This document shows, one piece after another, positions 1 through 64,000 of a stretch of 64,000 bases of DNA; the first letter of the stretch is position 1; every line of letters starts with the position of its first letter. This DNA comes from Brachyspira sp. SAP_772 (GTDB taxonomy: Bacteria > Spirochaetota > Brachyspiria > Brachyspirales > Brachyspiraceae). The stretch is from NCBI RefSeq assembly GCF_009755885.1, contig NZ_VYIX01000001.1:328418-392417 (forward strand), read 5' to 3'. The translations under genes and the position numbers were made by a program. The notes beneath the pieces were generated by a model. The model was not told where the DNA came from. It saw only the letters and a list, made by a program, of their open reading frames with translations, and searched no databases.

Positions 1-3000
1 GTTACAAATGACGTGCATTATGTATTAAAAGAAGATGCTAAGGCTCATGAAATACTTTTGGCAATACAAACTAAAGCTACTTTAGATATGCCAAGAAGAT
101 ATAAGTTTCCAAGCAATGAGTTTCATTTGAAAACTGAAGAAGAGATGAAAAAATCTTTTGCAAAACTTCCAAAAGCCTTTGAAAACACAGTTAAAATAGC
201 AGAGCAATGCAAAGATTTAAATATAATGACTAAAACTTATTATATGCCAAATTATGAGCTTCCTAATGGTGAGACAGAAACTACTGCATTAAGAAAAATG
301 TGCCTAGAAGGACTTAATAAGCATTATAATAACAATATTCCAAAAGAGGCTATGGAAAGGCTTGATATGGAATTAGGTGTTATAGCTAAGATGGGTTTTG
401 AAGGTTATTTTTTAGTAGTTCAGGACTTTATTAATTATGCAAGAAATAATGATGTTGCTGTAGGTCCGGGAAGAGGAAGTGCAGCTGGTTCAATAGTTGC
501 ATTTGCTACAGGAATTACAAAGGTTAATCCGCTTGATTATAATTTGCTTTTTGAGAGATTTTTAAATCCAGAAAGAAAAAGCATGCCCGATATAGACGTT
601 GACTTCCAAGATGATAAAAGAGAAGTTGTAATAGATTATGTAACAAAAAAATATGGTAAAGATAATGTTTCTCAGATTGCTACTTTCGGAGCTTTGGGCG
701 GACGTTCTGTTATAAGAGATGTTTGCCGTGTTATGGGTATAGATTTAGCTACTGCTGATAGGCTTGCTAAAAGCATACCTAATGATATAAAAAGAGTTGT
801 AGATATATATGATCATCCCGATTGTGCTGAGTTTAGAAAAGAGATTGATAATAGCAGAGAGCTAAAAAATATGTATGAGATATCTATGAGGCTTGATGGT
901 TTGGTAAGAAATGTTGGGCTTCATGCTGCTGGTGTAATTATATCATCTCATCCTATAGCTGATTTAGCTCCAGTTTATCAGGATTCTAAAACAGGTACAA
1001 GAGCTTGTCAATATGAGATGACTTATGTTGAAAGTGCTGGTCTTATAAAGATGGACTTTTTGGGTATTAAAAACTTAAGACTCATAAAAGATGCTATAAA
1101 AGATATAAAAGAGAGATACGGCACTGAAATAGATATAGATAATCTTCCTTTAGATGATGAAGCTGTTTATGATATATTTAGGCGTGCTGATACAGGAGGG
1201 GTCTTCCAGTTTGAAAGTCCCGGTATGCGTCAGATGCTTATAAATATTCAGCCTACAAGTTTTGATGACTTAGTATCAAGTGTGGCATTATATCGTCCCG
1301 GTCCTTTAAACTCTGGAATGGATAAAGATTATGCAGACAGAAAAAACAAAAGAAAAGAGATAGTATACAAGCATCCAGATTTAGAACCTATACTTAAAGA
1401 AAGTCAGGGAGTATTAATATATCAAGAGCAGATTATGGCTATAAGTAGGGTTATTGGAGGTTTTACTGCCGCCGAAGCAGATGATTTAAGAAAGGCTATG
1501 GGTAAAAAAATAGTAGAGAAAATGAACTCTATGAGAGAGAAATTCATTAGCGGCGGACTTGAAAGAGGATATGATGAAGAGTTGTTAAATTATCTCTTTG
1601 ATACAATGAAAGGTTTTGCTGAATATGGGTTTAATAAATCTCACTCTGTTTGTTATGCTTTAATAGCCTATCAAGAAGCTTATATTAAAGCTCATTACCC
1701 AATGGAATATTATGTGGCTTTGCTTAATACTGTGATAGCTGACACTGATAAGATAGCGTTATATCTAAATGAAATTAAACAAAAAAATATAGAAGTTGTT
1801 ACTGCGAGCGTTTTTGAAAGTGATGCTTTATTCTCTCAAAAGAACGGAAAGATAGTATATGCTTTACATGCTGTTAAAGGTGTAGGTCTTCAAGCTGCTT
1901 TAGCTGTACAAGAAGAGAGAGAAAATAATGGTCAGTTTAAAAATTTAGAAGACTTTGTAAAACGTGTAGATGTTCATTTGGTTAATAAAAAAGTATATGA
2001 AACACTTATAAAATGCGGGGCTTTCTCTGAGTTCGGACATACTGAAAGTGCATTACTTTCTTCACTTGATGCAATACTTGCTCATGCATCTAACTATCAA
2101 AAAGAAACATTATCAGGACAAACTATGCTTTTTGATTCTATGTCTGAAGATGATACAGGAAGTGCTTCTTTGGTGATAGAAAAACAGGTTGAATATGCTA
2201 ATAATATTTTAATGGAAAATGAAAAAGAGGTTTTAGGCTTTTCTTTAAGATATCATCCTTTTGCAAGATATATTACAAAAATAGATTATAAGTATTTTAA
2301 TAATTTACTTGAATTAGAAGAACTTGAAGATAAATATGAGTTTTCTATACCTGCAATTTTAATGAATATATCAGAAGGTACTACAAAGAAAAATACTCCT
2401 ATGCTTGTATTAAAAGTGATAGATTTGTTTACAGAGAGCACTTTCTATATTACAACAAAGGTTGATAAATATAGAGAGCTTCTCAATGAAAATATGGGTA
2501 TACTTATAAAAGGTAAAAGAGATAAAAATAAGTTTTCTGGCAAAATATATAATAACATAATAGATATTAAAGATTTAGACAGCGTTCTTAATGATAAAAA
2601 GAATGTTTTAAAAGAAGTAAAAAGAGAGATAAAAAGAGATAATGCAGAAACTTTAGTAACAGAAAATAAAATACCAAAACCCTCTAATGAAAATGCTGTT
2701 AATAATAAAGATGGTTCTATAATAAAAAGAGAAAATAATAATATTATTATAAAAAATACTACAGGCAAAAAACAATTAGCACTTTATGTTAATAAAAATA
2801 TATTTGATGATATGGATTTATTATGTTTACAAAATGCTATATCATCAAACCCCGGCGATTATACTATTTTCTTAAAACTAAAATCAGAAAGCGGTACTGA
2901 AGTATTTAAGATAGGCGAAAACTACAAAGTTGATCCTAATCAGAGATTTTTAACAGAGGCTAAAAGTGCTTTGAGGTCTCTAATAGAAATAGAATATGCA

Positions 3001-3003
3001 TGA
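1..3003 (+). CDS. dnaE: DNA polymerase III alpha subunit, 5' end missing
   Basis: Catalytic subunit of the replicative polymerase. The reading frame is open from base 1, and the first residues (VTNDVHYVLKEDAKAHE) are internal to the family, so the PHP exonuclease-like domain and the true start lie upstream. Visible are the GPGRGSAAGS motif (about residue 151 counted from base 13), the catalytic aspartate motif PDIDVDF (about 191-198), the fingers and thumb region, a helix-hairpin-helix part and an OB-fold region. The last 150 residues hold a Lys/Asn-rich linker that looks lineage specific, followed by a short C-terminal domain. It ends at TGA 3001. It is the DnaE type (no internal exonuclease insert, no PolC layout). 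Confidence 0.97.
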   Translation, partial: VTNDVHYVLKEDAKAHEILLAIQTKATLDMPRRYKFPSNEFHLKTEEEMKKSFAKLPKAFENTVKIAEQCKDLNIMTKTYYMPNYELPNGETETTALRKMCLEGLNKHYNNNIPKEAMERLDMELGVIAKMGFEGYFLVVQDFINYARNNDVAVGPGRGSAAGSIVAFATGITKVNPLDYNLLFERFLNPERKSMPDIDVDFQDDKREVVIDYVTKKYGKDNVSQIATFGALGGRSVIRDVCRVMGIDLATADRLAKSIPNDIKRVVDIYDHPDCAEFRKEIDNSRELKNMYEISMRLDGLVRNVGLHAAGVIISSHPIADLAPVYQDSKTGTRACQYEMTYVESAGLIKMDFLGIKNLRLIKDAIKDIKERYGTEIDIDNLPLDDEAVYDIFRRADTGGVFQFESPGMRQMLINIQPTSFDDLVSSVALYRPGPLNSGMDKDYADRKNKRKEIVYKHPDLEPILKESQGVLIYQEQIMAISRVIGGFTAAEADDLRKAMGKKIVEKMNSMREKFISGGLERGYDEELLNYLFDTMKGFAEYGFNKSHSVCYALIAYQEAYIKAHYPMEYYVALLNTVIADTDKIALYLNEIKQKNIEVVTASVFESDALFSQKNGKIVYALHAVKGVGLQAALAVQEERENNGQFKNLEDFVKRVDVHLVNKKVYETLIKCGAFSEFGHTESALLSSLDAILAHASNYQKETLSGQTMLFDSMSEDDTGSASLVIEKQVEYANNILMENEKEVLGFSLRYHPFARYITKIDYKYFNNLLELEELEDKYEFSIPAILMNISEGTTKKNTPMLVLKVIDLFTESTFYITTKVDKYRELLNENMGILIKGKRDKNKFSGKIYNNIIDIKDLDSVLNDKKNVLKEVKREIKRDNAETLVTENKIPKPSNENAVNNKDGSIIKRENNNIIIKNTTGKKQLALYVNKNIFDDMDLLCLQNAISSNPGDYTIFLKLKSESGTEVFKIGENYKVDPNQRFLTEAKSALRSLIEIEYA

Positions 3004-3038
3004 CAATTTTTACATGTAATTTTATTCAGTTTTTTTAA

Positions 3039-3067
3039 TTGACGAAAGAACATTTTTATTATATAAT
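3039..3067 (+). promoter_or_regulatory. Sigma-70 type promoter for the opp operon
   Basis: TTGACG at 3039-3044 and TATAAT at 3062-3067 with a 17-bp spacer. Predicted start near 3074, about 45 nt before oppB. A GGGG ribosome site lies at 3106-3109. Confidence 0.75.
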
Positions 3068-3117
3068 TGCATATCTTAATAATTGTATAATTAATTATTA
3101 ATTTTGGGGTATAGTTT

Positions 3118-4038
3118 ATGTTTGATTATGTTTTAAAGAGACTATTTATATCAGTTTTAACTTTATTTGTTATAATAACCATTACTTTTTTCTTAATGCA
3201 TACGGTACCGGGAGGACCATTTGTTGGAGAGAAGCCGCTTAGTAAAGTTGCTTTGGAGAATTTAAATAAAAAATATGGTTTAGATAAGCCTCTTGTTGTT
3301 CAATATGCAAACTATCTTAAAAATGCAATTAGAGGAGATTTAGGTACTTCTCTCACTAAAATAGGTCAATCTGTATCAGGTACTATAGTGAGGGCTTTTC
3401 CTGTGTCTTTTAGGCTTGGAATATTTAGTATGTTTATTTCCACTACCATTGGAGTTTTATTTGGTATAGTTGCCGCTCTTAGACAGGGTAAGGCAATAGA
3501 TAGGGCTGTGATGGTGGCAGCTACTTTAGGTATAGCAGTGCCTAGTTTTGTTGTTGCTACTGTTTCTATAATTATTTTTTCTGTTAAATTAAAATTGCTT
3601 CCTGCTTATGGTTTTGATTCTTTTAAGCAATATTTAATGCCCGGTTTTGCTTTATCTTTTAGTTCACTTAGTTTTATGGCTAGACTTATGAGAAGTTCTA
3701 TGCTTGATGTTATTCACCAAGATTATATAAAAACAGCTAGGGCAAAGGGTATATCAAGAAGCATAATTATATTTAAGCATGCTTTAAGAAATGCTATTAT
3801 ACCAATAGTTACATATATAGGACCTCTTGCTGCTGGTATACTTACTGGTTCTTTTGTTGTAGAGAAGATTTTTAATATACCCGGTCTTGGAAGATATTTT
3901 GTTGAAAGCATCACTCAAAGGGATTATCCTACAATATTGGGAGTTACTATATTTTATGGAGCTTTCTTAATAATTATGAATTTCTTAGTTGATTTATCTT
4001 ATGGTATTATAGACCCTAGAATAAAGATTCAAGATTAA
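3118..4038 (+). CDS. oppB: Oligopeptide/dipeptide ABC transporter permease, OppB/DppB type
   Basis: Inner-membrane permease that forms the translocation pore with OppC. 306 residues is the normal family length. An N-terminal membrane helix (about 9-28) is followed by a periplasmic loop and five further hydrophobic segments. The cytoplasmic EAA loop (DYIKTARAKG, about 201-210) contacts the ATPases. It is the first gene of a tight oppBCDF run with gaps of 16-23 nt, all co-directional. No substrate-binding protein (OppA/DppA) is encoded in or beside the operon, so the substrate (peptides, nickel or other) cannot be told from the window. Confidence 0.93.
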   Translation: MFDYVLKRLFISVLTLFVIITITFFLMHTVPGGPFVGEKPLSKVALENLNKKYGLDKPLVVQYANYLKNAIRGDLGTSLTKIGQSVSGTIVRAFPVSFRLGIFSMFISTTIGVLFGIVAALRQGKAIDRAVMVAATLGIAVPSFVVATVSIIIFSVKLKLLPAYGFDSFKQYLMPGFALSFSSLSFMARLMRSSMLDVIHQDYIKTARAKGISRSIIIFKHALRNAIIPIVTYIGPLAAGILTGSFVVEKIFNIPGLGRYFVESITQRDYPTILGVTIFYGAFLIIMNFLVDLSYGIIDPRIKIQD

Positions 4039-4054
4039 TAAAAAGGAATAATAA

Positions 4055-5038
4055 ATGGAAAATAGTTTAGATAAATCATTATTTGTAAAGGCAAGCGAAG
4101 AAGAAAAGGCTGCTGCCGAGGTGAAGAGAGAGAGTGTAACTTATTGGCAGGATGCTTATAGAAGATTCAAAAAAAATAAAGTGGCTTTAGTTTCTATTAT
4201 TATAATAGGCATTATAGCTCTTCTTGCTATATTTATACCTATAATATCAGAATACGAATATGCTCAAATAAATAGAGGTGTTGAAAATAGTTTGCCCACA
4301 TTAGAACACCCATTTGGTACAGATACTTTGGGAAGAGATTTGCTTGTGCGTTGTATGATAGGGGCTAGAATATCTCTTTTAATAGGTATAGTGTCTGCTA
4401 CTTTGGTTGTAATAATAGGTATAGTATATGGTTCTATATCTGGATATTTTGGCGGTATGCTTGATAATATTATGATGCGTATAGTAGATATTATTAGTGC
4501 TGTGCCTACACTTTTAATTGTTGTATTATTGTCAGTTGTTCTTAAAGCTCCTATGGATAAACTATTTTTACAAAATGAGTCATTAAGAGGAATTGGACTT
4601 TTAGGTCCCGGACTTTTTAGTATATTTATAGTTATATCTTTGCTATATTGGACTAATATGGCTAGAATGACTAGAGGACAGATTTTAGCATTAAAAAATC
4701 AGGAGTTTGTAACTGCTGCTAGGGCTTTAGGTACTTCTCATGGCAGAATAATTTTTAAGCACTTAATACCTAATGCTATGGGAGCAATAATAGTATCAGC
4801 TATGGTTCAGATACCTAATGCTATATTCGTTGAGGCTTTTTTAAGTTTCTTAGGTTTGGGTGTAAGTGCTCCTATGGTTTCACTTGGCTCTTTAACTTCA
4901 AATGCTGTTAGCGGGGTTTATTCTTATCCTTATCAGCTGCTTTTCCCTGCTGCTTTAATAAGTGTTATAATACTTTGTTTTAATTTGGTGGGTGATGGAC
5001 TTAGAGATGCTTTAGACCCTAGAATGAAAAACAGATAA
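4055..5038 (+). CDS. oppC: Oligopeptide/dipeptide ABC transporter permease, OppC/DppC type
   Basis: Second permease of the importer, 327 residues. It has the N-terminal cytoplasmic stretch typical of OppC (about 40 residues), a first membrane helix near 42-62, the HPFGTDTLGRD motif after it that marks the OppC family, and an EAA loop (QEFVTAARALG) near residue 216. The C-terminal GLRDALDPRM motif is intact. An AAGGA ribosome site precedes the start. It sits between oppB and oppD in the same operon. Confidence 0.93.
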   Translation: MENSLDKSLFVKASEEEKAAAEVKRESVTYWQDAYRRFKKNKVALVSIIIIGIIALLAIFIPIISEYEYAQINRGVENSLPTLEHPFGTDTLGRDLLVRCMIGARISLLIGIVSATLVVIIGIVYGSISGYFGGMLDNIMMRIVDIISAVPTLLIVVLLSVVLKAPMDKLFLQNESLRGIGLLGPGLFSIFIVISLLYWTNMARMTRGQILALKNQEFVTAARALGTSHGRIIFKHLIPNAMGAIIVSAMVQIPNAIFVEAFLSFLGLGVSAPMVSLGSLTSNAVSGVYSYPYQLLFPAALISVIILCFNLVGDGLRDALDPRMKNR

Positions 5039-5060
5039 AAAGCTATAAAGGTGGTATTTA

Positions 5061-6032
5061 ATGGAAAGTTTACTAGAAGTTAAAAATTTAAGCGTATCTT
5101 TTTTTACACCGCTTGGAGAAGTTAAGGCTGTTAATAATATTTCTTATAAATTAGATAAATCTAAGGTATTAGGAATAGTTGGGGAGTCTGGAAGCGGAAA
5201 AAGTGTTTCTGCTTATTCTATTATGGGACTTATTGAAGAGCCCGGTAAAATTATTAATGGAGAGATACTTTTTGAAGGTACTGATTTAATAAAGCTTTCT
5301 GAACATGAAAAAAAGAAAATAAGGGGTGATTCTATATCAATGATTTTCCAAGACCCCATGACTTGTTTGAACCCAGTATATACTATAGGCAATCAGCTTA
5401 TGGAAGCTTTAACTACTCATAAAAAAATAAGCACTCCAGATGCAATAGAAAGAATTGTAGAACTTTTAACATTGGTTGGTATTAATGAACCAAGAAGAAG
5501 AATAAAACAGTATCCGCATGAACTTTCAGGCGGTATGCGTCAACGTATAATGATAGCTATGGCACTTGCTGGAGACCCTAAAATACTTATTGCTGATGAG
5601 CCTACAACTGCACTCGACGTTACAATACAAGCACAGATACTTGAGCTTATAAAAGATATACAGAAAAAAATACATATGGCTGTTATACTTATTACGCATG
5701 ACTTTGGTATTGTAGCTGATATGGCTGATGACATTATAGTAATGTATGGCGGCGGCATAGTAGAGAGAGGTACTGTATTTGATATATTTGAAAGACCTAA
5801 ACACCCTTATACTTTAGGGCTTCTTAAGTCTTTACCTCGTATTGATATTAAACAAGATAGACTTATACCTATAGAAGGAACACCTATAGATTTACTTAAT
5901 ATGAAAGCAGGCTGTCCTTTTAGCACAAGATGCGAAGAATGTATGAAGGTTTGTATAGACAATAAACCTCCTAGAACTGAATTTGAGAAGGGGCATTTTT
6001 CTGCTTGCTGGCTTCATCAAATGCCTAATTAA
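5061..6032 (+). CDS. oppD: Oligopeptide/dipeptide ABC transporter ATPase, OppD/DppD type
   Basis: One of two nucleotide-binding subunits. Walker A GESGSGKS at about 41-48, signature LSGGMRQR at about 154, Walker B ILIADEPT just after, and the H-loop histidine in ITHDFG. The C-terminal extension with CPFSTRC...C, typical of the Opp/Dpp ATPases and associated in some members with an iron-sulfur cluster, is present. 323 residues is normal. It pairs with the next gene as an OppD/OppF heterodimer. Confidence 0.93.
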
Positions 6033-6055
6033 TTAATGAAATAAAAGGAAAAATT

Positions 6056-7018
6056 ATGGCACCTTTAATAGAAATACAAGATTTAAAACAACATTTTAGA
6101 ATAAAGGGCGGTTTGTTTGGAAGAAATATACAAACAGTAAAGGCCGTTGATGGAGTATCTTTCACTATAAACAAAGGAGAAACTTTTGGACTTGTGGGAG
6201 AATCTGGAAGCGGTAAAACTACACTTGGAAGAACTTTGCTTCATCTCTACAAACCTACAAGCGGAAAGATATTGTTTAATGGAGAGGAAGTTAATGAAAA
6301 TAATTACAGACAATATGCTAAAAGAATGCAAATTATTTTCCAAGACCCTTATGCTTCACTTAACCCTCGTATGACTGTTGAAGACATAATAGGCGAGGCT
6401 CTTGATGTTCACAAACTTTATTCTACAAAATCAGAAAGAAGAGAGAAAGTAATTAATCTCCTTAAACTTGTTGGACTTAATGCTGAACAGGCACAGAGAT
6501 ATCCGCATGAGTTTTCTGGCGGGCAGAGACAGCGTATAGGTATAGCTCGTGCTTTGGCTGTTAATCCAGAGTTCATAGTGTGCGATGAGCCAGTATCTGC
6601 TTTAGATGTTTCTATTCAGGCTCAAATTATAAATATGCTTTATGATATGCAGCAAGATATGAAACTTACTTATTTGTTTATTGCTCATGATTTAGCGGTG
6701 GTGCGTCAAATATCTAAAAGAATAGCTGTTATGTATTTGGGTAATATTGTTGAGCTTACTGATAGTGAATCATTATACACAAAATCACTTCACCCTTATA
6801 CTCAATCTTTAATTTCTGCTATACCTATATCAGAGCCTTCAGTTGCAAAAAACAAACAGCGTATAATACTTTCTGGTGAAATACCTTCTCCAATCAATCC
6901 TCCATCAGGATGCAAGTTTAGAACAAGATGTCCTAAGGCAGAGGCTATTTGTGCTGAGAAAGTTCCTGAGTTTAGAGAAGTTGAAAATGGGCATTATTGT
7001 GCTTGCCATTTAGTATAA
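6056..7018 (+). CDS. oppF: Oligopeptide/dipeptide ABC transporter ATPase, OppF/DppF type
   Basis: Second nucleotide-binding subunit, 320 residues. Walker A GESGSGKT near residue 49, signature FSGGQRQR near 153, Walker [13 protein letters not shown], and an H-loop in IAHDLAVV. The C-terminal cysteine motif ([15 protein letters not shown]) is present. An AAAAGGAA ribosome site precedes the ATG. The operon may run on into the membrane proteins that start 9 nt after its stop. Confidence 0.93.
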
Positions 7019-7027
7019 ACATTATTT

Positions 7028-8656
7028 ATGAGATTTGATAAGTATATATTTATACCTGTTTTATTAATAGTATCTGCTATTTTTGCTAATTTATTTTTGC
7101 TGCATTATAGTGTGCCTAAAAAGTTTATAGGTACAATAGGAATAGATCAGCCTACTCATTTTTATGACATGAAAAAATGGTATGAAAGTAAAAAACTTCC
7201 TACTACTAGTACTAGGTTTATGGCTACTAGAATTATAGACGATGAAGTTACTACCCCCAGAGTACCGGGAGGAGCGTATTATATAATATATACTTTATTT
7301 TATAAATTAGCTTCAGAAACTTTATTAGGTGCTAAAATCATTAATTTAATATTTAATTTAATTATAATATCAATATTTTTATTTTGGTTTTATAAAAAAT
7401 TTGGCTTAATTATTACTTCTTTTATTGTACCTCTAATTTTATGCAATGGTTATTTTGTTATAGCGATTATAGATTTTTGGAATCCTAATCTCTCTTTAAT
7501 ATTTAGTTTTTTATTATTTATATTTTTATTTGAATATATAGATGAAAATAAAGAAAATGATACAAGAAAAAATATAGTAAGATTTGCTGCTATATTTATT
7601 TTTCCAGTACTTGCAATAATGGCACAAGGACATTTTTTTGTATTTTTCTCTTTTGTTCCAACTATAATAATTTATTTGATTATTAAGTTTAAAAGAACAT
7701 TAAAATATATGAAATTTTTTATCATAGGAATATTTTTATCTTTTTTAGAATATTTACCTTATCTTATCTCTGAAATACAAACTAATTTTTCTAATTTAAA
7801 TATGATTTTTAATACACGTTCTTCTTTTAGTAAATTCCCTTTTCCTCAAATTCAATCTTTATTTGTTTTTCCAACTAATGAAATGTCGGCCTTTTATGGT
7901 TCAAAGATGATATCAATTATAAAATTTTGGAATATGTATCCAATTAAATTTTTAGGGGTATTATTTTTATTTATCAGTATTATTTTTGCATTTATATGCT
8001 TATTGAGAGCTATATATTTTTCTTTTAATAAAAAATACAAAGTAAATTCAAATAATGAAAAAATAATTATTGAAATGATGAGAATATTCTTATTATTTAT
8101 TCCTATTACAATAATTGGTAATATGTTTGCAGGTCAGTTTGCTAAAATACATTATTTTTATCAATTTTTTTCATTTTCTTTTTTACCTATAATTTTATTT
8201 TTTATACAAAAAGAAAGTAAATTCAAAATTGATAAATTTTTATTTACATCATCTTTATTAATTATACTAAATATAATTGTTATGACTTTTCAAATAACAA
8301 CTTATGTAAAAAATTATGAAGAGCCTTTTAGTTTTAGAAATATTGAAACTATAATATCATCATTATATAATGATTCTAAGAATAGTGATGTTAAAGTAGA
8401 ATTAGTATATGATGCGAATTATAATTATTTATACAGAGATATTGCTAAAATTTATTTTCCAGAGTCTGTTTTTAATCAAGTTGATGATTCTAGCAATTTT
8501 TATATTATAATAAATATGGTAGCATCTTCTCAAAAAACAGATGAGAGTATATCTAATTATATGGATTATATAAATAAAAATTCTATACCAATAATAAATA
8601 CTTCTAAATTGTATTTATATAAATATATAGGTGATGAACCTTTTAGAAAACCTTAA
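7028..8656 (+). CDS. Polytopic membrane protein, probable GT-C-fold glycosyltransferase
   Basis: 542 residues with about ten or more hydrophobic segments. After the first helix comes a loop with DQPTHFYDMKKWYESKKLP and then TTPRVPGGAYYIIYTLFYKL. That arrangement, an acidic first loop followed by a Pro-Gly-X-hydrophobic-YY stretch, resembles ArnT/PMT-like lipid-carrier-dependent glycosyltransferases. This is inference from layout, not from a confirmed family hit. It begins 9 nt after oppF and has no clear ribosome site, so it may be translated by coupling. The next gene is a paralogue with the same loop motifs. Confidence 0.6.
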   Translation: MRFDKYIFIPVLLIVSAIFANLFLLHYSVPKKFIGTIGIDQPTHFYDMKKWYESKKLPTTSTRFMATRIIDDEVTTPRVPGGAYYIIYTLFYKLASETLLGAKIINLIFNLIIISIFLFWFYKKFGLIITSFIVPLILCNGYFVIAIIDFWNPNLSLIFSFLLFIFLFEYIDENKENDTRKNIVRFAAIFIFPVLAIMAQGHFFVFFSFVPTIIIYLIIKFKRTLKYMKFFIIGIFLSFLEYLPYLISEIQTNFSNLNMIFNTRSSFSKFPFPQIQSLFVFPTNEMSAFYGSKMISIIKFWNMYPIKFLGVLFLFISIIFAFICLLRAIYFSFNKKYKVNSNNEKIIIEMMRIFLLFIPITIIGNMFAGQFAKIHYFYQFFSFSFLPIILFFIQKESKFKIDKFLFTSSLLIILNIIVMTFQITTYVKNYEEPFSFRNIETIISSLYNDSKNSDVKVELVYDANYNYLYRDIAKIYFPESVFNQVDDSSNFYIIINMVASSQKTDESISNYMDYINKNSIPIINTSKLYLYKYIGDEPFRKP

Positions 8657-8667
8657 GGATATTATGT

Positions 8668-10245
8668 ATGAAGTTATATAGTATTATATTAATAATTATA
8701 TCCATAATAGCATGCATATTTATTTCATTTTATGCAGTTGATAAAAGATATATAGGGATGGATCAGGTTCAGCATTTTTATGACATGAAAAAATGGTATG
8801 ATTCTAATAAGCTGCCTACTACAGGTACAAGGTTTATAGCAAGTGAAATAATTAATGGAGAAATTACAACACCTAGAGTTCCGGGAGGAGCATATTATAT
8901 ATTTTATACATTATTTTATAAATTATCTAATGAAAATTTATTAAATGCTAGAATTATTAATTTAATATTTAATTTGATAATATTAATTGTATTTTTATTT
9001 TGGTTTTATAGAAAATTTGGTATTTTTATTACTTCTATAATGTCTGCTTTGATATTATGCAATCCTTATGTTATATTAGCGATAACAGATTTTTGGAATC
9101 CTAATATTACATTAATATTTAGCTTTTTATTTTTTATATTTTTATTTGAATATATTAATAATGATAATAAAAAAATAAAACAAATATCATCAATTTTTAT
9201 TTTTCCAATACTTGCTTTAATGGCTCAAGGGCATTTTGTAGTTTTCTTTTCTATGGTTCCTACAATTATAGTTTATCTTATAATACGTTTTAAAACTACA
9301 AAACATTATTTTTTATATTGGAGTATTGGAGTATTTATAGCTTTTCTATTGTATTTACCTTATTTAGTATCTGAATTTCAAAATGGTTTTAATAATTTAA
9401 AACTTGCTATGAATATAAGAGATGGGTTAAATAGAATTCCATTTCCTCAAATATATGCATTGCTTATTTTTCCTACTAATGAAATGTCAAGTATGATAGG
9501 TACAAGATTTGGTTCTGTATATTATTTTTGGACAAAAAATGGTATTTATTTTTATGGATTAATATTTTTAATTTTATCAGTATTAATATCTGTATTTTTG
9601 TTTTTTAACTCTATTTTTATAGTTATAAAAAATAAAAATATAGATGATAAATTAACTAGAACAGTAGTAGAAATGTTTTATGTATTTTTAATGTTTATAC
9701 CTATAACGATATTATCATTTATTATTTTTAGATCTAAACCGGGTACTTTTCATTATTTATACTCTGCTTTCTCTATTTCTTTTATTACATATATTTTATT
9801 TTTTAAGTTTTACGAAAATAATTTTAATAATAAAAAGAAATTAGTTATTAGTATATTCTTTATTCTTAATGTGTTTGCTGTATCGGGAGAGATGTATAGA
9901 TATTTTTACTTATTTCAAGAACCTAGAAGTGAAGAAGCATTGTATGCTGTTGGAAATTTTATTAAAGATGATTCTCAGGGTAAGAAAATTGCTATATATG
10001 ATAGTTTTTCTGGTATAGTTCATAAACAATTTGAGGACATTTTTAAAATATATTTTACAAATATGAACTTAAATATTTCTAAAAGTCCTGATATATTATA
10101 TGCAATAAGAGATGATATACTTATCAATAATTGGGATGATAATAGAAATAATAGAGAGATGGAATATCTTATAAATAATAATGCTATTGAACTTACTAAT
10201 ATAGCAGGTTACACAATATTTAAATTTCCTAATGTTCCTGATTAA
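8668..10245 (+). CDS. Polytopic membrane protein, paralogue of the preceding gene, probable GT-C glycosyltransferase
   Basis: 525 residues, clearly homologous over its length to the upstream protein: MDQVQHFYDMKKWYDSNKLP and TPRVPGGAYYIFYTLFYKL in the same places, then ITDFWNPN and MAQGHFVVFFS motifs. An AAGGAT ribosome site lies 7 nt before the ATG at 8668. It is probably a tandem duplication in which the loops and the C-terminal soluble part have diverged. A role in envelope glycan or lipooligosaccharide assembly is an inference from the fold. Confidence 0.6.
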   Translation: MKLYSIILIIISIIACIFISFYAVDKRYIGMDQVQHFYDMKKWYDSNKLPTTGTRFIASEIINGEITTPRVPGGAYYIFYTLFYKLSNENLLNARIINLIFNLIILIVFLFWFYRKFGIFITSIMSALILCNPYVILAITDFWNPNITLIFSFLFFIFLFEYINNDNKKIKQISSIFIFPILALMAQGHFVVFFSMVPTIIVYLIIRFKTTKHYFLYWSIGVFIAFLLYLPYLVSEFQNGFNNLKLAMNIRDGLNRIPFPQIYALLIFPTNEMSSMIGTRFGSVYYFWTKNGIYFYGLIFLILSVLISVFLFFNSIFIVIKNKNIDDKLTRTVVEMFYVFLMFIPITILSFIIFRSKPGTFHYLYSAFSISFITYILFFKFYENNFNNKKKLVISIFFILNVFAVSGEMYRYFYLFQEPRSEEALYAVGNFIKDDSQGKKIAIYDSFSGIVHKQFEDIFKIYFTNMNLNISKSPDILYAIRDDILINNWDDNRNNREMEYLINNNAIELTNIAGYTIFKFPNVPD

Positions 10246-10291
10246 TATAGAAATATATTTATGTATTATAGTTTAAGAATTATTATTTAAA

Positions 10292-11461
10292 TTATAATAA
10301 AGTCTCTATAAACTGCTTTGCAACCCTTGGGCTTCTTCCTGCACTTCTTATAGCATAACTTTCTGCTTGTTTTATAAGTTCTTCTTTATCTATTTGTATA
10401 TTATAGTCTTTTGCATATGATAACACTATATCTACAAATAAATCCTTATCTGGTCTTTGGAAAGTTATAACTATACCAAATCTGTTTGTTAAACTCATTA
10501 TCTGCTGAATAGTGTCTTCTACGTGTATATCATCTCCTGTCCTGTCATTAAAATTTTCTTTTATTAAATGCCTATAATTTGAAGTTACATAAACTACTAT
10601 ATTTTGTGGAAAAGAGTTTACTCCGCCTTCAAGTACTGCTTTTAAATATGAGAAACTGTCATCATTAGAAGAAAAAGTTAAATCATCTATGAATATTATA
10701 AATTTAAGTGGACTTAAACTTAGTTTTTGTATTATATCTGTGATAAATGATAATTGACTTTTTTTAACTTCAATAAGCCTTAAACCTTCATCTTTAAACA
10801 TATTGGCAATAGCTTTTATAGTGCTGCTTTTACCAGTACCAGCATCACCATAAAGAAGTATATTATTAGCCTTTTTTCCTTCTAATAAGACCCTAGTGTT
10901 TTGTATTACTTTCTCTCTTTCTCTCTCATAACCATATAATTGTTTTATATCTTGTTTATCTTGATGTTCTGCTTTTGTTATGTTGTTTCTTTCATCAAGT
11001 GTGAACATATTGTTGTTATAAAATATTCCATAGCCTTTTTTGCTAATTTCTTTTATATGACTAGAGTATATATTATAAAAATCAATTTTTTTTGTTTCTA
11101 ACCCTGCAAAATTATTATAAATATCAGACAAATTAATTTCAGATAAATAACTAAAAAAATCTAATTCTTCTTTTAAAGCATTTTCTATGTTTTTATTTAT
11201 ATTTTGTTTTAATAATATTTTTTTTATATATATGTTATCATCTCTAAATATATATTCTAATAAATACTCTCCTATATTATCATTATTATTATAAAGTTCA
11301 TTTAAAAAATCGTAATATAAAGATGTTGTTTCTGTATCATCATTAGAATTATATTTTAATAACTTTATTAATTTTTTTATAGTTTTTGTTTTTAATATTT
11401 CTCTAAATATTATTAATTTTGAAAAACCAATTATTATTTTTTCTTTCATAATTTTTCTCAC
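10292..11461 (-). CDS. DUF815-type AAA ATPase
   Basis: 389 residues. The N-terminal 170 residues are helical and poorly conserved. The C-terminal AAA part has Walker A GDAGTGKSS (about 204-212), Walker B FIIFIDDLTF, and the SNYRHLI and arginine-finger region (SLTNRFG) typical of the DUF815/YifB-unrelated ATPase family. The biochemical role of the family is not established. The start is GTG at 11461 and overlaps the end of dxr by 4 nt; an in-frame ATG at 11449 is the alternative. It converges with the upstream glycosyltransferase-like gene. Confidence 0.82.
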   Translation of the reverse strand: MRKIMKEKIIIGFSKLIIFREILKTKTIKKLIKLLKYNSNDDTETTSLYYDFLNELYNNNDNIGEYLLEYIFRDDNIYIKKILLKQNINKNIENALKEELDFFSYLSEINLSDIYNNFAGLETKKIDFYNIYSSHIKEISKKGYGIFYNNNMFTLDERNNITKAEHQDKQDIKQLYGYEREREKVIQNTRVLLEGKKANNILLYGDAGTGKSSTIKAIANMFKDEGLRLIEVKKSQLSFITDIIQKLSLSPLKFIIFIDDLTFSSNDDSFSYLKAVLEGGVNSFPQNIVVYVTSNYRHLIKENFNDRTGDDIHVEDTIQQIMSLTNRFGIVITFQRPDKDLFVDIVLSYAKDYNIQIDKEELIKQAESYAIRSAGRSPRVAKQFIETLL

Positions 11462-12612
11462 ATATGTTTTATAGTTTCTATTAATTTTAAAGTTTCTTTT
11501 CTTGTTTCATTATCAATTTTTATAATATTTTCCACAGTAAGCGGTATATGCGAAACATTAATTTTTACCATTCTCGCTACTATATCAAATATTTCTGTAA
11601 ATCTTATCTTTCTTTCCAAAAAAGAATATACACATACTTCATTAGCAGCATTTAATATGCAAGGATATAATCCTCCCTTTTTGCCGCATTCATAAGCAAG
11701 TTTTAGCATAATAAACTTATCAAAATCCATCTTATAAAAATTAATCTCACTATGTTCATAAAGTTTTAATTTTTCAAATGGTGTACCTTTTACTTCAGGG
11801 TAGGTGAGGGCATGTTGTATAGGAAGACGCATATCATTTTTTCCAATTTGTGCATATATCTCCCCATCTACAAACTCAACCATAGAATGTATTAAACTTT
11901 GAGGGTGTATAATAGTTTCTATTTTATCATAATCCAAATTAAATAAATGATGAGCTTCTATTACTTCAAAGCCCTTATTCATCATAGTGGCACTATCTAT
12001 TGTAATTTTTCCGCCCATATTCCAAGTAGGATGTTTTAAAGCCATTTCCACTGTAACATTTTTTAACTCTTCTTTTGGAGTTCTAAAGAAAGGTCCTCCA
12101 GATGCTGTTATTATTACTTTTGAAATTTCTACATTGCTAAAATGATTTAATATTTGAAAAATTGCAGAATGTTCGCTGTCTATTGGCACCAATTTAGCAT
12201 TATGTTTTTTTAATAAATCATTAATTATATCTCCGCCTACAACTAATGTTTCTTTATTTGCTAATGCCACCATTTTAGATTTTTTTATTGCTTCTATTGT
12301 TGGAAGAAAACCTGAATAGCCTACTAAAGCATTTACTAATATGTCAAAATCAATATCTTTTACAAAATCAGCTATACTTCCTTCATAGATATTAACATTG
12401 ATATTAAATTTTTTGAACTTTTCTAAAGCTTCCTGAGAAGAGATATGCACATATTTTGGTTTGAATTTCATGCATTCTTCTTTTAATACATCGATTTTTG
12501 TGTTTGTAGTAATTCCTACTATTTCAAAGTCATTATAAAAATGTTCTATTACCGAGCAAGTATTCACTCCTATAGAACCAGTAGCACCAAGTATGAGAAC
12601 TCTTTTTTTCAT
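11458..12612 (-). CDS. dxr: 1-deoxy-D-xylulose 5-phosphate reductoisomerase
   Basis: Second enzyme of the MEP isoprenoid pathway: converts DXP to 2-C-methyl-D-erythritol 4-phosphate with NADPH. The NADPH-binding GATGSIG motif is at 8-14. The conserved ANKETLV, the PIDSEHSAIFQ metal-site region, the ITASGGPF and the HPTWNMGGKITIDSATMMNKGFE motifs are all visible (the last is split here only by reading). 384 residues is the normal length. The terminal overlap with the DUF815 ATPase gene indicates co-transcription. Confidence 0.97.
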   Translation of the reverse strand: MKKRVLILGATGSIGVNTCSVIEHFYNDFEIVGITTNTKIDVLKEECMKFKPKYVHISSQEALEKFKKFNINVNIYEGSIADFVKDIDFDILVNALVGYSGFLPTIEAIKKSKMVALANKETLVVGGDIINDLLKKHNAKLVPIDSEHSAIFQILNHFSNVEISKVIITASGGPFFRTPKEELKNVTVEMALKHPTWNMGGKITIDSATMMNKGFEVIEAHHLFNLDYDKIETIIHPQSLIHSMVEFVDGEIYAQIGKNDMRLPIQHALTYPEVKGTPFEKLKLYEHSEINFYKMDFDKFIMLKLAYECGKKGGLYPCILNAANEVCVYSFLERKIRFTEIFDIVARMVKINVSHIPLTVENIIKIDNETRKETLKLIETIKHM

Positions 12613-12679
12613 TGAAAATTAATCCTTAAATATATTATAAAGAATAATATATCTTAAGATTAATTATTTCAAGTATGAT

Positions 12680-12704
12680 GAGATGATTAGTTTATAATCA
12701 TCTC
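12680..12704 (-). terminator. Perfect 10-bp hairpin after the Fe-S protein gene
   Basis: GAGATGATTA, 5-nt loop, TAATCATCTC, starting 15 nt beyond the stop of the minus-strand Fe-S protein gene. The T-rich flank lies on the plus-strand 3' side, so as a minus-strand terminator it lacks a U tract. It may instead be an mRNA-stabilising hairpin or a protein site. Confidence 0.45.
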
Positions 12705-12718
12705 ATTATTATTTTTTA

Positions 12719-13528
12719 TTAGATTATTTCTCCATCTATGGATATAGTGTATTCTTTTATTATGATGTTTTTATTTGCTTTTTTAAGAGCTGCTTCTACT
12801 ATCATTTCAACACCTCCGCAGCAAGGCACTTCCATACGAACTATTGTAATAGATTTAATATTTTTTGTTTCAAATATATTAGCGAGTTTTTCAATATATG
12901 AATCTATGTCGCTATCAAGTTTAGGACACAACATCATAAGCACTTTGCCTTTCAAGAATTTTGAATGGAAATTTGCATAAGTAAAAGGAACACAATCTGC
13001 ACTAATAAGTAAATCTATATCATTAAGATAGGTGGCATTTGGGTTCATAAGTTTTAGCTGTATAGGCCAATTTCTTAACTCAGAATCCATCTTTATATTG
13101 TTGTTGGATGTAGGCATTTTATCTCTCATGTCCCTTTGCATGCTTCCGGGACATCCGCAAGGTTTGTTTTCTTCCATGTTAGGTACCTCCAAATTATTAT
13201 CTTTTAAATATTTTATAGCTTCATTAAAAAGCTTATCTTCTCCATGCTCTTTTAAATGTTTTAGATGAGCCTTTATTACATTAGCACCGCCTTTAGCAAT
13301 ATTTACCATTACTTTTTGTTCATTATATTCTTCTGCTTCTCTCTCTTCTATAGTCATTGCATTTTCTGGGCATTTTTTTATGCAAGCTCCAAGCCCGTCA
13401 CAAAATAAATCGCTTATAAGTCTTGCTTTTCCGTCTATTATTTGTAAAGCTCCCTCAGGACAATCTGGTATGCATTCTCCACAGCCTGTGCATTTATCTT
13501 CATCTATTTTTATTATTCTTCTTTTCAT
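12719..13528 (-). CDS. Ferredoxin-like 4Fe-4S protein with C-terminal cysteine-rich domain
   Basis: 269 residues. The N-terminus carries a classic cluster motif CTGCGECIPDCP (about 13-24) and a second motif CDGLGACIKKCP (about 43-54), as in two-cluster ferredoxins. A CGCPGS motif lies near 130, and a C-terminal domain has further cysteines (DC, LCP, PCCGG). In many anaerobes this family sits with hybrid-cluster protein genes under HcpR-type Crp/Fnr control. Here it is divergent from a Crp/Fnr regulator with a palindrome between them. Likely an electron carrier in nitrosative or redox stress; the exact role is not known. Confidence 0.8.
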   Translation of the reverse strand: MKRRIIKIDEDKCTGCGECIPDCPEGALQIIDGKARLISDLFCDGLGACIKKCPENAMTIEEREAEEYNEQKVMVNIAKGGANVIKAHLKHLKEHGEDKLFNEAIKYLKDNNLEVPNMEENKPCGCPGSMQRDMRDKMPTSNNNIKMDSELRNWPIQLKLMNPNATYLNDIDLLISADCVPFTYANFHSKFLKGKVLMMLCPKLDSDIDSYIEKLANIFETKNIKSITIVRMEVPCCGGVEMIVEAALKKANKNIIIKEYTISIDGEII

Positions 13529-13569
13529 TTTGCTTAAACTCCTATTTATAAAAGTTATTAATTGTTTTT

Positions 13570-13611
13570 ATAATACTATTTTTTATAAAAAACTCAGTTG
13601 CTATGGCAACT
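13570..13611 (-). promoter_or_regulatory. Palindromic Crp/Fnr-type operator and -10 box for the Fe-S protein gene
   Basis: AGTTGC TATG GCAACT at 13596-13611 is a 6-bp-arm palindrome with a 4-nt centre, the layout of Crp/Fnr sites. On the minus strand a TATTAT box at 13575-13570 predicts a start near 13563. The palindrome centre is then about 41 nt upstream, the class II activator position. The regulator gene next door is the obvious candidate to bind it. Confidence 0.55.
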
Positions 13612-13675
13612 AGATAATATTGATTTTTTAATAAAAAGTACTATATTAGTTATTATATAATTGAGAGTTTGAGTT

Positions 13676-14317
13676 ATGGAAGAGTATATAGATATAATAT
13701 TAAAATCAAGTTTATTTAATAATATAGAGAGAGATAATATTCTTAATATAATTAATAGTTTTGGATATCAAAATAAATCATATAAAAAAGGAAATACTAT
13801 TATAGACATAGGAGATCGTATAGAGCATATTTATTTAATATTAGATGGAATGGTAGAAGTTTCAAAAGAATATGATGATGCAAGAAAAAACATAGTTAAT
13901 ATATTAAATGCTGGAGATATTTTTGCAGAATCTTTTGCATTATCTACAAAGAAGATTTCTACAATACAGGCATTATCTTTTACCAATACTAAGATATTAA
14001 AAATAAATACTAATAATATTTTTAGTAATGCAATTTTTTTGCAAAATCTCATTAAAGTTTTATCTGATAAAAATATATTTCTCTCTATAAAAAATGATAT
14101 ATTAAGTCAAAAAAGTTTAAGAAGTAAAATAATGCTTTATTTAAAATATATGTCTAATATACAAAAATCTAATAATATAGTAATACCGTATAATAGAGAT
14201 AAATTAGCAGAGTTTATATCTTCAGATAGAAGTGCATTATCAAGAGAATTAAATAGACTATCAAAAGAAAAAATAATAAAACTTGAAGGCAACAAAATAA
14301 CAATTTTAAAACATTAA
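13676..14317 (+). CDS. Crp/Fnr family transcriptional regulator
   Basis: 213 residues: an N-terminal cyclic-nucleotide-binding-type beta barrel (about 10-120, with IDIGDRIEHIYLILDGMVEV), a dimer helix, and a C-terminal winged helix with the recognition segment SSDRSALSRELNRL (about 180-193). The N-terminal cysteines of FNR are absent, so it is not a classical Fe-S oxygen sensor. An HcpR-like role, sensing nitrosative stress, is inferred from the divergent Fe-S protein gene. It ends 3 nt before the convergent rrf2 stop. Confidence 0.85.
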   Translation: MEEYIDIILKSSLFNNIERDNILNIINSFGYQNKSYKKGNTIIDIGDRIEHIYLILDGMVEVSKEYDDARKNIVNILNAGDIFAESFALSTKKISTIQALSFTNTKILKINTNNIFSNAIFLQNLIKVLSDKNIFLSIKNDILSQKSLRSKIMLYLKYMSNIQKSNNIVIPYNRDKLAEFISSDRSALSRELNRLSKEKIIKLEGNKITILKH

Positions 14318-14320
14318 AAA

Positions 14321-14761
14321 CTACTTATTCATAAAGTCTAAATGCTTTTTTCTTTTTTTCACTTCATCAACTATTTTTTTGATAGTGATTTTGGATAATG
14401 ATTTTTCAAAGTCTTCTTTTACACTATTAAACTCTTCTCCAAGTACATCAAACATAGCACAACCAACCGGACAAACATGATTAGGGTGATGAAAACTAAA
14501 TAGTCCTCTTTCTTCTTCTGTGAATACTGCTTTATATATTGACAGCAATGTTATATCTTTTTCATCTTTTATAAGTTTGCTTCCCTTTTTAGTTGTTTCA
14601 ACTATTCCAGCATCTTGAAGTTTTAATAGAATTCTTCTTATTAGGGCGGGATTAGTTTTTACGCTTTTTGCAAGCAGATGAGAAGTAGTGCCTTCATTTT
14701 CAAAAAAGGCTATGCATAAAACTATATGTGTAGCAACTGATAATTTAGTGTTAATCTTCAT
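14321..14761 (-). CDS. Rrf2 family transcriptional regulator
   Basis: 146 residues. The N-terminus MKINTKLSVATHIVLCIAF matches the family start, and the winged helix follows (LAKSVKTNPALIRRILLKL). The C-terminal half has HPNHVCPVGCAMF, like the YwnA-type branch rather than the three-cysteine IscR/NsrR cluster site. No ribosome site precedes the ATG. Instead TTGACT (14796-14791) and TATTAT (14773-14768), spaced 17 bp, predict transcription starting at the ATG itself, so the mRNA is probably leaderless. It may control itself and the divergent lipoprotein through the palindrome at 14815-14837. Confidence 0.88.
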   Translation of the reverse strand: MKINTKLSVATHIVLCIAFFENEGTTSHLLAKSVKTNPALIRRILLKLQDAGIVETTKKGSKLIKDEKDITLLSIYKAVFTEEERGLFSFHHPNHVCPVGCAMFDVLGEEFNSVKEDFEKSLSKITIKKIVDEVKKRKKHLDFMNK

Positions 14762-14767
14762 GATATT

Positions 14768-14796
14768 ATAATAAATTTAATAAGCATAATAGTCAA
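14768..14796 (-). promoter_or_regulatory. Promoter of rrf2, predicts a leaderless transcript
   Basis: Minus strand TTGACT at 14796-14791 and TATTAT at 14773-14768, spacer 17 bp. The expected start is at about 14762-14760, which coincides with the ATG at 14761. Confidence 0.65.
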
Positions 14797-14814
14797 TAGT
14801 TTTTTATTTTTAGT

Positions 14815-14837
14815 ATTGTAACTGTTTTGGTAACAAT
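14815..14837. promoter_or_regulatory. Imperfect palindrome between rrf2 and the divergent lipoprotein gene
   Basis: ATTGTAAC, 7-nt centre, GTAACAAT: seven of eight arm positions are complementary. It also contains the direct repeat GTAAC. It lies upstream of the TATAAT box at 14859-14864 of the plus-strand gene, where a -35 element would be expected. Candidate Rrf2 or Crp/Fnr operator. Confidence 0.5.
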
Positions 14838-14916
14838 ATTTTGTTTAAAGACTATTGATATAATATTGAAAGTGCTGTATAAATTTTTTTAATGAATAAA
14901 TAAAGAGGAGAAAAAA

Positions 14917-15855
14917 ATGAATAAACTTTTTTTAATTTTATCATTAGTAGTATTTGCAGTTTCTTGTTCAAATAATTCTGGAGATGGAACAACTAAAGCT
15001 AGCAGCAGTACTTCAGGAGCTCAATATGTAAAAAAAGCGGTTGCTATTAATGTTGAAGGATTAGCAGCACCTGAGAGTGTTAAGTTTAGAAATGGTAAAT
15101 TATATATAGCAAATTTGGGAGACCCTAATGCACCTAAAGACGGATTTATCATTGTTGCTAATGAAGATGGTTCTAACCCTCAAAAACTTTTTGAAGGTGA
15201 ATTGGATAGCCCTAAAGGTTTTTCTTTCTTAAATGATGATATTATTATTATACCTGATCAAGTTAATGATAGCTCTATGACAGGTAATTTAGTATTAGCT
15301 AATGTAAAAGAAAATAAAATAATAACTAAACTTCCTATAGAAGGCTCTAAATTCTTAAATGATACAGTAGTTATAACTCCTACAAAAGTAGCATTAACTG
15401 ACACTGGTGCTTCTACAGTTCATTTCGTAAATGTTGATAATAATTCAGCTTTATCTATTACTTCATCAGTAACAGGTGTAGTTGGTGCTAATGGCATATT
15501 CTTAGATAACGGAGTATTATATATAGCAGGAAGCACATTCGGAGGCGATGCTAATGGAGGCGATATTTATACTTTAAATATAGACGGTACAGGCTTAACT
15601 AAATGGACAGCTTCAAGATTGGGTGCTGGTGCTTTAGATGGTATAGCTATTGCAAACGGAAAGTTATATGTTTCTGATTGGGGCGAAAACGGTGCTAATA
15701 ATAATGCTTGTATTTATGTGTTTGATTTAAATACTAAAGAGCAGATTGAAAAAATTGAAGGTTCTTTGTCTGGTGTTGCTGATATAGATTTAGTTAATAA
15801 TGTTATATATATACCAGAGCTTTCTACAAGCTTAATTAAGAAAGTACAATTATAA
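14917..15855 (+). CDS. Lipoprotein with SMP-30/NHL-like beta-propeller
   Basis: 312 residues. The lipobox FAVSC puts the acylated cysteine at 17, so the mature protein should be membrane anchored. The rest shows repeated blocks with GxLYIAN, G.N.GIFLDNGVLYIA and LDGIAIANGKLYVSDWG, the pattern of six-bladed SMP-30/gluconolactonase or NHL propellers. The ligand or substrate is unknown. A GAGGAG ribosome site precedes the ATG. Followed by a close paralogue after a terminator, so the two are separate transcription units. Confidence 0.75.
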   Translation: MNKLFLILSLVVFAVSCSNNSGDGTTKASSSTSGAQYVKKAVAINVEGLAAPESVKFRNGKLYIANLGDPNAPKDGFIIVANEDGSNPQKLFEGELDSPKGFSFLNDDIIIIPDQVNDSSMTGNLVLANVKENKIITKLPIEGSKFLNDTVVITPTKVALTDTGASTVHFVNVDNNSALSITSSVTGVVGANGIFLDNGVLYIAGSTFGGDANGGDIYTLNIDGTGLTKWTASRLGAGALDGIAIANGKLYVSDWGENGANNNACIYVFDLNTKEQIEKIEGSLSGVADIDLVNNVIYIPELSTSLIKKVQL

Positions 15856-15895
15856 TTTATTATATAATTTTCTTGTATAATTTATAAATAATTAT

Positions 15896-15936
15896 AAGCA
15901 TATATTATAATTCGATTATAATATGTGCTTTTTTAT
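15896..15936 (+). terminator. Intrinsic terminator after the first propeller lipoprotein
   Basis: Stem AGCA.ATATTATAAT against ATTATAATAT.TGCT, with a tiny TCG loop, followed by a run of T residues. Confidence 0.8.
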
Positions 15937-16011
15937 TTTTATCATAATTTTATATTGATATAGATTATAAATAATATATTTTTAAAATAAAAAATGTTAT
16001 GGAGTTTTTTT

Positions 16012-16917
16012 ATGAATAAAATTATATTAGCGTTATTTTTTATAATAATATTTATTGTTTCATGCAATAAACAAAATTCTTCATCATCTAATAATAAAAA
16101 AGAAGCTGTGTTAATAGATGTTGAAGGCACTGCTGCACCTGAAAGTATAAGATTAAGAAATGGAAAATTATATATTGCAAATATTGGAAATACAGGCAAA
16201 GCAAATGACGGCTTTTTCTTATGTGTTAATGAAGACGGCTCTAATCCAATAAAACTCTTTGAAGGAGAATTAGATTCACCTAAGGGGTTTTATTTTATCA
16301 CTGATGATATTATTGCTATTGCTGATCAAGATGATGAGACAGAATTAGCTGGAAATGTGGTGCTTGCCAATGTTAAAGATAATACTATAATAACAAAACT
16401 CGCTATAAATGATGCCAAATTATTAAATGATGTAGTTGCAATAGATGATAATACTATAGCAGTTACAGATACAGGAAAGAGTAGGGTATATATAATAAAA
16501 ATAGAAAATAACTCATCGCTTTCTATTGTAAACACTATTGAAAATGTTTATGGTGCTAATGGAATAGCTTTTAATGATGGTATATTGTATGTTGTTTCAA
16601 ATGGATTTATGGGAGCAGAAAATACGGGTTATATATATTCTTTTAATGCAGATGGAAGCGGATTAGGTAAATGGATAGATTCTATAATAGGCTCAGGCGG
16701 ATTAGACGGTATAGCTGTATATAACAATAAACTATATGTTACAGATTGGGGTGAAGGAGGAACTAATGCTTCTATATATGTATTTGATATAAGCACAAAA
16801 GAACAATTAGAAAAAATTGAAGGTTCTTTGATAGGTGCTGCTGATATAGATGTTATAAATGATGTTATATATATTCCAGAGATTCCTACTGGTTTAATCA
16901 AAAAAATAGAATTATAA
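16012..16917 (+). CDS. Lipoprotein with SMP-30/NHL-like beta-propeller, paralogue of the previous one
   Basis: 301 residues from the ATG at 16012, chosen because GGAG at 16001-16004 lies 7 nt upstream; an ATG at 15994 has no such site. The lipobox FIVSC is at the end of a short hydrophobic signal. The same propeller blocks as in the preceding gene are present (LDGIAVYNNKLYVTDWGEGG, EQLEKIEGSL.GAADID), so it is a tandem duplicate that has diverged moderately. Function unknown. Confidence 0.75.
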   Translation: MNKIILALFFIIIFIVSCNKQNSSSSNNKKEAVLIDVEGTAAPESIRLRNGKLYIANIGNTGKANDGFFLCVNEDGSNPIKLFEGELDSPKGFYFITDDIIAIADQDDETELAGNVVLANVKDNTIITKLAINDAKLLNDVVAIDDNTIAVTDTGKSRVYIIKIENNSSLSIVNTIENVYGANGIAFNDGILYVVSNGFMGAENTGYIYSFNADGSGLGKWIDSIIGSGGLDGIAVYNNKLYVTDWGEGGTNASIYVFDISTKEQLEKIEGSLIGAADIDVINDVIYIPEIPTGLIKKIEL

Positions 16918-16929
16918 TTTAAATATAAT

Positions 16930-16959
16930 AGATGCATCTTTTATAGGTGCATCTTTTTT
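16930..16959 (+). terminator. Intrinsic terminator after the second propeller lipoprotein
   Basis: AGATGCA, 11-nt loop, TGCATCT, then six T residues. Confidence 0.8.
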
Positions 16960-17137
16960 GTATATAGTCAAAATTTCTAAATTTGTCATAATATGATTTC
17001 ATAAAAGCCTCTGTTTTATAGATAGAAATTTATTATTTATCAACTAACTGTAAAATTTTAAACACTTCTTCTTAATTTATCTTTAAACATATCAGCAATT
17101 TATTTTAATTATTATTAATAAAAATTATATTTTAGAT

Positions 17138-17166
17138 TTGACTAATTAATAAAAATGCATTATAAT
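17138..17166 (+). promoter_or_regulatory. Promoter for hemH
   Basis: TTGACT at 17138-17143 and TATAAT at 17161-17166, spacer 17 bp, about 22 nt before the ribosome site and start of hemH. Confidence 0.7.
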
Positions 17167-17194
17167 TAATAATTATTACTAATAAGGATATATT

Positions 17195-18196
17195 ATGAAT
17201 AAGTCTAAATATAAAAAAAGCGTTATACTATTAAATATGGGCGGACCAAAAAATATTGAGGAAATAAATACTTTTTTAGTTAATATGTTTAATGATTATT
17301 ATATTCTAAATATAAAAAACGGATTTATAAGAAATATGGTGTCAAAAAAAATAGTAAATAAAATAAAACCTGATGTTATAAGTCATTATGAAGCTATAGG
17401 AGGAAAATCTCCAATAAATGAATATACAGAAAAATTAGTAAATAAACTTAATAAATTAGACAGTTTATCAGATTATAAATATATAATGAATTATACTCAT
17501 CCTTATGCTTATGATGTATTGAAAGAATTAAAAAATAGCGGTGTAGAAGAAATTATATTATTTAGTATGTATCCTCAATATTCAGAAGTTACAGTAAAAT
17601 CATCATTAGAAAGTGTTTATAAGGCTATGAAGAAACTAAAATATAATCCAAAAATTAATATAATAGACAGATATTATTATGATGATAATTATAATAATTC
17701 TATAATAAAATTAATAAAAGATTCAATAGTAAATAAAAACTCTGAAGAATATATATTAATATTTTCAGCACACTCAATACCAAAAATGTATGCTGATAAA
17801 GGCGATCCGTATGAATATGAATGTAATTATAATACTAAAATATTAAAAGAAAAACTCTATAAGGAAGGATTATATTTTAAAGATATTGTTCTTTCTTATC
17901 AATCAAAAATAGGAAAAATAGAATGGCTTTCTCCTGCCACAATAGACATAATAAAAAAATATAAAGGAGAAAAATTAATAATATATCCTTTAGCATTTAC
18001 AATAGACAACTCTGAAACAATTTATGAAATAGATATGGAATACAGAAAAGAAGCTATAAGTAAATATAATATAAAGGATTTTATATTAGTACCTTGTTTA
18101 AATGATAATTTTTATTTTGCTAAAACAATCATTGAGTTATCAAACAATGCTAAAATATACAATTCAAATATATCAGATATTAAAAAAATAGTTTAA
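17195..18196 (+). CDS. hemH: Ferrochelatase family protein
   Basis: 333 residues. The N-terminus VILLNMGGPKNIEEINTFLVNMF is the ferrochelatase signature region, followed by the MYPQYSEVTVKSSLESV segment. The metal-binding histidine is seen in FSAHSIP (His193), and the acidic C-terminal motif in DNSETIYEIDMEY. It inserts ferrous iron into a porphyrin (protoporphyrin IX or coproporphyrin III). No other haem gene is nearby and the gene has its own promoter. AAGGA precedes the ATG. It could serve haem synthesis from a scavenged porphyrin or run in reverse to recover iron; the sequence does not decide. Confidence 0.9.
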   Translation: MNKSKYKKSVILLNMGGPKNIEEINTFLVNMFNDYYILNIKNGFIRNMVSKKIVNKIKPDVISHYEAIGGKSPINEYTEKLVNKLNKLDSLSDYKYIMNYTHPYAYDVLKELKNSGVEEIILFSMYPQYSEVTVKSSLESVYKAMKKLKYNPKINIIDRYYYDDNYNNSIIKLIKDSIVNKNSEEYILIFSAHSIPKMYADKGDPYEYECNYNTKILKEKLYKEGLYFKDIVLSYQSKIGKIEWLSPATIDIIKKYKGEKLIIYPLAFTIDNSETIYEIDMEYRKEAISKYNIKDFILVPCLNDNFYFAKTIIELSNNAKIYNSNISDIKKIV

Positions 18197-18335
18197 TAAA
18201 TATAATTAAATTATTTTATTTTTATTCATATTAATTATAATTTTTTATTTATATTTTTGAATATTGATTAAGTATATTATATATAGACATGAATAAATTT
18301 TAATATAATTAAAAAGTTTATGACAAATAATTTTC

Positions 18336-18363
18336 TTGACAATATAAGAAATAATAATATCAT
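18336..18363 (+). promoter_or_regulatory. Promoter for the Gfo/Idh/MocA gene
   Basis: TTGACA at 18336-18341 and TATCAT at 18358-18363, spacer 16 bp; start about 30 nt before the ATG. Confidence 0.55.
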
Positions 18364-18397
18364 ATTTCTATAAACATTTTATAAGAGGTTTTTTATA

Positions 18398-19378
18398 ATG
18401 AAAAAAATTAATATAGGATTTATAGGAGCAGGCACTATAGCTGAAACTATGGCTAAGACTATTTCAAAAATAAAAGATGTAGAATCTTATGCAGTAAGTG
18501 CAAGAGATATAAAAAGAAGTAAGGCTTTTGCTAAAAAATATGGATTTAAAAAGTTTTATGGTTCTTATGAAGAGATGGTGAAAGATGAAAATGTAGATTT
18601 AGTTTATATAGCAACACCTCATTCTCATCATTATGAGCATATAAAACTATGTCTCAATAACAACAAAAATGTTTTATGTGAAAAGGCTTTTACTGTTAAT
18701 ACAAAACAAGCTAGAGATGTTATAGTTCTTGCTAAAAAGAAAAAACTTTTACTTGCTGAAGCTATTTGGACTAGATATATGCCAAGCAGAGATATTATTA
18801 ATGAAACTATAAAAAGTGGCATTATAGGTAAGGTAACTTCTCTAACAGCAAATTTAGGTTATGTTATAAATAAAAAAGAAAGATTGATAGAGCCAGAATT
18901 AGCAGGAGGGGCTTTGCTTGATGTTGGAGTTTATACTATCAATTTCGCTCTTATGGTATTTGGAAATAAAATAAAAAAAATAGATTCTACTTGTGTGAAG
19001 ACTAAAAAAGGAGTAGATGAACAAAACTCTATTACTCTTACTTTTGATGACGGAAAAATGGCGGTATTAAACAGTACTATGTCAGCTTTAACAAATAGAG
19101 AAGCTGTTATTAATGGAGATAAAGGATATATTGTTGTAAAAAATATCAATAACCCAGAAAGTATAACAGTTTATTCATTAGACAGAAAAGTTGTAAAAAC
19201 TATTAAAGTTCCAAAACAAATAAGCGGTTATGAATATGAAGTTATTTCTTGTGTAGATGCTATTAGAAACAAAAAGCTAGAATGTAAAGAAATGCCTCAT
19301 GAAGATATTATAAGAGTTATGAATATAATGGACACTTTAAGAAGAAGCTGGAAGATAAAATATCCTTTTGAAAAGTAA
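18398..19378 (+). CDS. Gfo/Idh/MocA family oxidoreductase
   Basis: 326 residues. N-terminal Rossmann fold with GFIGAGTIAETMAK, the conserved ATPHSHHYEH and the CEKAF motif that holds the catalytic lysine of the family. The C-terminal alpha/beta domain (GGALLDVGVYTINFAL) is intact. NAD(P)-dependent oxidation of a sugar or cyclitol derivative is expected; the substrate cannot be assigned. Its sequence resembles the dihydrodiol dehydrogenase/scyllo-inositol branch. It stands alone, with a gene-free repeat block downstream. Confidence 0.88.
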   Translation: MKKINIGFIGAGTIAETMAKTISKIKDVESYAVSARDIKRSKAFAKKYGFKKFYGSYEEMVKDENVDLVYIATPHSHHYEHIKLCLNNNKNVLCEKAFTVNTKQARDVIVLAKKKKLLLAEAIWTRYMPSRDIINETIKSGIIGKVTSLTANLGYVINKKERLIEPELAGGALLDVGVYTINFALMVFGNKIKKIDSTCVKTKKGVDEQNSITLTFDDGKMAVLNSTMSALTNREAVINGDKGYIVVKNINNPESITVYSLDRKVVKTIKVPKQISGYEYEVISCVDAIRNKKLECKEMPHEDIIRVMNIMDTLRRSWKIKYPFEK

Positions 19379-19530
19379 TATATTTGTTCAAAACTAAGTT
19401 GATAAATATTTATTTTGTATGAGTTTTTTATTAAACTTTTTTCCTTAACAAAAAGTATAAGCATTTAAGTTTTATATCTAAGAAATATATATGAAATAAT
19501 GCCATATTTTTTGGATATACTTGATAAAAA

Positions 19531-19601
19531 TGCAGTTCTTTTGGTTCTTTTATACCAATAAAAGAACTGGGGTGCGGGGCAAAGCCCTGCAAATAATAAA
19601 A
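19531..19601 (+). repeat. GC-rich intergenic repeat, type A short
   Basis: Starts TGCAGTTCTTTTGGTTCTTTT, has an 8-nt centre ATACCAAT, then the complementary AAAAGAAC, and ends with GGGGCAAAGCCCTGC, itself a small hairpin. The same unit occurs at 60650-60717 (plus) and 56772-56840 (inverted). This is the first element of the 865-nt gene-free stretch 19379-20243, which otherwise holds AT-rich sequence with no ORF that looks real. Confidence 0.8.
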
Positions 19602-19662
19602 ATAAAGAAAGTTAAAAATTTGTAGTATATAGTAAAACAATTATTCTATATCAATTTTTTGT

Positions 19663-19704
19663 TGTTCTTTTTCCCGCCGCAAAAAGAACCAAAAAGTGCA
19701 AACG
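19663..19704 (+). repeat. GC-rich intergenic repeat, type B
   Basis: TTGTTCTTTTTCCCGCC, then GCAAAAAGAACCAAAAAGTGCAAA. The arms TTCTTTTT and AAAAAGAA can pair. Related copies lie at 19965-20007, 37946-38002, 43484-43514 and at the start of the 49126 element. Confidence 0.7.
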
Positions 19705-19786
19705 TTTTAGCTTTGTATGTTTGGAATATATAAAGCTAAAATAATATTTATATTTTGTTATATATAAAAAGCTATACTTCATTAAA

Positions 19787-19900
19787 TGCAGTCCTTTTGC
19801 TTCTTTGGGTTACGCCTCCGGCACTTCCTTCGGTCGCCCTGAAGGACTCCCTTCGGTCGCAAAAGAAGTAGGGGTTCGGGGGCTAGCCCCCGAGAATAAA
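19787..19900 (+). repeat. GC-rich intergenic repeat, type A long form
   Basis: Type A ends, but the short centre is replaced by about 50 nt with CTTCCTTCGGTCGCCCTGAAGG and a second CCCTTCGGTCG. It closes with GGGGGCTAGCCCCC, a near-perfect palindrome. Starts 256 nt after the copy at 19531. Confidence 0.8.
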
Positions 19901-19964
19901 AAAACATAAAAATATTTTTGAGAGACTTAAAAATTTTTAGTCTATATTAAAATAATTATTTTCT

Positions 19965-20007
19965 ATCAACTTTTTCCAGTAGCAAAAAGTTGCAAAAAGT
20001 ACAAATA
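19965..20007 (+). repeat. Intergenic repeat, type B variant
   Basis: CAACTTTTTCCAGTAGCAAAAAGTTG hairpin followed by CAAAAAGTACAAATA. It occupies the same place after a type A element as 19663-19704 does. Confidence 0.6.
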
Positions 20008-20075
20008 CTATAGCGTTGTATATTTTGGAATATGTATAAAGTATAAGATAATGCATATATTTTAAGTTAAAAAAA

Positions 20076-20220
20076 TGTAGCCTTTTTGCTTCTTTCTGGC
20101 AATACCCACAGGCACTTCCTTCGGTCGCCCTGAAGGACTCTCTTCGGTCGCAAAAGAAGTGGGGGTGTGCACCCTATTGGCACGCTTCGCAGGGGGCAAA
20201 GCCACCACAAATAAAAAAAC
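20076..20220 (+). repeat. GC-rich intergenic repeat, type A long form
   Basis: Third type A copy in the block, 289 nt after the second. It has the same CTTCCTTCGGTCGCCCTGAAGG core, then GTGTGCACCCTATTGGCAC and GGGGGCAAAGCCACCAC. It ends just before the stop of the minus-strand TraB-like gene. Confidence 0.8.
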
Positions 20221-20243
20221 TAATTTTTGTTTATATATAATTA

Positions 20244-22097
20244 CTAAATAATATAATCGTTAGCTATGCTTCTTAGTCTCTTGGCTCCAAGTACATGGAA
20301 ATGTCTTAGTTTTCTTAATGTTTCACTAGAGAAGGTATTTAATGGTACATAAACTATCTCTACTTTTGTTGTCATTTTAGCAAACTCTTTTAATATGTTT
20401 GACGGTGGAGTAGGGGCAACATAACCTAAATATTTGTCCACAGAATAAACTATAGCAGTATACAATAATAAATCAGCATAATTTCTCACTATACCGTCTT
20501 TTTTAAGTTTAGCATATTCTCTCCATACATCATACGGAGCCTGCGGAGGCATTAATGAAGCATAACCTCCAAAAAAGCATTTTGATATACCGGGACCAAC
20601 TAAAGTATTACCGGGCTCTGTTGAATAAAGTATTAAATCGCTGTCATCATGTGCTTCGCTATACCAAACTATATTCCAATCATAATCTTCATCATGTTCC
20701 TCATCAAATATCACAACCATATGACCAATATTGCCTTTTATCTTTGGAATCTCTTTAACATATATCTCTTTTTTATAATAATTTCTTATGGTCTCACGCA
20801 TATCAATACCGTCTTTAATGCTCACCTTAAAAGGCTCTATTTTTGCCTTATCTTCTGTAAGCATGTTTCTAATTTTGTTTCTAAGTATATTCATATGCTT
20901 TTCCATAAGCACATCTTCAGGTATATGCGAAAGTAAATTAGTTCTCTTATTCCAAGTGTCAGCCCATTCTCCGTCATATTTTTCTTTTGGACGAGTTGTT
21001 ACATGCACTTTCTTAAAAGAAGTTTTCCATATATTATCATGTTTATGGAGCTTTATTTTTTTGTCTTTTAATAAGCCCTCCATTCCGTTAGTGGCAGGGT
21101 CGCGGTTTAATTTTATTGTAGGATAATTCTCATCTTCATCTGTGTAATAAGGATAATACTCCATACCTTCCATTACTTCCAAAGCATAATCATTGTTAAT
21201 CATACACTTTGAAGCTGTAAGCATATCTATATAATCTGGAAGAATATAATTGTCTAATATACATAAGTTTCTTAAATATTTCATCATATTTTTTTGTTGT
21301 AATATAGATATAGGAAGCTTGTATCTTAATTTAGCTTCTCTAAAGATACTTTCTATAATTTCTATTTTATCAAACTTTTCTAATTCATTGTTTCTGTATT
21401 TTTCATACATATACGAAGTAAATGGAAACTCTCCAAGCACTTTATTTATAGAGTTTTTATGTATATTAAATATTTTGTTGTTGTCTTCGTTATATTCAAT
21501 TTTTTCATCATTAATTTCTGTTTTTTCTTTTTTTAGTAAATTTAAAATATTATCCCAATGCGACATTCCGCAAACAAATAATATTCTTTCATGCTTTTGA
21601 GAGATATCTCTTAACTCTTTAGCCATAAACGATTCTCTCTCTTCATCAGTTTTAGTTTTTACGAATGAGTAATTATTTTTTATTTCATTATAAAAACTTT
21701 CAAGCCCAATCTTATTTAATAAATAATCATCAGGCATAAGATAATGAGAGTTGGTGTTTATTGATGTGATATCTTTGTCTATTGTATATAATGGGAGCTC
21801 TTCATCTATTGAAAGCCTTATAGCTTCTATAATAGAGTCACAAGGGTCAATAGGTATATAAACAGCTTCATCTTCTATCTCTCTTATAATTAGGCTAACA
21901 AATGGAAGCCTCGCAACAGCATTTCTTAGAGATTTATAAAAGTTTAAAGGCTGTTCTACCACTATAGCATCGGGCTTAAAATTATAAAAAGCTTCTCTCA
22001 CAGCCAAAGCAAAATATACCCTTGAATGTATAGAGGGAATAGCTAAAATATTATTATATCTTAAAACATTAGAATCAATATTAACTATATTACTCAT
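20244..22097 (-). CDS. TraB/PrgY/GumN-like protein, uncertain function
   Basis: 617 residues, no signal peptide or membrane helix. The first 200 residues have the order seen in TraB/GumN-like proteins: an N-terminal NILAIPSIHSR, FKPDAIVVEQP, ERESFMAKELRDISQ and ILFVCGMSHWDNIL. The remaining 400 residues are not recognised and include GGYASLMPPQAPYD and a conserved-looking C-terminus. The family assignment is from these spaced motifs only. The start is 9 nt after the end of the PBP1A gene, without a ribosome site, so the two are probably co-translated. Confidence 0.55.
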   Translation of the reverse strand: MSNIVNIDSNVLRYNNILAIPSIHSRVYFALAVREAFYNFKPDAIVVEQPLNFYKSLRNAVARLPFVSLIIREIEDEAVYIPIDPCDSIIEAIRLSIDEELPLYTIDKDITSINTNSHYLMPDDYLLNKIGLESFYNEIKNNYSFVKTKTDEERESFMAKELRDISQKHERILFVCGMSHWDNILNLLKKEKTEINDEKIEYNEDNNKIFNIHKNSINKVLGEFPFTSYMYEKYRNNELEKFDKIEIIESIFREAKLRYKLPISILQQKNMMKYLRNLCILDNYILPDYIDMLTASKCMINNDYALEVMEGMEYYPYYTDEDENYPTIKLNRDPATNGMEGLLKDKKIKLHKHDNIWKTSFKKVHVTTRPKEKYDGEWADTWNKRTNLLSHIPEDVLMEKHMNILRNKIRNMLTEDKAKIEPFKVSIKDGIDMRETIRNYYKKEIYVKEIPKIKGNIGHMVVIFDEEHDEDYDWNIVWYSEAHDDSDLILYSTEPGNTLVGPGISKCFFGGYASLMPPQAPYDVWREYAKLKKDGIVRNYADLLLYTAIVYSVDKYLGYVAPTPPSNILKEFAKMTTKVEIVYVPLNTFSSETLRKLRHFHVLGAKRLRSIANDYII

Positions 22098-22106
22098 AAA
22101 ACATTA

Positions 22107-24524
22107 TTAATCAAAGAAAGAATCAATTATACTGTCAAGATTGCTAGTGTCTTCTAAATAAGTATCACAAACATTGCAAGTCTCTTGAGGTATCTTGTCT
22201 TTTATAAATAAATCTGTAGTAAGAGCAGGACAAGAAGAACTAGGCAATTTACCGCTTCTTGCACACACTTCCAATCTAACAACATTTTCAGGCTGAGAAT
22301 ACCAAGTAGGTTTTATTTCTTTTAATGCGGCTACCATATATTTACCCCAAATAGGAGCAGCAATTCTTCCTCCAACCTGATGGTTACCAAGTGAATATTT
22401 GAAAGAGTCAAAACCAATCCATATACCAGTAGTAAGTTCAGGAGTATAACCCACAAACCAAGCATCTTTCCAGTCGTTGGAAGTACCAGTTTTTCCAGCC
22501 CCCATTCTAGTAAATCCAGCTTCATACATAGCACTAGTAGCAGTACCACCTCTAAGTACTCCAGCTAATATATCACTAATCATATAGGCAACTTCTTCAC
22601 TCATCACCTGTTTAGCTCCGCCTCTGAGGCTAATTTCTCTTTTCAAATCCTCTTCAAAATTATCCATCATAACACCATATCTGTCTGTAACATATCTTAT
22701 AAGTATAGGCTCAACCTCTTTACCCTTGTTTGCTATAGTGGCAAATCCTGTAGTAAGCTCTAATGGTGTGAAAAGCCCTGTACCAAGTCCTAATGTTAAA
22801 TCTGGGTTAAACATTCTCTTTGATTTAGCATCATCGGGCTGTGCTTTAAATATAGGCTCTATATATCTTATTGCATTTGTAATACCAACATAATTTAATA
22901 CATTAACTGTAGCAATATTAAGTGAAACAGCTAAAGCGTATCTTAAACTAACATCTCCTTTAAAATTGCCCGAATAGTTTTTCGGTATCCAAACCTTTCC
23001 TTCTTCACCTTCCTCTGGTACAAAACCAATAGGAGCATCGCTTACTATGGTTGCTGGGTTATAATTAGTTACGTCCATAGAAGCAGCGTATACGAAAGGC
23101 TTGAATGCACTTCCTGCCTGTCTTCTTGCTTGAGTAGCTCTATTAAATTGGTTTCTTGGAGTAAATCCTGAGCCCCCAACCATAGAAACTATATATCCAT
23201 TTCTTGGGTCTATTGCAACTAATGCCCCTTCTATTTGACGTGATAATTCTGCCTCATCTGCCTTCATTACTTCCATCATAATGTCATTAACTTCTTCCAT
23301 ACCAAACATATCTGAAATAAGTGCTAATGAAGTTGATGTGTCTTGGTTAAGAAGTGAGCGGACAGCTATAGAGAATTTGTTTCTAGCCATATTTTCTGGA
23401 AGCTCAAATAATAATGAAAGCATTTCCACTTTATCTATAAGCTCTCTGTCATAGATAGTGCTTATATCCATAGAACCGCCTTCATATTTGTCATTATATT
23501 CTTTTAAGGCTTCTGTTAATAATTTTTGTGCAGCTTCTTGTTTTTCTATGTCTATAGTAGTGTATATTTTTAATCCATCTTCTTTTAATGCTTTTTCGCC
23601 GTATTTGTCAATCAATTCTCTTCTAACATATTCTGTAATATATGGAGCTCTGTCTATTGAAGCACTATAAGCAGTAGATCCTCTTCTTCCTATCTTTCCG
23701 CTATAAGAAGCCCAAAATTCTTTATAGGCATTATCTGCTTCATCTTGGCTTATAAACTTCAAATCTGTCATTCTTTTTAATACAAGTTTATGTCTGCTCA
23801 TTGATATGTTTGGATTATTGATAGGGGAATAGGTGTTTGGTGAAGGAGGGAGTGTTGCAAGCATAGCACATTCAGCTAAATCTAAATCTTGTACGTCTTT
23901 ATTAAAATAAAATCTGCTTGCTGCCTGTACACCATAAACTGAGTGGCCAAAAAATATTTGATTGAAATATAATGTTACTATCTCTTCTTTAGTTAATCTC
24001 TTTTCTATTTGAAATGTTACCCAGATCTCTTTTAATTTTCTCATAATGGTTCTTTCTCTGGATTTTAATACTATTCCTCTTGCCACCTGTTGGGTTAGGG
24101 TACTTGCTCCTCTTGGTCTTTTACCAACTATCATGTTTCCTATAGTACCTCTAAATATACCTATTATATCTATGCCGTTATGTGTCATAAAATTATTATC
24201 TTCCATAGATATAATTGCTTCTATAAGGTGAGCAGGCAAATCTTTATATTCAACTAAAGCTCTTTGTTCTGAGAAAAACTCTGATATAACTTCGCCTTTT
24301 ATGTCGTATATTTTTGTTGGTATTGTTGGCTTATATAATTCTACCGCTTGAACATCTGGCTGTCTTATAATATCTGCTATTAAAAATGCAAATATTAAAG
24401 TGCCTATAGAAAATATTACAACTAATACTGCTATATATATTTTTATAAATTTATTGAGATTTACTCTATTATAATTATTTTTTAAATTAGCTAATTTGTT
24501 TTTGAAGAAATCTTTTACTTTCAA
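22107..24524 (-). CDS. mrcA: Bifunctional penicillin-binding protein 1A (glycosyltransferase/transpeptidase)
   Basis: 805 residues. A membrane helix lies at about 29-51. The GT51 glycosyltransferase domain has catalytic Glu108 (MEDNNFMTHNGID) and GASTLTQQVARG. The transpeptidase domain has the active Ser472 in SAFK, SLN, and KTGT near 676. The C-terminal tail carries four cysteines in C-x9-C and C-x2-C spacings. It polymerises and cross-links peptidoglycan outside the inner membrane. The start is TTG at 24524, supported by AGGAT 6 nt upstream. Confidence 0.93.
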   Translation of the reverse strand: MKVKDFFKNKLANLKNNYNRVNLNKFIKIYIAVLVVIFSIGTLIFAFLIADIIRQPDVQAVELYKPTIPTKIYDIKGEVISEFFSEQRALVEYKDLPAHLIEAIISMEDNNFMTHNGIDIIGIFRGTIGNMIVGKRPRGASTLTQQVARGIVLKSRERTIMRKLKEIWVTFQIEKRLTKEEIVTLYFNQIFFGHSVYGVQAASRFYFNKDVQDLDLAECAMLATLPPSPNTYSPINNPNISMSRHKLVLKRMTDLKFISQDEADNAYKEFWASYSGKIGRRGSTAYSASIDRAPYITEYVRRELIDKYGEKALKEDGLKIYTTIDIEKQEAAQKLLTEALKEYNDKYEGGSMDISTIYDRELIDKVEMLSLLFELPENMARNKFSIAVRSLLNQDTSTSLALISDMFGMEEVNDIMMEVMKADEAELSRQIEGALVAIDPRNGYIVSMVGGSGFTPRNQFNRATQARRQAGSAFKPFVYAASMDVTNYNPATIVSDAPIGFVPEEGEEGKVWIPKNYSGNFKGDVSLRYALAVSLNIATVNVLNYVGITNAIRYIEPIFKAQPDDAKSKRMFNPDLTLGLGTGLFTPLELTTGFATIANKGKEVEPILIRYVTDRYGVMMDNFEEDLKREISLRGGAKQVMSEEVAYMISDILAGVLRGGTATSAMYEAGFTRMGAGKTGTSNDWKDAWFVGYTPELTTGIWIGFDSFKYSLGNHQVGGRIAAPIWGKYMVAALKEIKPTWYSQPENVVRLEVCARSGKLPSSSCPALTTDLFIKDKIPQETCNVCDTYLEDTSNLDSIIDSFFD

Positions 24525-24618
24525 TTTTTTATCCTAAATGTATTAAAGTTATTCTTTATATTATAAAACAATTATTCAATTAATCAAGCATATAAATTTT
24601 GTTTAATTTTTAAAAAAA

Positions 24619-26391
24619 TTATAAAATTTTTGTTATTAATAGAGTAATATCATCGAATTGAGCTACTTCATCTCTAAATCTAACAGTTTCTTCTACTATA
24701 TCATCTAATAACTCTTTAGGATTATCATAATCATTTTTAAGGAGTTCTTTTAATCTGTCATCCCCATAAACTTCATCAAATCTATTGAAAGTATCCGTTA
24801 CCCCATCTGTAAATAATACTATTGTGTCATTTGATGAATATTGTATTTTTTTATTTGTATAGACTTCATTTTTTACAAACCCTAATGGCTTGCCTCTTGC
24901 ATGCATCTCTTCTATTATTTTTGTATTTGAAGCTTCATCTTTTTTTACTAAATATTGAGGTAAATGTCCAGCATTAGAGTAAGTTAAAGTTTTATTTTTT
25001 GTATCTATTACAACTAAAAAACAAGTAACAAACATACCATTTTTAGAGTCTTCATAAATATGTTTGTTAGTATATTTTAATATGCTTGCTGGGTCATCTA
25101 TTTGGGAGAAATAAACTCTTAATATAGACCTTGTCATAGTCATAAAGAAGCCAGCACCTAATCCCTTACCTGATACATCTGCTATTATAAGTGCATATTT
25201 AGTGCTGCTTATTTTTATATAATCATAGAAGTCACCGCCTACGTTTTTACTTGGTATGCTTATTGCTGCAATATCAAATAAATTATCATTTGGAAAATGT
25301 GTTGGAAGTACGCTTTTTTGTAATTGCTCTGTATAATTAATTTCTTCTGTGAGAGATTCTTTTATTTTAGACTCTTCAGATAAAAGTACATGCATATAAT
25401 TTTCACCTAATTGCTGAGCTAACATTTCTAATAGCATTAAATTACTTAAATTATATGCTTTATTAATATTTCTTTCTGTAGCACATAAAAAGCCTATTAT
25501 TTCATCTTTTATAATTATAGGTGCTGCTATAAAACTCTCTCTTGTATATCTTAAAGATTTATTTGGTTTGAATCTAGGATCTTTAGAAACATTAACAGAA
25601 TAAACAGGCTTTTTGGTTTTTAATATTTCAGCAAGTACATTGTCTTCTACTGTAACTATTCCATATTGCAAAATATCTTCATCAATACCTATTGCAGCTT
25701 TAAATTTGAACACTCCATTTTCTTTTAATATCACGGAAACTCTATGTGCCTCAAAAGCTTCGCATACTATACTAATATTATTGTTTAATATTTCATCAAC
25801 TGTTTCGCATCTGTTTATAGATATAGACATTTCGTATAAAGCAGCAACTTCATATGCTCTTGACTGTGCTTTTTCATAATTAATTTTGTTTACCAGAGAT
25901 AAAGATACTAAATGAGCAAAAGATTTCATTAATACAGTATCTTTTTCTACAAAATTACCATTTTTTTTATTTAACAGAAATATTGCCGCTATGTTTCTTT
26001 TTCTAATCTTTACTGGTACGAATAATATATTTTTTAATTCATCTCCTATCATATCCTTCAAAGGAACAAAATTTGAATCTTCTTTTGGATCATTAGAATA
26101 TAATGAAGCTGATGTAGTGTATGCTCTTACTGCTATGGGTTTATCATTATCTATAATAGAGCCAAAACATTTATCGCCTAATGGACCTATAGACATTTCA
26201 AAGTTTAGATTACTTAATTCTTGATCTACTAAATATAAAAGAATTGTATTTGAATTCATAACGGCTTTTATTTCAGATATAAGAGTTATTAAACTTTCTT
26301 CATAGTCTGTTGAAGAATTCATTTTTTTTATAATATTAGAAAACACCTCAATTTGTTTTTCGGGGTTATCCATTATTTCATTTATATTCAC
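24619..26391 (-). CDS. GAF-GAF-PP2C (SpoIIE/RsbU-type) serine phosphatase
   Basis: 590 residues. Two GAF-like sensory regions (about 20-165 and 185-330) precede a short helical linker and a PP2C-like phosphatase domain. The metal-ligand motifs are intact: GGDFYDY, ADVSGKGLGAGFF, FTDGVTD and FDDITLL. RsbU-type enzymes dephosphorylate an anti-sigma antagonist (STAS protein), linking a signal to sigma-factor or partner switching. No such partner is encoded nearby. The start is GTG at 26391 with GAGG 6 nt upstream. Confidence 0.88.
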   Translation of the reverse strand: MNINEIMDNPEKQIEVFSNIIKKMNSSTDYEESLITLISEIKAVMNSNTILLYLVDQELSNLNFEMSIGPLGDKCFGSIIDNDKPIAVRAYTTSASLYSNDPKEDSNFVPLKDMIGDELKNILFVPVKIRKRNIAAIFLLNKKNGNFVEKDTVLMKSFAHLVSLSLVNKINYEKAQSRAYEVAALYEMSISINRCETVDEILNNNISIVCEAFEAHRVSVILKENGVFKFKAAIGIDEDILQYGIVTVEDNVLAEILKTKKPVYSVNVSKDPRFKPNKSLRYTRESFIAAPIIIKDEIIGFLCATERNINKAYNLSNLMLLEMLAQQLGENYMHVLLSEESKIKESLTEEINYTEQLQKSVLPTHFPNDNLFDIAAISIPSKNVGGDFYDYIKISSTKYALIIADVSGKGLGAGFFMTMTRSILRVYFSQIDDPASILKYTNKHIYEDSKNGMFVTCFLVVIDTKNKTLTYSNAGHLPQYLVKKDEASNTKIIEEMHARGKPLGFVKNEVYTNKKIQYSSNDTIVLFTDGVTDTFNRFDEVYGDDRLKELLKNDYDNPKELLDDIVEETVRFRDEVAQFDDITLLITKIL

Positions 26392-26490
26392 TAAAACCTC
26401 TACATATTAGCCGTTTGAAATAGATTATATCATAGTGTATTTTATAGTCAATAATATAATATATTTTTATAAAATAATAATTTTGAAAAA

Positions 26491-26519
26491 TTGACATTAC
26501 TTAATATTTATTGTAATAT
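26491..26519 (+). promoter_or_regulatory. Promoter of the repeat-leader/acyltransferase operon
   Basis: A perfect TTGACA at 26491-26496 and TAATAT at 26514-26519, spacer 17 bp. The predicted start near 26526 leaves about 20 nt before the leader ATG, enough for the GGAG site at 26535-26538. Confidence 0.7.
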
Positions 26520-26545
26520 ATATAATAAAAAATCGGAGTAATCTT

Positions 26546-26674
26546 ATGCACCGCACCGCACCGCACCGCACCGCACCGCACCGCACCGCACCGCACCGCA
26601 CCGCACCGCACCGCACTAAACTATTTATCTTTAAGTTTTCTATATATAACTTTTATAACATGGAGCTATACTAA
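26546..26674 (+). CDS. 42-residue leader peptide ORF made of (HRTAP) repeats, coupled to the acyltransferase
   Basis: GGAG at 26535-26538 lies 7 nt before ATG 26546. The pentanucleotide tract encodes four HRTAP units plus HRT. The frame then stays open through KLFIFKFS..NMELY and stops at TAA 26672-26674, which shares its last base with the ATG of the MBOAT gene (TAATG). This is the arrangement of translational coupling. Because the tract unit is 5 bp, a change of one unit shifts the frame. One unit fewer stops at 26617, 55 nt short of the gene; one unit more stops at 26682, just inside it. The ORF is inferred; no homologue is recognised. Confidence 0.65.
   Translation: MHRTAPHRTAPHRTAPHRTAPHRTKLFIFKFSIYNFYNMELY
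26549..26616 (+). repeat. Pentanucleotide tandem repeat, (CACCG)x13 plus CAC
   Basis: Thirteen perfect copies of CACCG at 26549-26613, followed by CAC. It is GC rich in an AT-rich gap and has no imperfect copy, as expected of a tract kept uniform by slipped-strand mispairing. It lies inside a short ORF between a promoter and the MBOAT gene. Confidence 0.97.
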
Positions 26675-28086
26675 TGCTTTTTAGTTCCATGATTTTTTTG
26701 TGGCTTTTTCTGCCAGTAGTTTTTATATCATATTATTTAATTAAAAAAGAATATAGAAATGTTTTATTATTAATAGCTAGTATTATATTTTATGCTTGGG
26801 GCGGAGTTAGTTATACTCTGATAATGTTCTCTTCTATAGTCATTAACTATATTTTTGCATTATTAATAGATAGGGCTATAGAAGAAAATAATAAATCAAA
26901 AAAGAAAATATATTTAGCGTTATGTATAGTAATTAATTTATTAATATTAGGTTATTTCAAATATACCGATTTTGCTATATCAATAATTAATTCAATATCA
27001 AAAAAAGAATTAATTTCATTAAAAAATATAATTTTACCAATAGGAATATCATTTTATACTTTTCAGGCTCTATCTTATGTAATAGATGTTTATAGAGAAC
27101 ATAATAAGGCACAGAAAAATATTATTAATTTGGCATTATATATATCCTTTTTTCCGCAGTTAATAGCAGGTCCAATAGTTAAGTATCATGATATAGACAC
27201 TCAAATAACGAATAGAACCGAGAGTTTAGAAAATATAAGTTATGGTATAAAGCGTTTTATATATGGACTATCTAAGAAAGTAATACTTGCTAATATGTTT
27301 GCTTTATCTTGTGATGAAATATTAAAACAGCCCGTAGGAGAAATAGGTACAGCATTAGCTTGGGTGGCAGCAATTCTTTACACACTTCAGATATATTATG
27401 ATTTTTCAGGTTATTCTGATATGGCAATAGGACTAGGGCATATGTTTGGGTTTAAGTTCTTAGAAAACTTTAATTATCCTTATATATCTAAATCAGTTCA
27501 AGAGTTTTGGAGGAGATGGCATATATCATTATCTACATGGTTTAAAGAATATTTATATATACCTTCAGGTGGAAACAGAAAAGGGAAATATTTTACTTAT
27601 CTTAATTTATTTATAGTCTTTTTTGCTACAGGCTTATGGCATGGAGCTAGTTTCAATTTTATTCTTTGGGGCTTATGGCATGGATTTTTCTTGATAATAG
27701 AGCGAATATTTTTAGGTAAGTTGTTGGAAAAGAATAAATTAAAATTTTTAAATCATATTTATGTAATATTCGTATTTTTATTAGGTTGGGTATTATTTAG
27801 AGCAAATAATTTAACTCATGCATTAGATTTATACAAATTAATGTTTAGTTATCATGAAAGTATTTATACAGTAAGATATTTCTTTTATCCTCAGACTTTA
27901 GTTTGTTTTATATTTGGAATATTATTCAGCGGATTATTTCAAAGTTTATTTCCAAAAGTTAAAGAAGCTATATTTTCAAGCAGAGTTTATATATTAGAAA
28001 GTATAATTCAATTCATACTATTGTTTATTTGTATTATGTATTTAGTTAATGGTACTTACAATCCATTTATTTACTTCAGATTTTAA
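26674..28086 (+). CDS. MBOAT family O-acyltransferase (AlgI/PatA/DltB-like)
   Basis: 470 residues, about ten membrane segments. The MBOAT hallmark is FFATGLWHGASFNFILWGLWHG with the catalytic-type His323. Upstream lie SFYTFQALSYVIDVYRE and the FWRRWHISLSTWFKEYLYIPSGG motif of the AlgI branch. It transfers an acyl group, usually acetyl, across the membrane to an envelope polysaccharide or lipooligosaccharide, normally with an SGNH partner such as the next gene. TGGAG at 26661-26665 gives it its own ribosome site, and its start also overlaps the stop of the repeat leader. Confidence 0.92.
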   Translation: MLFSSMIFLWLFLPVVFISYYLIKKEYRNVLLLIASIIFYAWGGVSYTLIMFSSIVINYIFALLIDRAIEENNKSKKKIYLALCIVINLLILGYFKYTDFAISIINSISKKELISLKNIILPIGISFYTFQALSYVIDVYREHNKAQKNIINLALYISFFPQLIAGPIVKYHDIDTQITNRTESLENISYGIKRFIYGLSKKVILANMFALSCDEILKQPVGEIGTALAWVAAILYTLQIYYDFSGYSDMAIGLGHMFGFKFLENFNYPYISKSVQEFWRRWHISLSTWFKEYLYIPSGGNRKGKYFTYLNLFIVFFATGLWHGASFNFILWGLWHGFFLIIERIFLGKLLEKNKLKFLNHIYVIFVFLLGWVLFRANNLTHALDLYKLMFSYHESIYTVRYFFYPQTLVCFIFGILFSGLFQSLFPKVKEAIFSSRVYILESIIQFILLFICIMYLVNGTYNPFIYFRF

Positions 28087-28101
28087 TGGTAGGTGTAATT
28101 T

Positions 28102-30432
28102 ATGAAAAATAAAACTTTATTTAATAAAACGTTATTATATGTTGGTGTTATTTTTATCATAGTGACCTCAATTTTATTTGTTTTAGGAAGTATTAATAGA
28201 GAAGGTTATTTATCAAACTTATCTATTAATGCAGATAATACTTTAAAATTAAATAATATTGATGTAGAAAATACAAAAAAATTATTTTCTTCAGATAACA
28301 AATTAGATTATTCATCCTTAACTAATTATATTTTTACAAATTCCAATATTTCAAAATATAGTTACAATTTTAGAATTAGTTATTATAGTAAAGTCTTTGG
28401 AAATAGTGATATATACGGAGTTTATTTAAATACTAATAGTTTACCTGATTATATATCTGATGTAAAATTTCAAGAAAAAGGAAGTCCTTTTGGTATTTTA
28501 ATTAGCTCTAAAATAATAGAACAAGAAAAAATAGATAATATAGAATATTCTTTATATATTAAATTTTTTAACTTATTAATATACCTAATATTATTTTATA
28601 TATTTATTATTTTATTATATGTTTTTAGAAAAATTTTATTGAATATTATTTATTACATTTTTTTTCTTCTTAGAAAAGATAGAAAATTGTTGCTAATATA
28701 TTTGATAATATATGTATCTTTAATATTTTTTTTATTTATTTTAGGTAATCTTAATAGAGAAGGTTATTTATCAAACTTATCTATTAATGCAGATAATACT
28801 TTAAAATTAAATAATATTGATGTAGAAAATACAAAAAAATTATTTTCTTCAAATAACAAATTAGATTATTCATCCTTAACTAATTATATTTTTACAAATT
28901 CCAATATTTCAAAATATAGTTATAATTTTAGAATTAGTTATTATAGTAAAATTTTTGGAAATAGTGATATATATGGAGTTTATTTAAATACTAATAGTTT
29001 GCCTGATTATATAGAAGAAATAAAAATGAATAATAATTTTGGTACTCCATTTGGTAATTTAGTTAGCTTAGAGAAATTAAAAGAAAAAAAAATAGATGAT
29101 ATTTATTATAAATTAAAACTTAAATTTAATTTTTTAAGCATATTATTTTTATCTTGTATATTATTAATTATTTTTATTTATGAATTAAAAAATATTATAT
29201 TGAAATTTTTAAATTTTTTATTATGTAAAATTATTAATATAAATAGATATGTTTATATATTATTTATATTTTTATGTTTTTTGATTATGCCTAATATAAT
29301 GTATTTTTTATTTGGAAATTATTTTGATAAGACTAATTATGAGAATAGATTAAAGGCTCAAAAACCTACCTTATCTATAAATAATGTAAGTAAATATCCT
29401 AATGAATATGAAAAATATTTTAATGATTATATTCCTTTTAGAAGTGAGATTATAAAATTAAAAAATTTGATAGATTTATTTGTATTTAGAAATTTTATAT
29501 CAGATAAAACATTATTAGGAAAAAATAAATGGTTATTTTTTAAGAGAGATAATAAAATAGACAATACTATTGAAAATTATATTGGAATTAAAAACTTCTA
29601 TTTTTCTGATATGGAATTAGAAATTTGTAAAAATAATTTACTAAATTTTAGAGATGAACTTAAAAAAAGAAATATAGATTTTATATTAATGATATGTCCT
29701 GATAAAGAGTTCATATATACAAATTATATGCCTAATTATGTAAAAAGAAAAACAAATATAAATTCGACAGATGAATTTGTAAAGTATATGATAAAAAATA
29801 CAGATATAAAAATTGTATATCCTAAAGATGAATTAATAAAATATAAAGATAAATATCAATTATATTATCGCTATGATCATCATTGGAATGCATTAGGTGG
29901 ATATATTGCGTATTCAAAATTAATGAAATTATTTTCTATTAATGTTAGAAATTTAGAAAGTTTAAATATTTTAAGTTTTGATTATAAATATAGAAATTCT
30001 TGGTTACATTATAGTCAAACAGCAAATTATGTAGCTTTGTCAAGTTTAGAATATTTTAAAGATGATAAAATTTTTGTAATAAGTAATTTTATAAGTAAAA
30101 AAACAAATATTATGATTAATAACCTTATGAGTTGGGGAATAAATTATTATTATACAAATAAATATTCAATGAATACTAACAATATATATATTATTAGAGA
30201 TTCTATGGCCCAAGAATTATTAGATTATATATTTCCTTCATTTAATGAAACAAGTGTTATATCTGTTAATAAATTTGATATAGTTGATATAGTTGATAAA
30301 AAACCAAATGTTATAATATTTGAAACAATTGAAAGATTTTTAAAAAGTAGATTATTGAATGTGTTGCCAAATTATAAAATAGAAGAAATCAATAAGGATT
30401 TAAAAACTAATTTTATTGAAGTAAATAATTAA
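28102..30432 (+). CDS. Membrane-anchored AlgX/AlgJ-type SGNH (DHHW) protein with duplicated domain
   Basis: 776 residues. Layout: membrane helix (about 8-27), extracytoplasmic domain (28-150), two helices (about 152-215), a second copy of the same domain (214-330), two more helices (about 345-405), then a C-terminal SGNH domain. That domain has YDHHWN (Asp592, His593, His594) and the serine in IRDSMAQ (Ser701), as in AlgJ/AlgX acetyltransferases. The duplicated blocks 28181-28455 and 28739-29013 differ at only about a dozen bases. Probably the partner that moves acyl groups from the MBOAT protein to the glycan. TAGGTG precedes the ATG. Confidence 0.8.
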   Translation: MKNKTLFNKTLLYVGVIFIIVTSILFVLGSINREGYLSNLSINADNTLKLNNIDVENTKKLFSSDNKLDYSSLTNYIFTNSNISKYSYNFRISYYSKVFGNSDIYGVYLNTNSLPDYISDVKFQEKGSPFGILISSKIIEQEKIDNIEYSLYIKFFNLLIYLILFYIFIILLYVFRKILLNIIYYIFFLLRKDRKLLLIYLIIYVSLIFFLFILGNLNREGYLSNLSINADNTLKLNNIDVENTKKLFSSNNKLDYSSLTNYIFTNSNISKYSYNFRISYYSKIFGNSDIYGVYLNTNSLPDYIEEIKMNNNFGTPFGNLVSLEKLKEKKIDDIYYKLKLKFNFLSILFLSCILLIIFIYELKNIILKFLNFLLCKIININRYVYILFIFLCFLIMPNIMYFLFGNYFDKTNYENRLKAQKPTLSINNVSKYPNEYEKYFNDYIPFRSEIIKLKNLIDLFVFRNFISDKTLLGKNKWLFFKRDNKIDNTIENYIGIKNFYFSDMELEICKNNLLNFRDELKKRNIDFILMICPDKEFIYTNYMPNYVKRKTNINSTDEFVKYMIKNTDIKIVYPKDELIKYKDKYQLYYRYDHHWNALGGYIAYSKLMKLFSINVRNLESLNILSFDYKYRNSWLHYSQTANYVALSSLEYFKDDKIFVISNFISKKTNIMINNLMSWGINYYYTNKYSMNTNNIYIIRDSMAQELLDYIFPSFNETSVISVNKFDIVDIVDKKPNVIIFETIERFLKSRLLNVLPNYKIEEINKDLKTNFIEVNN
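28181..28455 (+). repeat. Intragenic duplication, copy 1
   Basis: About 275 bp nearly identical to 28739-29013, offset exactly 558 bp (186 codons), so the reading frame is kept. Flanks are diverged. Confidence 0.92.
28739..29013 (+). repeat. Intragenic duplication, copy 2
   Basis: Partner of 28181-28455. Differences include the first residues (GN for GS), one SSN for SSD, and IF for VF, plus a few silent changes. Confidence 0.92.
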
Positions 30433-30433
30433 A

Positions 30434-30462
30434 TTGACAAATATTTTTATGTTTAGTATTAT
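30434..30462 (+). promoter_or_regulatory. Promoter for rsgA
   Basis: TTGACA at 30434-30439 and TATTAT at 30457-30462, spacer 17 bp. Confidence 0.7.
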
Positions 30463-30498
30463 ATAGTTATATATATTATTACAATGAGGATAAAAATA

Positions 30499-31602
30499 TT
30501 GAAAATAAAAGATATTGGCTTTGATGAATATTTTGAGAAGTTAGCTTTATCAGCTTTGAAGGTTAATAGTTTAGAAGAGATTAATAACGAAGAACTTATG
30601 CCTGCTAGGGTGATAAGAATTAATAAAAGATACTATACACTTTTTTCTGATGATGGAGAGTTTTTAGCGAGAATAAAAGGGAAGATTAGATATAACTCTG
30701 AAGTGCAAAGCGAGCTTCCTGTGGTTGGTGATTGGGTGCTAATGAAAAAGTCTGATAACAATGCTTTTATTGATACTATACTCACTAGAAAAAATATATT
30801 ATACAGAAAAGCTAATATTAAAAAAAATGATATTCAAGCTATAGTAAGCAATATTGATTATGCTTTTATTATAGTTGGTATTGATAATGAGATGCCGATG
30901 TCAGCTATTGCTAGATATTTGTCTGTAGTTCACACTTCTGGAATTAAACCAATAATTGCAATAAGTAAAATAGATTTATATGAAGAAGCTGAATATAAGG
31001 AATTGTTGGCTACTATAAAAGAAACTTATCCTAATGAAACAGCTTTTGCCTACAGTTCAAAAACAGGAAAGAATACTGATACATTTTTGAAATATATTAA
31101 GAAGGATACTTCATCAGTTTTTATAGGGGCATCAGGAGCTGGTAAATCTACTATTATTAATTATCTTTTGAAAGACGAGAAGATGAAAACTCAAGAGGTC
31201 AGAGAGTATGATTTTAAAGGAATGCATACCACAACACATAGAGAGCTTTTAGTATTAGATAGCGGTGGGGTTGTGATAGATACTCCGGGTTTAAGAAATT
31301 TAGGGCTTTGGGAAGATGATAAAGGCATAAAGAAAACTTTTGAAGATTTAGAAGAGTATGCTAAAAAATGTAAGTTTAAAGATTGTACGCATCAGCATGA
31401 ACCAGATTGTTATATATTGGAGCTTCTTGAAAATGATGAAATACCTTATGAGAGATATGATGCTTATATAACACTTCTAAATGAAAACAGAGAATTGCAA
31501 AAAAGTTCTATAGAGATAAAGAAAGACAGAAAAATGGCATTAAAGAAAATCACAAAGCATAGGAATAATTATAAGAAAATAAATGTAAAGAATAAAAAAT
31601 AG
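30499..31602 (+). CDS. rsgA: Ribosome small subunit-dependent GTPase A
   Basis: Circularly permuted GTPase that helps mature the 30S subunit. An N-terminal OB-fold (about 40-100, GDWVLM) precedes the G domain, whose motifs come in the order G4 (SKID), G1 (GASGAGKST), then G3 (DTPGL). A C-terminal zinc-binding segment carries C-x4-C-x-H-x5-C (CKFKDCTHQHEPDC). The TTG at 30499 is preferred as start: GAGGA at 30486-30490 lies 8 nt upstream. The in-frame ATG at 30484 has no ribosome site and overlaps that GAGGA. The protein is then 367 residues. Confidence 0.92.
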   Translation: MKIKDIGFDEYFEKLALSALKVNSLEEINNEELMPARVIRINKRYYTLFSDDGEFLARIKGKIRYNSEVQSELPVVGDWVLMKKSDNNAFIDTILTRKNILYRKANIKKNDIQAIVSNIDYAFIIVGIDNEMPMSAIARYLSVVHTSGIKPIIAISKIDLYEEAEYKELLATIKETYPNETAFAYSSKTGKNTDTFLKYIKKDTSSVFIGASGAGKSTIINYLLKDEKMKTQEVREYDFKGMHTTTHRELLVLDSGGVVIDTPGLRNLGLWEDDKGIKKTFEDLEEYAKKCKFKDCTHQHEPDCYILELLENDEIPYERYDAYITLLNENRELQKSSIEIKKDRKMALKKITKHRNNYKKINVKNKK

Positions 31603-31825
31603 TTTATCCATAGCAATAATAAAAAACGGCATTAAAAAATTTATTTTGTATTTTTTAATTTGTATTTGCTTATTAGATTTTTTAGCTGCCCCCCAAGTTT
31701 TATTTAAATTTATTTATTTCTCACCGCACGAAAAATATTATTATATTATTAAGTATATTTATTAATTGCAATTATTATATATATAAAGTCTTTATTACCG
31801 TGCGTTATAAAAAAATTAAATAATT

Positions 31826-31854
31826 TTGATTTTATATTAAGAATATAATATAAT
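31826..31854 (+). promoter_or_regulatory. Promoter of the Imm17-like gene, predicts a leaderless transcript
   Basis: TTGATT at 31826-31831 and TATAAT at 31849-31854, spacer 17 bp. The predicted start is within 2-3 nt of the ATG at 31863. Confidence 0.55.
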
Positions 31855-31862
31855 AGTTAATT

Positions 31863-32099
31863 ATGGAGAGTTTAATAAATTATATAAAAAAAAATCCTCA
31901 TTTATTTGGAATATTAGCAGGACTTCTATTTCTTTTGGCTGCAATTTTTAATTGGAAGTGGCTTTTGGAACCTGCTGGTTCAAGATTTATGATGTTTATA
32001 TATGAAATGTTGGGGAAGAGTGGTGTTAGAATAGTTACTGGTATTATAGGAGCTATAATAATAATATGCTTTATAATGGATTGGATAATAAGAAAATGA
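31863..32099 (+). CDS. Small two-helix membrane protein, Imm17-like
   Basis: 78 residues with two membrane helices (about 14-31 and 56-74) joined by a loop with NWKWLLEPAGSRF and GKSGVRIVTG. The NW-x-W followed by a GR-type stretch before helix 2 resembles Imm17 immunity proteins of polymorphic toxin systems; this is a motif-level resemblance only. No toxin gene is adjacent. No ribosome site precedes the ATG and the promoter lies directly before it, so translation is probably leaderless. It stands alone between rsgA and the ankyrin genes. Confidence 0.6.
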   Translation: MESLINYIKKNPHLFGILAGLLFLLAAIFNWKWLLEPAGSRFMMFIYEMLGKSGVRIVTGIIGAIIIICFIMDWIIRK

Positions 32100-32322
32100 A
32101 TATTGAAAAACATTATTTGATGATAGAAATTTATTTCCTAAAAAAATGAAAACTTTAATATTGGGCACTTTTCCATTGTATTATAATGTAAAAAATGAAA
32201 AATATATTTAGTCACAAAATTATAAAAACATATAATAATTCTCTATAATGTAAATTTATTTTATCAATCTGTGTTAATATATCAAAAATAGTAAATTTAT
32301 TACAAATTTTATTTACAAAAAA

Positions 32323-32351
32323 TTGACAAATCCTATTATATTTATTATACT
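32323..32351 (+). promoter_or_regulatory. Promoter for the ankyrin gene cluster
   Basis: TTGACA at 32323-32328 and TATACT at 32346-32351, spacer 17 bp; followed by AAAGGAGG before the first ATG. Confidence 0.7.
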
Positions 32352-32393
32352 ATTTTTCATAATAGTGTTTTATAAATTTTAAAGGAGGTTTTT

Positions 32394-32843
32394 ATGAGAA
32401 ATTTTAAAATATTAATATTGTCATCTGTTTTGTTTTTAATGTTTTCTCTAATTGCATTTTCAAAAAGCAATATAGCAATTGTTGATGCTGCTGGCAGAGG
32501 GGATATCAATCAAGTGAAAGCATTAATAGATAGCGGAGCTAATATAAATCAGCAAGATAGAATAGGAGAAACTGCCTTGATAGAAGCTACCGAAGGCGGA
32601 CATATAGAAGTTGTAAAATTGTTGATAGCAAATAATGCAAAATTAAATCTCAAAAGCAAATGGGGCAGAACTGCATTGATGAGGGCTTCTTTTAAAGGTT
32701 ATGCTAACATAGTAAAAGTACTTGTAGAAGCGGGAGCAGATTTAAATTTAAAAGATAATAGAGGAAGAACTGCATTAACTTATGCCAATCAAAAAGGACA
32801 TCAAAATATAATTAATATTTTAAAAGCAGCAGGTGCAAAATAA
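32394..32843 (+). CDS. Secreted ankyrin-repeat protein 1
   Basis: 149 residues. An N-terminal signal peptide (about 1-24, ending IAFSKS) is followed by four ankyrin repeats with the usual G-x-T-AL-x-A and V-x-LL/LIxxGA blocks, e.g. GETALIEATEGGH and GRTALMRASFKGY. It should act in the periplasm or outside the cell, binding a protein partner. It is the first of three related genes in line, spaced about 25-30 nt, with one promoter. AAAGGAGG gives a strong ribosome site. Confidence 0.85.
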   Translation: MRNFKILILSSVLFLMFSLIAFSKSNIAIVDAAGRGDINQVKALIDSGANINQQDRIGETALIEATEGGHIEVVKLLIANNAKLNLKSKWGRTALMRASFKGYANIVKVLVEAGADLNLKDNRGRTALTYANQKGHQNIINILKAAGAK

Positions 32844-32867
32844 AATTTTAATAAAGGAGATTTGTGT

Positions 32868-33296
32868 ATGAAAAAAATTATATTTTTGATAATGGTTTTT
32901 AGTTTATCTTTGTTTGCTCAAAGAACTCCATTAATGGAAGCTTTAGAGAGAAAAGACACTAAAAGGGCTATAGAACTTATAAACTCGGGTGTTGATCTTA
33001 ATACAAGAGACAGAAGAGGTGAAACTCCATTAATAGAGGCAGCAGAAGAAGGGCTTCCTGAAGTAGTAAGATTATTGATAAGTAAAAAAGTAAATTTAAA
33101 TGATGTTAATAACAATAAAAGAACAGCATTAATGAGAGCTTCTAGCAGAGGACATGCTCAAATAGTTTCTATGCTTATAGAGGCAGGTGCAAATATTAAT
33201 TTAAAAGATAAATACGGAAAAACGGCATTGTCTTATGCAACTCAAAGAGGACATCAAAATATAGTTAAAATATTGAAATCAGCAGGTGCTAAATAA
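32868..33296 (+). CDS. Secreted ankyrin-repeat protein 2
   Basis: 142 residues from ATG 32868, chosen because AAGGAGA lies 7 nt upstream. Signal peptide of about 18 residues ending SLSLFAQ, then four ankyrin repeats. It is more similar to the third gene than to the first (shared RTPLMEALERKDTKRAIELI-type start and KYGKTALSYATQRGHQNIVKIL end), suggesting stepwise tandem duplication. Confidence 0.85.
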   Translation: MKKIIFLIMVFSLSLFAQRTPLMEALERKDTKRAIELINSGVDLNTRDRRGETPLIEAAEEGLPEVVRLLISKKVNLNDVNNNKRTALMRASSRGHAQIVSMLIEAGANINLKDKYGKTALSYATQRGHQNIVKILKSAGAK

Positions 33297-33326
33297 AATT
33301 AGTTTATTTAATAAGGAATATTTTTG

Positions 33327-33761
33327 ATGAAAAAGATTATATTTTTATTTGTTATTGTCAGTGCAGTTTTATTAGCACAGCAGAAAAGAACACCTATAAT
33401 GGATGCTTTAGAAAGAAGAGACATAAAAAAAGCAATAGAGCTTATAAACTCAGGAGTTGATATTAATGCAAAAGACAGAATGGGTGAAACTCCTCTAATA
33501 GAAGCTTCAGAAGAAGGACTCACAGAAGTTGTTAGAGTTTTAATAGAAAAGAAAGCAGATTTAAATGCAGTAAATGTTAGAAATAGAACAGCCTTAAGCA
33601 GGGCTTCATATAAAGGTCATACTAAAATAGTTCGCATGTTGGTGGATGCTGGTGCTGATGTTAATATAAAAGATAAATATGGAAAAACTGCATTAAACTA
33701 TGCAACTCAGAGAGGACATCAAAATATAGTAAAAATATTGAAAGCAGCAGGTGCTAAATAG
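33327..33761 (+). CDS. Secreted ankyrin-repeat protein 3
   Basis: 144 residues from ATG 33327, with AAGGA 9 nt upstream. Signal peptide ending VLLAQQ, four ankyrin repeats, C-terminus KAAGAK as in the other two. Clear paralogue of the preceding gene. The three probably form one transcript; the binding partners are unknown. Confidence 0.85.
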   Translation: MKKIIFLFVIVSAVLLAQQKRTPIMDALERRDIKKAIELINSGVDINAKDRMGETPLIEASEEGLTEVVRVLIEKKADLNAVNVRNRTALSRASYKGHTKIVRMLVDAGADVNIKDKYGKTALNYATQRGHQNIVKILKAAGAK

Positions 33762-33838
33762 TTTTTTATTAAAATTATTTTTTATACTAAAATATTAAAA
33801 AAAATGTATTAAATTTTACTAAAATTACAATATTTATA

Positions 33839-33866
33839 TTGATAATAAATTTAATTATAATATAAT
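33839..33866 (+). promoter_or_regulatory. Promoter for the META lipoprotein gene
   Basis: TTGATA at 33839-33844 and TATAAT at 33861-33866, spacer 16 bp. Confidence 0.55.
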
Positions 33867-33898
33867 TCTTCTCAAAAATTAAATTGAGAGGAATCAAA

Positions 33899-34357
33899 AT
33901 GAAAAAAATATTATTTTTAATTCTTGCTGTTATGGGAGCAATATTCGCAGTATCTTGCGGACAGTCTTCAAATACAACTACTGAAACAGCAAATACTACT
34001 GTAATTACAGTAGATGATTTATTAGGTAAAGAGTTCGCTCTTACTAATATGTATGAAGGAAAAACAGTAACTATTGCTTTTTCTGCTACTAACATGTTAG
34101 GCGGAAAATCTGCTGTTAATAACTATTTTACTGGATTTTCTTTGGATGGTAATAAATTAAAATTAAATGCATTAGCTTCTACTAAAATGGCTGGTCCTGA
34201 AGAAGATATGGCTATTGAAAATGAGTATTTACAAATATTAAATGGTGCTGATACTATTGCTTTAGATGGCGATGTATTAACTATTACTACTACTTCTGGT
34301 ACTAACTTAATTTATACTTTTACTCAAAATGTAGAAATAGTAACTAATAATCAGTAA
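33899..34357 (+). CDS. META-domain (HslJ-like) lipoprotein
   Basis: 152 residues from ATG 33899, set by GAGAGGA at 33885-33892. Signal peptide with lipobox FAVSC (Cys20). After a Thr/Asn-rich linker, residues about 35-150 fit the META fold: LLGKEFALTNM, IAFSATNMLGGKSAVNNYF, STKMAGPEEDMAIENEYL, LTITTTSGTNLIYTF. META proteins are found in heat-inducible HslJ and in secreted parasite proteins; the function is not known. It has its own promoter and terminator. Confidence 0.78.
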   Translation: MKKILFLILAVMGAIFAVSCGQSSNTTTETANTTVITVDDLLGKEFALTNMYEGKTVTIAFSATNMLGGKSAVNNYFTGFSLDGNKLKLNALASTKMAGPEEDMAIENEYLQILNGADTIALDGDVLTITTTSGTNLIYTFTQNVEIVTNNQ

Positions 34358-34382
34358 GAAATATTTTTTATAACTAAATAAT

Positions 34383-34418
34383 AGAGTGTTGGATATTATT
34401 CTAACACTCTTTTTTTAT
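34383..34418 (+). terminator. Intrinsic terminator after the META lipoprotein gene
   Basis: AGAGTGTT paired with AACACTCT around an 11-nt loop, followed by seven or more T residues. Confidence 0.85.
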
Positions 34419-34487
34419 TTGTAATAATAAATATATTTTTATAAAAGCATATATAACTCTTAAAGAATTTTAAGGTTATTATTATAG

Positions 34488-34516
34488 TTGAGATTTTACG
34501 TTTTTTGTATTATAAT
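34488..34516 (+). promoter_or_regulatory. Promoter for the ABC transporter operon
   Basis: TTGAGA at 34488-34493 and TATAAT at 34511-34516, spacer 17 bp, about 50 nt before the first start. Confidence 0.65.
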
Positions 34517-34574
34517 TCTTTCTTATTAGTTTAAGAGTATAAGTAAAAATGTTTTGTAAGGATATATATAAAAA

Positions 34575-35513
34575 ATGATTTCTGTTAAGAATTTAACTAA
34601 GTATTATGATGATTTTCAAGCTTTGAAAGGAATTAGCTTTGAAATAAAATCTGGAGAGATTGTTGGAATATTAGGTCCTAATGGTGCTGGCAAATCCACA
34701 ACTTTAAGAATATTAACATCATACCTTTCTCCTACAAGCGGAGATGCCATTATAGATGGAAAGAGTATTTTAGATAAAGATATAGAAATAAAAAAAATAA
34801 TAGGGTACCTTCCAGAATCAGCTCCTTTATATAATGATATGTGTGTTTTTGATTATTTAGTTTATATGGCAGATATACAGGAGTTAGATAGAGCTAAATT
34901 ATCAGAGAGACTTAATTATGTAGTAGAGGCTTGTTCGCTTAAAGAGGTAATATCAAAACCTATAGGAGAGCTTTCTAAGGGGTATAAACAGCGGGTAGGG
35001 CTTGCTGGAGCTATTATACATGACCCTAAAATACTTATATTAGATGAGCCTACAAACGGTCTTGACCCCAATCAGATTGTTGAAATTAGAGAGCTTATTA
35101 AAGAGCTTGGAAAAGAAAAAACTGTTTTAATATCTACACATATATTAAGTGAAGTTGAGGCTACCTGTTCTAGGGCTATTATTATAAACAAGGGAACTAT
35201 TATTGCTGATAATGATCCTAAACATTTAAGCGTTGATAATAAAATAGCTTCTATTAAACTTTCTCTAAAAACTAATGATAATTTTGAAACTATAAAGACA
35301 AAGTTAAATAGTTTAGAAAATATTCAAGACATAACCTTAATTGAAGAAATTGATAATAATATAAAAACAATTATTATAAAAACAACAGACAAAGAGCCTA
35401 TTGAAAAGGTGTACAAATTTATAAAAAACACAGATTGGATAATATATGAGTTCGTAAAAGAGAAAGAGAACTTAGAGACAGTATTCCACACTTTAACTAA
35501 AGGAGAAAATTAA
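34575..35513 (+). CDS. ABC transporter ATP-binding protein, GldA/ABC-2 type
   Basis: 312 residues. Walker A GPNGAGKST, signature LSKGYKQR, Walker B ILILDEPTNGLDP and the H-loop STHIL are intact. The C-terminal 90 residues, after the nucleotide-binding domain, are typical of the ABC-2/GldA exporters. Its stop overlaps the start of the permease gene by one base (TAATG), so the two are coupled. Substrate unknown. Confidence 0.9.
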   Translation: MISVKNLTKYYDDFQALKGISFEIKSGEIVGILGPNGAGKSTTLRILTSYLSPTSGDAIIDGKSILDKDIEIKKIIGYLPESAPLYNDMCVFDYLVYMADIQELDRAKLSERLNYVVEACSLKEVISKPIGELSKGYKQRVGLAGAIIHDPKILILDEPTNGLDPNQIVEIRELIKELGKEKTVLISTHILSEVEATCSRAIIINKGTIIADNDPKHLSVDNKIASIKLSLKTNDNFETIKTKLNSLENIQDITLIEEIDNNIKTIIIKTTDKEPIEKVYKFIKNTDWIIYEFVKEKENLETVFHTLTKGEN

Positions 35514-36235
35514 TGACTGATATTTTTTCTTTTAATAAAATAAAAATAATATTAAAAAAAGAATTAAAACATATCTTTTTATCTCCAATAGCCTATATAT
35601 TTTCTGCAATATTTTTAATAGCTTCAGGAATATATTTTTTCTCAAGATTTTTTATATTAGCACAAAATGATATGCAAGATTATTTTTCAATTTTGCCTTT
35701 TATACTTTCTTTAATAATACCTCCTATTACAATGGGATTATTATCGAGCGAGTTTTCAAGCGGTTCTTATGAATTAATAAGCACTCAATCTGTAACTACA
35801 TTAGATATTATAATAGGCAAGTTTTTATCTGCTGTTGTATTTATGCTTTTTGCTTTAGTGCCTACAATACTATATCCTATCACTTTGCTTTTTTTGGGAA
35901 GATTAGATATTGGCCCTGTGATAGGCGGATATGTTGGAAGCGTATTTTTAATATCTGCTTTATGTGCTATAGGTATATTTGCTTCATCTGTTACAAAAAA
36001 TCAAATAATAGCTTTGATTGTTGCTTTAGCTATAATGATATCTCTTAATATATTATTAAAATTCTTAGGTCTTCTTTTTCCTAATACTTCTAATTTTATA
36101 TTATTCATTAGTGGAGATTATCACTTTGCAAATATTGCTAGAGGGGTAATAGATTTAAGAGATATTGTTTATTTTCTTTCTGTAACAACTATATTTTTGT
36201 ATTTAGCTAATATAATTCTTCAAAATAGAAAATAA
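35513..36235 (+). CDS. ABC-2 type permease, GldF-like
   Basis: 240 residues with six hydrophobic segments and an N-terminal cytoplasmic helix. The layout LKKELKHIFLSPIAYIFSAIFLI and the PFILSLIIPPITMGLLSSEFSSGSYELI-type second segment are characteristic of GldF. In spirochaetes and Bacteroidetes this permease usually comes with a GldG gene; here none follows. Partner of the preceding ATPase. Confidence 0.85.
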   Translation: MTDIFSFNKIKIILKKELKHIFLSPIAYIFSAIFLIASGIYFFSRFFILAQNDMQDYFSILPFILSLIIPPITMGLLSSEFSSGSYELISTQSVTTLDIIIGKFLSAVVFMLFALVPTILYPITLLFLGRLDIGPVIGGYVGSVFLISALCAIGIFASSVTKNQIIALIVALAIMISLNILLKFLGLLFPNTSNFILFISGDYHFANIARGVIDLRDIVYFLSVTTIFLYLANIILQNRK

Positions 36236-36260
36236 GATATAATAAAATTAGGATAAACAT

Positions 36261-37253
36261 ATGAATAAAAATATAAGAAAAATAATAATTCTTTTAGTGG
36301 TATTAATTATAATTAGTTTTACGGCTTTCTTTACTACTAAATATAAAAAACAGCAATTAATAGCAAATAAGCCAAGAACTCAGATTTTTGAGCTTAATGA
36401 AACCAATGTAAATAAATATCATCTTATATATGATAATCAAGATATTACAGTTGAAAAGAAAAATAACATTTGGACTATAACATCTCCAGATAATAATTAT
36501 AAAGTTGATCAAATGGAAGCTTTTGCAAATGTTAAAAACTTTAACACTCTTAATATAGATTTGATAATAACAAACTTAAGTGAGGTTTCTTCTTTTGGTT
36601 TGGATAATCCAACTAATGAGTTTACAGTTTGGGACGGTGGTAAAGAACACAAAATATATGTTGGAAATAAGACTCCTGACGGTGAGAGATATTATGTGAA
36701 GTATAATGATGAGTATTTTAGTGTGGAGTATGTTTATATAGAGGCACTTAAAAAAACAATAGACATGTTGAGAGATAAAGAGATATTTGAAAGCCCTATA
36801 ATTTTAGATTCTGTAACGACTGTAGAAATTGCTACTAAAGATTATACTAATACAATAAAAAAATTAAATAGAACTGATTGGGTTGTAGATGATTTGGGTG
36901 AGCAAACAGATTTAGATAAGGCTTATAGAGATTTTAGTGTTTTAGCTTTGGTAAAGGCATCCGCTTTTGTATATGATCAAGAGTTGATGAGACAATTATT
37001 TAGAATTCCAGATGCAGTTATTACAATATATATGCAAGATAATACTAAAGAAGTTTATGAATTAGTATATACTGTAGATGATAGAATATATGTAAGACCT
37101 AAAAGCGGCATAGTTTATGAGGTAGATTATTCTATATATGATGCGGCTATGAGAAGTAAGGATTATTATGAAAAAAGCGATAGTGTAGAAGATAGTGAAG
37201 AGGAATTAAATTCTGAAGAAAGTCTTAAATTATATGAAGGTTTAGAAAAATAA
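36261..37253 (+). CDS. DUF4340 domain protein
   Basis: 330 residues. One N-terminal membrane helix (about 8-25), then an extracytoplasmic domain with the DUF4340 pattern: FELNETNVNKYHLIYDNQDITVEKKNNIWTI-like start, VSSFGLDNP, VGNKTPDGERYYVKY. The C-terminal 30 residues are acidic. DUF4340 proteins occur beside GldA/F/G-type transporters and are thought to be a periplasmic part of them. AGGATAA precedes the ATG. Same operon as the transporter. Confidence 0.82.
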   Translation: MNKNIRKIIILLVVLIIISFTAFFTTKYKKQQLIANKPRTQIFELNETNVNKYHLIYDNQDITVEKKNNIWTITSPDNNYKVDQMEAFANVKNFNTLNIDLIITNLSEVSSFGLDNPTNEFTVWDGGKEHKIYVGNKTPDGERYYVKYNDEYFSVEYVYIEALKKTIDMLRDKEIFESPIILDSVTTVEIATKDYTNTIKKLNRTDWVVDDLGEQTDLDKAYRDFSVLALVKASAFVYDQELMRQLFRIPDAVITIYMQDNTKEVYELVYTVDDRIYVRPKSGIVYEVDYSIYDAAMRSKDYYEKSDSVEDSEEELNSEESLKLYEGLEK

Positions 37254-37283
37254 TTTTATAAAAAATAATTTAAGGATAAAATT

Positions 37284-37841
37284 ATGAAGAAACATATTCC
37301 TAATTTACTTAGCTTTAGCAGAATCATTTTGTCGCCGTTAGTGATATTTTTATATTTTTATAATTCTATCATTACGGCAATACTTGCTTTAATATTTTTA
37401 ATTGTGTTAGAGATAACCGATGCTTTAGACGGCATGCTGGCTAGAAAATTAAATATAGTAAGTGATTTGGGTAAAGTGTTAGACCCTTTTGCTGATACAG
37501 TTTTTCACATCACTATGTTTACAATATTTTTGTATGAAGGCTCTATGCCTATGTGGATGTATATTATTTCGCTTTATAGGGATATGTTTTCTATGTTTGT
37601 AAGGATACTTGGAGGGCTTAGAGGCTTTGCTGTAGCGGCCAAGTTTAGCGGAAAATTAAAGACTGCTTCAAGGGCTATTGCTGTTGTGATAATATTTTTA
37701 ATAAAGATACTTAAATATACTTCTATAGTTTTGCCTTATGATAGTATAGTATATTATAGTTTACTTGTTGTAACAATTATTACAATATATTCGTTTTTTG
37801 ATTATATGCCGCTTCTTAAAGGAAAGACAGATAAGAAATAA
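37284..37841 (+). CDS. CDP-alcohol phosphatidyltransferase (PgsA-like)
   Basis: 185 residues, about five membrane helices. The full CDP-alcohol phosphotransferase motif is visible: D-x2-DG-x2-AR-x8-G-x3-D-x3-D, starting EITDALDGMLARKLN. It probably makes phosphatidylglycerol phosphate from CDP-diacylglycerol and glycerol 3-phosphate, but a related head group cannot be excluded. It follows the DUF4340 gene by 30 nt with its own AAGGATAA site. Confidence 0.85.
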   Translation: MKKHIPNLLSFSRIILSPLVIFLYFYNSIITAILALIFLIVLEITDALDGMLARKLNIVSDLGKVLDPFADTVFHITMFTIFLYEGSMPMWMYIISLYRDMFSMFVRILGGLRGFAVAAKFSGKLKTASRAIAVVIIFLIKILKYTSIVLPYDSIVYYSLLVVTIITIYSFFDYMPLLKGKTDKK

Positions 37842-37945
37842 ATATTTGTATTGTTTTTACTTTATAATTAGAGTTATTTACATTAAATAATAAAAAATTA
37901 ACTTTTGATAAATCAAAGATTTTTTAGTATATAATAAAAATTTTA

Positions 37946-38002
37946 TTGTTCTTTTTCCCGCCTTCGCGGTGAGGACTTCATCAAAGAACCAAAAAGTGCA
38001 AA
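37946..38002 (+). repeat. GC-rich intergenic repeat, type B
   Basis: TTGTTCTTTTTCCCGCC, CTTCGCGGTGAGGAC core, then AAAGAACCAAAAAGTGCAAA. It lies in the 308-nt gap 37842-38149; the only other structure there is the hsp20 terminator. Confidence 0.7.
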
Positions 38003-38095
38003 TTAATAAAATAATACTAATTATATTTTTTACATGCTAAATATTAAAGCAGAGACACTATAAATAATGTATTTATCCACAAGTCAAATTATTTT

Positions 38096-38131
38096 AAAAT
38101 AAAAAATGCATGCATTTATAATGCATGCATT
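38096..38131 (-). terminator. Intrinsic terminator of the hsp20 pair
   Basis: Read on the minus strand: ATGCATGCAT, 5-nt loop, ATGCATGCAT, then a run of T residues (the A run at 38101-38106 on the plus strand). It lies just past the downstream hsp20 stop. Confidence 0.8.
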
Positions 38132-38149
38132 CACAAGGCAATATATTTT

Positions 38150-38542
38150 TTAAGCTATTTCTATTCTTTTCTCATACTTAACTTCTTCTTTCTTTGGAAG
38201 TATAAGAGTTAAAACACCATTTTCAAAATTAGCAGATATATTATCAACATCTATTGATTTATCGCTAATATTGAAGCTCTGCTCATATTTTGAAACAACT
38301 TCTTCTTTATCGCCATCATCACTTTTCATTACTTTCTTTCTCTCAGCATATATTGAAAGTATGTTCTCTTTTACTCCAATCTCTAAATCTGATTTTTTTA
38401 CTCCCGGCATATCCATCTCTATTGTATAGCCCTTATCATCTTCATTTATATTGTAGTTTCTTTTGTATAAAGAATAATCTCTCATACAACTATCTCCGCT
38501 ATGGCATCTATTATTAAACATTGGGAAAAACATTCTTGACAT
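38150..38542 (-). CDS. Hsp20/alpha-crystallin small heat shock protein (second of pair)
   Basis: 130 residues. A short N-terminal arm rich in polar residues and two cysteines (RCHSGDSC) precedes the alpha-crystallin domain (about 35-128): YTIEMDMPGVKKSDLEIGVKENILSIYAERK, then FENGVLTLILPKK. The usual C-terminal I-x-I/V motif is reduced to RIEIA. It prevents aggregation of unfolded proteins. It follows its paralogue by 31 nt and has an own ribosome site, so the two are co-transcribed. Confidence 0.92.
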   Translation of the reverse strand: MSRMFFPMFNNRCHSGDSCMRDYSLYKRNYNINEDDKGYTIEMDMPGVKKSDLEIGVKENILSIYAERKKVMKSDDGDKEEVVSKYEQSFNISDKSIDVDNISANFENGVLTLILPKKEEVKYEKRIEIA

Positions 38543-38573
38543 AATACTAATCTCCTTTATTATTTTATATTTT

Positions 38574-38981
38574 TTAAGCTATTTCTATTTTTTTCTCATA
38601 CTTAACTTCTTCTTTTTTTGGAAGAGTAAGAGTTAAAACTCCATTTTCAAAATTAGCAGAAATGTTTTCAATATCTATTCCTTTCACGCTAATATTAAAA
38701 CTTTGTTCATATTTTGAAACAACTTCCTCTTTATCACCATCATCACTTTTCATTACTTTCTTTCTCTCAGCATATATTGAAAGCATATTCTCTTTTATAC
38801 CAATATCCAAATCCTCTTTTTTTACTCCCGGCATATCCATCTCTATTGTATAGCTATTATCATTCTCCTCTAACTTGTAATCGCTATATTTAGAAATACT
38901 ATTTTCTTCATTATAAAAATTAGAAAAATTATCAAAATTATCCCATATAGAATGTAAAGCAGGTAAAAATATTCTTGACAT
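38574..38981 (-). CDS. Hsp20/alpha-crystallin small heat shock protein (first of pair)
   Basis: 135 residues. The N-terminal arm is Asn/Tyr/Glu rich and unlike that of the second gene, while the alpha-crystallin domain is almost identical between the two (DMPGVKKEDLDIGIKENML, KSDDGDKEEVVSKYEQSFNI). Tandem duplication with arms diverged, so the two may make mixed oligomers. AAAAGGAGA precedes the ATG. A sigma-54-like element lies about 70 nt upstream. Confidence 0.92.
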   Translation of the reverse strand: MSRIFLPALHSIWDNFDNFSNFYNEENSISKYSDYKLEENDNSYTIEMDMPGVKKEDLDIGIKENMLSIYAERKKVMKSDDGDKEEVVSKYEQSFNISVKGIDIENISANFENGVLTLTLPKKEEVKYEKKIEIA

Positions 38982-39048
38982 AACAAAATCTCCTTTTTTT
39001 CAATTAATAGTAAGCAGCAATTTTTTATTTTTGCTACACTATATATTA

Positions 39049-39065
39049 TGCAAGAATTATGCCAG
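39049..39065 (-). promoter_or_regulatory. Sigma-54-like -24/-12 element before the hsp20 pair
   Basis: On the minus strand CTGGCATAATTCTTGCA: the GG and GC doublets are separated by exactly 10 nt, as in the sigma-54 consensus TGGCAC-N5-TTGC. Predicted start near 39038. The 310-nt gap 38982-39291 also has two direct repeats TTGTATATTTT(TT)ATA at 39081-39096 and 39103-39117, and nothing else clear. Confidence 0.45.
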
Positions 39066-39291
39066 ATATTATTTGATAAATTGTATATTTTTTATACGTT
39101 TGTTGTATATTTTTATAAAACTAGCAAAAGCTTATTTTTATATATGTATTATTTATATACACAAAAAATAATAGCCTTGTAGACTTTTAATACTATAAAT
39201 AGCACTCCTAAAAATAAATGTATTATAACTAATACAATAATTTTAAATATATTATATAATTACATAACAGCAAAATTAAGGAGTATAATTT

Positions 39292-39750
39292 ATGCTCAAA
39301 GAGTTTAAAAATTTTATAATGCGTGGAAGTGTAATAGATATGTCTATTGGTATTATAATAGGTTCTGCTTTTAGTAAAATAGTAAATTCATTTGTAGAAG
39401 ATATTTTTATGCCTCCAATAGGCTTAATGCTTAGCGGAATAGATTTTTCTAATATATTTATAGTGATAAAAAAAGGTATAGAAAATCAAGGTCCATACGC
39501 CTCATTAGAGATAGCAAAAAATGCTGGTGCAGTTGTTATAAGTGTTGGAATATTTTTTAATGCTATAATAAGTTTTATAATTACTGCTATTTCTATATTT
39601 ATTATAATAAAAATGCTAAATAAAATACAAGAAAAAATTCTAAAAGAAAAGAAAGAAGATAAAAAAGATATTAAAGTATGCCCCTATTGTTATTCTAATA
39701 TAAACATTAAAGCAATAAAATGCCCAAATTGCACATCAGATTTAAATTAA
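39292..39750 (+). CDS. mscL: Large-conductance mechanosensitive channel with C-terminal zinc ribbon
   Basis: 152 residues. The MscL start [29 protein letters not shown] is unmistakable, with the second helix near 80-105. After the charged bundle helix ([12 protein letters not shown]) comes a zinc-ribbon-like tail, [18 protein letters not shown], with two C-x2-C pairs. Releases solutes on hypo-osmotic shock. AAGGAG precedes the ATG. Stand-alone gene. Confidence 0.95.
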
Positions 39751-39889
39751 AATATTGATTTTATCATATAAAAACAAGAAATATATAAAAAATTATTTAA
39801 AATATTACTGAATATAGTATTGTAAATAAGTATAAAGTAATATAATATCTATATATACTATAACAGAGTATTTTTTAGGAGATTGTATT

Positions 39890-41035
39890 ATGAGAGATAA
39901 AACTTTTTTGATGATACCGGGACCTACACCTGTACCAGAATCTGCTTTGATAGAAATGGCAAAACACCCTATGGCACATAGAAGCAAAGAATTTTCAAAT
40001 ATATTAAAAGAGGTTTATGAAGATTTAAAATATGTGTTTCAAACTAAGAATGATGTATTTTTATTTACAGCGAGTGGAACAGGAGCAATGTGTGCTGCAT
40101 TAGAAAATATTATTAATGAGGGTGATAAAGTATTATGCTTAATAATTGGAAATTTCGGTGCAAGATGGGCAAAAATTGCAGAAAGCAGAGGGGCGGAAGT
40201 TATAAAAGTGGAAGTACCTCTTGGCGAAGTAATTAAACCTCAAATGCTTGAAGAGGCTTTTAATAAAAACAAAGACATAAAAATAGTAACACTCACTCAT
40301 AGTGAAACTTCTACAGGTGCTGCTAATGATGTAAAAACATTATGTTCTATAATAAAAAAACATGGGGCATTATCGGTTGTTGATGGTATAACAAGTTTAT
40401 GTGCTATGGAGTTTAAAACCGATGAATGGAATATTGATGTTGCATTGTCAGGCTCTCAAAAGGGATTTATGATAGCTCCGGGGCTTTCATTTTTAACTGC
40501 AAGCGAAAAAGCTTTTAAAATGCATGAAAAATGTAAGTATCCTAGTTTTTATTTTAATTGGAAAGAGCATAAAAAATCTTTAGCTAAAGATACTACTCCT
40601 TTTACTCCTGCAGTAAATCTCATCACTTCACTTCATGCATCTTTGAAGATGATTAAAGAAGAGGGAATTGAAAATGTTAATAAAAGACATAAAAAACTTT
40701 CTCTTGCTTTAAGAGCTGCAATAAAAACTATAGGCTTAAAACTTTTTGTAGAAGATGATAATAATGCAAGCTATGCTATCACTTCAATATTTCCTCCAGA
40801 AGGAATCACTGTTCCTGACATAAGAAAAACTTTGAAAGATGATTATGATATTGTTGTAGCTAATGGACAGGGAAGTTTAGAGAACAAAATATTTAGAATG
40901 GGAACTTTAGGATTTGTATGCGAAAGAGATTTAATAATGGCAGTTGGTGCATTGGAAGCTAGCTTAATTAAATTGGGATACAAATTTGAAGTTGGAAGCG
41001 GAGTTAAAAAACTAATAGAAGAGCTAAATAAATAA
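39890..41035 (+). CDS. Class V aminotransferase (alanine/serine-glyoxylate type)
   Basis: 381 residues. PLP lysine Lys191 in SGSQKGF, substrate loop MIPGPTPVP at the start, and the SGTGAMCAALEN cofactor-phosphate motif. By sequence it belongs to the alanine-glyoxylate/serine-pyruvate group. Since serA and a serB-type phosphatase follow, it is likely the phosphoserine-forming aminotransferase here, in place of SerC. This role is inferred from position and from such use of class V enzymes in methanogens. AGGAGA precedes the ATG. Confidence 0.88.
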   Translation: MRDKTFLMIPGPTPVPESALIEMAKHPMAHRSKEFSNILKEVYEDLKYVFQTKNDVFLFTASGTGAMCAALENIINEGDKVLCLIIGNFGARWAKIAESRGAEVIKVEVPLGEVIKPQMLEEAFNKNKDIKIVTLTHSETSTGAANDVKTLCSIIKKHGALSVVDGITSLCAMEFKTDEWNIDVALSGSQKGFMIAPGLSFLTASEKAFKMHEKCKYPSFYFNWKEHKKSLAKDTTPFTPAVNLITSLHASLKMIKEEGIENVNKRHKKLSLALRAAIKTIGLKLFVEDDNNASYAITSIFPPEGITVPDIRKTLKDDYDIVVANGQGSLENKIFRMGTLGFVCERDLIMAVGALEASLIKLGYKFEVGSGVKKLIEELNK

Positions 41036-41180
41036 TATTTTCAAGTTTTTGTATAATATTTTACATAGCAAGAGTTGCTGCACTACACACTCAAAAATAA
41101 AGAACGAAAACTAAAAAGTAGTAATATTATTGTTAAAAAAATATAACACACTTAAATTAAATTAAATGGAGAATTACACA

Positions 41181-42785
41181 ATGAAAGTTTTGATAACTGA
41201 TAAGATAAATGAATGCGTCAAGGATATAATAGCAGATGTTTCTGAAGCTGTATTTCTTCCTACTATGAGCGAAGATGAACTAACCAACATCATAGGCGAA
41301 TATGATGCTTTAATGGTGAGAAGTCAAACAAAAGTAACAAGAAAAATTATAGAAGCTGGAAAGAACTTAAAGATTATAGGAAGAGCTGGAGTAGGAGTTG
41401 ACAATATAGATGTTGAAGCTGCTACAGAAAAAGGAATAATAGTAGTAAACTCTCCAGACGGAAACACTATTGCTGCATCAGAGCATACTATTGCTTTAAT
41501 GCTTGCCATATCAAGAAATATAGTTCCTGCTGCAGTTTCTACAAAGGAAGCTAAATGGAACAGGGATAAGTTTACAGGAAATGAGCTTTTTGGAAAGACT
41601 TTAGGTGTTATGGGTTTTGGAAGAATTGGAAGAAAAGTTGTGCATATTGCTCTCTCTATTGGAATGAAAGTTATAGTATATGACCCATTTGCTACAGAAG
41701 AGATTGTTCAAAAAGTTGGGGCTGTATACGAAACTTCTTTAGATGAATTTTTACCTAAACTTGATTATCTATCTCTTCATATACCAAAGACTCCAGAAAC
41801 AAATAATATTATAAACAAAGACAATTTATGCAAGATGAAAAAGAACGCTATAATTATAAATTGTTCAAGGGGGGGGCTTATAAACGAAGAAGATTTAAAA
41901 CAAGCATTAGAAAACGGCACTATAGCAGCTGCTGCAGTGGACGTTTTTGTTAATGAGCCAAAAATAGAGACTTGTCCATTAGTTGAATATAAAAACGATA
42001 ATTTAATACTTACTCCTCATCTTGGTGCTAGTACAAAAGAGGCACAAATTAATGTTGCTTTGGATGTTGCTAAACAAATAAAACAAGTATTATCTGGAGG
42101 ATACACTGAATCTGCTGTTAATATACCTTCACTTAATCCTGAAAAATTAGAGCCTGTAAAAGACTATATGAAGATAGCAGAAAATGCAGGTGAGATGATA
42201 ATGCAAATATCTAGCGGCAAAATTAAATCTTTTGAAATAACAGCACAGGGAGAGTTAATAGATTTAGATATTCAGCCTCTTGAAGTAGCAGTATTAAAAG
42301 GTGCATTATCTTCAATGCTTCAAGATGTAAACTATGTTAATGCTCCTTATCTTGCAAAGCAAAGAGGTATAGAAGTAAAAACAATAAAATCTGAAACTCC
42401 TTCCACATTTACAGGTATATTAAAAGTAAAACTCACCACAGACAAAGAAGTTAATAATGTATCTGTATCTCTAATAGCTAAAAACATAGCAAGAATAGTT
42501 AAGTTAAATGATTATGACGTTATAATAAAACCTCAGCCTCATATATTAGTAGTTCCGCATATAAACCAACCTGCTATGATAGCCAAAGTTGCAACTACAT
42601 TATCAAGCGATGGAATAAATATTGGCTCTATGAATGTATCAGAAAACATAAAGGGAAGCAATATGTCTATAATGGCTATAAACGTTGATAGAGTAATAGA
42701 AAATGACATGATAGATAAAATATCAAAAATAGACGGTGTTCATCAACCAAAGTATGTTAAACTTACTTCAGGATATACACTATAA
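41181..42785 (+). CDS. serA: D-3-phosphoglycerate dehydrogenase
   Basis: 534 residues from ATG 41181; GGAGA at 41168-41172 is 8 nt upstream, whereas the ATG at 41166 has none. NAD-binding MGFGRIGRKV near 147, the catalytic arginine in NCSRGGLI, Glu in VNEPK, and His in LTPHLGAS. The long form: an intervening (ASB) domain near 320-450 and a C-terminal ACT domain (about 460-534) that usually mediates serine feedback. Oxidises 3-phosphoglycerate as the first step of serine synthesis. A run of eight G residues lies at 41869-41876 inside the NCSRGG codons. Confidence 0.95.
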   Translation: MKVLITDKINECVKDIIADVSEAVFLPTMSEDELTNIIGEYDALMVRSQTKVTRKIIEAGKNLKIIGRAGVGVDNIDVEAATEKGIIVVNSPDGNTIAASEHTIALMLAISRNIVPAAVSTKEAKWNRDKFTGNELFGKTLGVMGFGRIGRKVVHIALSIGMKVIVYDPFATEEIVQKVGAVYETSLDEFLPKLDYLSLHIPKTPETNNIINKDNLCKMKKNAIIINCSRGGLINEEDLKQALENGTIAAAAVDVFVNEPKIETCPLVEYKNDNLILTPHLGASTKEAQINVALDVAKQIKQVLSGGYTESAVNIPSLNPEKLEPVKDYMKIAENAGEMIMQISSGKIKSFEITAQGELIDLDIQPLEVAVLKGALSSMLQDVNYVNAPYLAKQRGIEVKTIKSETPSTFTGILKVKLTTDKEVNNVSVSLIAKNIARIVKLNDYDVIIKPQPHILVVPHINQPAMIAKVATTLSSDGINIGSMNVSENIKGSNMSIMAINVDRVIENDMIDKISKIDGVHQPKYVKLTSGYTL

Positions 42786-42797
42786 GGATAAATATAA

Positions 42798-43418
42798 ATG
42801 AAATTAGCAGTTTTTGATTTTGACTCCACTTTGATGGACGGTGAGACTCTAGACATTATTGCAAGAGAGACCAATTTTGCAAAAGAGATTTCTGATATTA
42901 CAGCAAAGGGAATGAGAGGAGAGATTGATTTTTTTGAAAGCTTAGAGATGAGGGTTGCTTTGCTTAAAGGAATAAAATTAGAAACTGTTAATGAAATTTG
43001 TAGTAATCTTCCTATGATGAATGGAGCAAAAGAGACTATTGAAGAGCTTCACAAAAAGGGCTATAAATGTGTATGCTTTTCTGGAGGGTTTAAAAATGCA
43101 ACTACTCTATTTGCAGAGAAGCTTAATTTAGACGGAGAGTTTGCAAATATATTTCACACAAAAAATAATATACTTACAGGAAAAGTTGGCGGCGAGATGA
43201 TGTTTTCAAACAGCAAAGGGGATATGCTTGTAAGATTACAAAAGCTTCTTAACATTTCTTATGATGATACTTTGGTTGTTGGTGATGGTGCTAATGATTT
43301 GAGTATGTTTAAATATGCTAAAAAAAGGGCTGCATTTTGCGCAAAAGAAGTTTTAAAAAATGAAGCAAATATTGTAATAGAGAAAAAAGATTTAACTCTT
43401 ATATTAGACAAAGTTTAA
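42798..43418 (+). CDS. serB: Phosphoserine phosphatase-like HAD hydrolase
   Basis: 206 residues. HAD motif I DFDSTL (nucleophile Asp7), motif II in CFSGGF, and the C-terminal VGDGANDLSMF with the metal-binding aspartates. The cap insertion is of the SerB size. Follows serA by 12 nt with AAGGATAA, so last step of the same pathway: phosphoserine to serine. No ACT domain, unlike E. coli SerB. Confidence 0.9.
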   Translation: MKLAVFDFDSTLMDGETLDIIARETNFAKEISDITAKGMRGEIDFFESLEMRVALLKGIKLETVNEICSNLPMMNGAKETIEELHKKGYKCVCFSGGFKNATTLFAEKLNLDGEFANIFHTKNNILTGKVGGEMMFSNSKGDMLVRLQKLLNISYDDTLVVGDGANDLSMFKYAKKRAAFCAKEVLKNEANIVIEKKDLTLILDKV

Positions 43419-43483
43419 ATATATTTTCAAATGGTTTTATAAAATATTTAAACAAGTATATTTTATTATGTAAGTTTTTGTTT

Positions 43484-43514
43484 TATTCAACTTTTTACCG
43501 CAGCAAAAAGTACA
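43484..43514 (+). repeat. Intergenic repeat, type B variant
   Basis: CAACTTTTTACCGCAGCAAAAAGTACAAATA, a small hairpin with tail. It runs into the 108-bp direct repeat. Confidence 0.55.
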
Positions 43515-43614
43515 AATATTTAAATTCTTCTCTCTCGTTTAGCTAAAGTGCAAGTTAATAAAATAATATTATTTTATATATAATTAAACTAAAACAATAT
43601 AAATATTTATTAAT
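43507..43614 (+). repeat. 108-bp direct repeat, left copy
   Basis: From AAAGTACAAATATTTAA to AAATATTTATTAAT, ungapped and about 95 percent identical to 49234-49341. The two bracket the three-gene envelope cluster 43708-49091. Confidence 0.9.
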
Positions 43615-43707
43615 AAAAAACTATCATTAATTATTAGATATTTAGCTATATCTTTTTATTTTAAATAATATATAATTATTTTATATTATTATATTAAAAA
43701 GGTATAG

Positions 43708-45225
43708 ATGTTTAGGTTTATTTATTTTTTTCTTATTTTGTTAAGCATACTCTCATGCAATAAAAAAAATTATCGCTTGGAAGATAAAAATGGTAATAAT
43801 AATACTTTTGAAACGGCCCAGATTATATCCAAAGACGGTATAAAAGGAAGTATTGTTAAAGGTCAAAAGGATTATTATTATTTTAATGTTAATAAAGAAG
43901 AAATTATTGATTTTGATATATCTAATTTAGGCGATAAAGCTATCACTATGACTTTATGCAACTATAAAACTAATATTGTTAAAGTAATAAGTGAGTTTGA
44001 GAATACGAATGAAAATACTAGAGCTTACACCATTCAAACCAATGATAAAGGTGAAGTATATTCTTCTCAGATTATGAAAGGTGTTTATTTTGACACATCA
44101 GAAAATACTGAAGAAAATAAATATTATATAATTATAGAATCAAAAAATGATAACACTGAATATAGCTTTGTTCTTAAAAAAAGAGAATACAATGAAACTG
44201 ATGAAAAAGAGCCTAATGATATAATATCGCAGTCGCAGATAATAGATGTTAATAGTGAAAATAGACTCTATACTATAGATGGATATTATAGCCAAGTTTT
44301 TAATCCTAAGTTATATTCTGGGGATTTAAAAAACATGGAGATTGATTCTTACAAAGTTACAAATAGTTCTTTTAATACTTATTCTATATCTATAGAGCTT
44401 TCAGGTGTTCCTTCTGTTGATGCTAGTATAAGGTTATATGACAATATTGGAAACTTTATTGCTAATTATGACCTTAATAATGTTGGTGATGGTGAGACTG
44501 TAGAGAAGTTAGTACTATATCCTTATATGTCATATTATTTTGTTTTGGTGTCTGAGAGGGCTGTATTGAATATACCATATAGGGTAAGTGTATTAGCTAA
44601 ACCTTATGATAAATATACTGAGGATGAACCTAATAATAAAGATACACAAGCACAAAATCTAGAGTTTAATAAAACTTATAAGGGTGCTATAGATTATTCT
44701 TATGATAGAGATTATTATACATTCAATGTACCGATACAATCTAGCGTAAAACTATCTTATTTCTTAATAGATTCTCAGGCTATTAATTTAAGAATATCTA
44801 ATGAAAATTATGGAATAATAGCTACTATGCCTCAGAATGATGATGAGTATACTACTAGCTTAAAGCAGGGAAAATACTATTTGATTTTTGAGAGAGATAC
44901 TACTAAAGAGAAATGGGTGAAGGGTAGTTCTAAGATTAGAAACTATGAGTTTAGTATGGCTATATCCAATGAAATTAGCGGATATTATGAGGATTTAAAT
45001 TATCTTAACGATTATTATACTAATGATTATAACAATTATTATAACAATAATGATGTCTTTTATAATGATAGTTATAATAATCAGACAGAATACAATAATG
45101 ATGAAGAGACTAATACTTATATAATACTAAGAGATGAAGATTATAATGCAGAATATTATCATTATAATAGTGAAGACAGCAATATGATAAATAATCAAGA
45201 ATATACTAATTATGGTGAATATTAA
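43708..45225 (+). CDS. Lipoprotein with pre-peptidase-type (PPC) beta domains and Asn/Tyr-rich tail
   Basis: 505 residues. Lipobox LSILSC (Cys17). Three blocks resemble bacterial PPC domains, each beginning with a Glu-Pro-Asn-type start and a D-Y-Y/S-Y-x-F-x-V strand (KDYYYFNV near 55, EPND..DSYKV near 170, DEPNNKD..RDYYTFNV near 310). The last 75 residues are low-complexity Asn/Tyr/Asp (NDYYTNDYNNYYNNN). The protein is exported and membrane anchored; role unknown. It is followed 2 nt later by the AsmA-like gene. Confidence 0.65.
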   Translation: MFRFIYFFLILLSILSCNKKNYRLEDKNGNNNTFETAQIISKDGIKGSIVKGQKDYYYFNVNKEEIIDFDISNLGDKAITMTLCNYKTNIVKVISEFENTNENTRAYTIQTNDKGEVYSSQIMKGVYFDTSENTEENKYYIIIESKNDNTEYSFVLKKREYNETDEKEPNDIISQSQIIDVNSENRLYTIDGYYSQVFNPKLYSGDLKNMEIDSYKVTNSSFNTYSISIELSGVPSVDASIRLYDNIGNFIANYDLNNVGDGETVEKLVLYPYMSYYFVLVSERAVLNIPYRVSVLAKPYDKYTEDEPNNKDTQAQNLEFNKTYKGAIDYSYDRDYYTFNVPIQSSVKLSYFLIDSQAINLRISNENYGIIATMPQNDDEYTTSLKQGKYYLIFERDTTKEKWVKGSSKIRNYEFSMAISNEISGYYEDLNYLNDYYTNDYNNYYNNNDVFYNDSYNNQTEYNNDEETNTYIILRDEDYNAEYYHYNSEDSNMINNQEYTNYGEY

Positions 45226-45227
45226 TT

Positions 45228-48200
45228 ATGGGTATAAAGGATATTTTTAAGAAAAAAAATATTAAAAAAGATTCATCTAAAAACAAAGAATCTTCTTTAG
45301 AAAATAATACTAAAGAAAATAATGCTAAAAAAAGAAGATTTAAAAAGAGATACATTCCTTTAATAATAATTTGTGTTTTATTTATAGGTGTAATTGCTGC
45401 TAGAATATATTTAAATAATGATAGAGTAAAGACTATAGTAGAGAATGTGGTATATTCTTCTCTAAACAGAAAATTAGTAATAGAGAAATTTAGTTATGGT
45501 TTACTATTTCCTAAAGTGGAAGCAAGCAATGTAATTCTTTATAATTCTACAAATTTTAATGAAGCAGAAAATATAAGTTTAGATAATTTAAGATTAAGGT
45601 TTTCATTATTTCAATTATTTTTCTTAAGGCTTCATGTAAAAGAATTAAGCATAGATAATTTGTATGTTAATATGTTTACAGATGAGGCAGGAAATTGGAA
45701 TATTCCTGATATGCCACCTTCAGAGCCAAAAGTAGAAGATACAAACAAAGAGCCTTTTGATTTTACCAAATTAGATTTTCTAAAACTAAAAGCTGATATA
45801 GAAAATATTAGAATTAATAATTTATCATTTAGTGCTGATAGTCTATCTTATGTTACAAACAATAGCGGACTTTTTGCAAGTTTGAGTAATTTTAATTTGC
45901 ATTTAAATTTAAATACTAAAAGATTTTCTTTGTCTAAAGTAATGGGAGTTTCTGCTCCTGAAGCTTTGAAGAAACTTAATATAAAGAGTTTTATAAGTAA
46001 TGATTTAGTTTACAATAATTCTGCTTTAAATTTCAATGATGAACCATTATTTAATTTAGATGTGTCTTACCCTAATGAAGATGAAATAAAGATTGTGTTT
46101 GATTTTGAAGTGAGTGAGCCAAATTTAAGATATAATGGAATTAAAAAAGATGATATGCAAGTAGCATTTAATTTACTTGCTAGATATAATGTAAAAACAA
46201 AAAGTGTATTTATAGATAATATTTCATCAGAACTTTTAAATGATGAAGTTCTAAAAGTAATAGCATCTGCAACAAATATATTTAATGATAATATAGGAAT
46301 TGATTTAAACACTTTTTATGCAAGACTTGATTTAGGAAAATTAAATAGTTTAACTTCTATGTTTGTTCCAGCATTAGGTATAAACATGAATGGTCTTTTG
46401 AATGTCGATGCTGATAAAACTACAGGCACTATCAATAATCTCAATAATAAACTTACTATAGCTATGAAGAATATCAATTTTGATATGCAAAAAACTATAT
46501 CTATAAATAATCTTAATTCTACAACTATAGTTGATTTAATTATTAATCCAGAGATACAAGTAGCTGTTGATAATAAACTTACAATAGAAAAGGCTACTGC
46601 TCTAAGAAGATATAGGTTTAATAATGCTAATGTGGCATTAAGGGTGGATTCTTCATTAAACGGACTTACTTCTATAGGTTCTGTAATAAATGACCCTAAT
46701 AAAAAAAGCGATGCTATTGTTTATATAGATGATATTTCTGCTAAATATGGAAATTCTAGTATTTTACTTAAAGGGCTTGTACGTTTTGATGAGCCTACAG
46801 ATTTAAAGTTGAATGTTACATCTCTTCCAATTGCTGACTTTAGCGGAGGTTTGGCAAGAGGCTCATTAAACTTGGATGCTAATGTTTTTGGTAAGCTATT
46901 AAACGATATAGACCTTAATTTGAATGGAATAATAAATAATTTCTCTTACAATCTAAATGGTGAAGTTTCTTCCACTACAAAGGCTAATATTAATATGCTT
47001 GCTAATGCCAACATTATTTCACAGGATATTAATGTTTCTGAGTTTAACATTGATTTGGGTAATTTCTTTAATTTTAAATCTTATTTAAATTTGGAAGGTA
47101 TGGGGTTAAAAAGCGGTTTTGTTAATGTACATACTTTAAGAATTGCACCGTATGCTATGAGAAATTGGCTTTCTACAAAGTTTGCTGAATTGGTAGACGG
47201 ACTTCCTTTTGAAGATGATGTGAAAATTACTAGTGCTATTGCTTATAATTTATCTTTAGAAGATACATTTGCAAGTGTTACAAATTATACAACTGTTTAT
47301 GTAACAGAAAAGCAGTATAAGCTTCAAGATGTTACAATGCAAGTTGATGCGGATGTTAATTTTGGAGAGAACTTATATGCTAATATAAGAAAGTTTAATA
47401 TACAGAGTCCTACCAATAATTTGAAGGTGAGAGTTGATGGCTATTTTACGCCTGTGCTAAAAAATGCTAATTTAAATTATGAGGTTGGTTTAGATACTGA
47501 TAGTTTATATTTGCCTTTTGGAATTGAGATTGGAGGGCTTTTAAGTATAATAGGAAATTTAAAAAACAATATTGCAGATGGAGATTTGCTTGCCGATAAC
47601 TTCTTTGCTAATATGGATTCTCCAGATAAAATGTCTATACTTTTAAAAGGCTTAGATTCTAATATAGATTATCATTTTGATTTAACTCCTAATAAAAATC
47701 AGGTGGTTTCTACTGCAGCAAGATACAACCCTTTAACGAGTCAATTGCCAAATTTATTTTTTGACCAGCTTAGAGTATATTTAAAAATACCTCCTTTTAT
47801 AGATGACAGTATTAGAATAATGGATTTCTCTTCTTCTGTGAGAGTGCAAGGACATGGACTTACAATACAAGATTTGAAATCATCATTATATATTGGAGGA
47901 GAGAAGTTTGATGATAATTTATTTTTAGCATCAATATCCAATAACACAGCACCAAGAAGGGGAGCTATACACTTACCTTGGCTTAATGTTGATTTGGGAA
48001 GTTTTGATACCAGCACTATAAAATATGATATGAGAATGCTCGCAAGTGATATTAACTTTAAATATTTGCTTCCTCCAGAAAATAGAGATAAAATTAATGA
48101 TGAAAAATTATTGGTTAATTTAACAGCAGATATTGCAGGCGTTGGAATCAGCCCTCTTAATAATATAAGACCTAGCACATTCTTTGTTGGTATTAGTAAG

Positions 48201-48479
48201 ATGTCTACAGAGTTTTCTAAATTTCTAATAGAGATGATACGCCCAATTAACCCCGGCATATCTACAGTTGAGAATATTGTTCAATTTGGTTATGATCCTA
48301 ATTCTGTAGAATTTAGTATATCGGCAAATAAGGTGTTTACTACATTCTATTTTAGGGACCAGAATTTAGATAAAGCTAGTCAGCAAAAACAACAATTAGT
48401 GGCATTTGAAGGGGATAAGTTCGGTCTTGAACCTATGCCTTTCTCTGATGTTATATCTTATTTAGAAGGCGGAAATTAA
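45228..48479 (+). CDS. AsmA-like (YdbH-type) envelope protein
   Basis: 1083 residues. A Lys/Asn-rich cytoplasmic start, one membrane helix (about 42-62, YIPLIIICVLFIGVIAA) and a long periplasmic region of beta strands. The first part (VVYSSLNRKLVIEKFSYGLLFPKVEASNVIL) is the AsmA/YdbH N-terminal pattern; the remainder is repetitive beta with hydrophobic alternation. Such proteins are thought to form lipid-conducting bridges between inner and outer membrane. No other domain. The adjacent lipoprotein with a YdbL-like C-terminus supports the YdbH reading. Confidence 0.75.
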   Translation: MGIKDIFKKKNIKKDSSKNKESSLENNTKENNAKKRRFKKRYIPLIIICVLFIGVIAARIYLNNDRVKTIVENVVYSSLNRKLVIEKFSYGLLFPKVEASNVILYNSTNFNEAENISLDNLRLRFSLFQLFFLRLHVKELSIDNLYVNMFTDEAGNWNIPDMPPSEPKVEDTNKEPFDFTKLDFLKLKADIENIRINNLSFSADSLSYVTNNSGLFASLSNFNLHLNLNTKRFSLSKVMGVSAPEALKKLNIKSFISNDLVYNNSALNFNDEPLFNLDVSYPNEDEIKIVFDFEVSEPNLRYNGIKKDDMQVAFNLLARYNVKTKSVFIDNISSELLNDEVLKVIASATNIFNDNIGIDLNTFYARLDLGKLNSLTSMFVPALGINMNGLLNVDADKTTGTINNLNNKLTIAMKNINFDMQKTISINNLNSTTIVDLIINPEIQVAVDNKLTIEKATALRRYRFNNANVALRVDSSLNGLTSIGSVINDPNKKSDAIVYIDDISAKYGNSSILLKGLVRFDEPTDLKLNVTSLPIADFSGGLARGSLNLDANVFGKLLNDIDLNLNGIINNFSYNLNGEVSSTTKANINMLANANIISQDINVSEFNIDLGNFFNFKSYLNLEGMGLKSGFVNVHTLRIAPYAMRNWLSTKFAELVDGLPFEDDVKITSAIAYNLSLEDTFASVTNYTTVYVTEKQYKLQDVTMQVDADVNFGENLYANIRKFNIQSPTNNLKVRVDGYFTPVLKNANLNYEVGLDTDSLYLPFGIEIGGLLSIIGNLKNNIADGDLLADNFFANMDSPDKMSILLKGLDSNIDYHFDLTPNKNQVVSTAARYNPLTSQLPNLFFDQLRVYLKIPPFIDDSIRIMDFSSSVRVQGHGLTIQDLKSSLYIGGEKFDDNLFLASISNNTAPRRGAIHLPWLNVDLGSFDTSTIKYDMRMLASDINFKYLLPPENRDKINDEKLLVNLTADIAGVGISPLNNIRPSTFFVGISKMSTEFSKFLIEMIRPINPGISTVENIVQFGYDPNSVEFSISANKVFTTFYFRDQNLDKASQQKQQLVAFEGDKFGLEPMPFSDVISYLEGGN

Positions 48480-48488
48480 GGAGATTTT

Positions 48489-49091
48489 ATGAAGAAGTAT
48501 TTAATGTTTTGTATTTTTATATCAATAATTTTTACTAGCTGTTCTAAGCTAATATTAGTTCAAGAGCCTGAGATGAGAGTTTTGGGCGGAAAGACTTTAA
48601 TAGAAGCACAGGTTTTGGGAAGATATAGACAAATTGATGAGAGTGCTTATCAGATTTCCACTCTTTCAACAGATAAAGATTTAAGCCTAATAATGGTGAG
48701 TACAAATGTTTCTGATGAAGTTGCTGCAGAATATAAAGAAGCTTTAATTAGGAGCATGTTTAATCAAGATGAGATTAACCTTTATAAAACTAATGCCTAT
48801 ATTGGTGAGAACAATAGCGGATATTTATCATATATAGCATTTGATGTTACAGAGCCTGAAGTTCAATATGGAGAGACTAGAATAGAATATATAAAAGAAA
48901 TAATGGAAAAAGAGAATGCTGACAGAAAGATTATAGCTGAATATTTAATATTATCAGACCCTAAACTTACAATGTCTAATATAAAAGAAGTAGAGGCAGC
49001 ACTTTATAAGAGAAATATAGAGCGTCTTGTAAATAATAGCTACTATCAGCTTCCAGATAATAGCTGGACTTTATACACAAACTCTAATTAA
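48489..49091 (+). CDS. Lipoprotein with DUF1318/YdbL-like C-terminus
   Basis: 200 residues. Lipobox IIFTSC (Cys18). The last 70 residues have ENADRKIIAEYL, a helical stretch with KEVEAALYKRNIERLV, and end YYQLPDNSWTLYTN, which resembles the YdbL end (R..L...A..N.., then a Gly/Asn-x-Trp). The first 110 residues are not recognised. AAGGAG precedes the ATG. In E. coli YdbL works with YdbH and YnbE; the arrangement here is AsmA-like then lipoprotein. Moderate confidence. Confidence 0.6.
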   Translation: MKKYLMFCIFISIIFTSCSKLILVQEPEMRVLGGKTLIEAQVLGRYRQIDESAYQISTLSTDKDLSLIMVSTNVSDEVAAEYKEALIRSMFNQDEINLYKTNAYIGENNSGYLSYIAFDVTEPEVQYGETRIEYIKEIMEKENADRKIIAEYLILSDPKLTMSNIKEVEAALYKRNIERLVNNSYYQLPDNSWTLYTNSN

Positions 49092-49125
49092 TATTAGCTA
49101 AAAAACGAAGTTTATAAAAGTTTTA

Positions 49126-49233
49126 TTGTTCTTTTTCCCGCCTTCGCATCCACAGGCACTTCCTTCGGTCGTCCTGAAGGACTACCGTTGGTCGTAAAAG
49201 AAGCGGGGTGCTACCCTACGGGCACACTTCGCG
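49126..49233 (+). repeat. GC-rich intergenic repeat, B/A hybrid
   Basis: Starts as type B (TTGTTCTTTTTCCCGCC), then passes into the type A long core (CACTTCCTTCGGTCG, CCTGAAGGAC) and AAAAGAAGCGGGGTG. It directly abuts the 108-bp direct repeat. Confidence 0.75.
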
Positions 49234-49341
49234 AAAGTACAAATATTTAAGTTATTCTCTCTTGCTTAGCTAAAGTGCAAGTTAAGAAAATAATATTATT
49301 TTATATATAATTAAACTAAAACAATATAAATATTTATTAAT
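49234..49341 (+). repeat. 108-bp direct repeat, right copy
   Basis: Same length and orientation as 43507-43614 with only a few substitutions, ending AAATATTTATTAAT. Confidence 0.9.
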
Positions 49342-49367
49342 TTACTTCTTTATCTTAAAAATATATT

Positions 49368-50489
49368 TTAATAATTAGGTGCTTTGGAAGTAATTTTTAC
49401 ATCATGTACATGGCTTTCAGCAAGACCTTGATTTGTAATTTTAAGGAATACTGCTTTTTTCTGTAATTCCTCTATAGTTTTAGCACCAATATAGCCCATT
49501 CCAGAACGAATACCGCCTGTAATCTGGTAAACAACATCAGCAACATGACCTTTATATTCGGTAACACCTTCTATGCCTTCAGGTACAAACTTAGATTTGT
49601 TTACAACCTCACTTTGGAAATATCTATCTTTACTTCCATGAAGCATAGCACCAACAGAACCCATTCCTCTATAAGGTTTATATTTTTTACCATCAATTAT
49701 AATAACATCACCGGGAGCCTCATATGTGGAAGAGAAAAGTCCTCCAGCCATCACAGCATCAGCACCTATAGCAAAAGCCTTTACTATATCACCAGAATAT
49801 TTTATGCCACCATCAGCAATAGCACCTACATTATTTTGTTTAGCTATCTCAGAAGCATCTTCTATAGCTGTAAGCTGAGGTACACCAACTCCAGCAATAA
49901 TTCTTGTTGTACATATAGAACCAGCACCAATACCTATTTTTATAGCATCAACACCAGCATCAATCAAAGCCTTAGCCCCGTCTTTTGTAGCAATGTTTCC
50001 AGCTATAACTTCTACTTGAGAATATTTCTTTTTTATATCAGCTATAGCATTTAATACATTTTTTGAATGACCATGTGCTGTATCTATTACTATTATATCT
50101 ACACCAGCTTCTATTAATTTTTCTGTTCTTTCATACCTATCATCGGATATTCCTATAGCAGCAGCAGCAAGTAATAAACCTTTTTCATTAATGCTTGCTT
50201 TTTGTTTATTTTCGATATCTTTAAAACTTTTTACAATTTCTACTTCTTTTGCCTGTTGTTCTAATGTCATATTTTTATGTATAACCCCTAAGCCTCCGCA
50301 TAAAGCCATTGCTATAGCCATTTTTGATTCTGTAACTGTGTCCATGGGCGAGCTTATTAATGGAGTTCTTAATGTTATTTTTTTTGTTAATTTTCTTTCT
50401 AAAGATACATCTTTGGGAAGAATATCTGATTCTTGTGGTACTAATAATACATCGTCAAAGGTGAGAGCTTCTTTTAAATTAGCTGGCAT
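49368..50489 (-). CDS. guaB: IMP dehydrogenase lacking the CBS domain pair
   Basis: Converts IMP to XMP, the committed step of GMP synthesis. 373 residues against about 485 in most bacteria: the barrel runs from [17 protein letters not shown] directly on, with no room for the Bateman (CBS) domains. Catalytic Cys193 is in GSICTTR, the phosphate loop in [10 protein letters not shown], the flap in RGMGSVGAM, and the C-terminal GGIRSGMGY is present. A CBS-less enzyme is known from Borrelia. Lacking CBS, it should lose the usual adenine/guanine nucleotide regulation. Confidence 0.95.
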
Positions 50490-50524
50490 AAGATAAAATC
50501 CTTAAAATAAAAATTCAATGAATA

Positions 50525-50553
50525 ATTATATAATGCAAATACTTTTATTGCAA
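50525..50553 (-). promoter_or_regulatory. Promoter for guaB
   Basis: Minus strand TTGCAA at 50553-50548 and TATAAT at 50530-50525, spacer 17 bp. Confidence 0.65.
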
Positions 50554-50579
50554 TTATTTTTTCTTTATTATTTTTGTAT

Positions 50580-50615
50580 AAATAAAAAGGCACAGCATTA
50601 TAAAAATGCCATGCC
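50580..50615 (-). terminator. Intrinsic terminator of the PTS gene
   Basis: On the minus strand GGCA.GCATT pairs with AATGC.TGCC across a small loop, followed by TTTTTATTT. Confidence 0.8.
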
Positions 50616-50638
50616 CATATAATTAAAACAATAATATA

Positions 50639-52108
50639 TTATTTTTTTGCTAATTTTTTAAACTCATCTGCCAAGAATTGAACATCAGTACCTACTATTA
50701 CTTGTACGGAAGTTTTACCAGGTTTCAATACTCCAGGGAAATGTTTTCTAATTTCAGCGTCCTTAACTACAGAATTATCTTTTACTTCTAATCTTAATCT
50801 TGTAGCACAATTATCAATATCAACTATATTGTCAATTCCTCCAAGTAAAGGAAGAAGCAATAAAGCTTTATTGGCATAAGAATTACCTTTAGGTGTTGCT
50901 ACAGTAACTTCTATTTCTTCTACATCATCATCATCTTCTCTTCCAGGAGTTTTAAGGTTAAATTTCTGAATAGCGAAGTTGAAAATAACAAAATAAAGTA
51001 TGAAAAATACTATACCTTGTATAATTAACATATACCATTGAGTAGCTAAAGGGTTTCTAGTAGAAAGAACAAGGTCTATCAAACCAGCAGAGAAACCAAA
51101 ACCAGCAATCCATTGCATGCTAGAAGAAATAATCAAAGATATAGCAGTTAATATAGCGTGTATAAGATATAATACAGGAGCAACAAACATAAATGAGAAT
51201 TCTATAGGCTCAGTAACACCAGTAAAGAAACTAGCAAAACCAGCAGCCAACATTATAGAACGAATTTTATTTCTATTTTCAGGTTTAGCATTTTTAATGA
51301 AAGCCAAACAAGCACCCAAAAGACCAAACATCATAATAGGGAAGAAACCAGCCTGATACATACCAGTTTGTCCAATAATACCAGTACCAGCATCAATAGA
51401 AGCCTGACCGCCCAAGAAATTAGGTATATCATTAATACCAGCAACGTCAAACCAAAATACTGAGTTAAGAGCATGGTGTAAACCAACAGGAATTAAAAGT
51501 CTGTTAAAGAAACCATAAATACCAGCCCCTATAGGTCCAAGACTAATGATAGCTTCACCAAAACTTACTAAACCGCCATAAATAGCAGGCCATACAGCCA
51601 TTAATATGAATGATGCTATCATCATAACACCAGAAGTAATTATAGGTACAAATCTTCTTCCGCTAAAGAATGCTAAGAATTCCGGCAATTTTACTTCAGA
51701 AAACTTATTGTATAATCCTCCAGCTATAATACCGCAAAGTATACCTATAAATTGGTTATTAATTTTAGCAAAACCGGGAGCCACATCAGCAACATCTTTA
51801 CTTTGAATCATAGCAACAGTAGCAGGAGCTAAAAGAGTTGTTACAACTAGAAATGCTACTAATCCAGCCAAAGCTGCAGCACCATTTCTATCTTTAGACA
51901 TACCAAAAGCAACACCAACCGCAAACAATATAGGCATATTATCTATAATAGAACCGCCTGCCTTAATAAAGAATGCAGCAACAGGACTTCCGCCTCCCCA
52001 TCCATTAGGGTCTATCCAGTAACCAATACCCAAAAGGATAGCAGCTGCAGGCAATACGGCTACAGGTACCATTAAGGATTTACCTATTTTTTGTAGATAA
52101 CCAAACAT
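50639..52108 (-). CDS. PTS sugar transporter, fused IIC-IIB (glucose/GlcNAc family)
   Basis: 489 residues from the ATG at 52108, set by GGAGG just upstream; an in-frame start 12 codons earlier has none. The IIC membrane part (about 1-390) begins FGYLQKIGKSLMVPVAVLPAAAILLGIGYWID-like and contains GFFPIMMFGLLGA. A linker rich in Asp/Glu precedes the IIB domain with phosphorylated Cys434 in DNCATRLRLEV. No IIA domain is present, so IIA is supplied elsewhere. The substrate, glucose or N-acetylglucosamine, is not decided. Confidence 0.9.
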   Translation of the reverse strand: MFGYLQKIGKSLMVPVAVLPAAAILLGIGYWIDPNGWGGGSPVAAFFIKAGGSIIDNMPILFAVGVAFGMSKDRNGAAALAGLVAFLVVTTLLAPATVAMIQSKDVADVAPGFAKINNQFIGILCGIIAGGLYNKFSEVKLPEFLAFFSGRRFVPIITSGVMMIASFILMAVWPAIYGGLVSFGEAIISLGPIGAGIYGFFNRLLIPVGLHHALNSVFWFDVAGINDIPNFLGGQASIDAGTGIIGQTGMYQAGFFPIMMFGLLGACLAFIKNAKPENRNKIRSIMLAAGFASFFTGVTEPIEFSFMFVAPVLYLIHAILTAISLIISSSMQWIAGFGFSAGLIDLVLSTRNPLATQWYMLIIQGIVFFILYFVIFNFAIQKFNLKTPGREDDDDVEEIEVTVATPKGNSYANKALLLLPLLGGIDNIVDIDNCATRLRLEVKDNSVVKDAEIRKHFPGVLKPGKTSVQVIVGTDVQFLADEFKKLAKK

Positions 52109-52143
52109 TATATCCTCCAATATATAAAAATGTTTTTTATACA

Positions 52144-52187
52144 TAATCGTATATATATAAGTATATACGATTAATATTTATAATCAA
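52144..52187 (-). promoter_or_regulatory. PTS promoter with a 12-bp-arm palindromic operator
   Basis: TAATCGTATATA and TATATACGATTA (52144-52155, 52162-52173) are perfectly complementary with a 6-nt centre. On the minus strand TTGATT at 52187-52182 and TATACT at 52165-52160 form a promoter (16 bp spacer) whose -10 overlaps the palindrome, as for a repressor site. Confidence 0.6.
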
Positions 52188-52205
52188 TATTAAAAGATAG
52201 ACATA

Positions 52206-52964
52206 TTATATTTCTAGTGTTAGTCCATCATATGCTCCATACATATCTTTTGGAAGCTCTTTCTCTAAGTTTTTATGCAAAACATCATGAGTTAAGTGTG
52301 TAAAAAAAGTTTTTTTGGCTTTTATAATATCTGCTATATTAACTGATTCTTGAAGTGATAAATGTGTACTATGAGGGCGATATCTTAATCCATTTAATAC
52401 TAGAATTTCACTGCCTTCTATGAGTTTTAAGCTTTCATCGCTTATGAAACTTGCATCTGTAATATATGTGAAGTTATTAAATCTATAGCCTAATATATTT
52501 AATATACCATGTTTTACAGGAATAGGTGTTACAGTTATATCATCAAACTTCATAGGTTTTTCTATAATGTGAAATTGTAAATCTGGTATACCACCACCTA
52601 TTTGAACGGGATTAAATATGTAATTATATTTATCTTTCAATACCTCCATAGTATCTTCATTACCATAACAATCTATATGCCTATGCATCATAAAGTTTAA
52701 TGAACGTAAATCTACTATTCCAGAAGAATGGTCTGCATGATGATGAGTGTAGAATACTGCTTCTAAGCTATCAACTTTTTCTCTAAGCATTTGCTCTCTA
52801 AAATCTAAAGAAGTATCTATTATGTAGTTTTTATTTTTATGCTGTATTAAAACAGATGATCTTGTTCTTTTATCTCTTTTGTCTCTACTCTTACAAACAT
52901 TACATTTGCAGCCTATCATAGGCACACCATCGGATGTACCAGTTCCTAAAAAAATTATTTTCAT
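52206..52964 (-). CDS. Metallo-beta-lactamase fold hydrolase, PhnP-like
   Basis: 252 residues. Starts MKIIFLGTGTSDGVPMIGC, with a C-x-C-x2-C zinc cluster (CKCNVC) near 19-24. The metal motif HHHADH, the downstream HGIL and the C-terminal THLTHD histidines complete the site. It belongs to the PhnP/lipoate-like phosphodiesterase branch of MBL-fold enzymes; the physiological substrate (cyclic phosphate diester) is not shown. Same direction as the PTS and RNA methyltransferase genes. Confidence 0.85.
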   Translation of the reverse strand: MKIIFLGTGTSDGVPMIGCKCNVCKSRDKRDKRTRSSVLIQHKNKNYIIDTSLDFREQMLREKVDSLEAVFYTHHHADHSSGIVDLRSLNFMMHRHIDCYGNEDTMEVLKDKYNYIFNPVQIGGGIPDLQFHIIEKPMKFDDITVTPIPVKHGILNILGYRFNNFTYITDASFISDESLKLIEGSEILVLNGLRYRPHSTHLSLQESVNIADIIKAKKTFFTHLTHDVLHKNLEKELPKDMYGAYDGLTLEI

Positions 52965-53021
52965 AATGTTTTATCACTCCTAAAGAGAATTATATATTTT
53001 TTACTGCTAATATCAATATAA

Positions 53022-54194
53022 TTATTTTATCTCTAAACAAGATACTAACTCTATATGATAAGTATCTGGAAACATATCTATTATATTTAAATCTATTAAT
53101 TGATAATAGTCTTTTAATAAATTAATATCTCTTGCAAATGTCATAGGGTTGCAAGAAATATATATAATTTTTTTGGGCTTTATTCTAATAATATTTTCTA
53201 TTACTTTTTTATCTAATCCATCACGAGGAGGATCAACAAATAATGCATCTACATTATAATTTATTTTTTTTAATGTTTCGTTTGCATCTTCTTTTATAAT
53301 ATCTTTTGCAATATTTATAGCGTCAGAACTTATTTCAGAAGACACTAATTTATAATCAACATTCAAACTTTTTAATTTCTCTTTAATAGCAACAGTAAAA
53401 AATCCGCTTCCTGCATAAAGTTCAACTATATTTTTATCATATTCATTAAAGTATTTAACAGCATTCTTTTGAAACTCATCTAGCAAATAATGATTTGATT
53501 GAAAAAAGCTTTTATGTGATAATGGAACTTTTCCAAAATATGTATTGTAATTTGTTTTGTCTATGCCGTATGTTTTTATTTTCTTTTTTTGTTTTATAGT
53601 GATTCCGTCAAAATAGCTTATATCTATATTTTTATTTTGTTTTAGAATATCAGCAAATGATAGTGTTTTACCATTATTACTTTCTATGGCATAAATACTT
53701 CCTGTGATGTTGTTGTGAAGAGAGAATTTTTTTATTTTATCAAACAGTTTCTCTTTTAATATAATACATTCATCTATATGCACAAACTCATTAGTATTAA
53801 ATTTATAAAAGCCAATATTACCATCTTTAGCTATCATATTTACACGTAGTCTATAATGTTCATTAGACGATTTTATTATATTTATATCATTATAATATTC
53901 AATGCTTCTTATAGCATTTAATACAATTCTTTTTTTTATTTCTAATTGCTTATTATATTCAATATGATTAAATACGCATCCTCCGCAGATACCTGCATAT
54001 TTACATTTTGCTTTTATTCTATACTTTGAAGGCTCTATAATACTATTTATATTAGCATAGCAAAAGTTCTTATTTTCTTTTTTTACCAATATATCAACTA
54101 CATCACCTTCAACAGAATGTGCTACAAATATTATTTTTCCATCTTTAGCAATTCCATATCCGCCGTAAGCCGTGTCTATTATTTTTACTTTCAT
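53022..54194 (-). CDS. TrmA/RlmD-type 23S rRNA or tRNA (uracil-5-)-methyltransferase
   Basis: 390 residues. A TRAM-like N-terminus (KVKIIDTAYGGYGIAKDGK) is followed by the Fe-S cysteines CKYAGICGGC (about 65-74). The SAM-dependent domain carries FYAGSG-like ELYAGSGFFTVAI, the VDPPRDGL motif and the catalytic SCNP cysteine. Transfers a methyl group to C5 of a uridine in RNA; which one is not resolved. No ribosome site before the ATG. Confidence 0.85.
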   Translation of the reverse strand: MKVKIIDTAYGGYGIAKDGKIIFVAHSVEGDVVDILVKKENKNFCYANINSIIEPSKYRIKAKCKYAGICGGCVFNHIEYNKQLEIKKRIVLNAIRSIEYYNDINIIKSSNEHYRLRVNMIAKDGNIGFYKFNTNEFVHIDECIILKEKLFDKIKKFSLHNNITGSIYAIESNNGKTLSFADILKQNKNIDISYFDGITIKQKKKIKTYGIDKTNYNTYFGKVPLSHKSFFQSNHYLLDEFQKNAVKYFNEYDKNIVELYAGSGFFTVAIKEKLKSLNVDYKLVSSEISSDAINIAKDIIKEDANETLKKINYNVDALFVDPPRDGLDKKVIENIIRIKPKKIIYISCNPMTFARDINLLKDYYQLIDLNIIDMFPDTYHIELVSCLEIK

Positions 54195-54330
54195 AAGGCT
54201 AATTATACATTAAAATATTAATATATCCACAATTAAATATTAATTATACTTATATAGATTTTTTATAAAATATTTTACCTTTTTTTATAAGTTCTGTTTT
54301 AATAATTAGTATTTTTCATAAATAATCTCC

Positions 54331-54372
54331 CACTTTTATTTGGCTTTATCTTTATAAAGCTGAATAAAAGTG
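54331..54372 (-). terminator. Long hairpin after the SGNH esterase gene
   Basis: CACTTTTATT..GCTTTAT pairs with ATAAAGC..AATAAAAGTG (10 + 7 bp with a small internal bulge). It begins 8 nt after the minus-strand stop. There is no T run, so it is an atypical terminator or a stability hairpin. Confidence 0.5.
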
Positions 54373-54380
54373 AATCCTTT

Positions 54381-54971
54381 TTACTTTATATATTCTTTTA
54401 ATCTTTCAAATATGTAAGAAGAAAACACATTATGTCCTTCGCTATTTAAATGAACACCGTCAAAATACAAATCATAATATTTATATTCTTTTAATATTTC
54501 ATTTGTAAACATCTTGTAAACATCAATGCATTTTATATTATTTTCTTTTGTGTATGAATTAATAAAATTAACATACTCTATTAATATGCTTGACATTTCT
54601 TCTAAATTGCCAACTTCAAAAAATGTAAAATCTTCTTTTATAAAAGGTATAGGTGTAAATATTATTATATCTATATTCTTTTCTTTAGATTTATTTACTA
54701 TATCAACGAAGCTTTGTTTTATATTTTCTAAAGGCTTAAAAAGAAATATATCATTTACCCCGCCCATAAGTATTAAACTATCAGCTTTTTCATTAATAAC
54801 ATCATTATCAAAACGAAAATACATTGAAGAAATAGTATCTCCGTTTATTCCTTTGTTTAAAAACTCTATATTAGAGTTATTGAATTTAGTATTTAATATA
54901 TAAGTCCAAACTTGTTTTCTATTAACCATATATCCATAAGTGGTGCTGTCTCCAAGGCAAACTATTTTCAT
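54381..54971 (-). CDS. SGNH/GDSL-family esterase
   Basis: 196 residues, no signal peptide. Block I is CLGDSTTYGY (catalytic Ser), block II glycine in NKGINGDT, block III GGVND, and block V DGVHLNSEGH (catalytic Asp and His). It cleaves an ester, probably a lysophospholipid or an acyl sugar. CGGAT-type site precedes the ATG. Stand-alone, divergent from the riboswitch-led MATE gene. Confidence 0.88.
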   Translation of the reverse strand: MKIVCLGDSTTYGYMVNRKQVWTYILNTKFNNSNIEFLNKGINGDTISSMYFRFDNDVINEKADSLILMGGVNDIFLFKPLENIKQSFVDIVNKSKEKNIDIIIFTPIPFIKEDFTFFEVGNLEEMSSILIEYVNFINSYTKENNIKCIDVYKMFTNEILKEYKYYDLYFDGVHLNSEGHNVFSSYIFERLKEYIK

Positions 54972-55086
54972 AATAATATATCCGTTATAATTAAGATTTA
55001 TTATATATAATACAATAGATTTAAATAATTTTCTTTAATGTGCTATATTTTTGTTATTAAAAAACATAAAAAAATTAGTACTAAAT

Positions 55087-55115
55087 TTGACTTTTATTTT
55101 GTTGTATGCTATTAT
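55087..55115 (+). promoter_or_regulatory. Promoter of the riboswitch/MATE unit
   Basis: TTGACT at 55087-55092 and an extended TGC-TATTAT at 55107-55115, spacer 17 bp. The predicted start is directly at the first stem of the leader. Confidence 0.7.
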
Positions 55116-55117
55116 TA

Positions 55118-55210
55118 ATGGCGTTCATCGGAGGGTGAAATAACATTTGAAGTTATTAGCTGGATAAGATGGCGGGTGAAATTCCCGTTTTCTTATCCAG
55201 CTTTTTTTTT
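55118..55210 (+). ncRNA. Probable guanidine-IV (mepA motif) riboswitch with terminator
   Basis: Leader RNA with three helices: TTCA/TGAA around TCGGAGGG (55124-55139), AATAAC/GTTATT (55139-55157), and a long stem AGCTGGATAAGA/TCTTATCCAGCT (55158-55202) holding CGGG-TGAAATT-CCCG and ending in eight T residues. The first two lie in the aptamer, the third is the terminator. The mepA motif, shown to bind guanidine, lies before MATE transporter genes and has this order, so the class is assigned by gene context and layout rather than by a covariance search. Confidence 0.6.
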
Positions 55211-55273
55211 GAATTTTTTTATTATTTGGCAAACTTAAAAAGAATTATTAATAAACACTTAGGAGCTGTAAAA

Positions 55274-56641
55274 ATGAAAGAACAAACTTTAACACAAGGA
55301 AAAATATTAAAATCATTAATACTGTTTGCTTTTCCTGTACTTATAGCATTGTTTTTGCAAGCTATGTATGGGGCAGCGGACTTAATTATAGTAGGGAAGT
55401 TTGCGGGTACTAATGAGCAGTCAGGTGTTGCATCTGGAAGTCAGCTATTTAATATGATAACTATGATAATAACAGGGCTTACTATGGGAATTACAGTATT
55501 TGTGGGTGATGCTATAGGTGCTAACAAAAAAGAAAAGGCCGGAAATGGTATTGGAAGCGGTATTATTATTTTTGCTGTTATTGCTATTATTATCACTTTA
55601 ATTATTGTGCCTTTTAGTGATTTGATTGCAAGTTATATGCATGCTCCAAAAGAGGCATTTAAGCAAACAAGTAATTATATAAAAATATGTGCAATTGGTA
55701 CTATATTTATTGTGGCATACAATTGCATAGGGGCTATATTTAGAGGAATTGGAGATTCAAAGACTCCGTTAATTACGGTTGCTATTGCTTGTTTTATCAA
55801 TATAGTAGGAGATATTATATTGGTTGCTGGTTTTAATATGGGGGCTTCTGGTGCTGCTATTGCTACTGTTAGCTCTCAGGCTATTAGTGTTGTGTTTTCA
55901 CTTTATTTTATAAGCAAAAAGAAACTTCCTTTTAATTTTTCTAAGAAATATATTAGATTAGAAAAAGAGTGTGTAAAGAAGATACTTATTATAGGCTCTC
56001 CTATAGCTTTGCAGGAGATGCTTGTGCAGTTTTCATTTTTATTTATACAGGTAATAGTTAATGGAATGGGGGTTATGGAATCTGCTGCTGTGGGAGTTGC
56101 TGAGAAGGTATGCGTATTTTTAATGCTTGTTGCTTCTGCCTATATGCAATCAATATCGGCATTTGTTGCTCAAAATAATGGGGCAGGGTTATATGAACGC
56201 TCTCAAAAAGCTTTGATTTATGGTATAAGAACCGCTTTAATTGCTGGAATGTGTACTAGTATAATTACTTTAGTTTTTGGAAATTTGCTTTCTAATATAT
56301 TTTCTAATGAGAGATTGGTTATATTAGCATCTTATAGTTATTTAAAAGCTTATGCTATAGATTGTTTGCTTACTGCTATATTATTTTGTTTTGTAGGATA
56401 TTTTAATGGATGTGGAAAGACGTTGTTTGTGATGATACAGGGAATAGTAGGGGCTTTTTTTGTGAGGATACCCGTTGTATATTTAATGAGCCATATTGAT
56501 AATGCTTCTCTTTTTTACATAGGTCTTGCTACACCTATATCATCTATAGTGCAGATAATTTTATGTTTAATAGCTTACAATTATTATAAGAGAGATTTAT
56601 ATAATTCAGAGAAATTGGAGAAATCTTATTCTACTATTTGA
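55274..56641 (+). CDS. MATE family efflux transporter (riboswitch-controlled)
   Basis: 455 residues from ATG 55274, set by AGGAG at 55261-55265. An upstream in-frame extension would run through the riboswitch hairpin and is rejected. Twelve membrane helices in two six-helix bundles. The start LILFAFPVLIALFLQAMYGAADLIIVGKFAG is the MATE signature, repeated near the middle (GSPIALQEMLVQFSFLFIQVIVN). A cation-driven exporter; from its leader it may export guanidine-type compounds. Confidence 0.9.
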   Translation: MKEQTLTQGKILKSLILFAFPVLIALFLQAMYGAADLIIVGKFAGTNEQSGVASGSQLFNMITMIITGLTMGITVFVGDAIGANKKEKAGNGIGSGIIIFAVIAIIITLIIVPFSDLIASYMHAPKEAFKQTSNYIKICAIGTIFIVAYNCIGAIFRGIGDSKTPLITVAIACFINIVGDIILVAGFNMGASGAAIATVSSQAISVVFSLYFISKKKLPFNFSKKYIRLEKECVKKILIIGSPIALQEMLVQFSFLFIQVIVNGMGVMESAAVGVAEKVCVFLMLVASAYMQSISAFVAQNNGAGLYERSQKALIYGIRTALIAGMCTSIITLVFGNLLSNIFSNERLVILASYSYLKAYAIDCLLTAILFCFVGYFNGCGKTLFVMIQGIVGAFFVRIPVVYLMSHIDNASLFYIGLATPISSIVQIILCLIAYNYYKRDLYNSEKLEKSYSTI

Positions 56642-56660
56642 TAATATTTAGGATTTAAAA

Positions 56661-56705
56661 AAATAGCTTTATATATTTTTATATAAGGCTATTTTTGTTT
56701 TTTTA
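56661..56705 (+). terminator. Intrinsic terminator of the first MATE gene
   Basis: AAATAGC.TTATAT pairs with ATATAA.GCTATTT, followed by a T-rich run. Confidence 0.75.
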
Positions 56706-56771
56706 TAATATAATTTTTTTTAGTATATACTAAAAAATTATTAAGTTTTATAATTTTCAGTTTTTAAATTT

Positions 56772-56840
56772 ATTATTTGTGGTGGCTTTGCCCCCACCCC
56801 CCCAGTTCTTTTTGTGGCCAAAAGAACCAAAAAGACTGCA
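56772..56840 (-). repeat. GC-rich intergenic repeat, type A short, inverted
   Basis: Read on the minus strand: TGCAGTCTTTTTGGTTCTTTT, GGCCAC centre, AAAAAGAACTGGGGGGG, then GGGGGCAAAGCCACCAC. It lies in the 451-nt gap 56642-57092; the rest of the gap after the terminator shows no gene or clear site. Confidence 0.8.
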
Positions 56841-57092
56841 TTTGAATAATACTATCTTTATGTACATACAGAATACTGGTGTTATTTGAGTTTTTTAATA
56901 TACATATCTATGATATCAAATTTTTGATTAAGCCCGTATAGTTTTTAGACAAAAAAGTTGATAATACATTTAGAAAACATAAAAATTGATAAAATAAAAT
57001 TATTTCAGTATATCAAAATTTTTACTATGTATTTGTATTTTTTCTAAAACACATATAACATATATGCATAATTTTTTGCAGGTTTTTTTATT

Positions 57093-58424
57093 ATGACAAA
57101 AGATATGACTGTAGGAAGTCCGTTTAAGACTATAATATATTTTTCTATACCTATGCTTATAGGAGGAATATTTCAGCAATTCTATGGAGTTGCAGATACT
57201 ATTATAATAGGCAAGTTTGTAGGTTCAAGGGCATTAGCCTCTATTGGAGCTACAACTTCCACTATGTTTTTCTTTTTATCTTTTGCTATAGGTTTTACTA
57301 ATGCTTTTTCTATAGTAATGGGTCAGTTTTTTGGTGCTAAAAATGAAACTATGCTTAAAACTACTTTTCTTAATTCCATATATTTAACATTATTTAGCTC
57401 TTTAATTCTTTTTGTACTTGGAATATTTTTATCAAGACCTCTTATGATATTATTGAAAACACCAGAAGACATAATAGATAATTCGGTATTATATTTGCAA
57501 ATATGTGTGGGCTTATCATTTGGGCAGCTTATATATAATGGAGCTTCTAGTATATTAAGGGCTTTGGGAGACAGTAAAACGCCTTTATATTTTTTAATAC
57601 TTACAACCGTTTTAAACATCATATTAGATTTAATTTTTGTTGCTTTACTCAAAATGAATGTATTTGGTGTTGCCATTGCTACTGTAATATCACAAATAAT
57701 ATCTGCTTTTTTAAGTGTGTTATATATTATTAAAAAATTTCCTATATTGAAACTTCATAGAGAGGATATTATTTTTAATTTTGAGAATCTATTTATGATA
57801 ATAAAAATAGGAGTTTCTATGAGTATACAGGCAGTATTTTTGTCTATAGGGGAGATGATTATAAGCGGAGTTGTTAATACATTTGGCACTAATGTTGTAG
57901 CATCATACACAACAGGAAATAGAATAAATCAATTTGCTTCTATGGCATATTTTGTGGTGTCTGAGGCTTTTGCTGTTTATGTAGCACAAAATTTTGGGGC
58001 TCAAAAGTTTGATAGAATTAAAGAAGGTTTTAGAAGCATAATAATATTATCATTATCTTTGAGTTTATTTGCAACGTTTATTATATTTATATTTGGAGAT
58101 AATTTGATAAGGCTTTTTATTTCAAGTAATGATAAATATATAGAAATAATAGTAGAGATATGCAGGGGCTATTTAAGAATATCATCAATGTTTTATCCAT
58201 TTTTAGCTATAATACTATTATACAACAACTCTATAAGAGCAATAGGAAAAGCACTTATTCCTTTAATTTCTGGAATAGTTGAGCTTGTTATAAAGGTTGG
58301 AGGGTCAGTATTTTTATCTATACCATTTGGATATGTTGGAGTGTGGTTTGCAAATCCTGTTGGCTGGGCTTTGGGTATACTTCCTTCTTGCATTTATTTT
58401 CACAAATACGCTTTTAAAAAGTAA
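57093..58424 (+). CDS. MATE family efflux transporter (second)
   Basis: 443 residues, twelve predicted helices. It begins GSPFKTIIYFSIPMLIGGIFQQFYGVADTIIIGKFVG and repeats the same theme near the middle. It is a paralogue, not a duplicate, of the preceding MATE protein and has no leader RNA. Weak AGG site. Its stop lies 3 nt from the stop of the convergent uvrB. Confidence 0.9.
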   Translation: MTKDMTVGSPFKTIIYFSIPMLIGGIFQQFYGVADTIIIGKFVGSRALASIGATTSTMFFFLSFAIGFTNAFSIVMGQFFGAKNETMLKTTFLNSIYLTLFSSLILFVLGIFLSRPLMILLKTPEDIIDNSVLYLQICVGLSFGQLIYNGASSILRALGDSKTPLYFLILTTVLNIILDLIFVALLKMNVFGVAIATVISQIISAFLSVLYIIKKFPILKLHREDIIFNFENLFMIIKIGVSMSIQAVFLSIGEMIISGVVNTFGTNVVASYTTGNRINQFASMAYFVVSEAFAVYVAQNFGAQKFDRIKEGFRSIIILSLSLSLFATFIIFIFGDNLIRLFISSNDKYIEIIVEICRGYLRISSMFYPFLAIILLYNNSIRAIGKALIPLISGIVELVIKVGGSVFLSIPFGYVGVWFANPVGWALGILPSCIYFHKYAFKK

Positions 58425-58427
58425 TGT

Positions 58428-60467
58428 TTAACGTTTAGCTCTTTTTGAAGTGATATTTTTATGTACTGATTTTTTAGCTGGCTTTAACTGTTTAAGCTGA
58501 TTTATTTTCTCTCTTATTTCAATAGCTTTTTCAAACTCTAAACTATCTGAAGCTTTTTTCATCTCTTTTTCAAGCTCTTTTATATAATCATCGCTTTTTT
58601 GTTCTGGGTCAATTTTTACTCTTTCATTGAAGCGTCTAAAGTCAAAATGAAGTTCATAAGAGGTTTCAACTTTTTCTTCTCTTTCAATTATATCTTGTAT
58701 TTTTTTGATTATTGTTTTTGGTGTGATGTTATGCTCTTTGTTGTAGTCCATTTGTATTTTTCTTCTTCTTTCTGTTTCATCAATGGCTACTTTCATAGCA
58801 TCGCTTATGGTATCAGCAAACATTATCACTCTGCCATTAGCATTTCTTGCAGCACGTCCTATTGTTTGTATTAGGGTAGTAGTGTTTCTTAAAAAACCTG
58901 TTTTATCGGCATCAAGTATTAGTATGAGTGATACTTCAGGTACATCAAGCCCCTCTCTCAAAAGGTTAATACCTACAAGCACATCAAAAGCCCCAAGCCT
59001 CAAATCTCTTATTATCTCAACACGTTCAACTGTTTGAATGTCTGAATGTAAATAACGAGTTCTCACTCCATTTTCATTTAAATATTTTGTGAGGTCTTCT
59101 GCCATTTTTTTGGTTAGTGTTGTTATAAATATTCTTTCGTTGTTGGATACCGTTTTTTTAATCTCTTCAAGAATTCTGTCTATTTGGCCATTTATAGGGT
59201 ATACTTCAATTATAGGGTCAAGGAGTCCCGTTGGGCGGATTATCTGCTCTACAACTTGACTGCTTTTTTTTAGTTCATATTCTGCAGGGGTCGCACTAAT
59301 ATATATTGTATCATTAGTGAGATTTTCAAACTCTTCAAAAAATAATGGACGGTTGTCTAATGCTGAAGGAAGTCTAAAACCGTATTTTACTAAAGTCTCT
59401 TTTCTGCTTCTATCTCCAAAAAACATTCCTCTAATTTGAGGTACACTCACATGCGACTCATCTATTATAGTTAAAAAATCTTTTGGAAAATAGTCTATCA
59501 AACAAGCAGGTCTGTCTCCCTCTTTACGTCCTGATAATGGGCGGGAATAATTTTCTATGCCTGCACAGTAACCCACTTCTCTAAGCATCTCCAAATCATA
59601 CTTTGTTCTTCCGTATATTCTTTCAGCTTCTACTAACTTTCCTTCGGATTTGAATTTATTATACTGCTCTTCAAGTTCTTCTTCTATTAATTTTATTCCT
59701 GCTGCTAATTTGTCGCTTCCTGTAACGAAGTGTTTTGCAGGATATATTACAACTCTGTCTTGCTCTGCAATTTTTTGTCTTGTGATAGGATTAATTTTTA
59801 TAATACGTTCAACAGTGTCCCCAAAAAACTCTATTCTTATAACCTCATCAGAATAGGCACTCATTATCTCTAAAGTGTCGCCAATTACTTTAAACCTTGC
59901 CCTCTCAAGCACATCTTTAACTCGTTCATATTGTATGGATACTAATTTTTCAATGATTTCATCTCTGTCGTATTCTCCATCTTTTTCTATTGCAATATAT
60001 AGTTTTCTATAATCTTCAGGAGAACCCAAGCCGTATATACAAGAAACAGAAGCAACAATTATAACATCTCTCCTTTCAAGAAGCGAAGTAGTAGCTTTAA
60101 GTCTTAATCTGTCAATCTCATCATTAACAGAGGCGTCTTTATCAATATATAAATCCTTTGCAGGAACATAGGCTTCAGGCTGATAATAATCGTAGTATGA
60201 AACGAAGTATTCAACTGCATTGTTTGGGAAGAAATCTTTTAATTCTCTGTAAAGCTGTGCTGCCAAAGTTTTGTTATGCGACATTACAAGAGTAGGGCGG
60301 TTTGCTTTCTCTATCACATTTGCAATTGTAAAGGTTTTTCCGCTTGCAGTAACACCTAAAAGAGTTTGATATTTATTTTTATTTTCAAGTCCTTTAACTA
60401 AAGAGTCTATTGCTGTTATTTGGTCTCCTGAAGGTTTAAAATTCGATTCTATTTTAAAACTTTTCAT
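58428..60467 (-). CDS. uvrB: Excinuclease ABC subunit B
   Basis: Damage-verifying helicase of nucleotide excision repair. 679 residues. Walker A GVTASGKT at 38-45, the beta-hairpin YDYYQPEAYVP near 98-108, DESHVSVPQ (Walker B), and the helicase motif IQTIGRAARN. A UVR domain (LEFEKAIEIREKINQL) near the C-terminus binds UvrC. GAGG precedes the ATG. No uvrA nearby. Confidence 0.97.
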   Translation of the reverse strand: MKSFKIESNFKPSGDQITAIDSLVKGLENKNKYQTLLGVTASGKTFTIANVIEKANRPTLVMSHNKTLAAQLYRELKDFFPNNAVEYFVSYYDYYQPEAYVPAKDLYIDKDASVNDEIDRLRLKATTSLLERRDVIIVASVSCIYGLGSPEDYRKLYIAIEKDGEYDRDEIIEKLVSIQYERVKDVLERARFKVIGDTLEIMSAYSDEVIRIEFFGDTVERIIKINPITRQKIAEQDRVVIYPAKHFVTGSDKLAAGIKLIEEELEEQYNKFKSEGKLVEAERIYGRTKYDLEMLREVGYCAGIENYSRPLSGRKEGDRPACLIDYFPKDFLTIIDESHVSVPQIRGMFFGDRSRKETLVKYGFRLPSALDNRPLFFEEFENLTNDTIYISATPAEYELKKSSQVVEQIIRPTGLLDPIIEVYPINGQIDRILEEIKKTVSNNERIFITTLTKKMAEDLTKYLNENGVRTRYLHSDIQTVERVEIIRDLRLGAFDVLVGINLLREGLDVPEVSLILILDADKTGFLRNTTTLIQTIGRAARNANGRVIMFADTISDAMKVAIDETERRRKIQMDYNKEHNITPKTIIKKIQDIIEREEKVETSYELHFDFRRFNERVKIDPEQKSDDYIKELEKEMKKASDSLEFEKAIEIREKINQLKQLKPAKKSVHKNITSKRAKR

Positions 60468-60649
60468 TGTGCCTCGTTAATTAATAAGTGTAATAAAATT
60501 ATTTTATAGTATAATTCTTAAAAAGTAAAACGTATAGTAAAACAAATACTTTTAATAGTTTCTGTATTTTTGTTGATATATTATCAACTTTTTGGTTTTT
60601 CTAATACATAAATCTATTTATTTCGATTGATATCTGTATTTTGTTAAAA

Positions 60650-60717
60650 TGCAGTTCTTTTGCTTCTTTTATACCAATAAAAGAAGTGGGGTATGGGGCA
60701 AAGCCCCACAAACAATA
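60650..60717 (+). repeat. GC-rich intergenic repeat, type A short
   Basis: TGCAGTTCTTTTGCTTCTTTT, centre ATACCAAT, AAAAGAAGTGGGG, then GGGGCAAAGCCCC. Almost identical to 19531-19601. It lies in the 339-nt gap 60468-60806; otherwise that gap only holds the rsmH promoter region. Confidence 0.8.
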
Positions 60718-60806
60718 AAAATATAAAAACTAAATTTTTAGTATATATCTTAATATTAAATTGCTTATATTGTTTTTTATAATAGCTTATACCGATAATA
60801 TATGAT

Positions 60807-61700
60807 ATGGATAATAATATAGTTCATACACCTGTAATGCTTAAAGAAATTTTAAGTTTCATACCAGAAAATGCCAATATTGCAGTGGACGCTACATTAG
60901 GCGAGGGCGGTCATACCAAAGCAATGCTTGATTTGAACCTTGAAGTTCATAGCTTTGAGAGAGATGATAAAATACTTGAAGTTGCAAAAGAGAGGCTTAA
61001 AGATTATAAAAAGTTTCATTACTATAACAACACTTATGATAAGATGTTAGAAGAGCTTGATGAGAATGTTATTGGTAATGTTGATTTTATGCTTTATGAC
61101 CTTGGAGTTTCTATGTTTCATTTCAAAAAGGCTAATAGGGGATTTTCTTTTAAAGATGATGTTAAACTTGATATGCGTCTTGGTATTAACAATAAAAGTG
61201 CTTATGATGTTATTAATAGCTATTCAGAAAAAGAGCTTGAGAGGGTTTTTAGAGAATATGGTGAGATGCATAATGCTTCAAAGATTGCAAACATTATAGT
61301 AAACGAAAGAAAGAAAAAAACTATAGAAACTTCCAAAGAATTAGAAAATATTATTTTTCATCATACAGATAAAGCAAAAAGGTTTGGTAAAATTCACCCT
61401 GCAACATTAGTGTTTCAGGCTATAAGAATAGAGGTTAATGATGAGCTTAATATATTAGAAAAGTCCATTTCAAATATCAGCAAAATTTTAAAAAATGGCG
61501 GAGTTGCTGCTATAATGAGTTATCATTCTTTGGAAGATAGAATAGTTAAGAGATTTTTGAAGGACAATGAAAAAACTAAAAATAAAGATGGTGTATTTAA
61601 ATTACTAAATTCTAAGGTTATAACTCCGACAAATGAAGAGATAAAATTAAATCCCGCAAGCAGAAGTGCTAAACTTAGAATTGCAAAATTAACAGTTTAA
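60807..61700 (+). CDS. rsmH: 16S rRNA (cytosine-1402-N4)-methyltransferase
   Basis: 297 residues. The start HTPVMLKEILSFIP, the SAM-binding VDATLGEGGHT, DLGVSMFHF, RGFSF and the C-terminal YHSLEDRIVK and NPASRSAKLR motifs are all intact. Methylates C1402 of the 16S rRNA. It opens the cell-wall/division group but mraZ is missing. No ribosome site precedes the ATG; GATAAT at 60794-60799 with TTGTTT 18 bp upstream would place the start on the ATG, so this one may also be leaderless (weaker case than rrf2). Confidence 0.95.
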   Translation: MDNNIVHTPVMLKEILSFIPENANIAVDATLGEGGHTKAMLDLNLEVHSFERDDKILEVAKERLKDYKKFHYYNNTYDKMLEELDENVIGNVDFMLYDLGVSMFHFKKANRGFSFKDDVKLDMRLGINNKSAYDVINSYSEKELERVFREYGEMHNASKIANIIVNERKKKTIETSKELENIIFHHTDKAKRFGKIHPATLVFQAIRIEVNDELNILEKSISNISKILKNGGVAAIMSYHSLEDRIVKRFLKDNEKTKNKDGVFKLLNSKVITPTNEEIKLNPASRSAKLRIAKLTV

Positions 61701-61711
61701 TTTGAGGTCTT

Positions 61712-62050
61712 ATGAAAAGCAAAAAAGTTATTGATGACAGTAAAAGAGAAGTAAAAAAAGAGAAAAAAACATATAGTCTTGGGGCTGTATTTTTGGTTGT
61801 TATTATATTTGTAATATTCTCTATAGGGCTTACTTTTATAAGAAATATGAAGTCTAATGAAATTTTACAAGAAGCTCATGATTTGGATAAACAAATAGAG
61901 ATTTTAGAAAAAGAAGTAAAAGTGCTTACTGCAAGAGAAGCTCAATTATCATCACCAAATAGATTTATAGAAACAGCTATAATTAATGGTTTTAGCTCTG
62001 CTGGAAATGAAGATGATATAATATATTTAAAAATAGAGTCTAATAAATAA
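61712..62050 (+). CDS. ftsL: FtsL-like septum protein
   Basis: 112 residues. A basic N-terminal stretch, one membrane helix (about 24-45), a coiled coil (LDKQIEILEKEVKVLTAREAQL) and a short C-terminal tail. Size, topology and position between rsmH and murE identify it; the sequence itself is weakly conserved in this family. In other bacteria FtsL pairs with FtsB and recruits FtsI/W. GAGG precedes the ATG. Confidence 0.7.
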   Translation: MKSKKVIDDSKREVKKEKKTYSLGAVFLVVIIFVIFSIGLTFIRNMKSNEILQEAHDLDKQIEILEKEVKVLTAREAQLSSPNRFIETAIINGFSSAGNEDDIIYLKIESNK

Positions 62051-62115
62051 TATTTTACTATTTATGAAGTTTTAGTATTTAAATTAGTAATAAAAAACAA
62101 TTTAGGTAAATAAAA

Positions 62116-63639
62116 ATGAAATATTTTAAAGATCTTATAAAAGGCTATGATAATTTAAATACTAAAGAAATACCAAAAGAAAGCTTGAAATTAGAAATAA
62201 AATCTATAGCTTATAATTCAAAACTTGTAAAAAAAAATTATATATTTGTTGCTATTAAAGGCTTAAAAGATGATGGGCATAAATATATAGAAAGTGCTAT
62301 TAAAAATAAAGCAAGCATTATTATTTATGACATTTCTGCAGATAAGAATTTTATTAAGAACCTAAAAGAAAAATATAAAAATGTTTGTTTTGTTGGAAGC
62401 AAAAATCCAAGAGAAACTTTAGCATATATAGCGTCTAAACTCTATGATGAACCTACAAAAAAAATGCATTCTATAGCAATAACAGGAACTAACGGCAAAA
62501 CTACTACAAGTTATTTATTAAAAGCAGCCTTAGAGAGTAATAAAAATAAAACTGCTCTAATAGGCACTATAAAAAACATGATAGGCAAATCAGAAATAAA
62601 AACTAATCTCACAACTCCAGAGTCTATAGATTTAGAAAGTATTTTTGATAAGGCATATAAAAAAAATGTTTCTCATATTGTAATGGAAGGTTCTTCTCAG
62701 GCACTTGATATGGACAGATGCGATTATATTAATTATGATGCTGCAATATTTACAAACCTCACAGAAGACCATTTGGATTATCATATTGATATGAAAAATT
62801 ATTTAAAGGCTAAATTAAAATTATTTTCTCTGCTTAAACAAAGCTCTAAAAAGAAAAAATTAGCTATTATAAACATCAATACGGATTATTTTAAAGAGAT
62901 AAAAAATTATATAAAAAAATTAGATTTAAAAATGGTTACTTATGGTTTAAATGAAAAAGCAGACTATTATGCAAAGATTATAACTCTAAACTCAAAATAT
63001 AGTGAATATGAGTTTTATGCTAAAGGAAAGTTTATATCAAAAGTAAAGCTATCTCTTTTGGGAGAGTTTAATGTGGTTAATTCTTTATCTGTGTTAGCTT
63101 ATGCGTATGAATATAAATTGGATATAGAAAAAGTAATAAAATCTATTAAAAAGGTTCAGGTTTCTGGAAGGTTCGAAATAGTGAGTGGTGAAAAATGTCC
63201 TTTTATTGTGGCTGTTGATTATTCTCATACACCAGACAGTTTAGAAAATATATTAGTGGAATCTAGAAAATTAAAGCCTAATAGGGTGATAGTGGTATTT
63301 GGATGCGGAGGGGATAGAGATAGAAAAAAACGTCCTATAATGGCTTCTATTGCAGAAAAATATGCTGATATATCTATATTAACTACAGACAATCAAAGAA
63401 CTGAAAGCATAGAGCAAATAATGTCTGATATAGAGAGTGGTTTTAATAATTCTAATTATAAAAAGATAATAGACAGAAAAGAAGCTATATTTGAGGCAGT
63501 TAAAGAAGCAAAAGAAAATGATATAGTTATAATAGCAGGCAAAGGTCATGAAACCTATCAAATATTCCCAGACAAAACTATTCATTTTGATGATAAAGAA
63601 GTTGCTAGAGAAGCATTAATAAAAGCTAATAAATGTTAG
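62116..63639 (+). CDS. murE: UDP-N-acetylmuramyl-tripeptide synthetase
   Basis: 507 residues. ATP loop TGTNGKTTTS near 125-133, the EGSSQALDMDRC region with the metal/substrate residues, and the VDYSHTPDSLENIL motif. The diaminopimelate-type DNPR motif is replaced by DNQR (about 425-428) in TTDNQRTE, so the third amino acid cannot be assigned to meso-DAP with confidence; ornithine or lysine are alternatives. Adds the third residue to UDP-MurNAc-dipeptide. AGG precedes the ATG. ftsI, normally between ftsL and murE, is absent. Confidence 0.93.
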   Translation: MKYFKDLIKGYDNLNTKEIPKESLKLEIKSIAYNSKLVKKNYIFVAIKGLKDDGHKYIESAIKNKASIIIYDISADKNFIKNLKEKYKNVCFVGSKNPRETLAYIASKLYDEPTKKMHSIAITGTNGKTTTSYLLKAALESNKNKTALIGTIKNMIGKSEIKTNLTTPESIDLESIFDKAYKKNVSHIVMEGSSQALDMDRCDYINYDAAIFTNLTEDHLDYHIDMKNYLKAKLKLFSLLKQSSKKKKLAIININTDYFKEIKNYIKKLDLKMVTYGLNEKADYYAKIITLNSKYSEYEFYAKGKFISKVKLSLLGEFNVVNSLSVLAYAYEYKLDIEKVIKSIKKVQVSGRFEIVSGEKCPFIVAVDYSHTPDSLENILVESRKLKPNRVIVVFGCGGDRDRKKRPIMASIAEKYADISILTTDNQRTESIEQIMSDIESGFNNSNYKKIIDRKEAIFEAVKEAKENDIVIIAGKGHETYQIFPDKTIHFDDKEVAREALIKANKC

Positions 63640-63667
63640 AATATTCTAAAAAATTTACTTCTATCTA

Positions 63668-63696
63668 TTGACTTTATTTATTTAACGGTATATAGT
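63668..63696 (+). promoter_or_regulatory. Promoter for tpx
   Basis: TTGACT at 63668-63673 and TATAGT at 63691-63696, spacer 17 bp, about 45 nt before the start. Confidence 0.6.
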
Positions 63697-63749
63697 TTTT
63701 AAATAATATAAATATTATATTATTTGATTTTAATATGAAGGAGATAAAA

Positions 63750-64000
63750 ATGAAAATAACATTTCAAGGCGGCGAAGTACATTTAGAAGGCGTTGCATTA
63801 GTAGAAGGTGCTAAAGCTCCTGATTTTACTGGAGTTAAAACAGATTTAAGCCCATGGTCTTTAAAAGATGCTGGCGATACAGTAAAAATAATTTCTTCTG
63901 TACCATCTTTGGATACTCCTGTATGTGATGTACAAACTAAAAGATTTAATAAAGAAGCTGCTTCTTTACCTGGTGTAACAGTTGTAACAGTTTCTTTAGA
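63750..64000 (+). CDS. tpx: Thiol peroxidase, 3' end missing
   Basis: First 83 codons of a Tpx-type peroxiredoxin. It begins MKITFQGGEVHLEG and has the peroxidatic Cys59 in TPVCDVQTKRF. AAGGAG at 63738-63743 precedes the ATG at 63750. Reduces hydrogen and organic peroxides; expected about 165-170 residues in full. The gene runs off the end of the window. Confidence 0.93.
   Translation, partial: MKITFQGGEVHLEGVALVEGAKAPDFTGVKTDLSPWSLKDAGDTVKIISSVPSLDTPVCDVQTKRFNKEAASLPGVTVVTVSL

Follow-up and report, generated by a model that had tools for sequence, protein, structure and literature searches.

The locus lies in the window, by which we mean the whole stretch of 64,000 nucleotides that was analysed (G+C 27.7%). 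At its centre is a short leader ORF that carries a perfect pentanucleotide tract and ends on the start codon of an MBOAT O-acyltransferase gene. Its features, all on the forward strand, are as follows.

26491..26519, forward strand: promoter-like TTGACA-17-TAATAT, recognised from the consensus match alone (-35 at 26491-26496, -10 at 26514-26519)
26535..26538, forward strand: Shine-Dalgarno (SD)-like GGAG of the leader, from sequence
26546..26674, forward strand: leader ORF, 42 amino acids at 13 units, from the ATG at 26546 to the TAATG end, from sequence and orthologues
26549..26613, forward strand: 13 perfect CACCG units, from sequence
26614..26671, forward strand: tail between tract and gene, in which frame 1 relative to MBOAT is open throughout
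26617..26619, forward strand: TAA at which the leader stops with 12 or 15 units (predicted OFF); the same stop closes the MBOAT frame upstream
26659..26668, forward strand: 5' arm of a predicted hairpin, containing the MBOAT SD GGAG at 26662-26665, from folding
26674..28086, forward strand: MBOAT O-acyltransferase, 470 amino acids (PF03062, E 8.7e-33)
26682..26684, forward strand: TAG within MBOAT at which the leader stops with 11 or 14 units
26682..26691, forward strand: 3' arm of the predicted hairpin, MBOAT codons 3-6, from folding
28102..30432, forward strand: AlgX-like SGNH protein, 776 amino acids (PF16822, E 1.7e-11)

The promoter-like site, the GGAG, the ATG, the 13 perfect repeats and the TAATG overlap with MBOAT had been described in an initial annotation of this DNA, and all were verified base by base; the leader TAA (26672-26674) shares its last base with the MBOAT ATG at 26674. 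The promoter-like site matches the consensus at 10 of 12 positions in a scan in which such sites are commonplace here (68 found vs a shuffle mean of 56.8). The AlgX-like gene starts 15 nt after MBOAT and its product is likely the partner of MBOAT in one operon; together the two look like a surface-polymer O-acylation pair. The N-terminal half of the AlgX-like protein contains a near-identical stretch that occurs twice (NREGYLSNLSINADNTLKLNNIDVENTKKLFSS...), and further downstream, at 32667-33760, a 465-bp unit is repeated in tandem (2.4 copies with 76% matches).

The CACCG tract stands out from its surroundings. Perfect pentanucleotide tracts of at least 20 nt number three in the contig C1 (1,203,954 bases), and runs of at least three consecutive CACCG units occur in 13 of the 61 genomes searched, 13 of 26 from the genus Brachyspira and none of 35 others; this scarcity in C1 and the confinement of CACCG runs to the genus place the tract beyond chance. 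Four of the five codons that it spells are rare here (CGC 0.56, CCG 1.70, CAC 1.73 and ACC 1.89 per 1000).

Repeat number shifts the frame in which the leader is read, so that three phases lead to three different stops. At the 13 units present the leader stops at 26672, on the MBOAT start; with 12 it would stop at 26617, which leaves 57 nt to the A of the MBOAT ATG, and with 14 at 26682. Simple arithmetic thus bears out the stops proposed initially for 12, 13 and 14 units. The further proposal, that slippage would switch coupling on and off, is supported by a kept frame and scattered phases among relatives, described below, with the qualification that 14 units would bring the leader ribosome to MBOAT just as 13 do, so that OFF would be confined here to one phase of three.

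Orthologues were sought in 41 genomes (the window's own, 24 of the genus and 16 others), and MBOAT orthologues with at least 84.9% identity were found in 14 of them, including one of 93% identity in Brachyspira sp. G79. A fifteenth, in G041, was assigned by its start and length, and a split MBOAT copy in G010 (74-75% identity) was left out of the set. In all 15, MBOAT is preceded by a leader ATG with a pentanucleotide tract behind it, and this ATG has a recognisable SD in 14 (the exception is G021). The repeat unit itself differs (CACCG, CACAG, CATCG, AACCG and, in G021, CAATA), as does its number, from 5.0 to 16.4 units. A uniform repeat number over many isolates and reads, as well as loss of the leader start or frame in relatives, had been named beforehand as observations that would speak against a switch; in this between-species comparison the repeat number varies, and start and frame are kept in 15 of 15.

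The most telling feature of these orthologues is the frame that runs from tract to gene. Over the 15 tails, frame 1 relative to MBOAT contains no stop in 389 codons, set against 50 stops in 385 codons in frame 0 and 45 in 395 in frame 2, and relative to the MBOAT ATG its end lies at -5, -2 or +16 in every orthologue, +16 being the case in 11. The tails range from 46 to 231 nt, which corresponds to open frames of 13 to 77 codons. Control-gene upstream regions, of which 197 to 448 were available per tail length, predict an open frame 1 in 1.5 of 15, and the 231-nt open tail of G012 is matched by none of 197 control genes. A lenient shuffle test discriminates poorly for MBOAT, its null being 0.10-0.80 in each case, and the argument therefore rests on the fixed-frame count and the control genes. 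Orthologous tails share stretches, so the 15 do not represent 15 independent events.

The phase in which the leader enters this tail is scattered: it falls in frame 1 in six orthologues, in frame 2 in six and in frame 0 in three. As the tracts now stand, the leader reaches MBOAT in eight (G000, G024, G011, G009, G002, G008, G023 and G041) and stops 64-171 nt short in seven (G015, G003, G019, G004, G016, G012 and G021). The number of phases that come within 25 nt of the MBOAT start is one in eight orthologues and two in seven, the window among the latter. The sequences thus establish the tract, the leader frame with its alternative stops, the open frame kept by all 15 orthologues and the scatter of phases, and an open frame that is kept while the leader phase scatters would be the expected trace of a slipping switch.

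By eye, the leader start of G041 (L269) is like that of the window and its tail like that of G015 and others, as if the two halves had been recombined at the tract.

Folding adds an element that was absent from the earlier description, a predicted hairpin over the MBOAT ribosome-binding site. In the window's leader RNA the fold is a 10-pair stem that includes the MBOAT SD and is closed by a loop containing the ATG; the leader as a whole folds no better than its shuffles (z -0.01). The MBOAT SD of the window is among the least accessible 0.3% of 640 SD-bearing genes in C1, and against the same 640 genes its percentile lies between 0 and 1.9% across 14 orthologues. All 10 stem pairs can form in 11 orthologues and 9 of 10 in the other four. 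Among the 15 no compensatory stem changes were seen, all changes being one-sided exchanges of the G-C/G-U type. Set against variants in which the first codons were replaced at random by synonyms, SD accessibility falls within the lowest 8% in 14 of 15 orthologues; energy is weaker against this null, with 12 of 15 in the lowest 12.3% and G023, G012 and G024 at 18%, 26% and 34%. G012 is also where the tract has decayed to five units, the SD reads GGAA and the hairpin is loose (SD unpaired 0.37), with frame and leader kept. The predicted SD-hiding hairpin is likely to explain why coupling matters at this gene.

A second MBOAT family, about 41% identical, allows a comparison, since it occurs both with and without a tract. 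Eight tract-bearing copies, with AAACC-type units, have predicted SD-hiding hairpins of -13.9 to -18.0 kcal/mol and one frame ending at -2 or +8, and 19 tract-less copies fold at -1.2 to -6.0 kcal/mol. The energies differ with a Mann-Whitney p of 6e-5 over the 27 copies, a value that overstates their independence: the tract-bearing copies all begin MLFNSTEF (8/8) and the tract-less ones all MLFNS[TRK]DF (19/19), so that the split follows subfamilies and amounts to about one evolutionary contrast. The 27 were picked by their start motif, and one copy on contig C169 of G002 (L353) and the second copy of G014 (L356) were dropped because they did not match it. In tract-less copies GAG alone stands where the SD would be, and a few of them hide it in weak folds (unpaired 0.008 in L033, 0.054 in L349). 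An SD-bearing leader ATG was seen before none of the second-family tracts. The window's own genome carries one copy of each sort (L358; C1:1143385).

We propose the following mechanism for the MBOAT locus. Slippage would change the number of CACCG repeats and thereby the frame of the leader ribosome. A ribosome that stops just past the tract would leave the MBOAT SD folded (OFF), whereas one that runs on to -2 or +8, or to +16 in most relatives, would unfold the stem; with the hairpin open, termination would be followed by reinitiation at MBOAT (ON). We infer that the tract changes within a population, with ON at lengths that reach the start and OFF at those that stop early, and that surface O-acylation would then differ from cell to cell. 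That the tract is a slippage-set switch for MBOAT, in which repeat number fixes the leader frame and only a gene-reaching frame melts the predicted SD hairpin, has in our estimate a probability of roughly 70%. This confidence is held down by the subfamily confounding in the second family and by the one-sidedness of the stem changes, and the presence of an SD of MBOAT's own counts against the switch.

Several other explanations must be weighed against this mechanism. An unlikely one, though the best of them, is phase-dependent polarity, in which the tract is a putative Rho-loading site, an early leader stop ends transcription before MBOAT and the hairpin is secondary. It would yield the same ON and OFF phases as coupling, and CACCG is indeed C-rich and G-poor in a window of low G+C; however, the orthologous units CAATA (G021) and AACCG are poorer in C, and the SD hairpin is left unexplained. 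Intrinsic termination in the tail was considered as well and rejected, as no terminator was found in 13 of the 14 MBOAT tails scanned (that of G012 lay outside the scan); G021 has one, at -6.9 kcal/mol. A scan of 26200-32000 in the window likewise found no terminators.

We give still less weight to the leader as a small functional peptide whose tail frame is kept for its own sequence, with control of MBOAT incidental. One open frame over so many codons would suit this reading, as would the frame end, MELLCYLA[LP], which is alike in 10 of 15 orthologues, though this end overlaps both the hairpin and MBOAT. The tails nevertheless vary widely in length and sequence, and in 9 of 15 the leader as it now stands either leaves the tail untranslated or would read it in a different frame. 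The leader gave no candidate in a protein search, and its identity with a known protein was rejected on that basis, with the proviso that gene callers often skip such ORFs. Fusion of the leader to the N terminus of MBOAT, the arrangement of an in-gene SSR, was rejected because a stop between tract and gene closes the MBOAT frame in 15 of 15.

The sign of the switch could also be reversed, a leader ribosome over the MBOAT start blocking it, such that the gene-reaching phase is OFF and the early stop ON. The +16 ends would carry a ribosome across both SD and ATG in the 11 orthologues that have them, yet the frame ends near the MBOAT start and not deep inside the gene; moreover, if the predicted hairpin hides the SD, a gene whose leader stops early could not be entered, and we regard this reversal as very improbable. 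That the tract is a neutral 5' untranslated repeat or acts through promoter spacing, its frame being irrelevant, fits the varying tract length between species but is barely credible given the kept open frame, the kept leader ATG and units that change at one place, all unexpected on this account, and a tract that starts about 29 nt past the putative -10 box and not between -35 and -10, on which ground an SSR of the promoter-spacing kind was rejected.

The slippage-set switch proposed for MBOAT may have counterparts elsewhere in the genus. A degenerate unit, CANMG, recurs five times in a row in 23 of 26 Brachyspira genomes, and a survey of tracts gave 79 scorable tract/strand cases, in which families recur and identical repeats were counted once. 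Downstream genes were scored if their start codon was ATG or GTG and followed one of nine SD motifs, a requirement by which G012 (SD GGAA) and others dropped out, and tracts cut by contig ends fell outside the survey. An SD-bearing leader start accompanies 47 tracts. In 26 of these a non-gene frame ends no more than 25 nt from the gene start, against 9.4 expected from shuffles; eight are fused, that is, open straight into the gene, and 13 are neither. With the 13 MBOAT orthologues among them excluded, the count is 13 of 34 vs about 4.2 expected. Where there is no SD-bearing leader start, a frame ends near the gene in 12 of 32 (4.1 expected), two are fused and 18 are neither.

The proteins behind these tracts include a GT61 glycosyltransferase, a radical-SAM protein, the second MBOAT and lipoprotein-like sequences, together with a weak, below-cutoff match to a DXD-glycosyltransferase and, behind a tract with no recognised leader start, a dTDP-4-dehydrorhamnose 3,5-epimerase. 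Tracts inside genes exist too, as in an Eco57I-type enzyme (L311). SD-hiding folds are predicted in three of four GT61-like cases, of which one was Pfam-scanned and the rest were recognised by N-terminal likeness; they are weaker in two L315 genes and absent from most others. At some lipoprotein loci the stretch from tract to gene contains a terminator-like hairpin (-4.3 to -5.9 kcal/mol), and strong hairpins of this type are present at two radical-SAM loci (-16.4 and -19.8), all these energies being given with no control; a frame reaches the hairpin at the second radical-SAM locus and none does at the first.

From this we tentatively draw a model of a genus-wide Brachyspira switch, hitherto undescribed, to which we give somewhat less than an even chance. 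A slippable leader ORF would direct an in-phase ribosome to open an RNA lock before a surface gene; the lock would be an SD-hiding hairpin for MBOAT and some GT61-type genes, and a terminator-like hairpin for some lipoprotein, radical-SAM and GT8-like genes, where the outcome would be phase-variable attenuation. The unit would turn over, with tract, frame and lock kept. That the leader ribosome is what opens either kind of lock we infer from these arrangements.

Other repeats in these genomes were noted in passing. At L261:14145-14207 (G000 C1:1134145), 15.8 copies of CAAG lie 79 nt before a gene that is GT8-like by its N terminus, with a strong terminator-like hairpin between the two and no leader SD; the leader frames end at -78, -49 and -38, and phase-variable attenuation is possible there. 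On the minus strand, L230:11682-11838 (G000 C1:511682) has 31 copies of CATCG in a leader before a lipoprotein-like gene, where one frame passes a weak terminator-like hairpin to -29 and the present leader phase stops at -139, and L257:9411-9528 (G000 C1:1049411) has 16.9 copies of a CCAAGCT-type heptanucleotide before another lipoprotein-like gene, with one frame open to -29. Pentanucleotide tracts also occur at the 3' end of long ORFs, at L244:3756-3798 (G000 C1:783756) and at L286, L287, L288 and L295 in G021; in these four the stops after a CAGAG-type tract lie at 0, 7 and 32 nt, as though slippage selected the C-terminus. At L289-L292 and L296, also in G021, the frame of an AAGCA tract is continuous with lipoprotein-like genes, ahead of the signal-peptide start. 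Several tracts (L272, L273, L274, L275, L277 and L322) lie at or near contig ends, and draft assemblies therefore probably lose such loci.

Searches for phase-variable genes usually target repeats inside genes or promoters, and tracts in unannotated leader ORFs would escape them. If the proposed switch is real, a change by one repeat, gained or lost, would probably determine if a ribosome arrives at the gene, a possible on/off switch in single cells. It would offer a general route to phase variation that leaves the encoded protein untouched, and a set of switchable surface genes would be expected in Brachyspira.

Phase variation and coupling are treated as separate classes of frame transition in the accessible part of one account (PMC3711429), and in that of a 2025 review of phase variation (PMC11868660) the words 'leader', 'untranslated', 'coupling' and 'pentanucleotide' never occur. 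On/off switching of Vsp proteins is presented in general terms, with Mycoplasma as the example, in the available passages of PMC5415613, which describe no such tracts. In the open-licence literature, as represented by partial texts, there was no recognisable report of repeat-based phase variation in Brachyspira, and titles and abstract beginnings gave no match for the general mechanism of a switch by leader tract.

The nearest precedent is the lex2 locus of Haemophilus influenzae, where translation of lex2B is coupled to that of lex2A, a small ORF ahead of it; we know of no report of an SD-hiding hairpin there. According to excerpts of the respective papers, lex2A of H. influenzae carries a CAAG repeat tract (PMC2651432) and lex2B, the other gene of the locus, is a glycosyltransferase (PMC3116884). 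The likeness is one of anatomy, drawn from descriptions, namely a repeat tract in one gene of a locus with a glycan-modifying partner; the lex2 repeat, however, is a tetranucleotide in another phylum, whereas that of Brachyspira is a pentanucleotide. In Helicobacter pylori the tlpB leader contains a G-repeat on which the sRNA RepG acts, as far as the available text describes it (PMC8295292). A length-variable repeat in an mRNA leader is common to both, but the reader of the tlpB repeat is an sRNA, whereas in Brachyspira it would be the leader reading frame.

Two further mechanisms complete the comparison. In-gene SSR phase variation is known, for example, from the mod and lic genes of H. influenzae. 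With this class the locus shares a perfect non-triplet tract that shifts the frame of a surface-related gene: CACCG is repeated in tandem 13 times without interruption, its length is not a multiple of three, and between species repeat number differs, with leader phases distributed 6/6/3. It departs from this class in that the tract sits in a separate leader. RBS-hairpin translational coupling is known from RNA-phage and ribosomal-protein operons, and shared with it are an upstream stop at the downstream start (-2 in the window) and a sequestered RBS, found in silico in 14 of 15 orthologues, that of G012 being loose. The difference is that in Brachyspira slippage in the tract of the upstream ORF would make the coupling itself switchable. 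Taken as a whole, the proposed switch would combine SSR phase variation with RBS-hairpin coupling.
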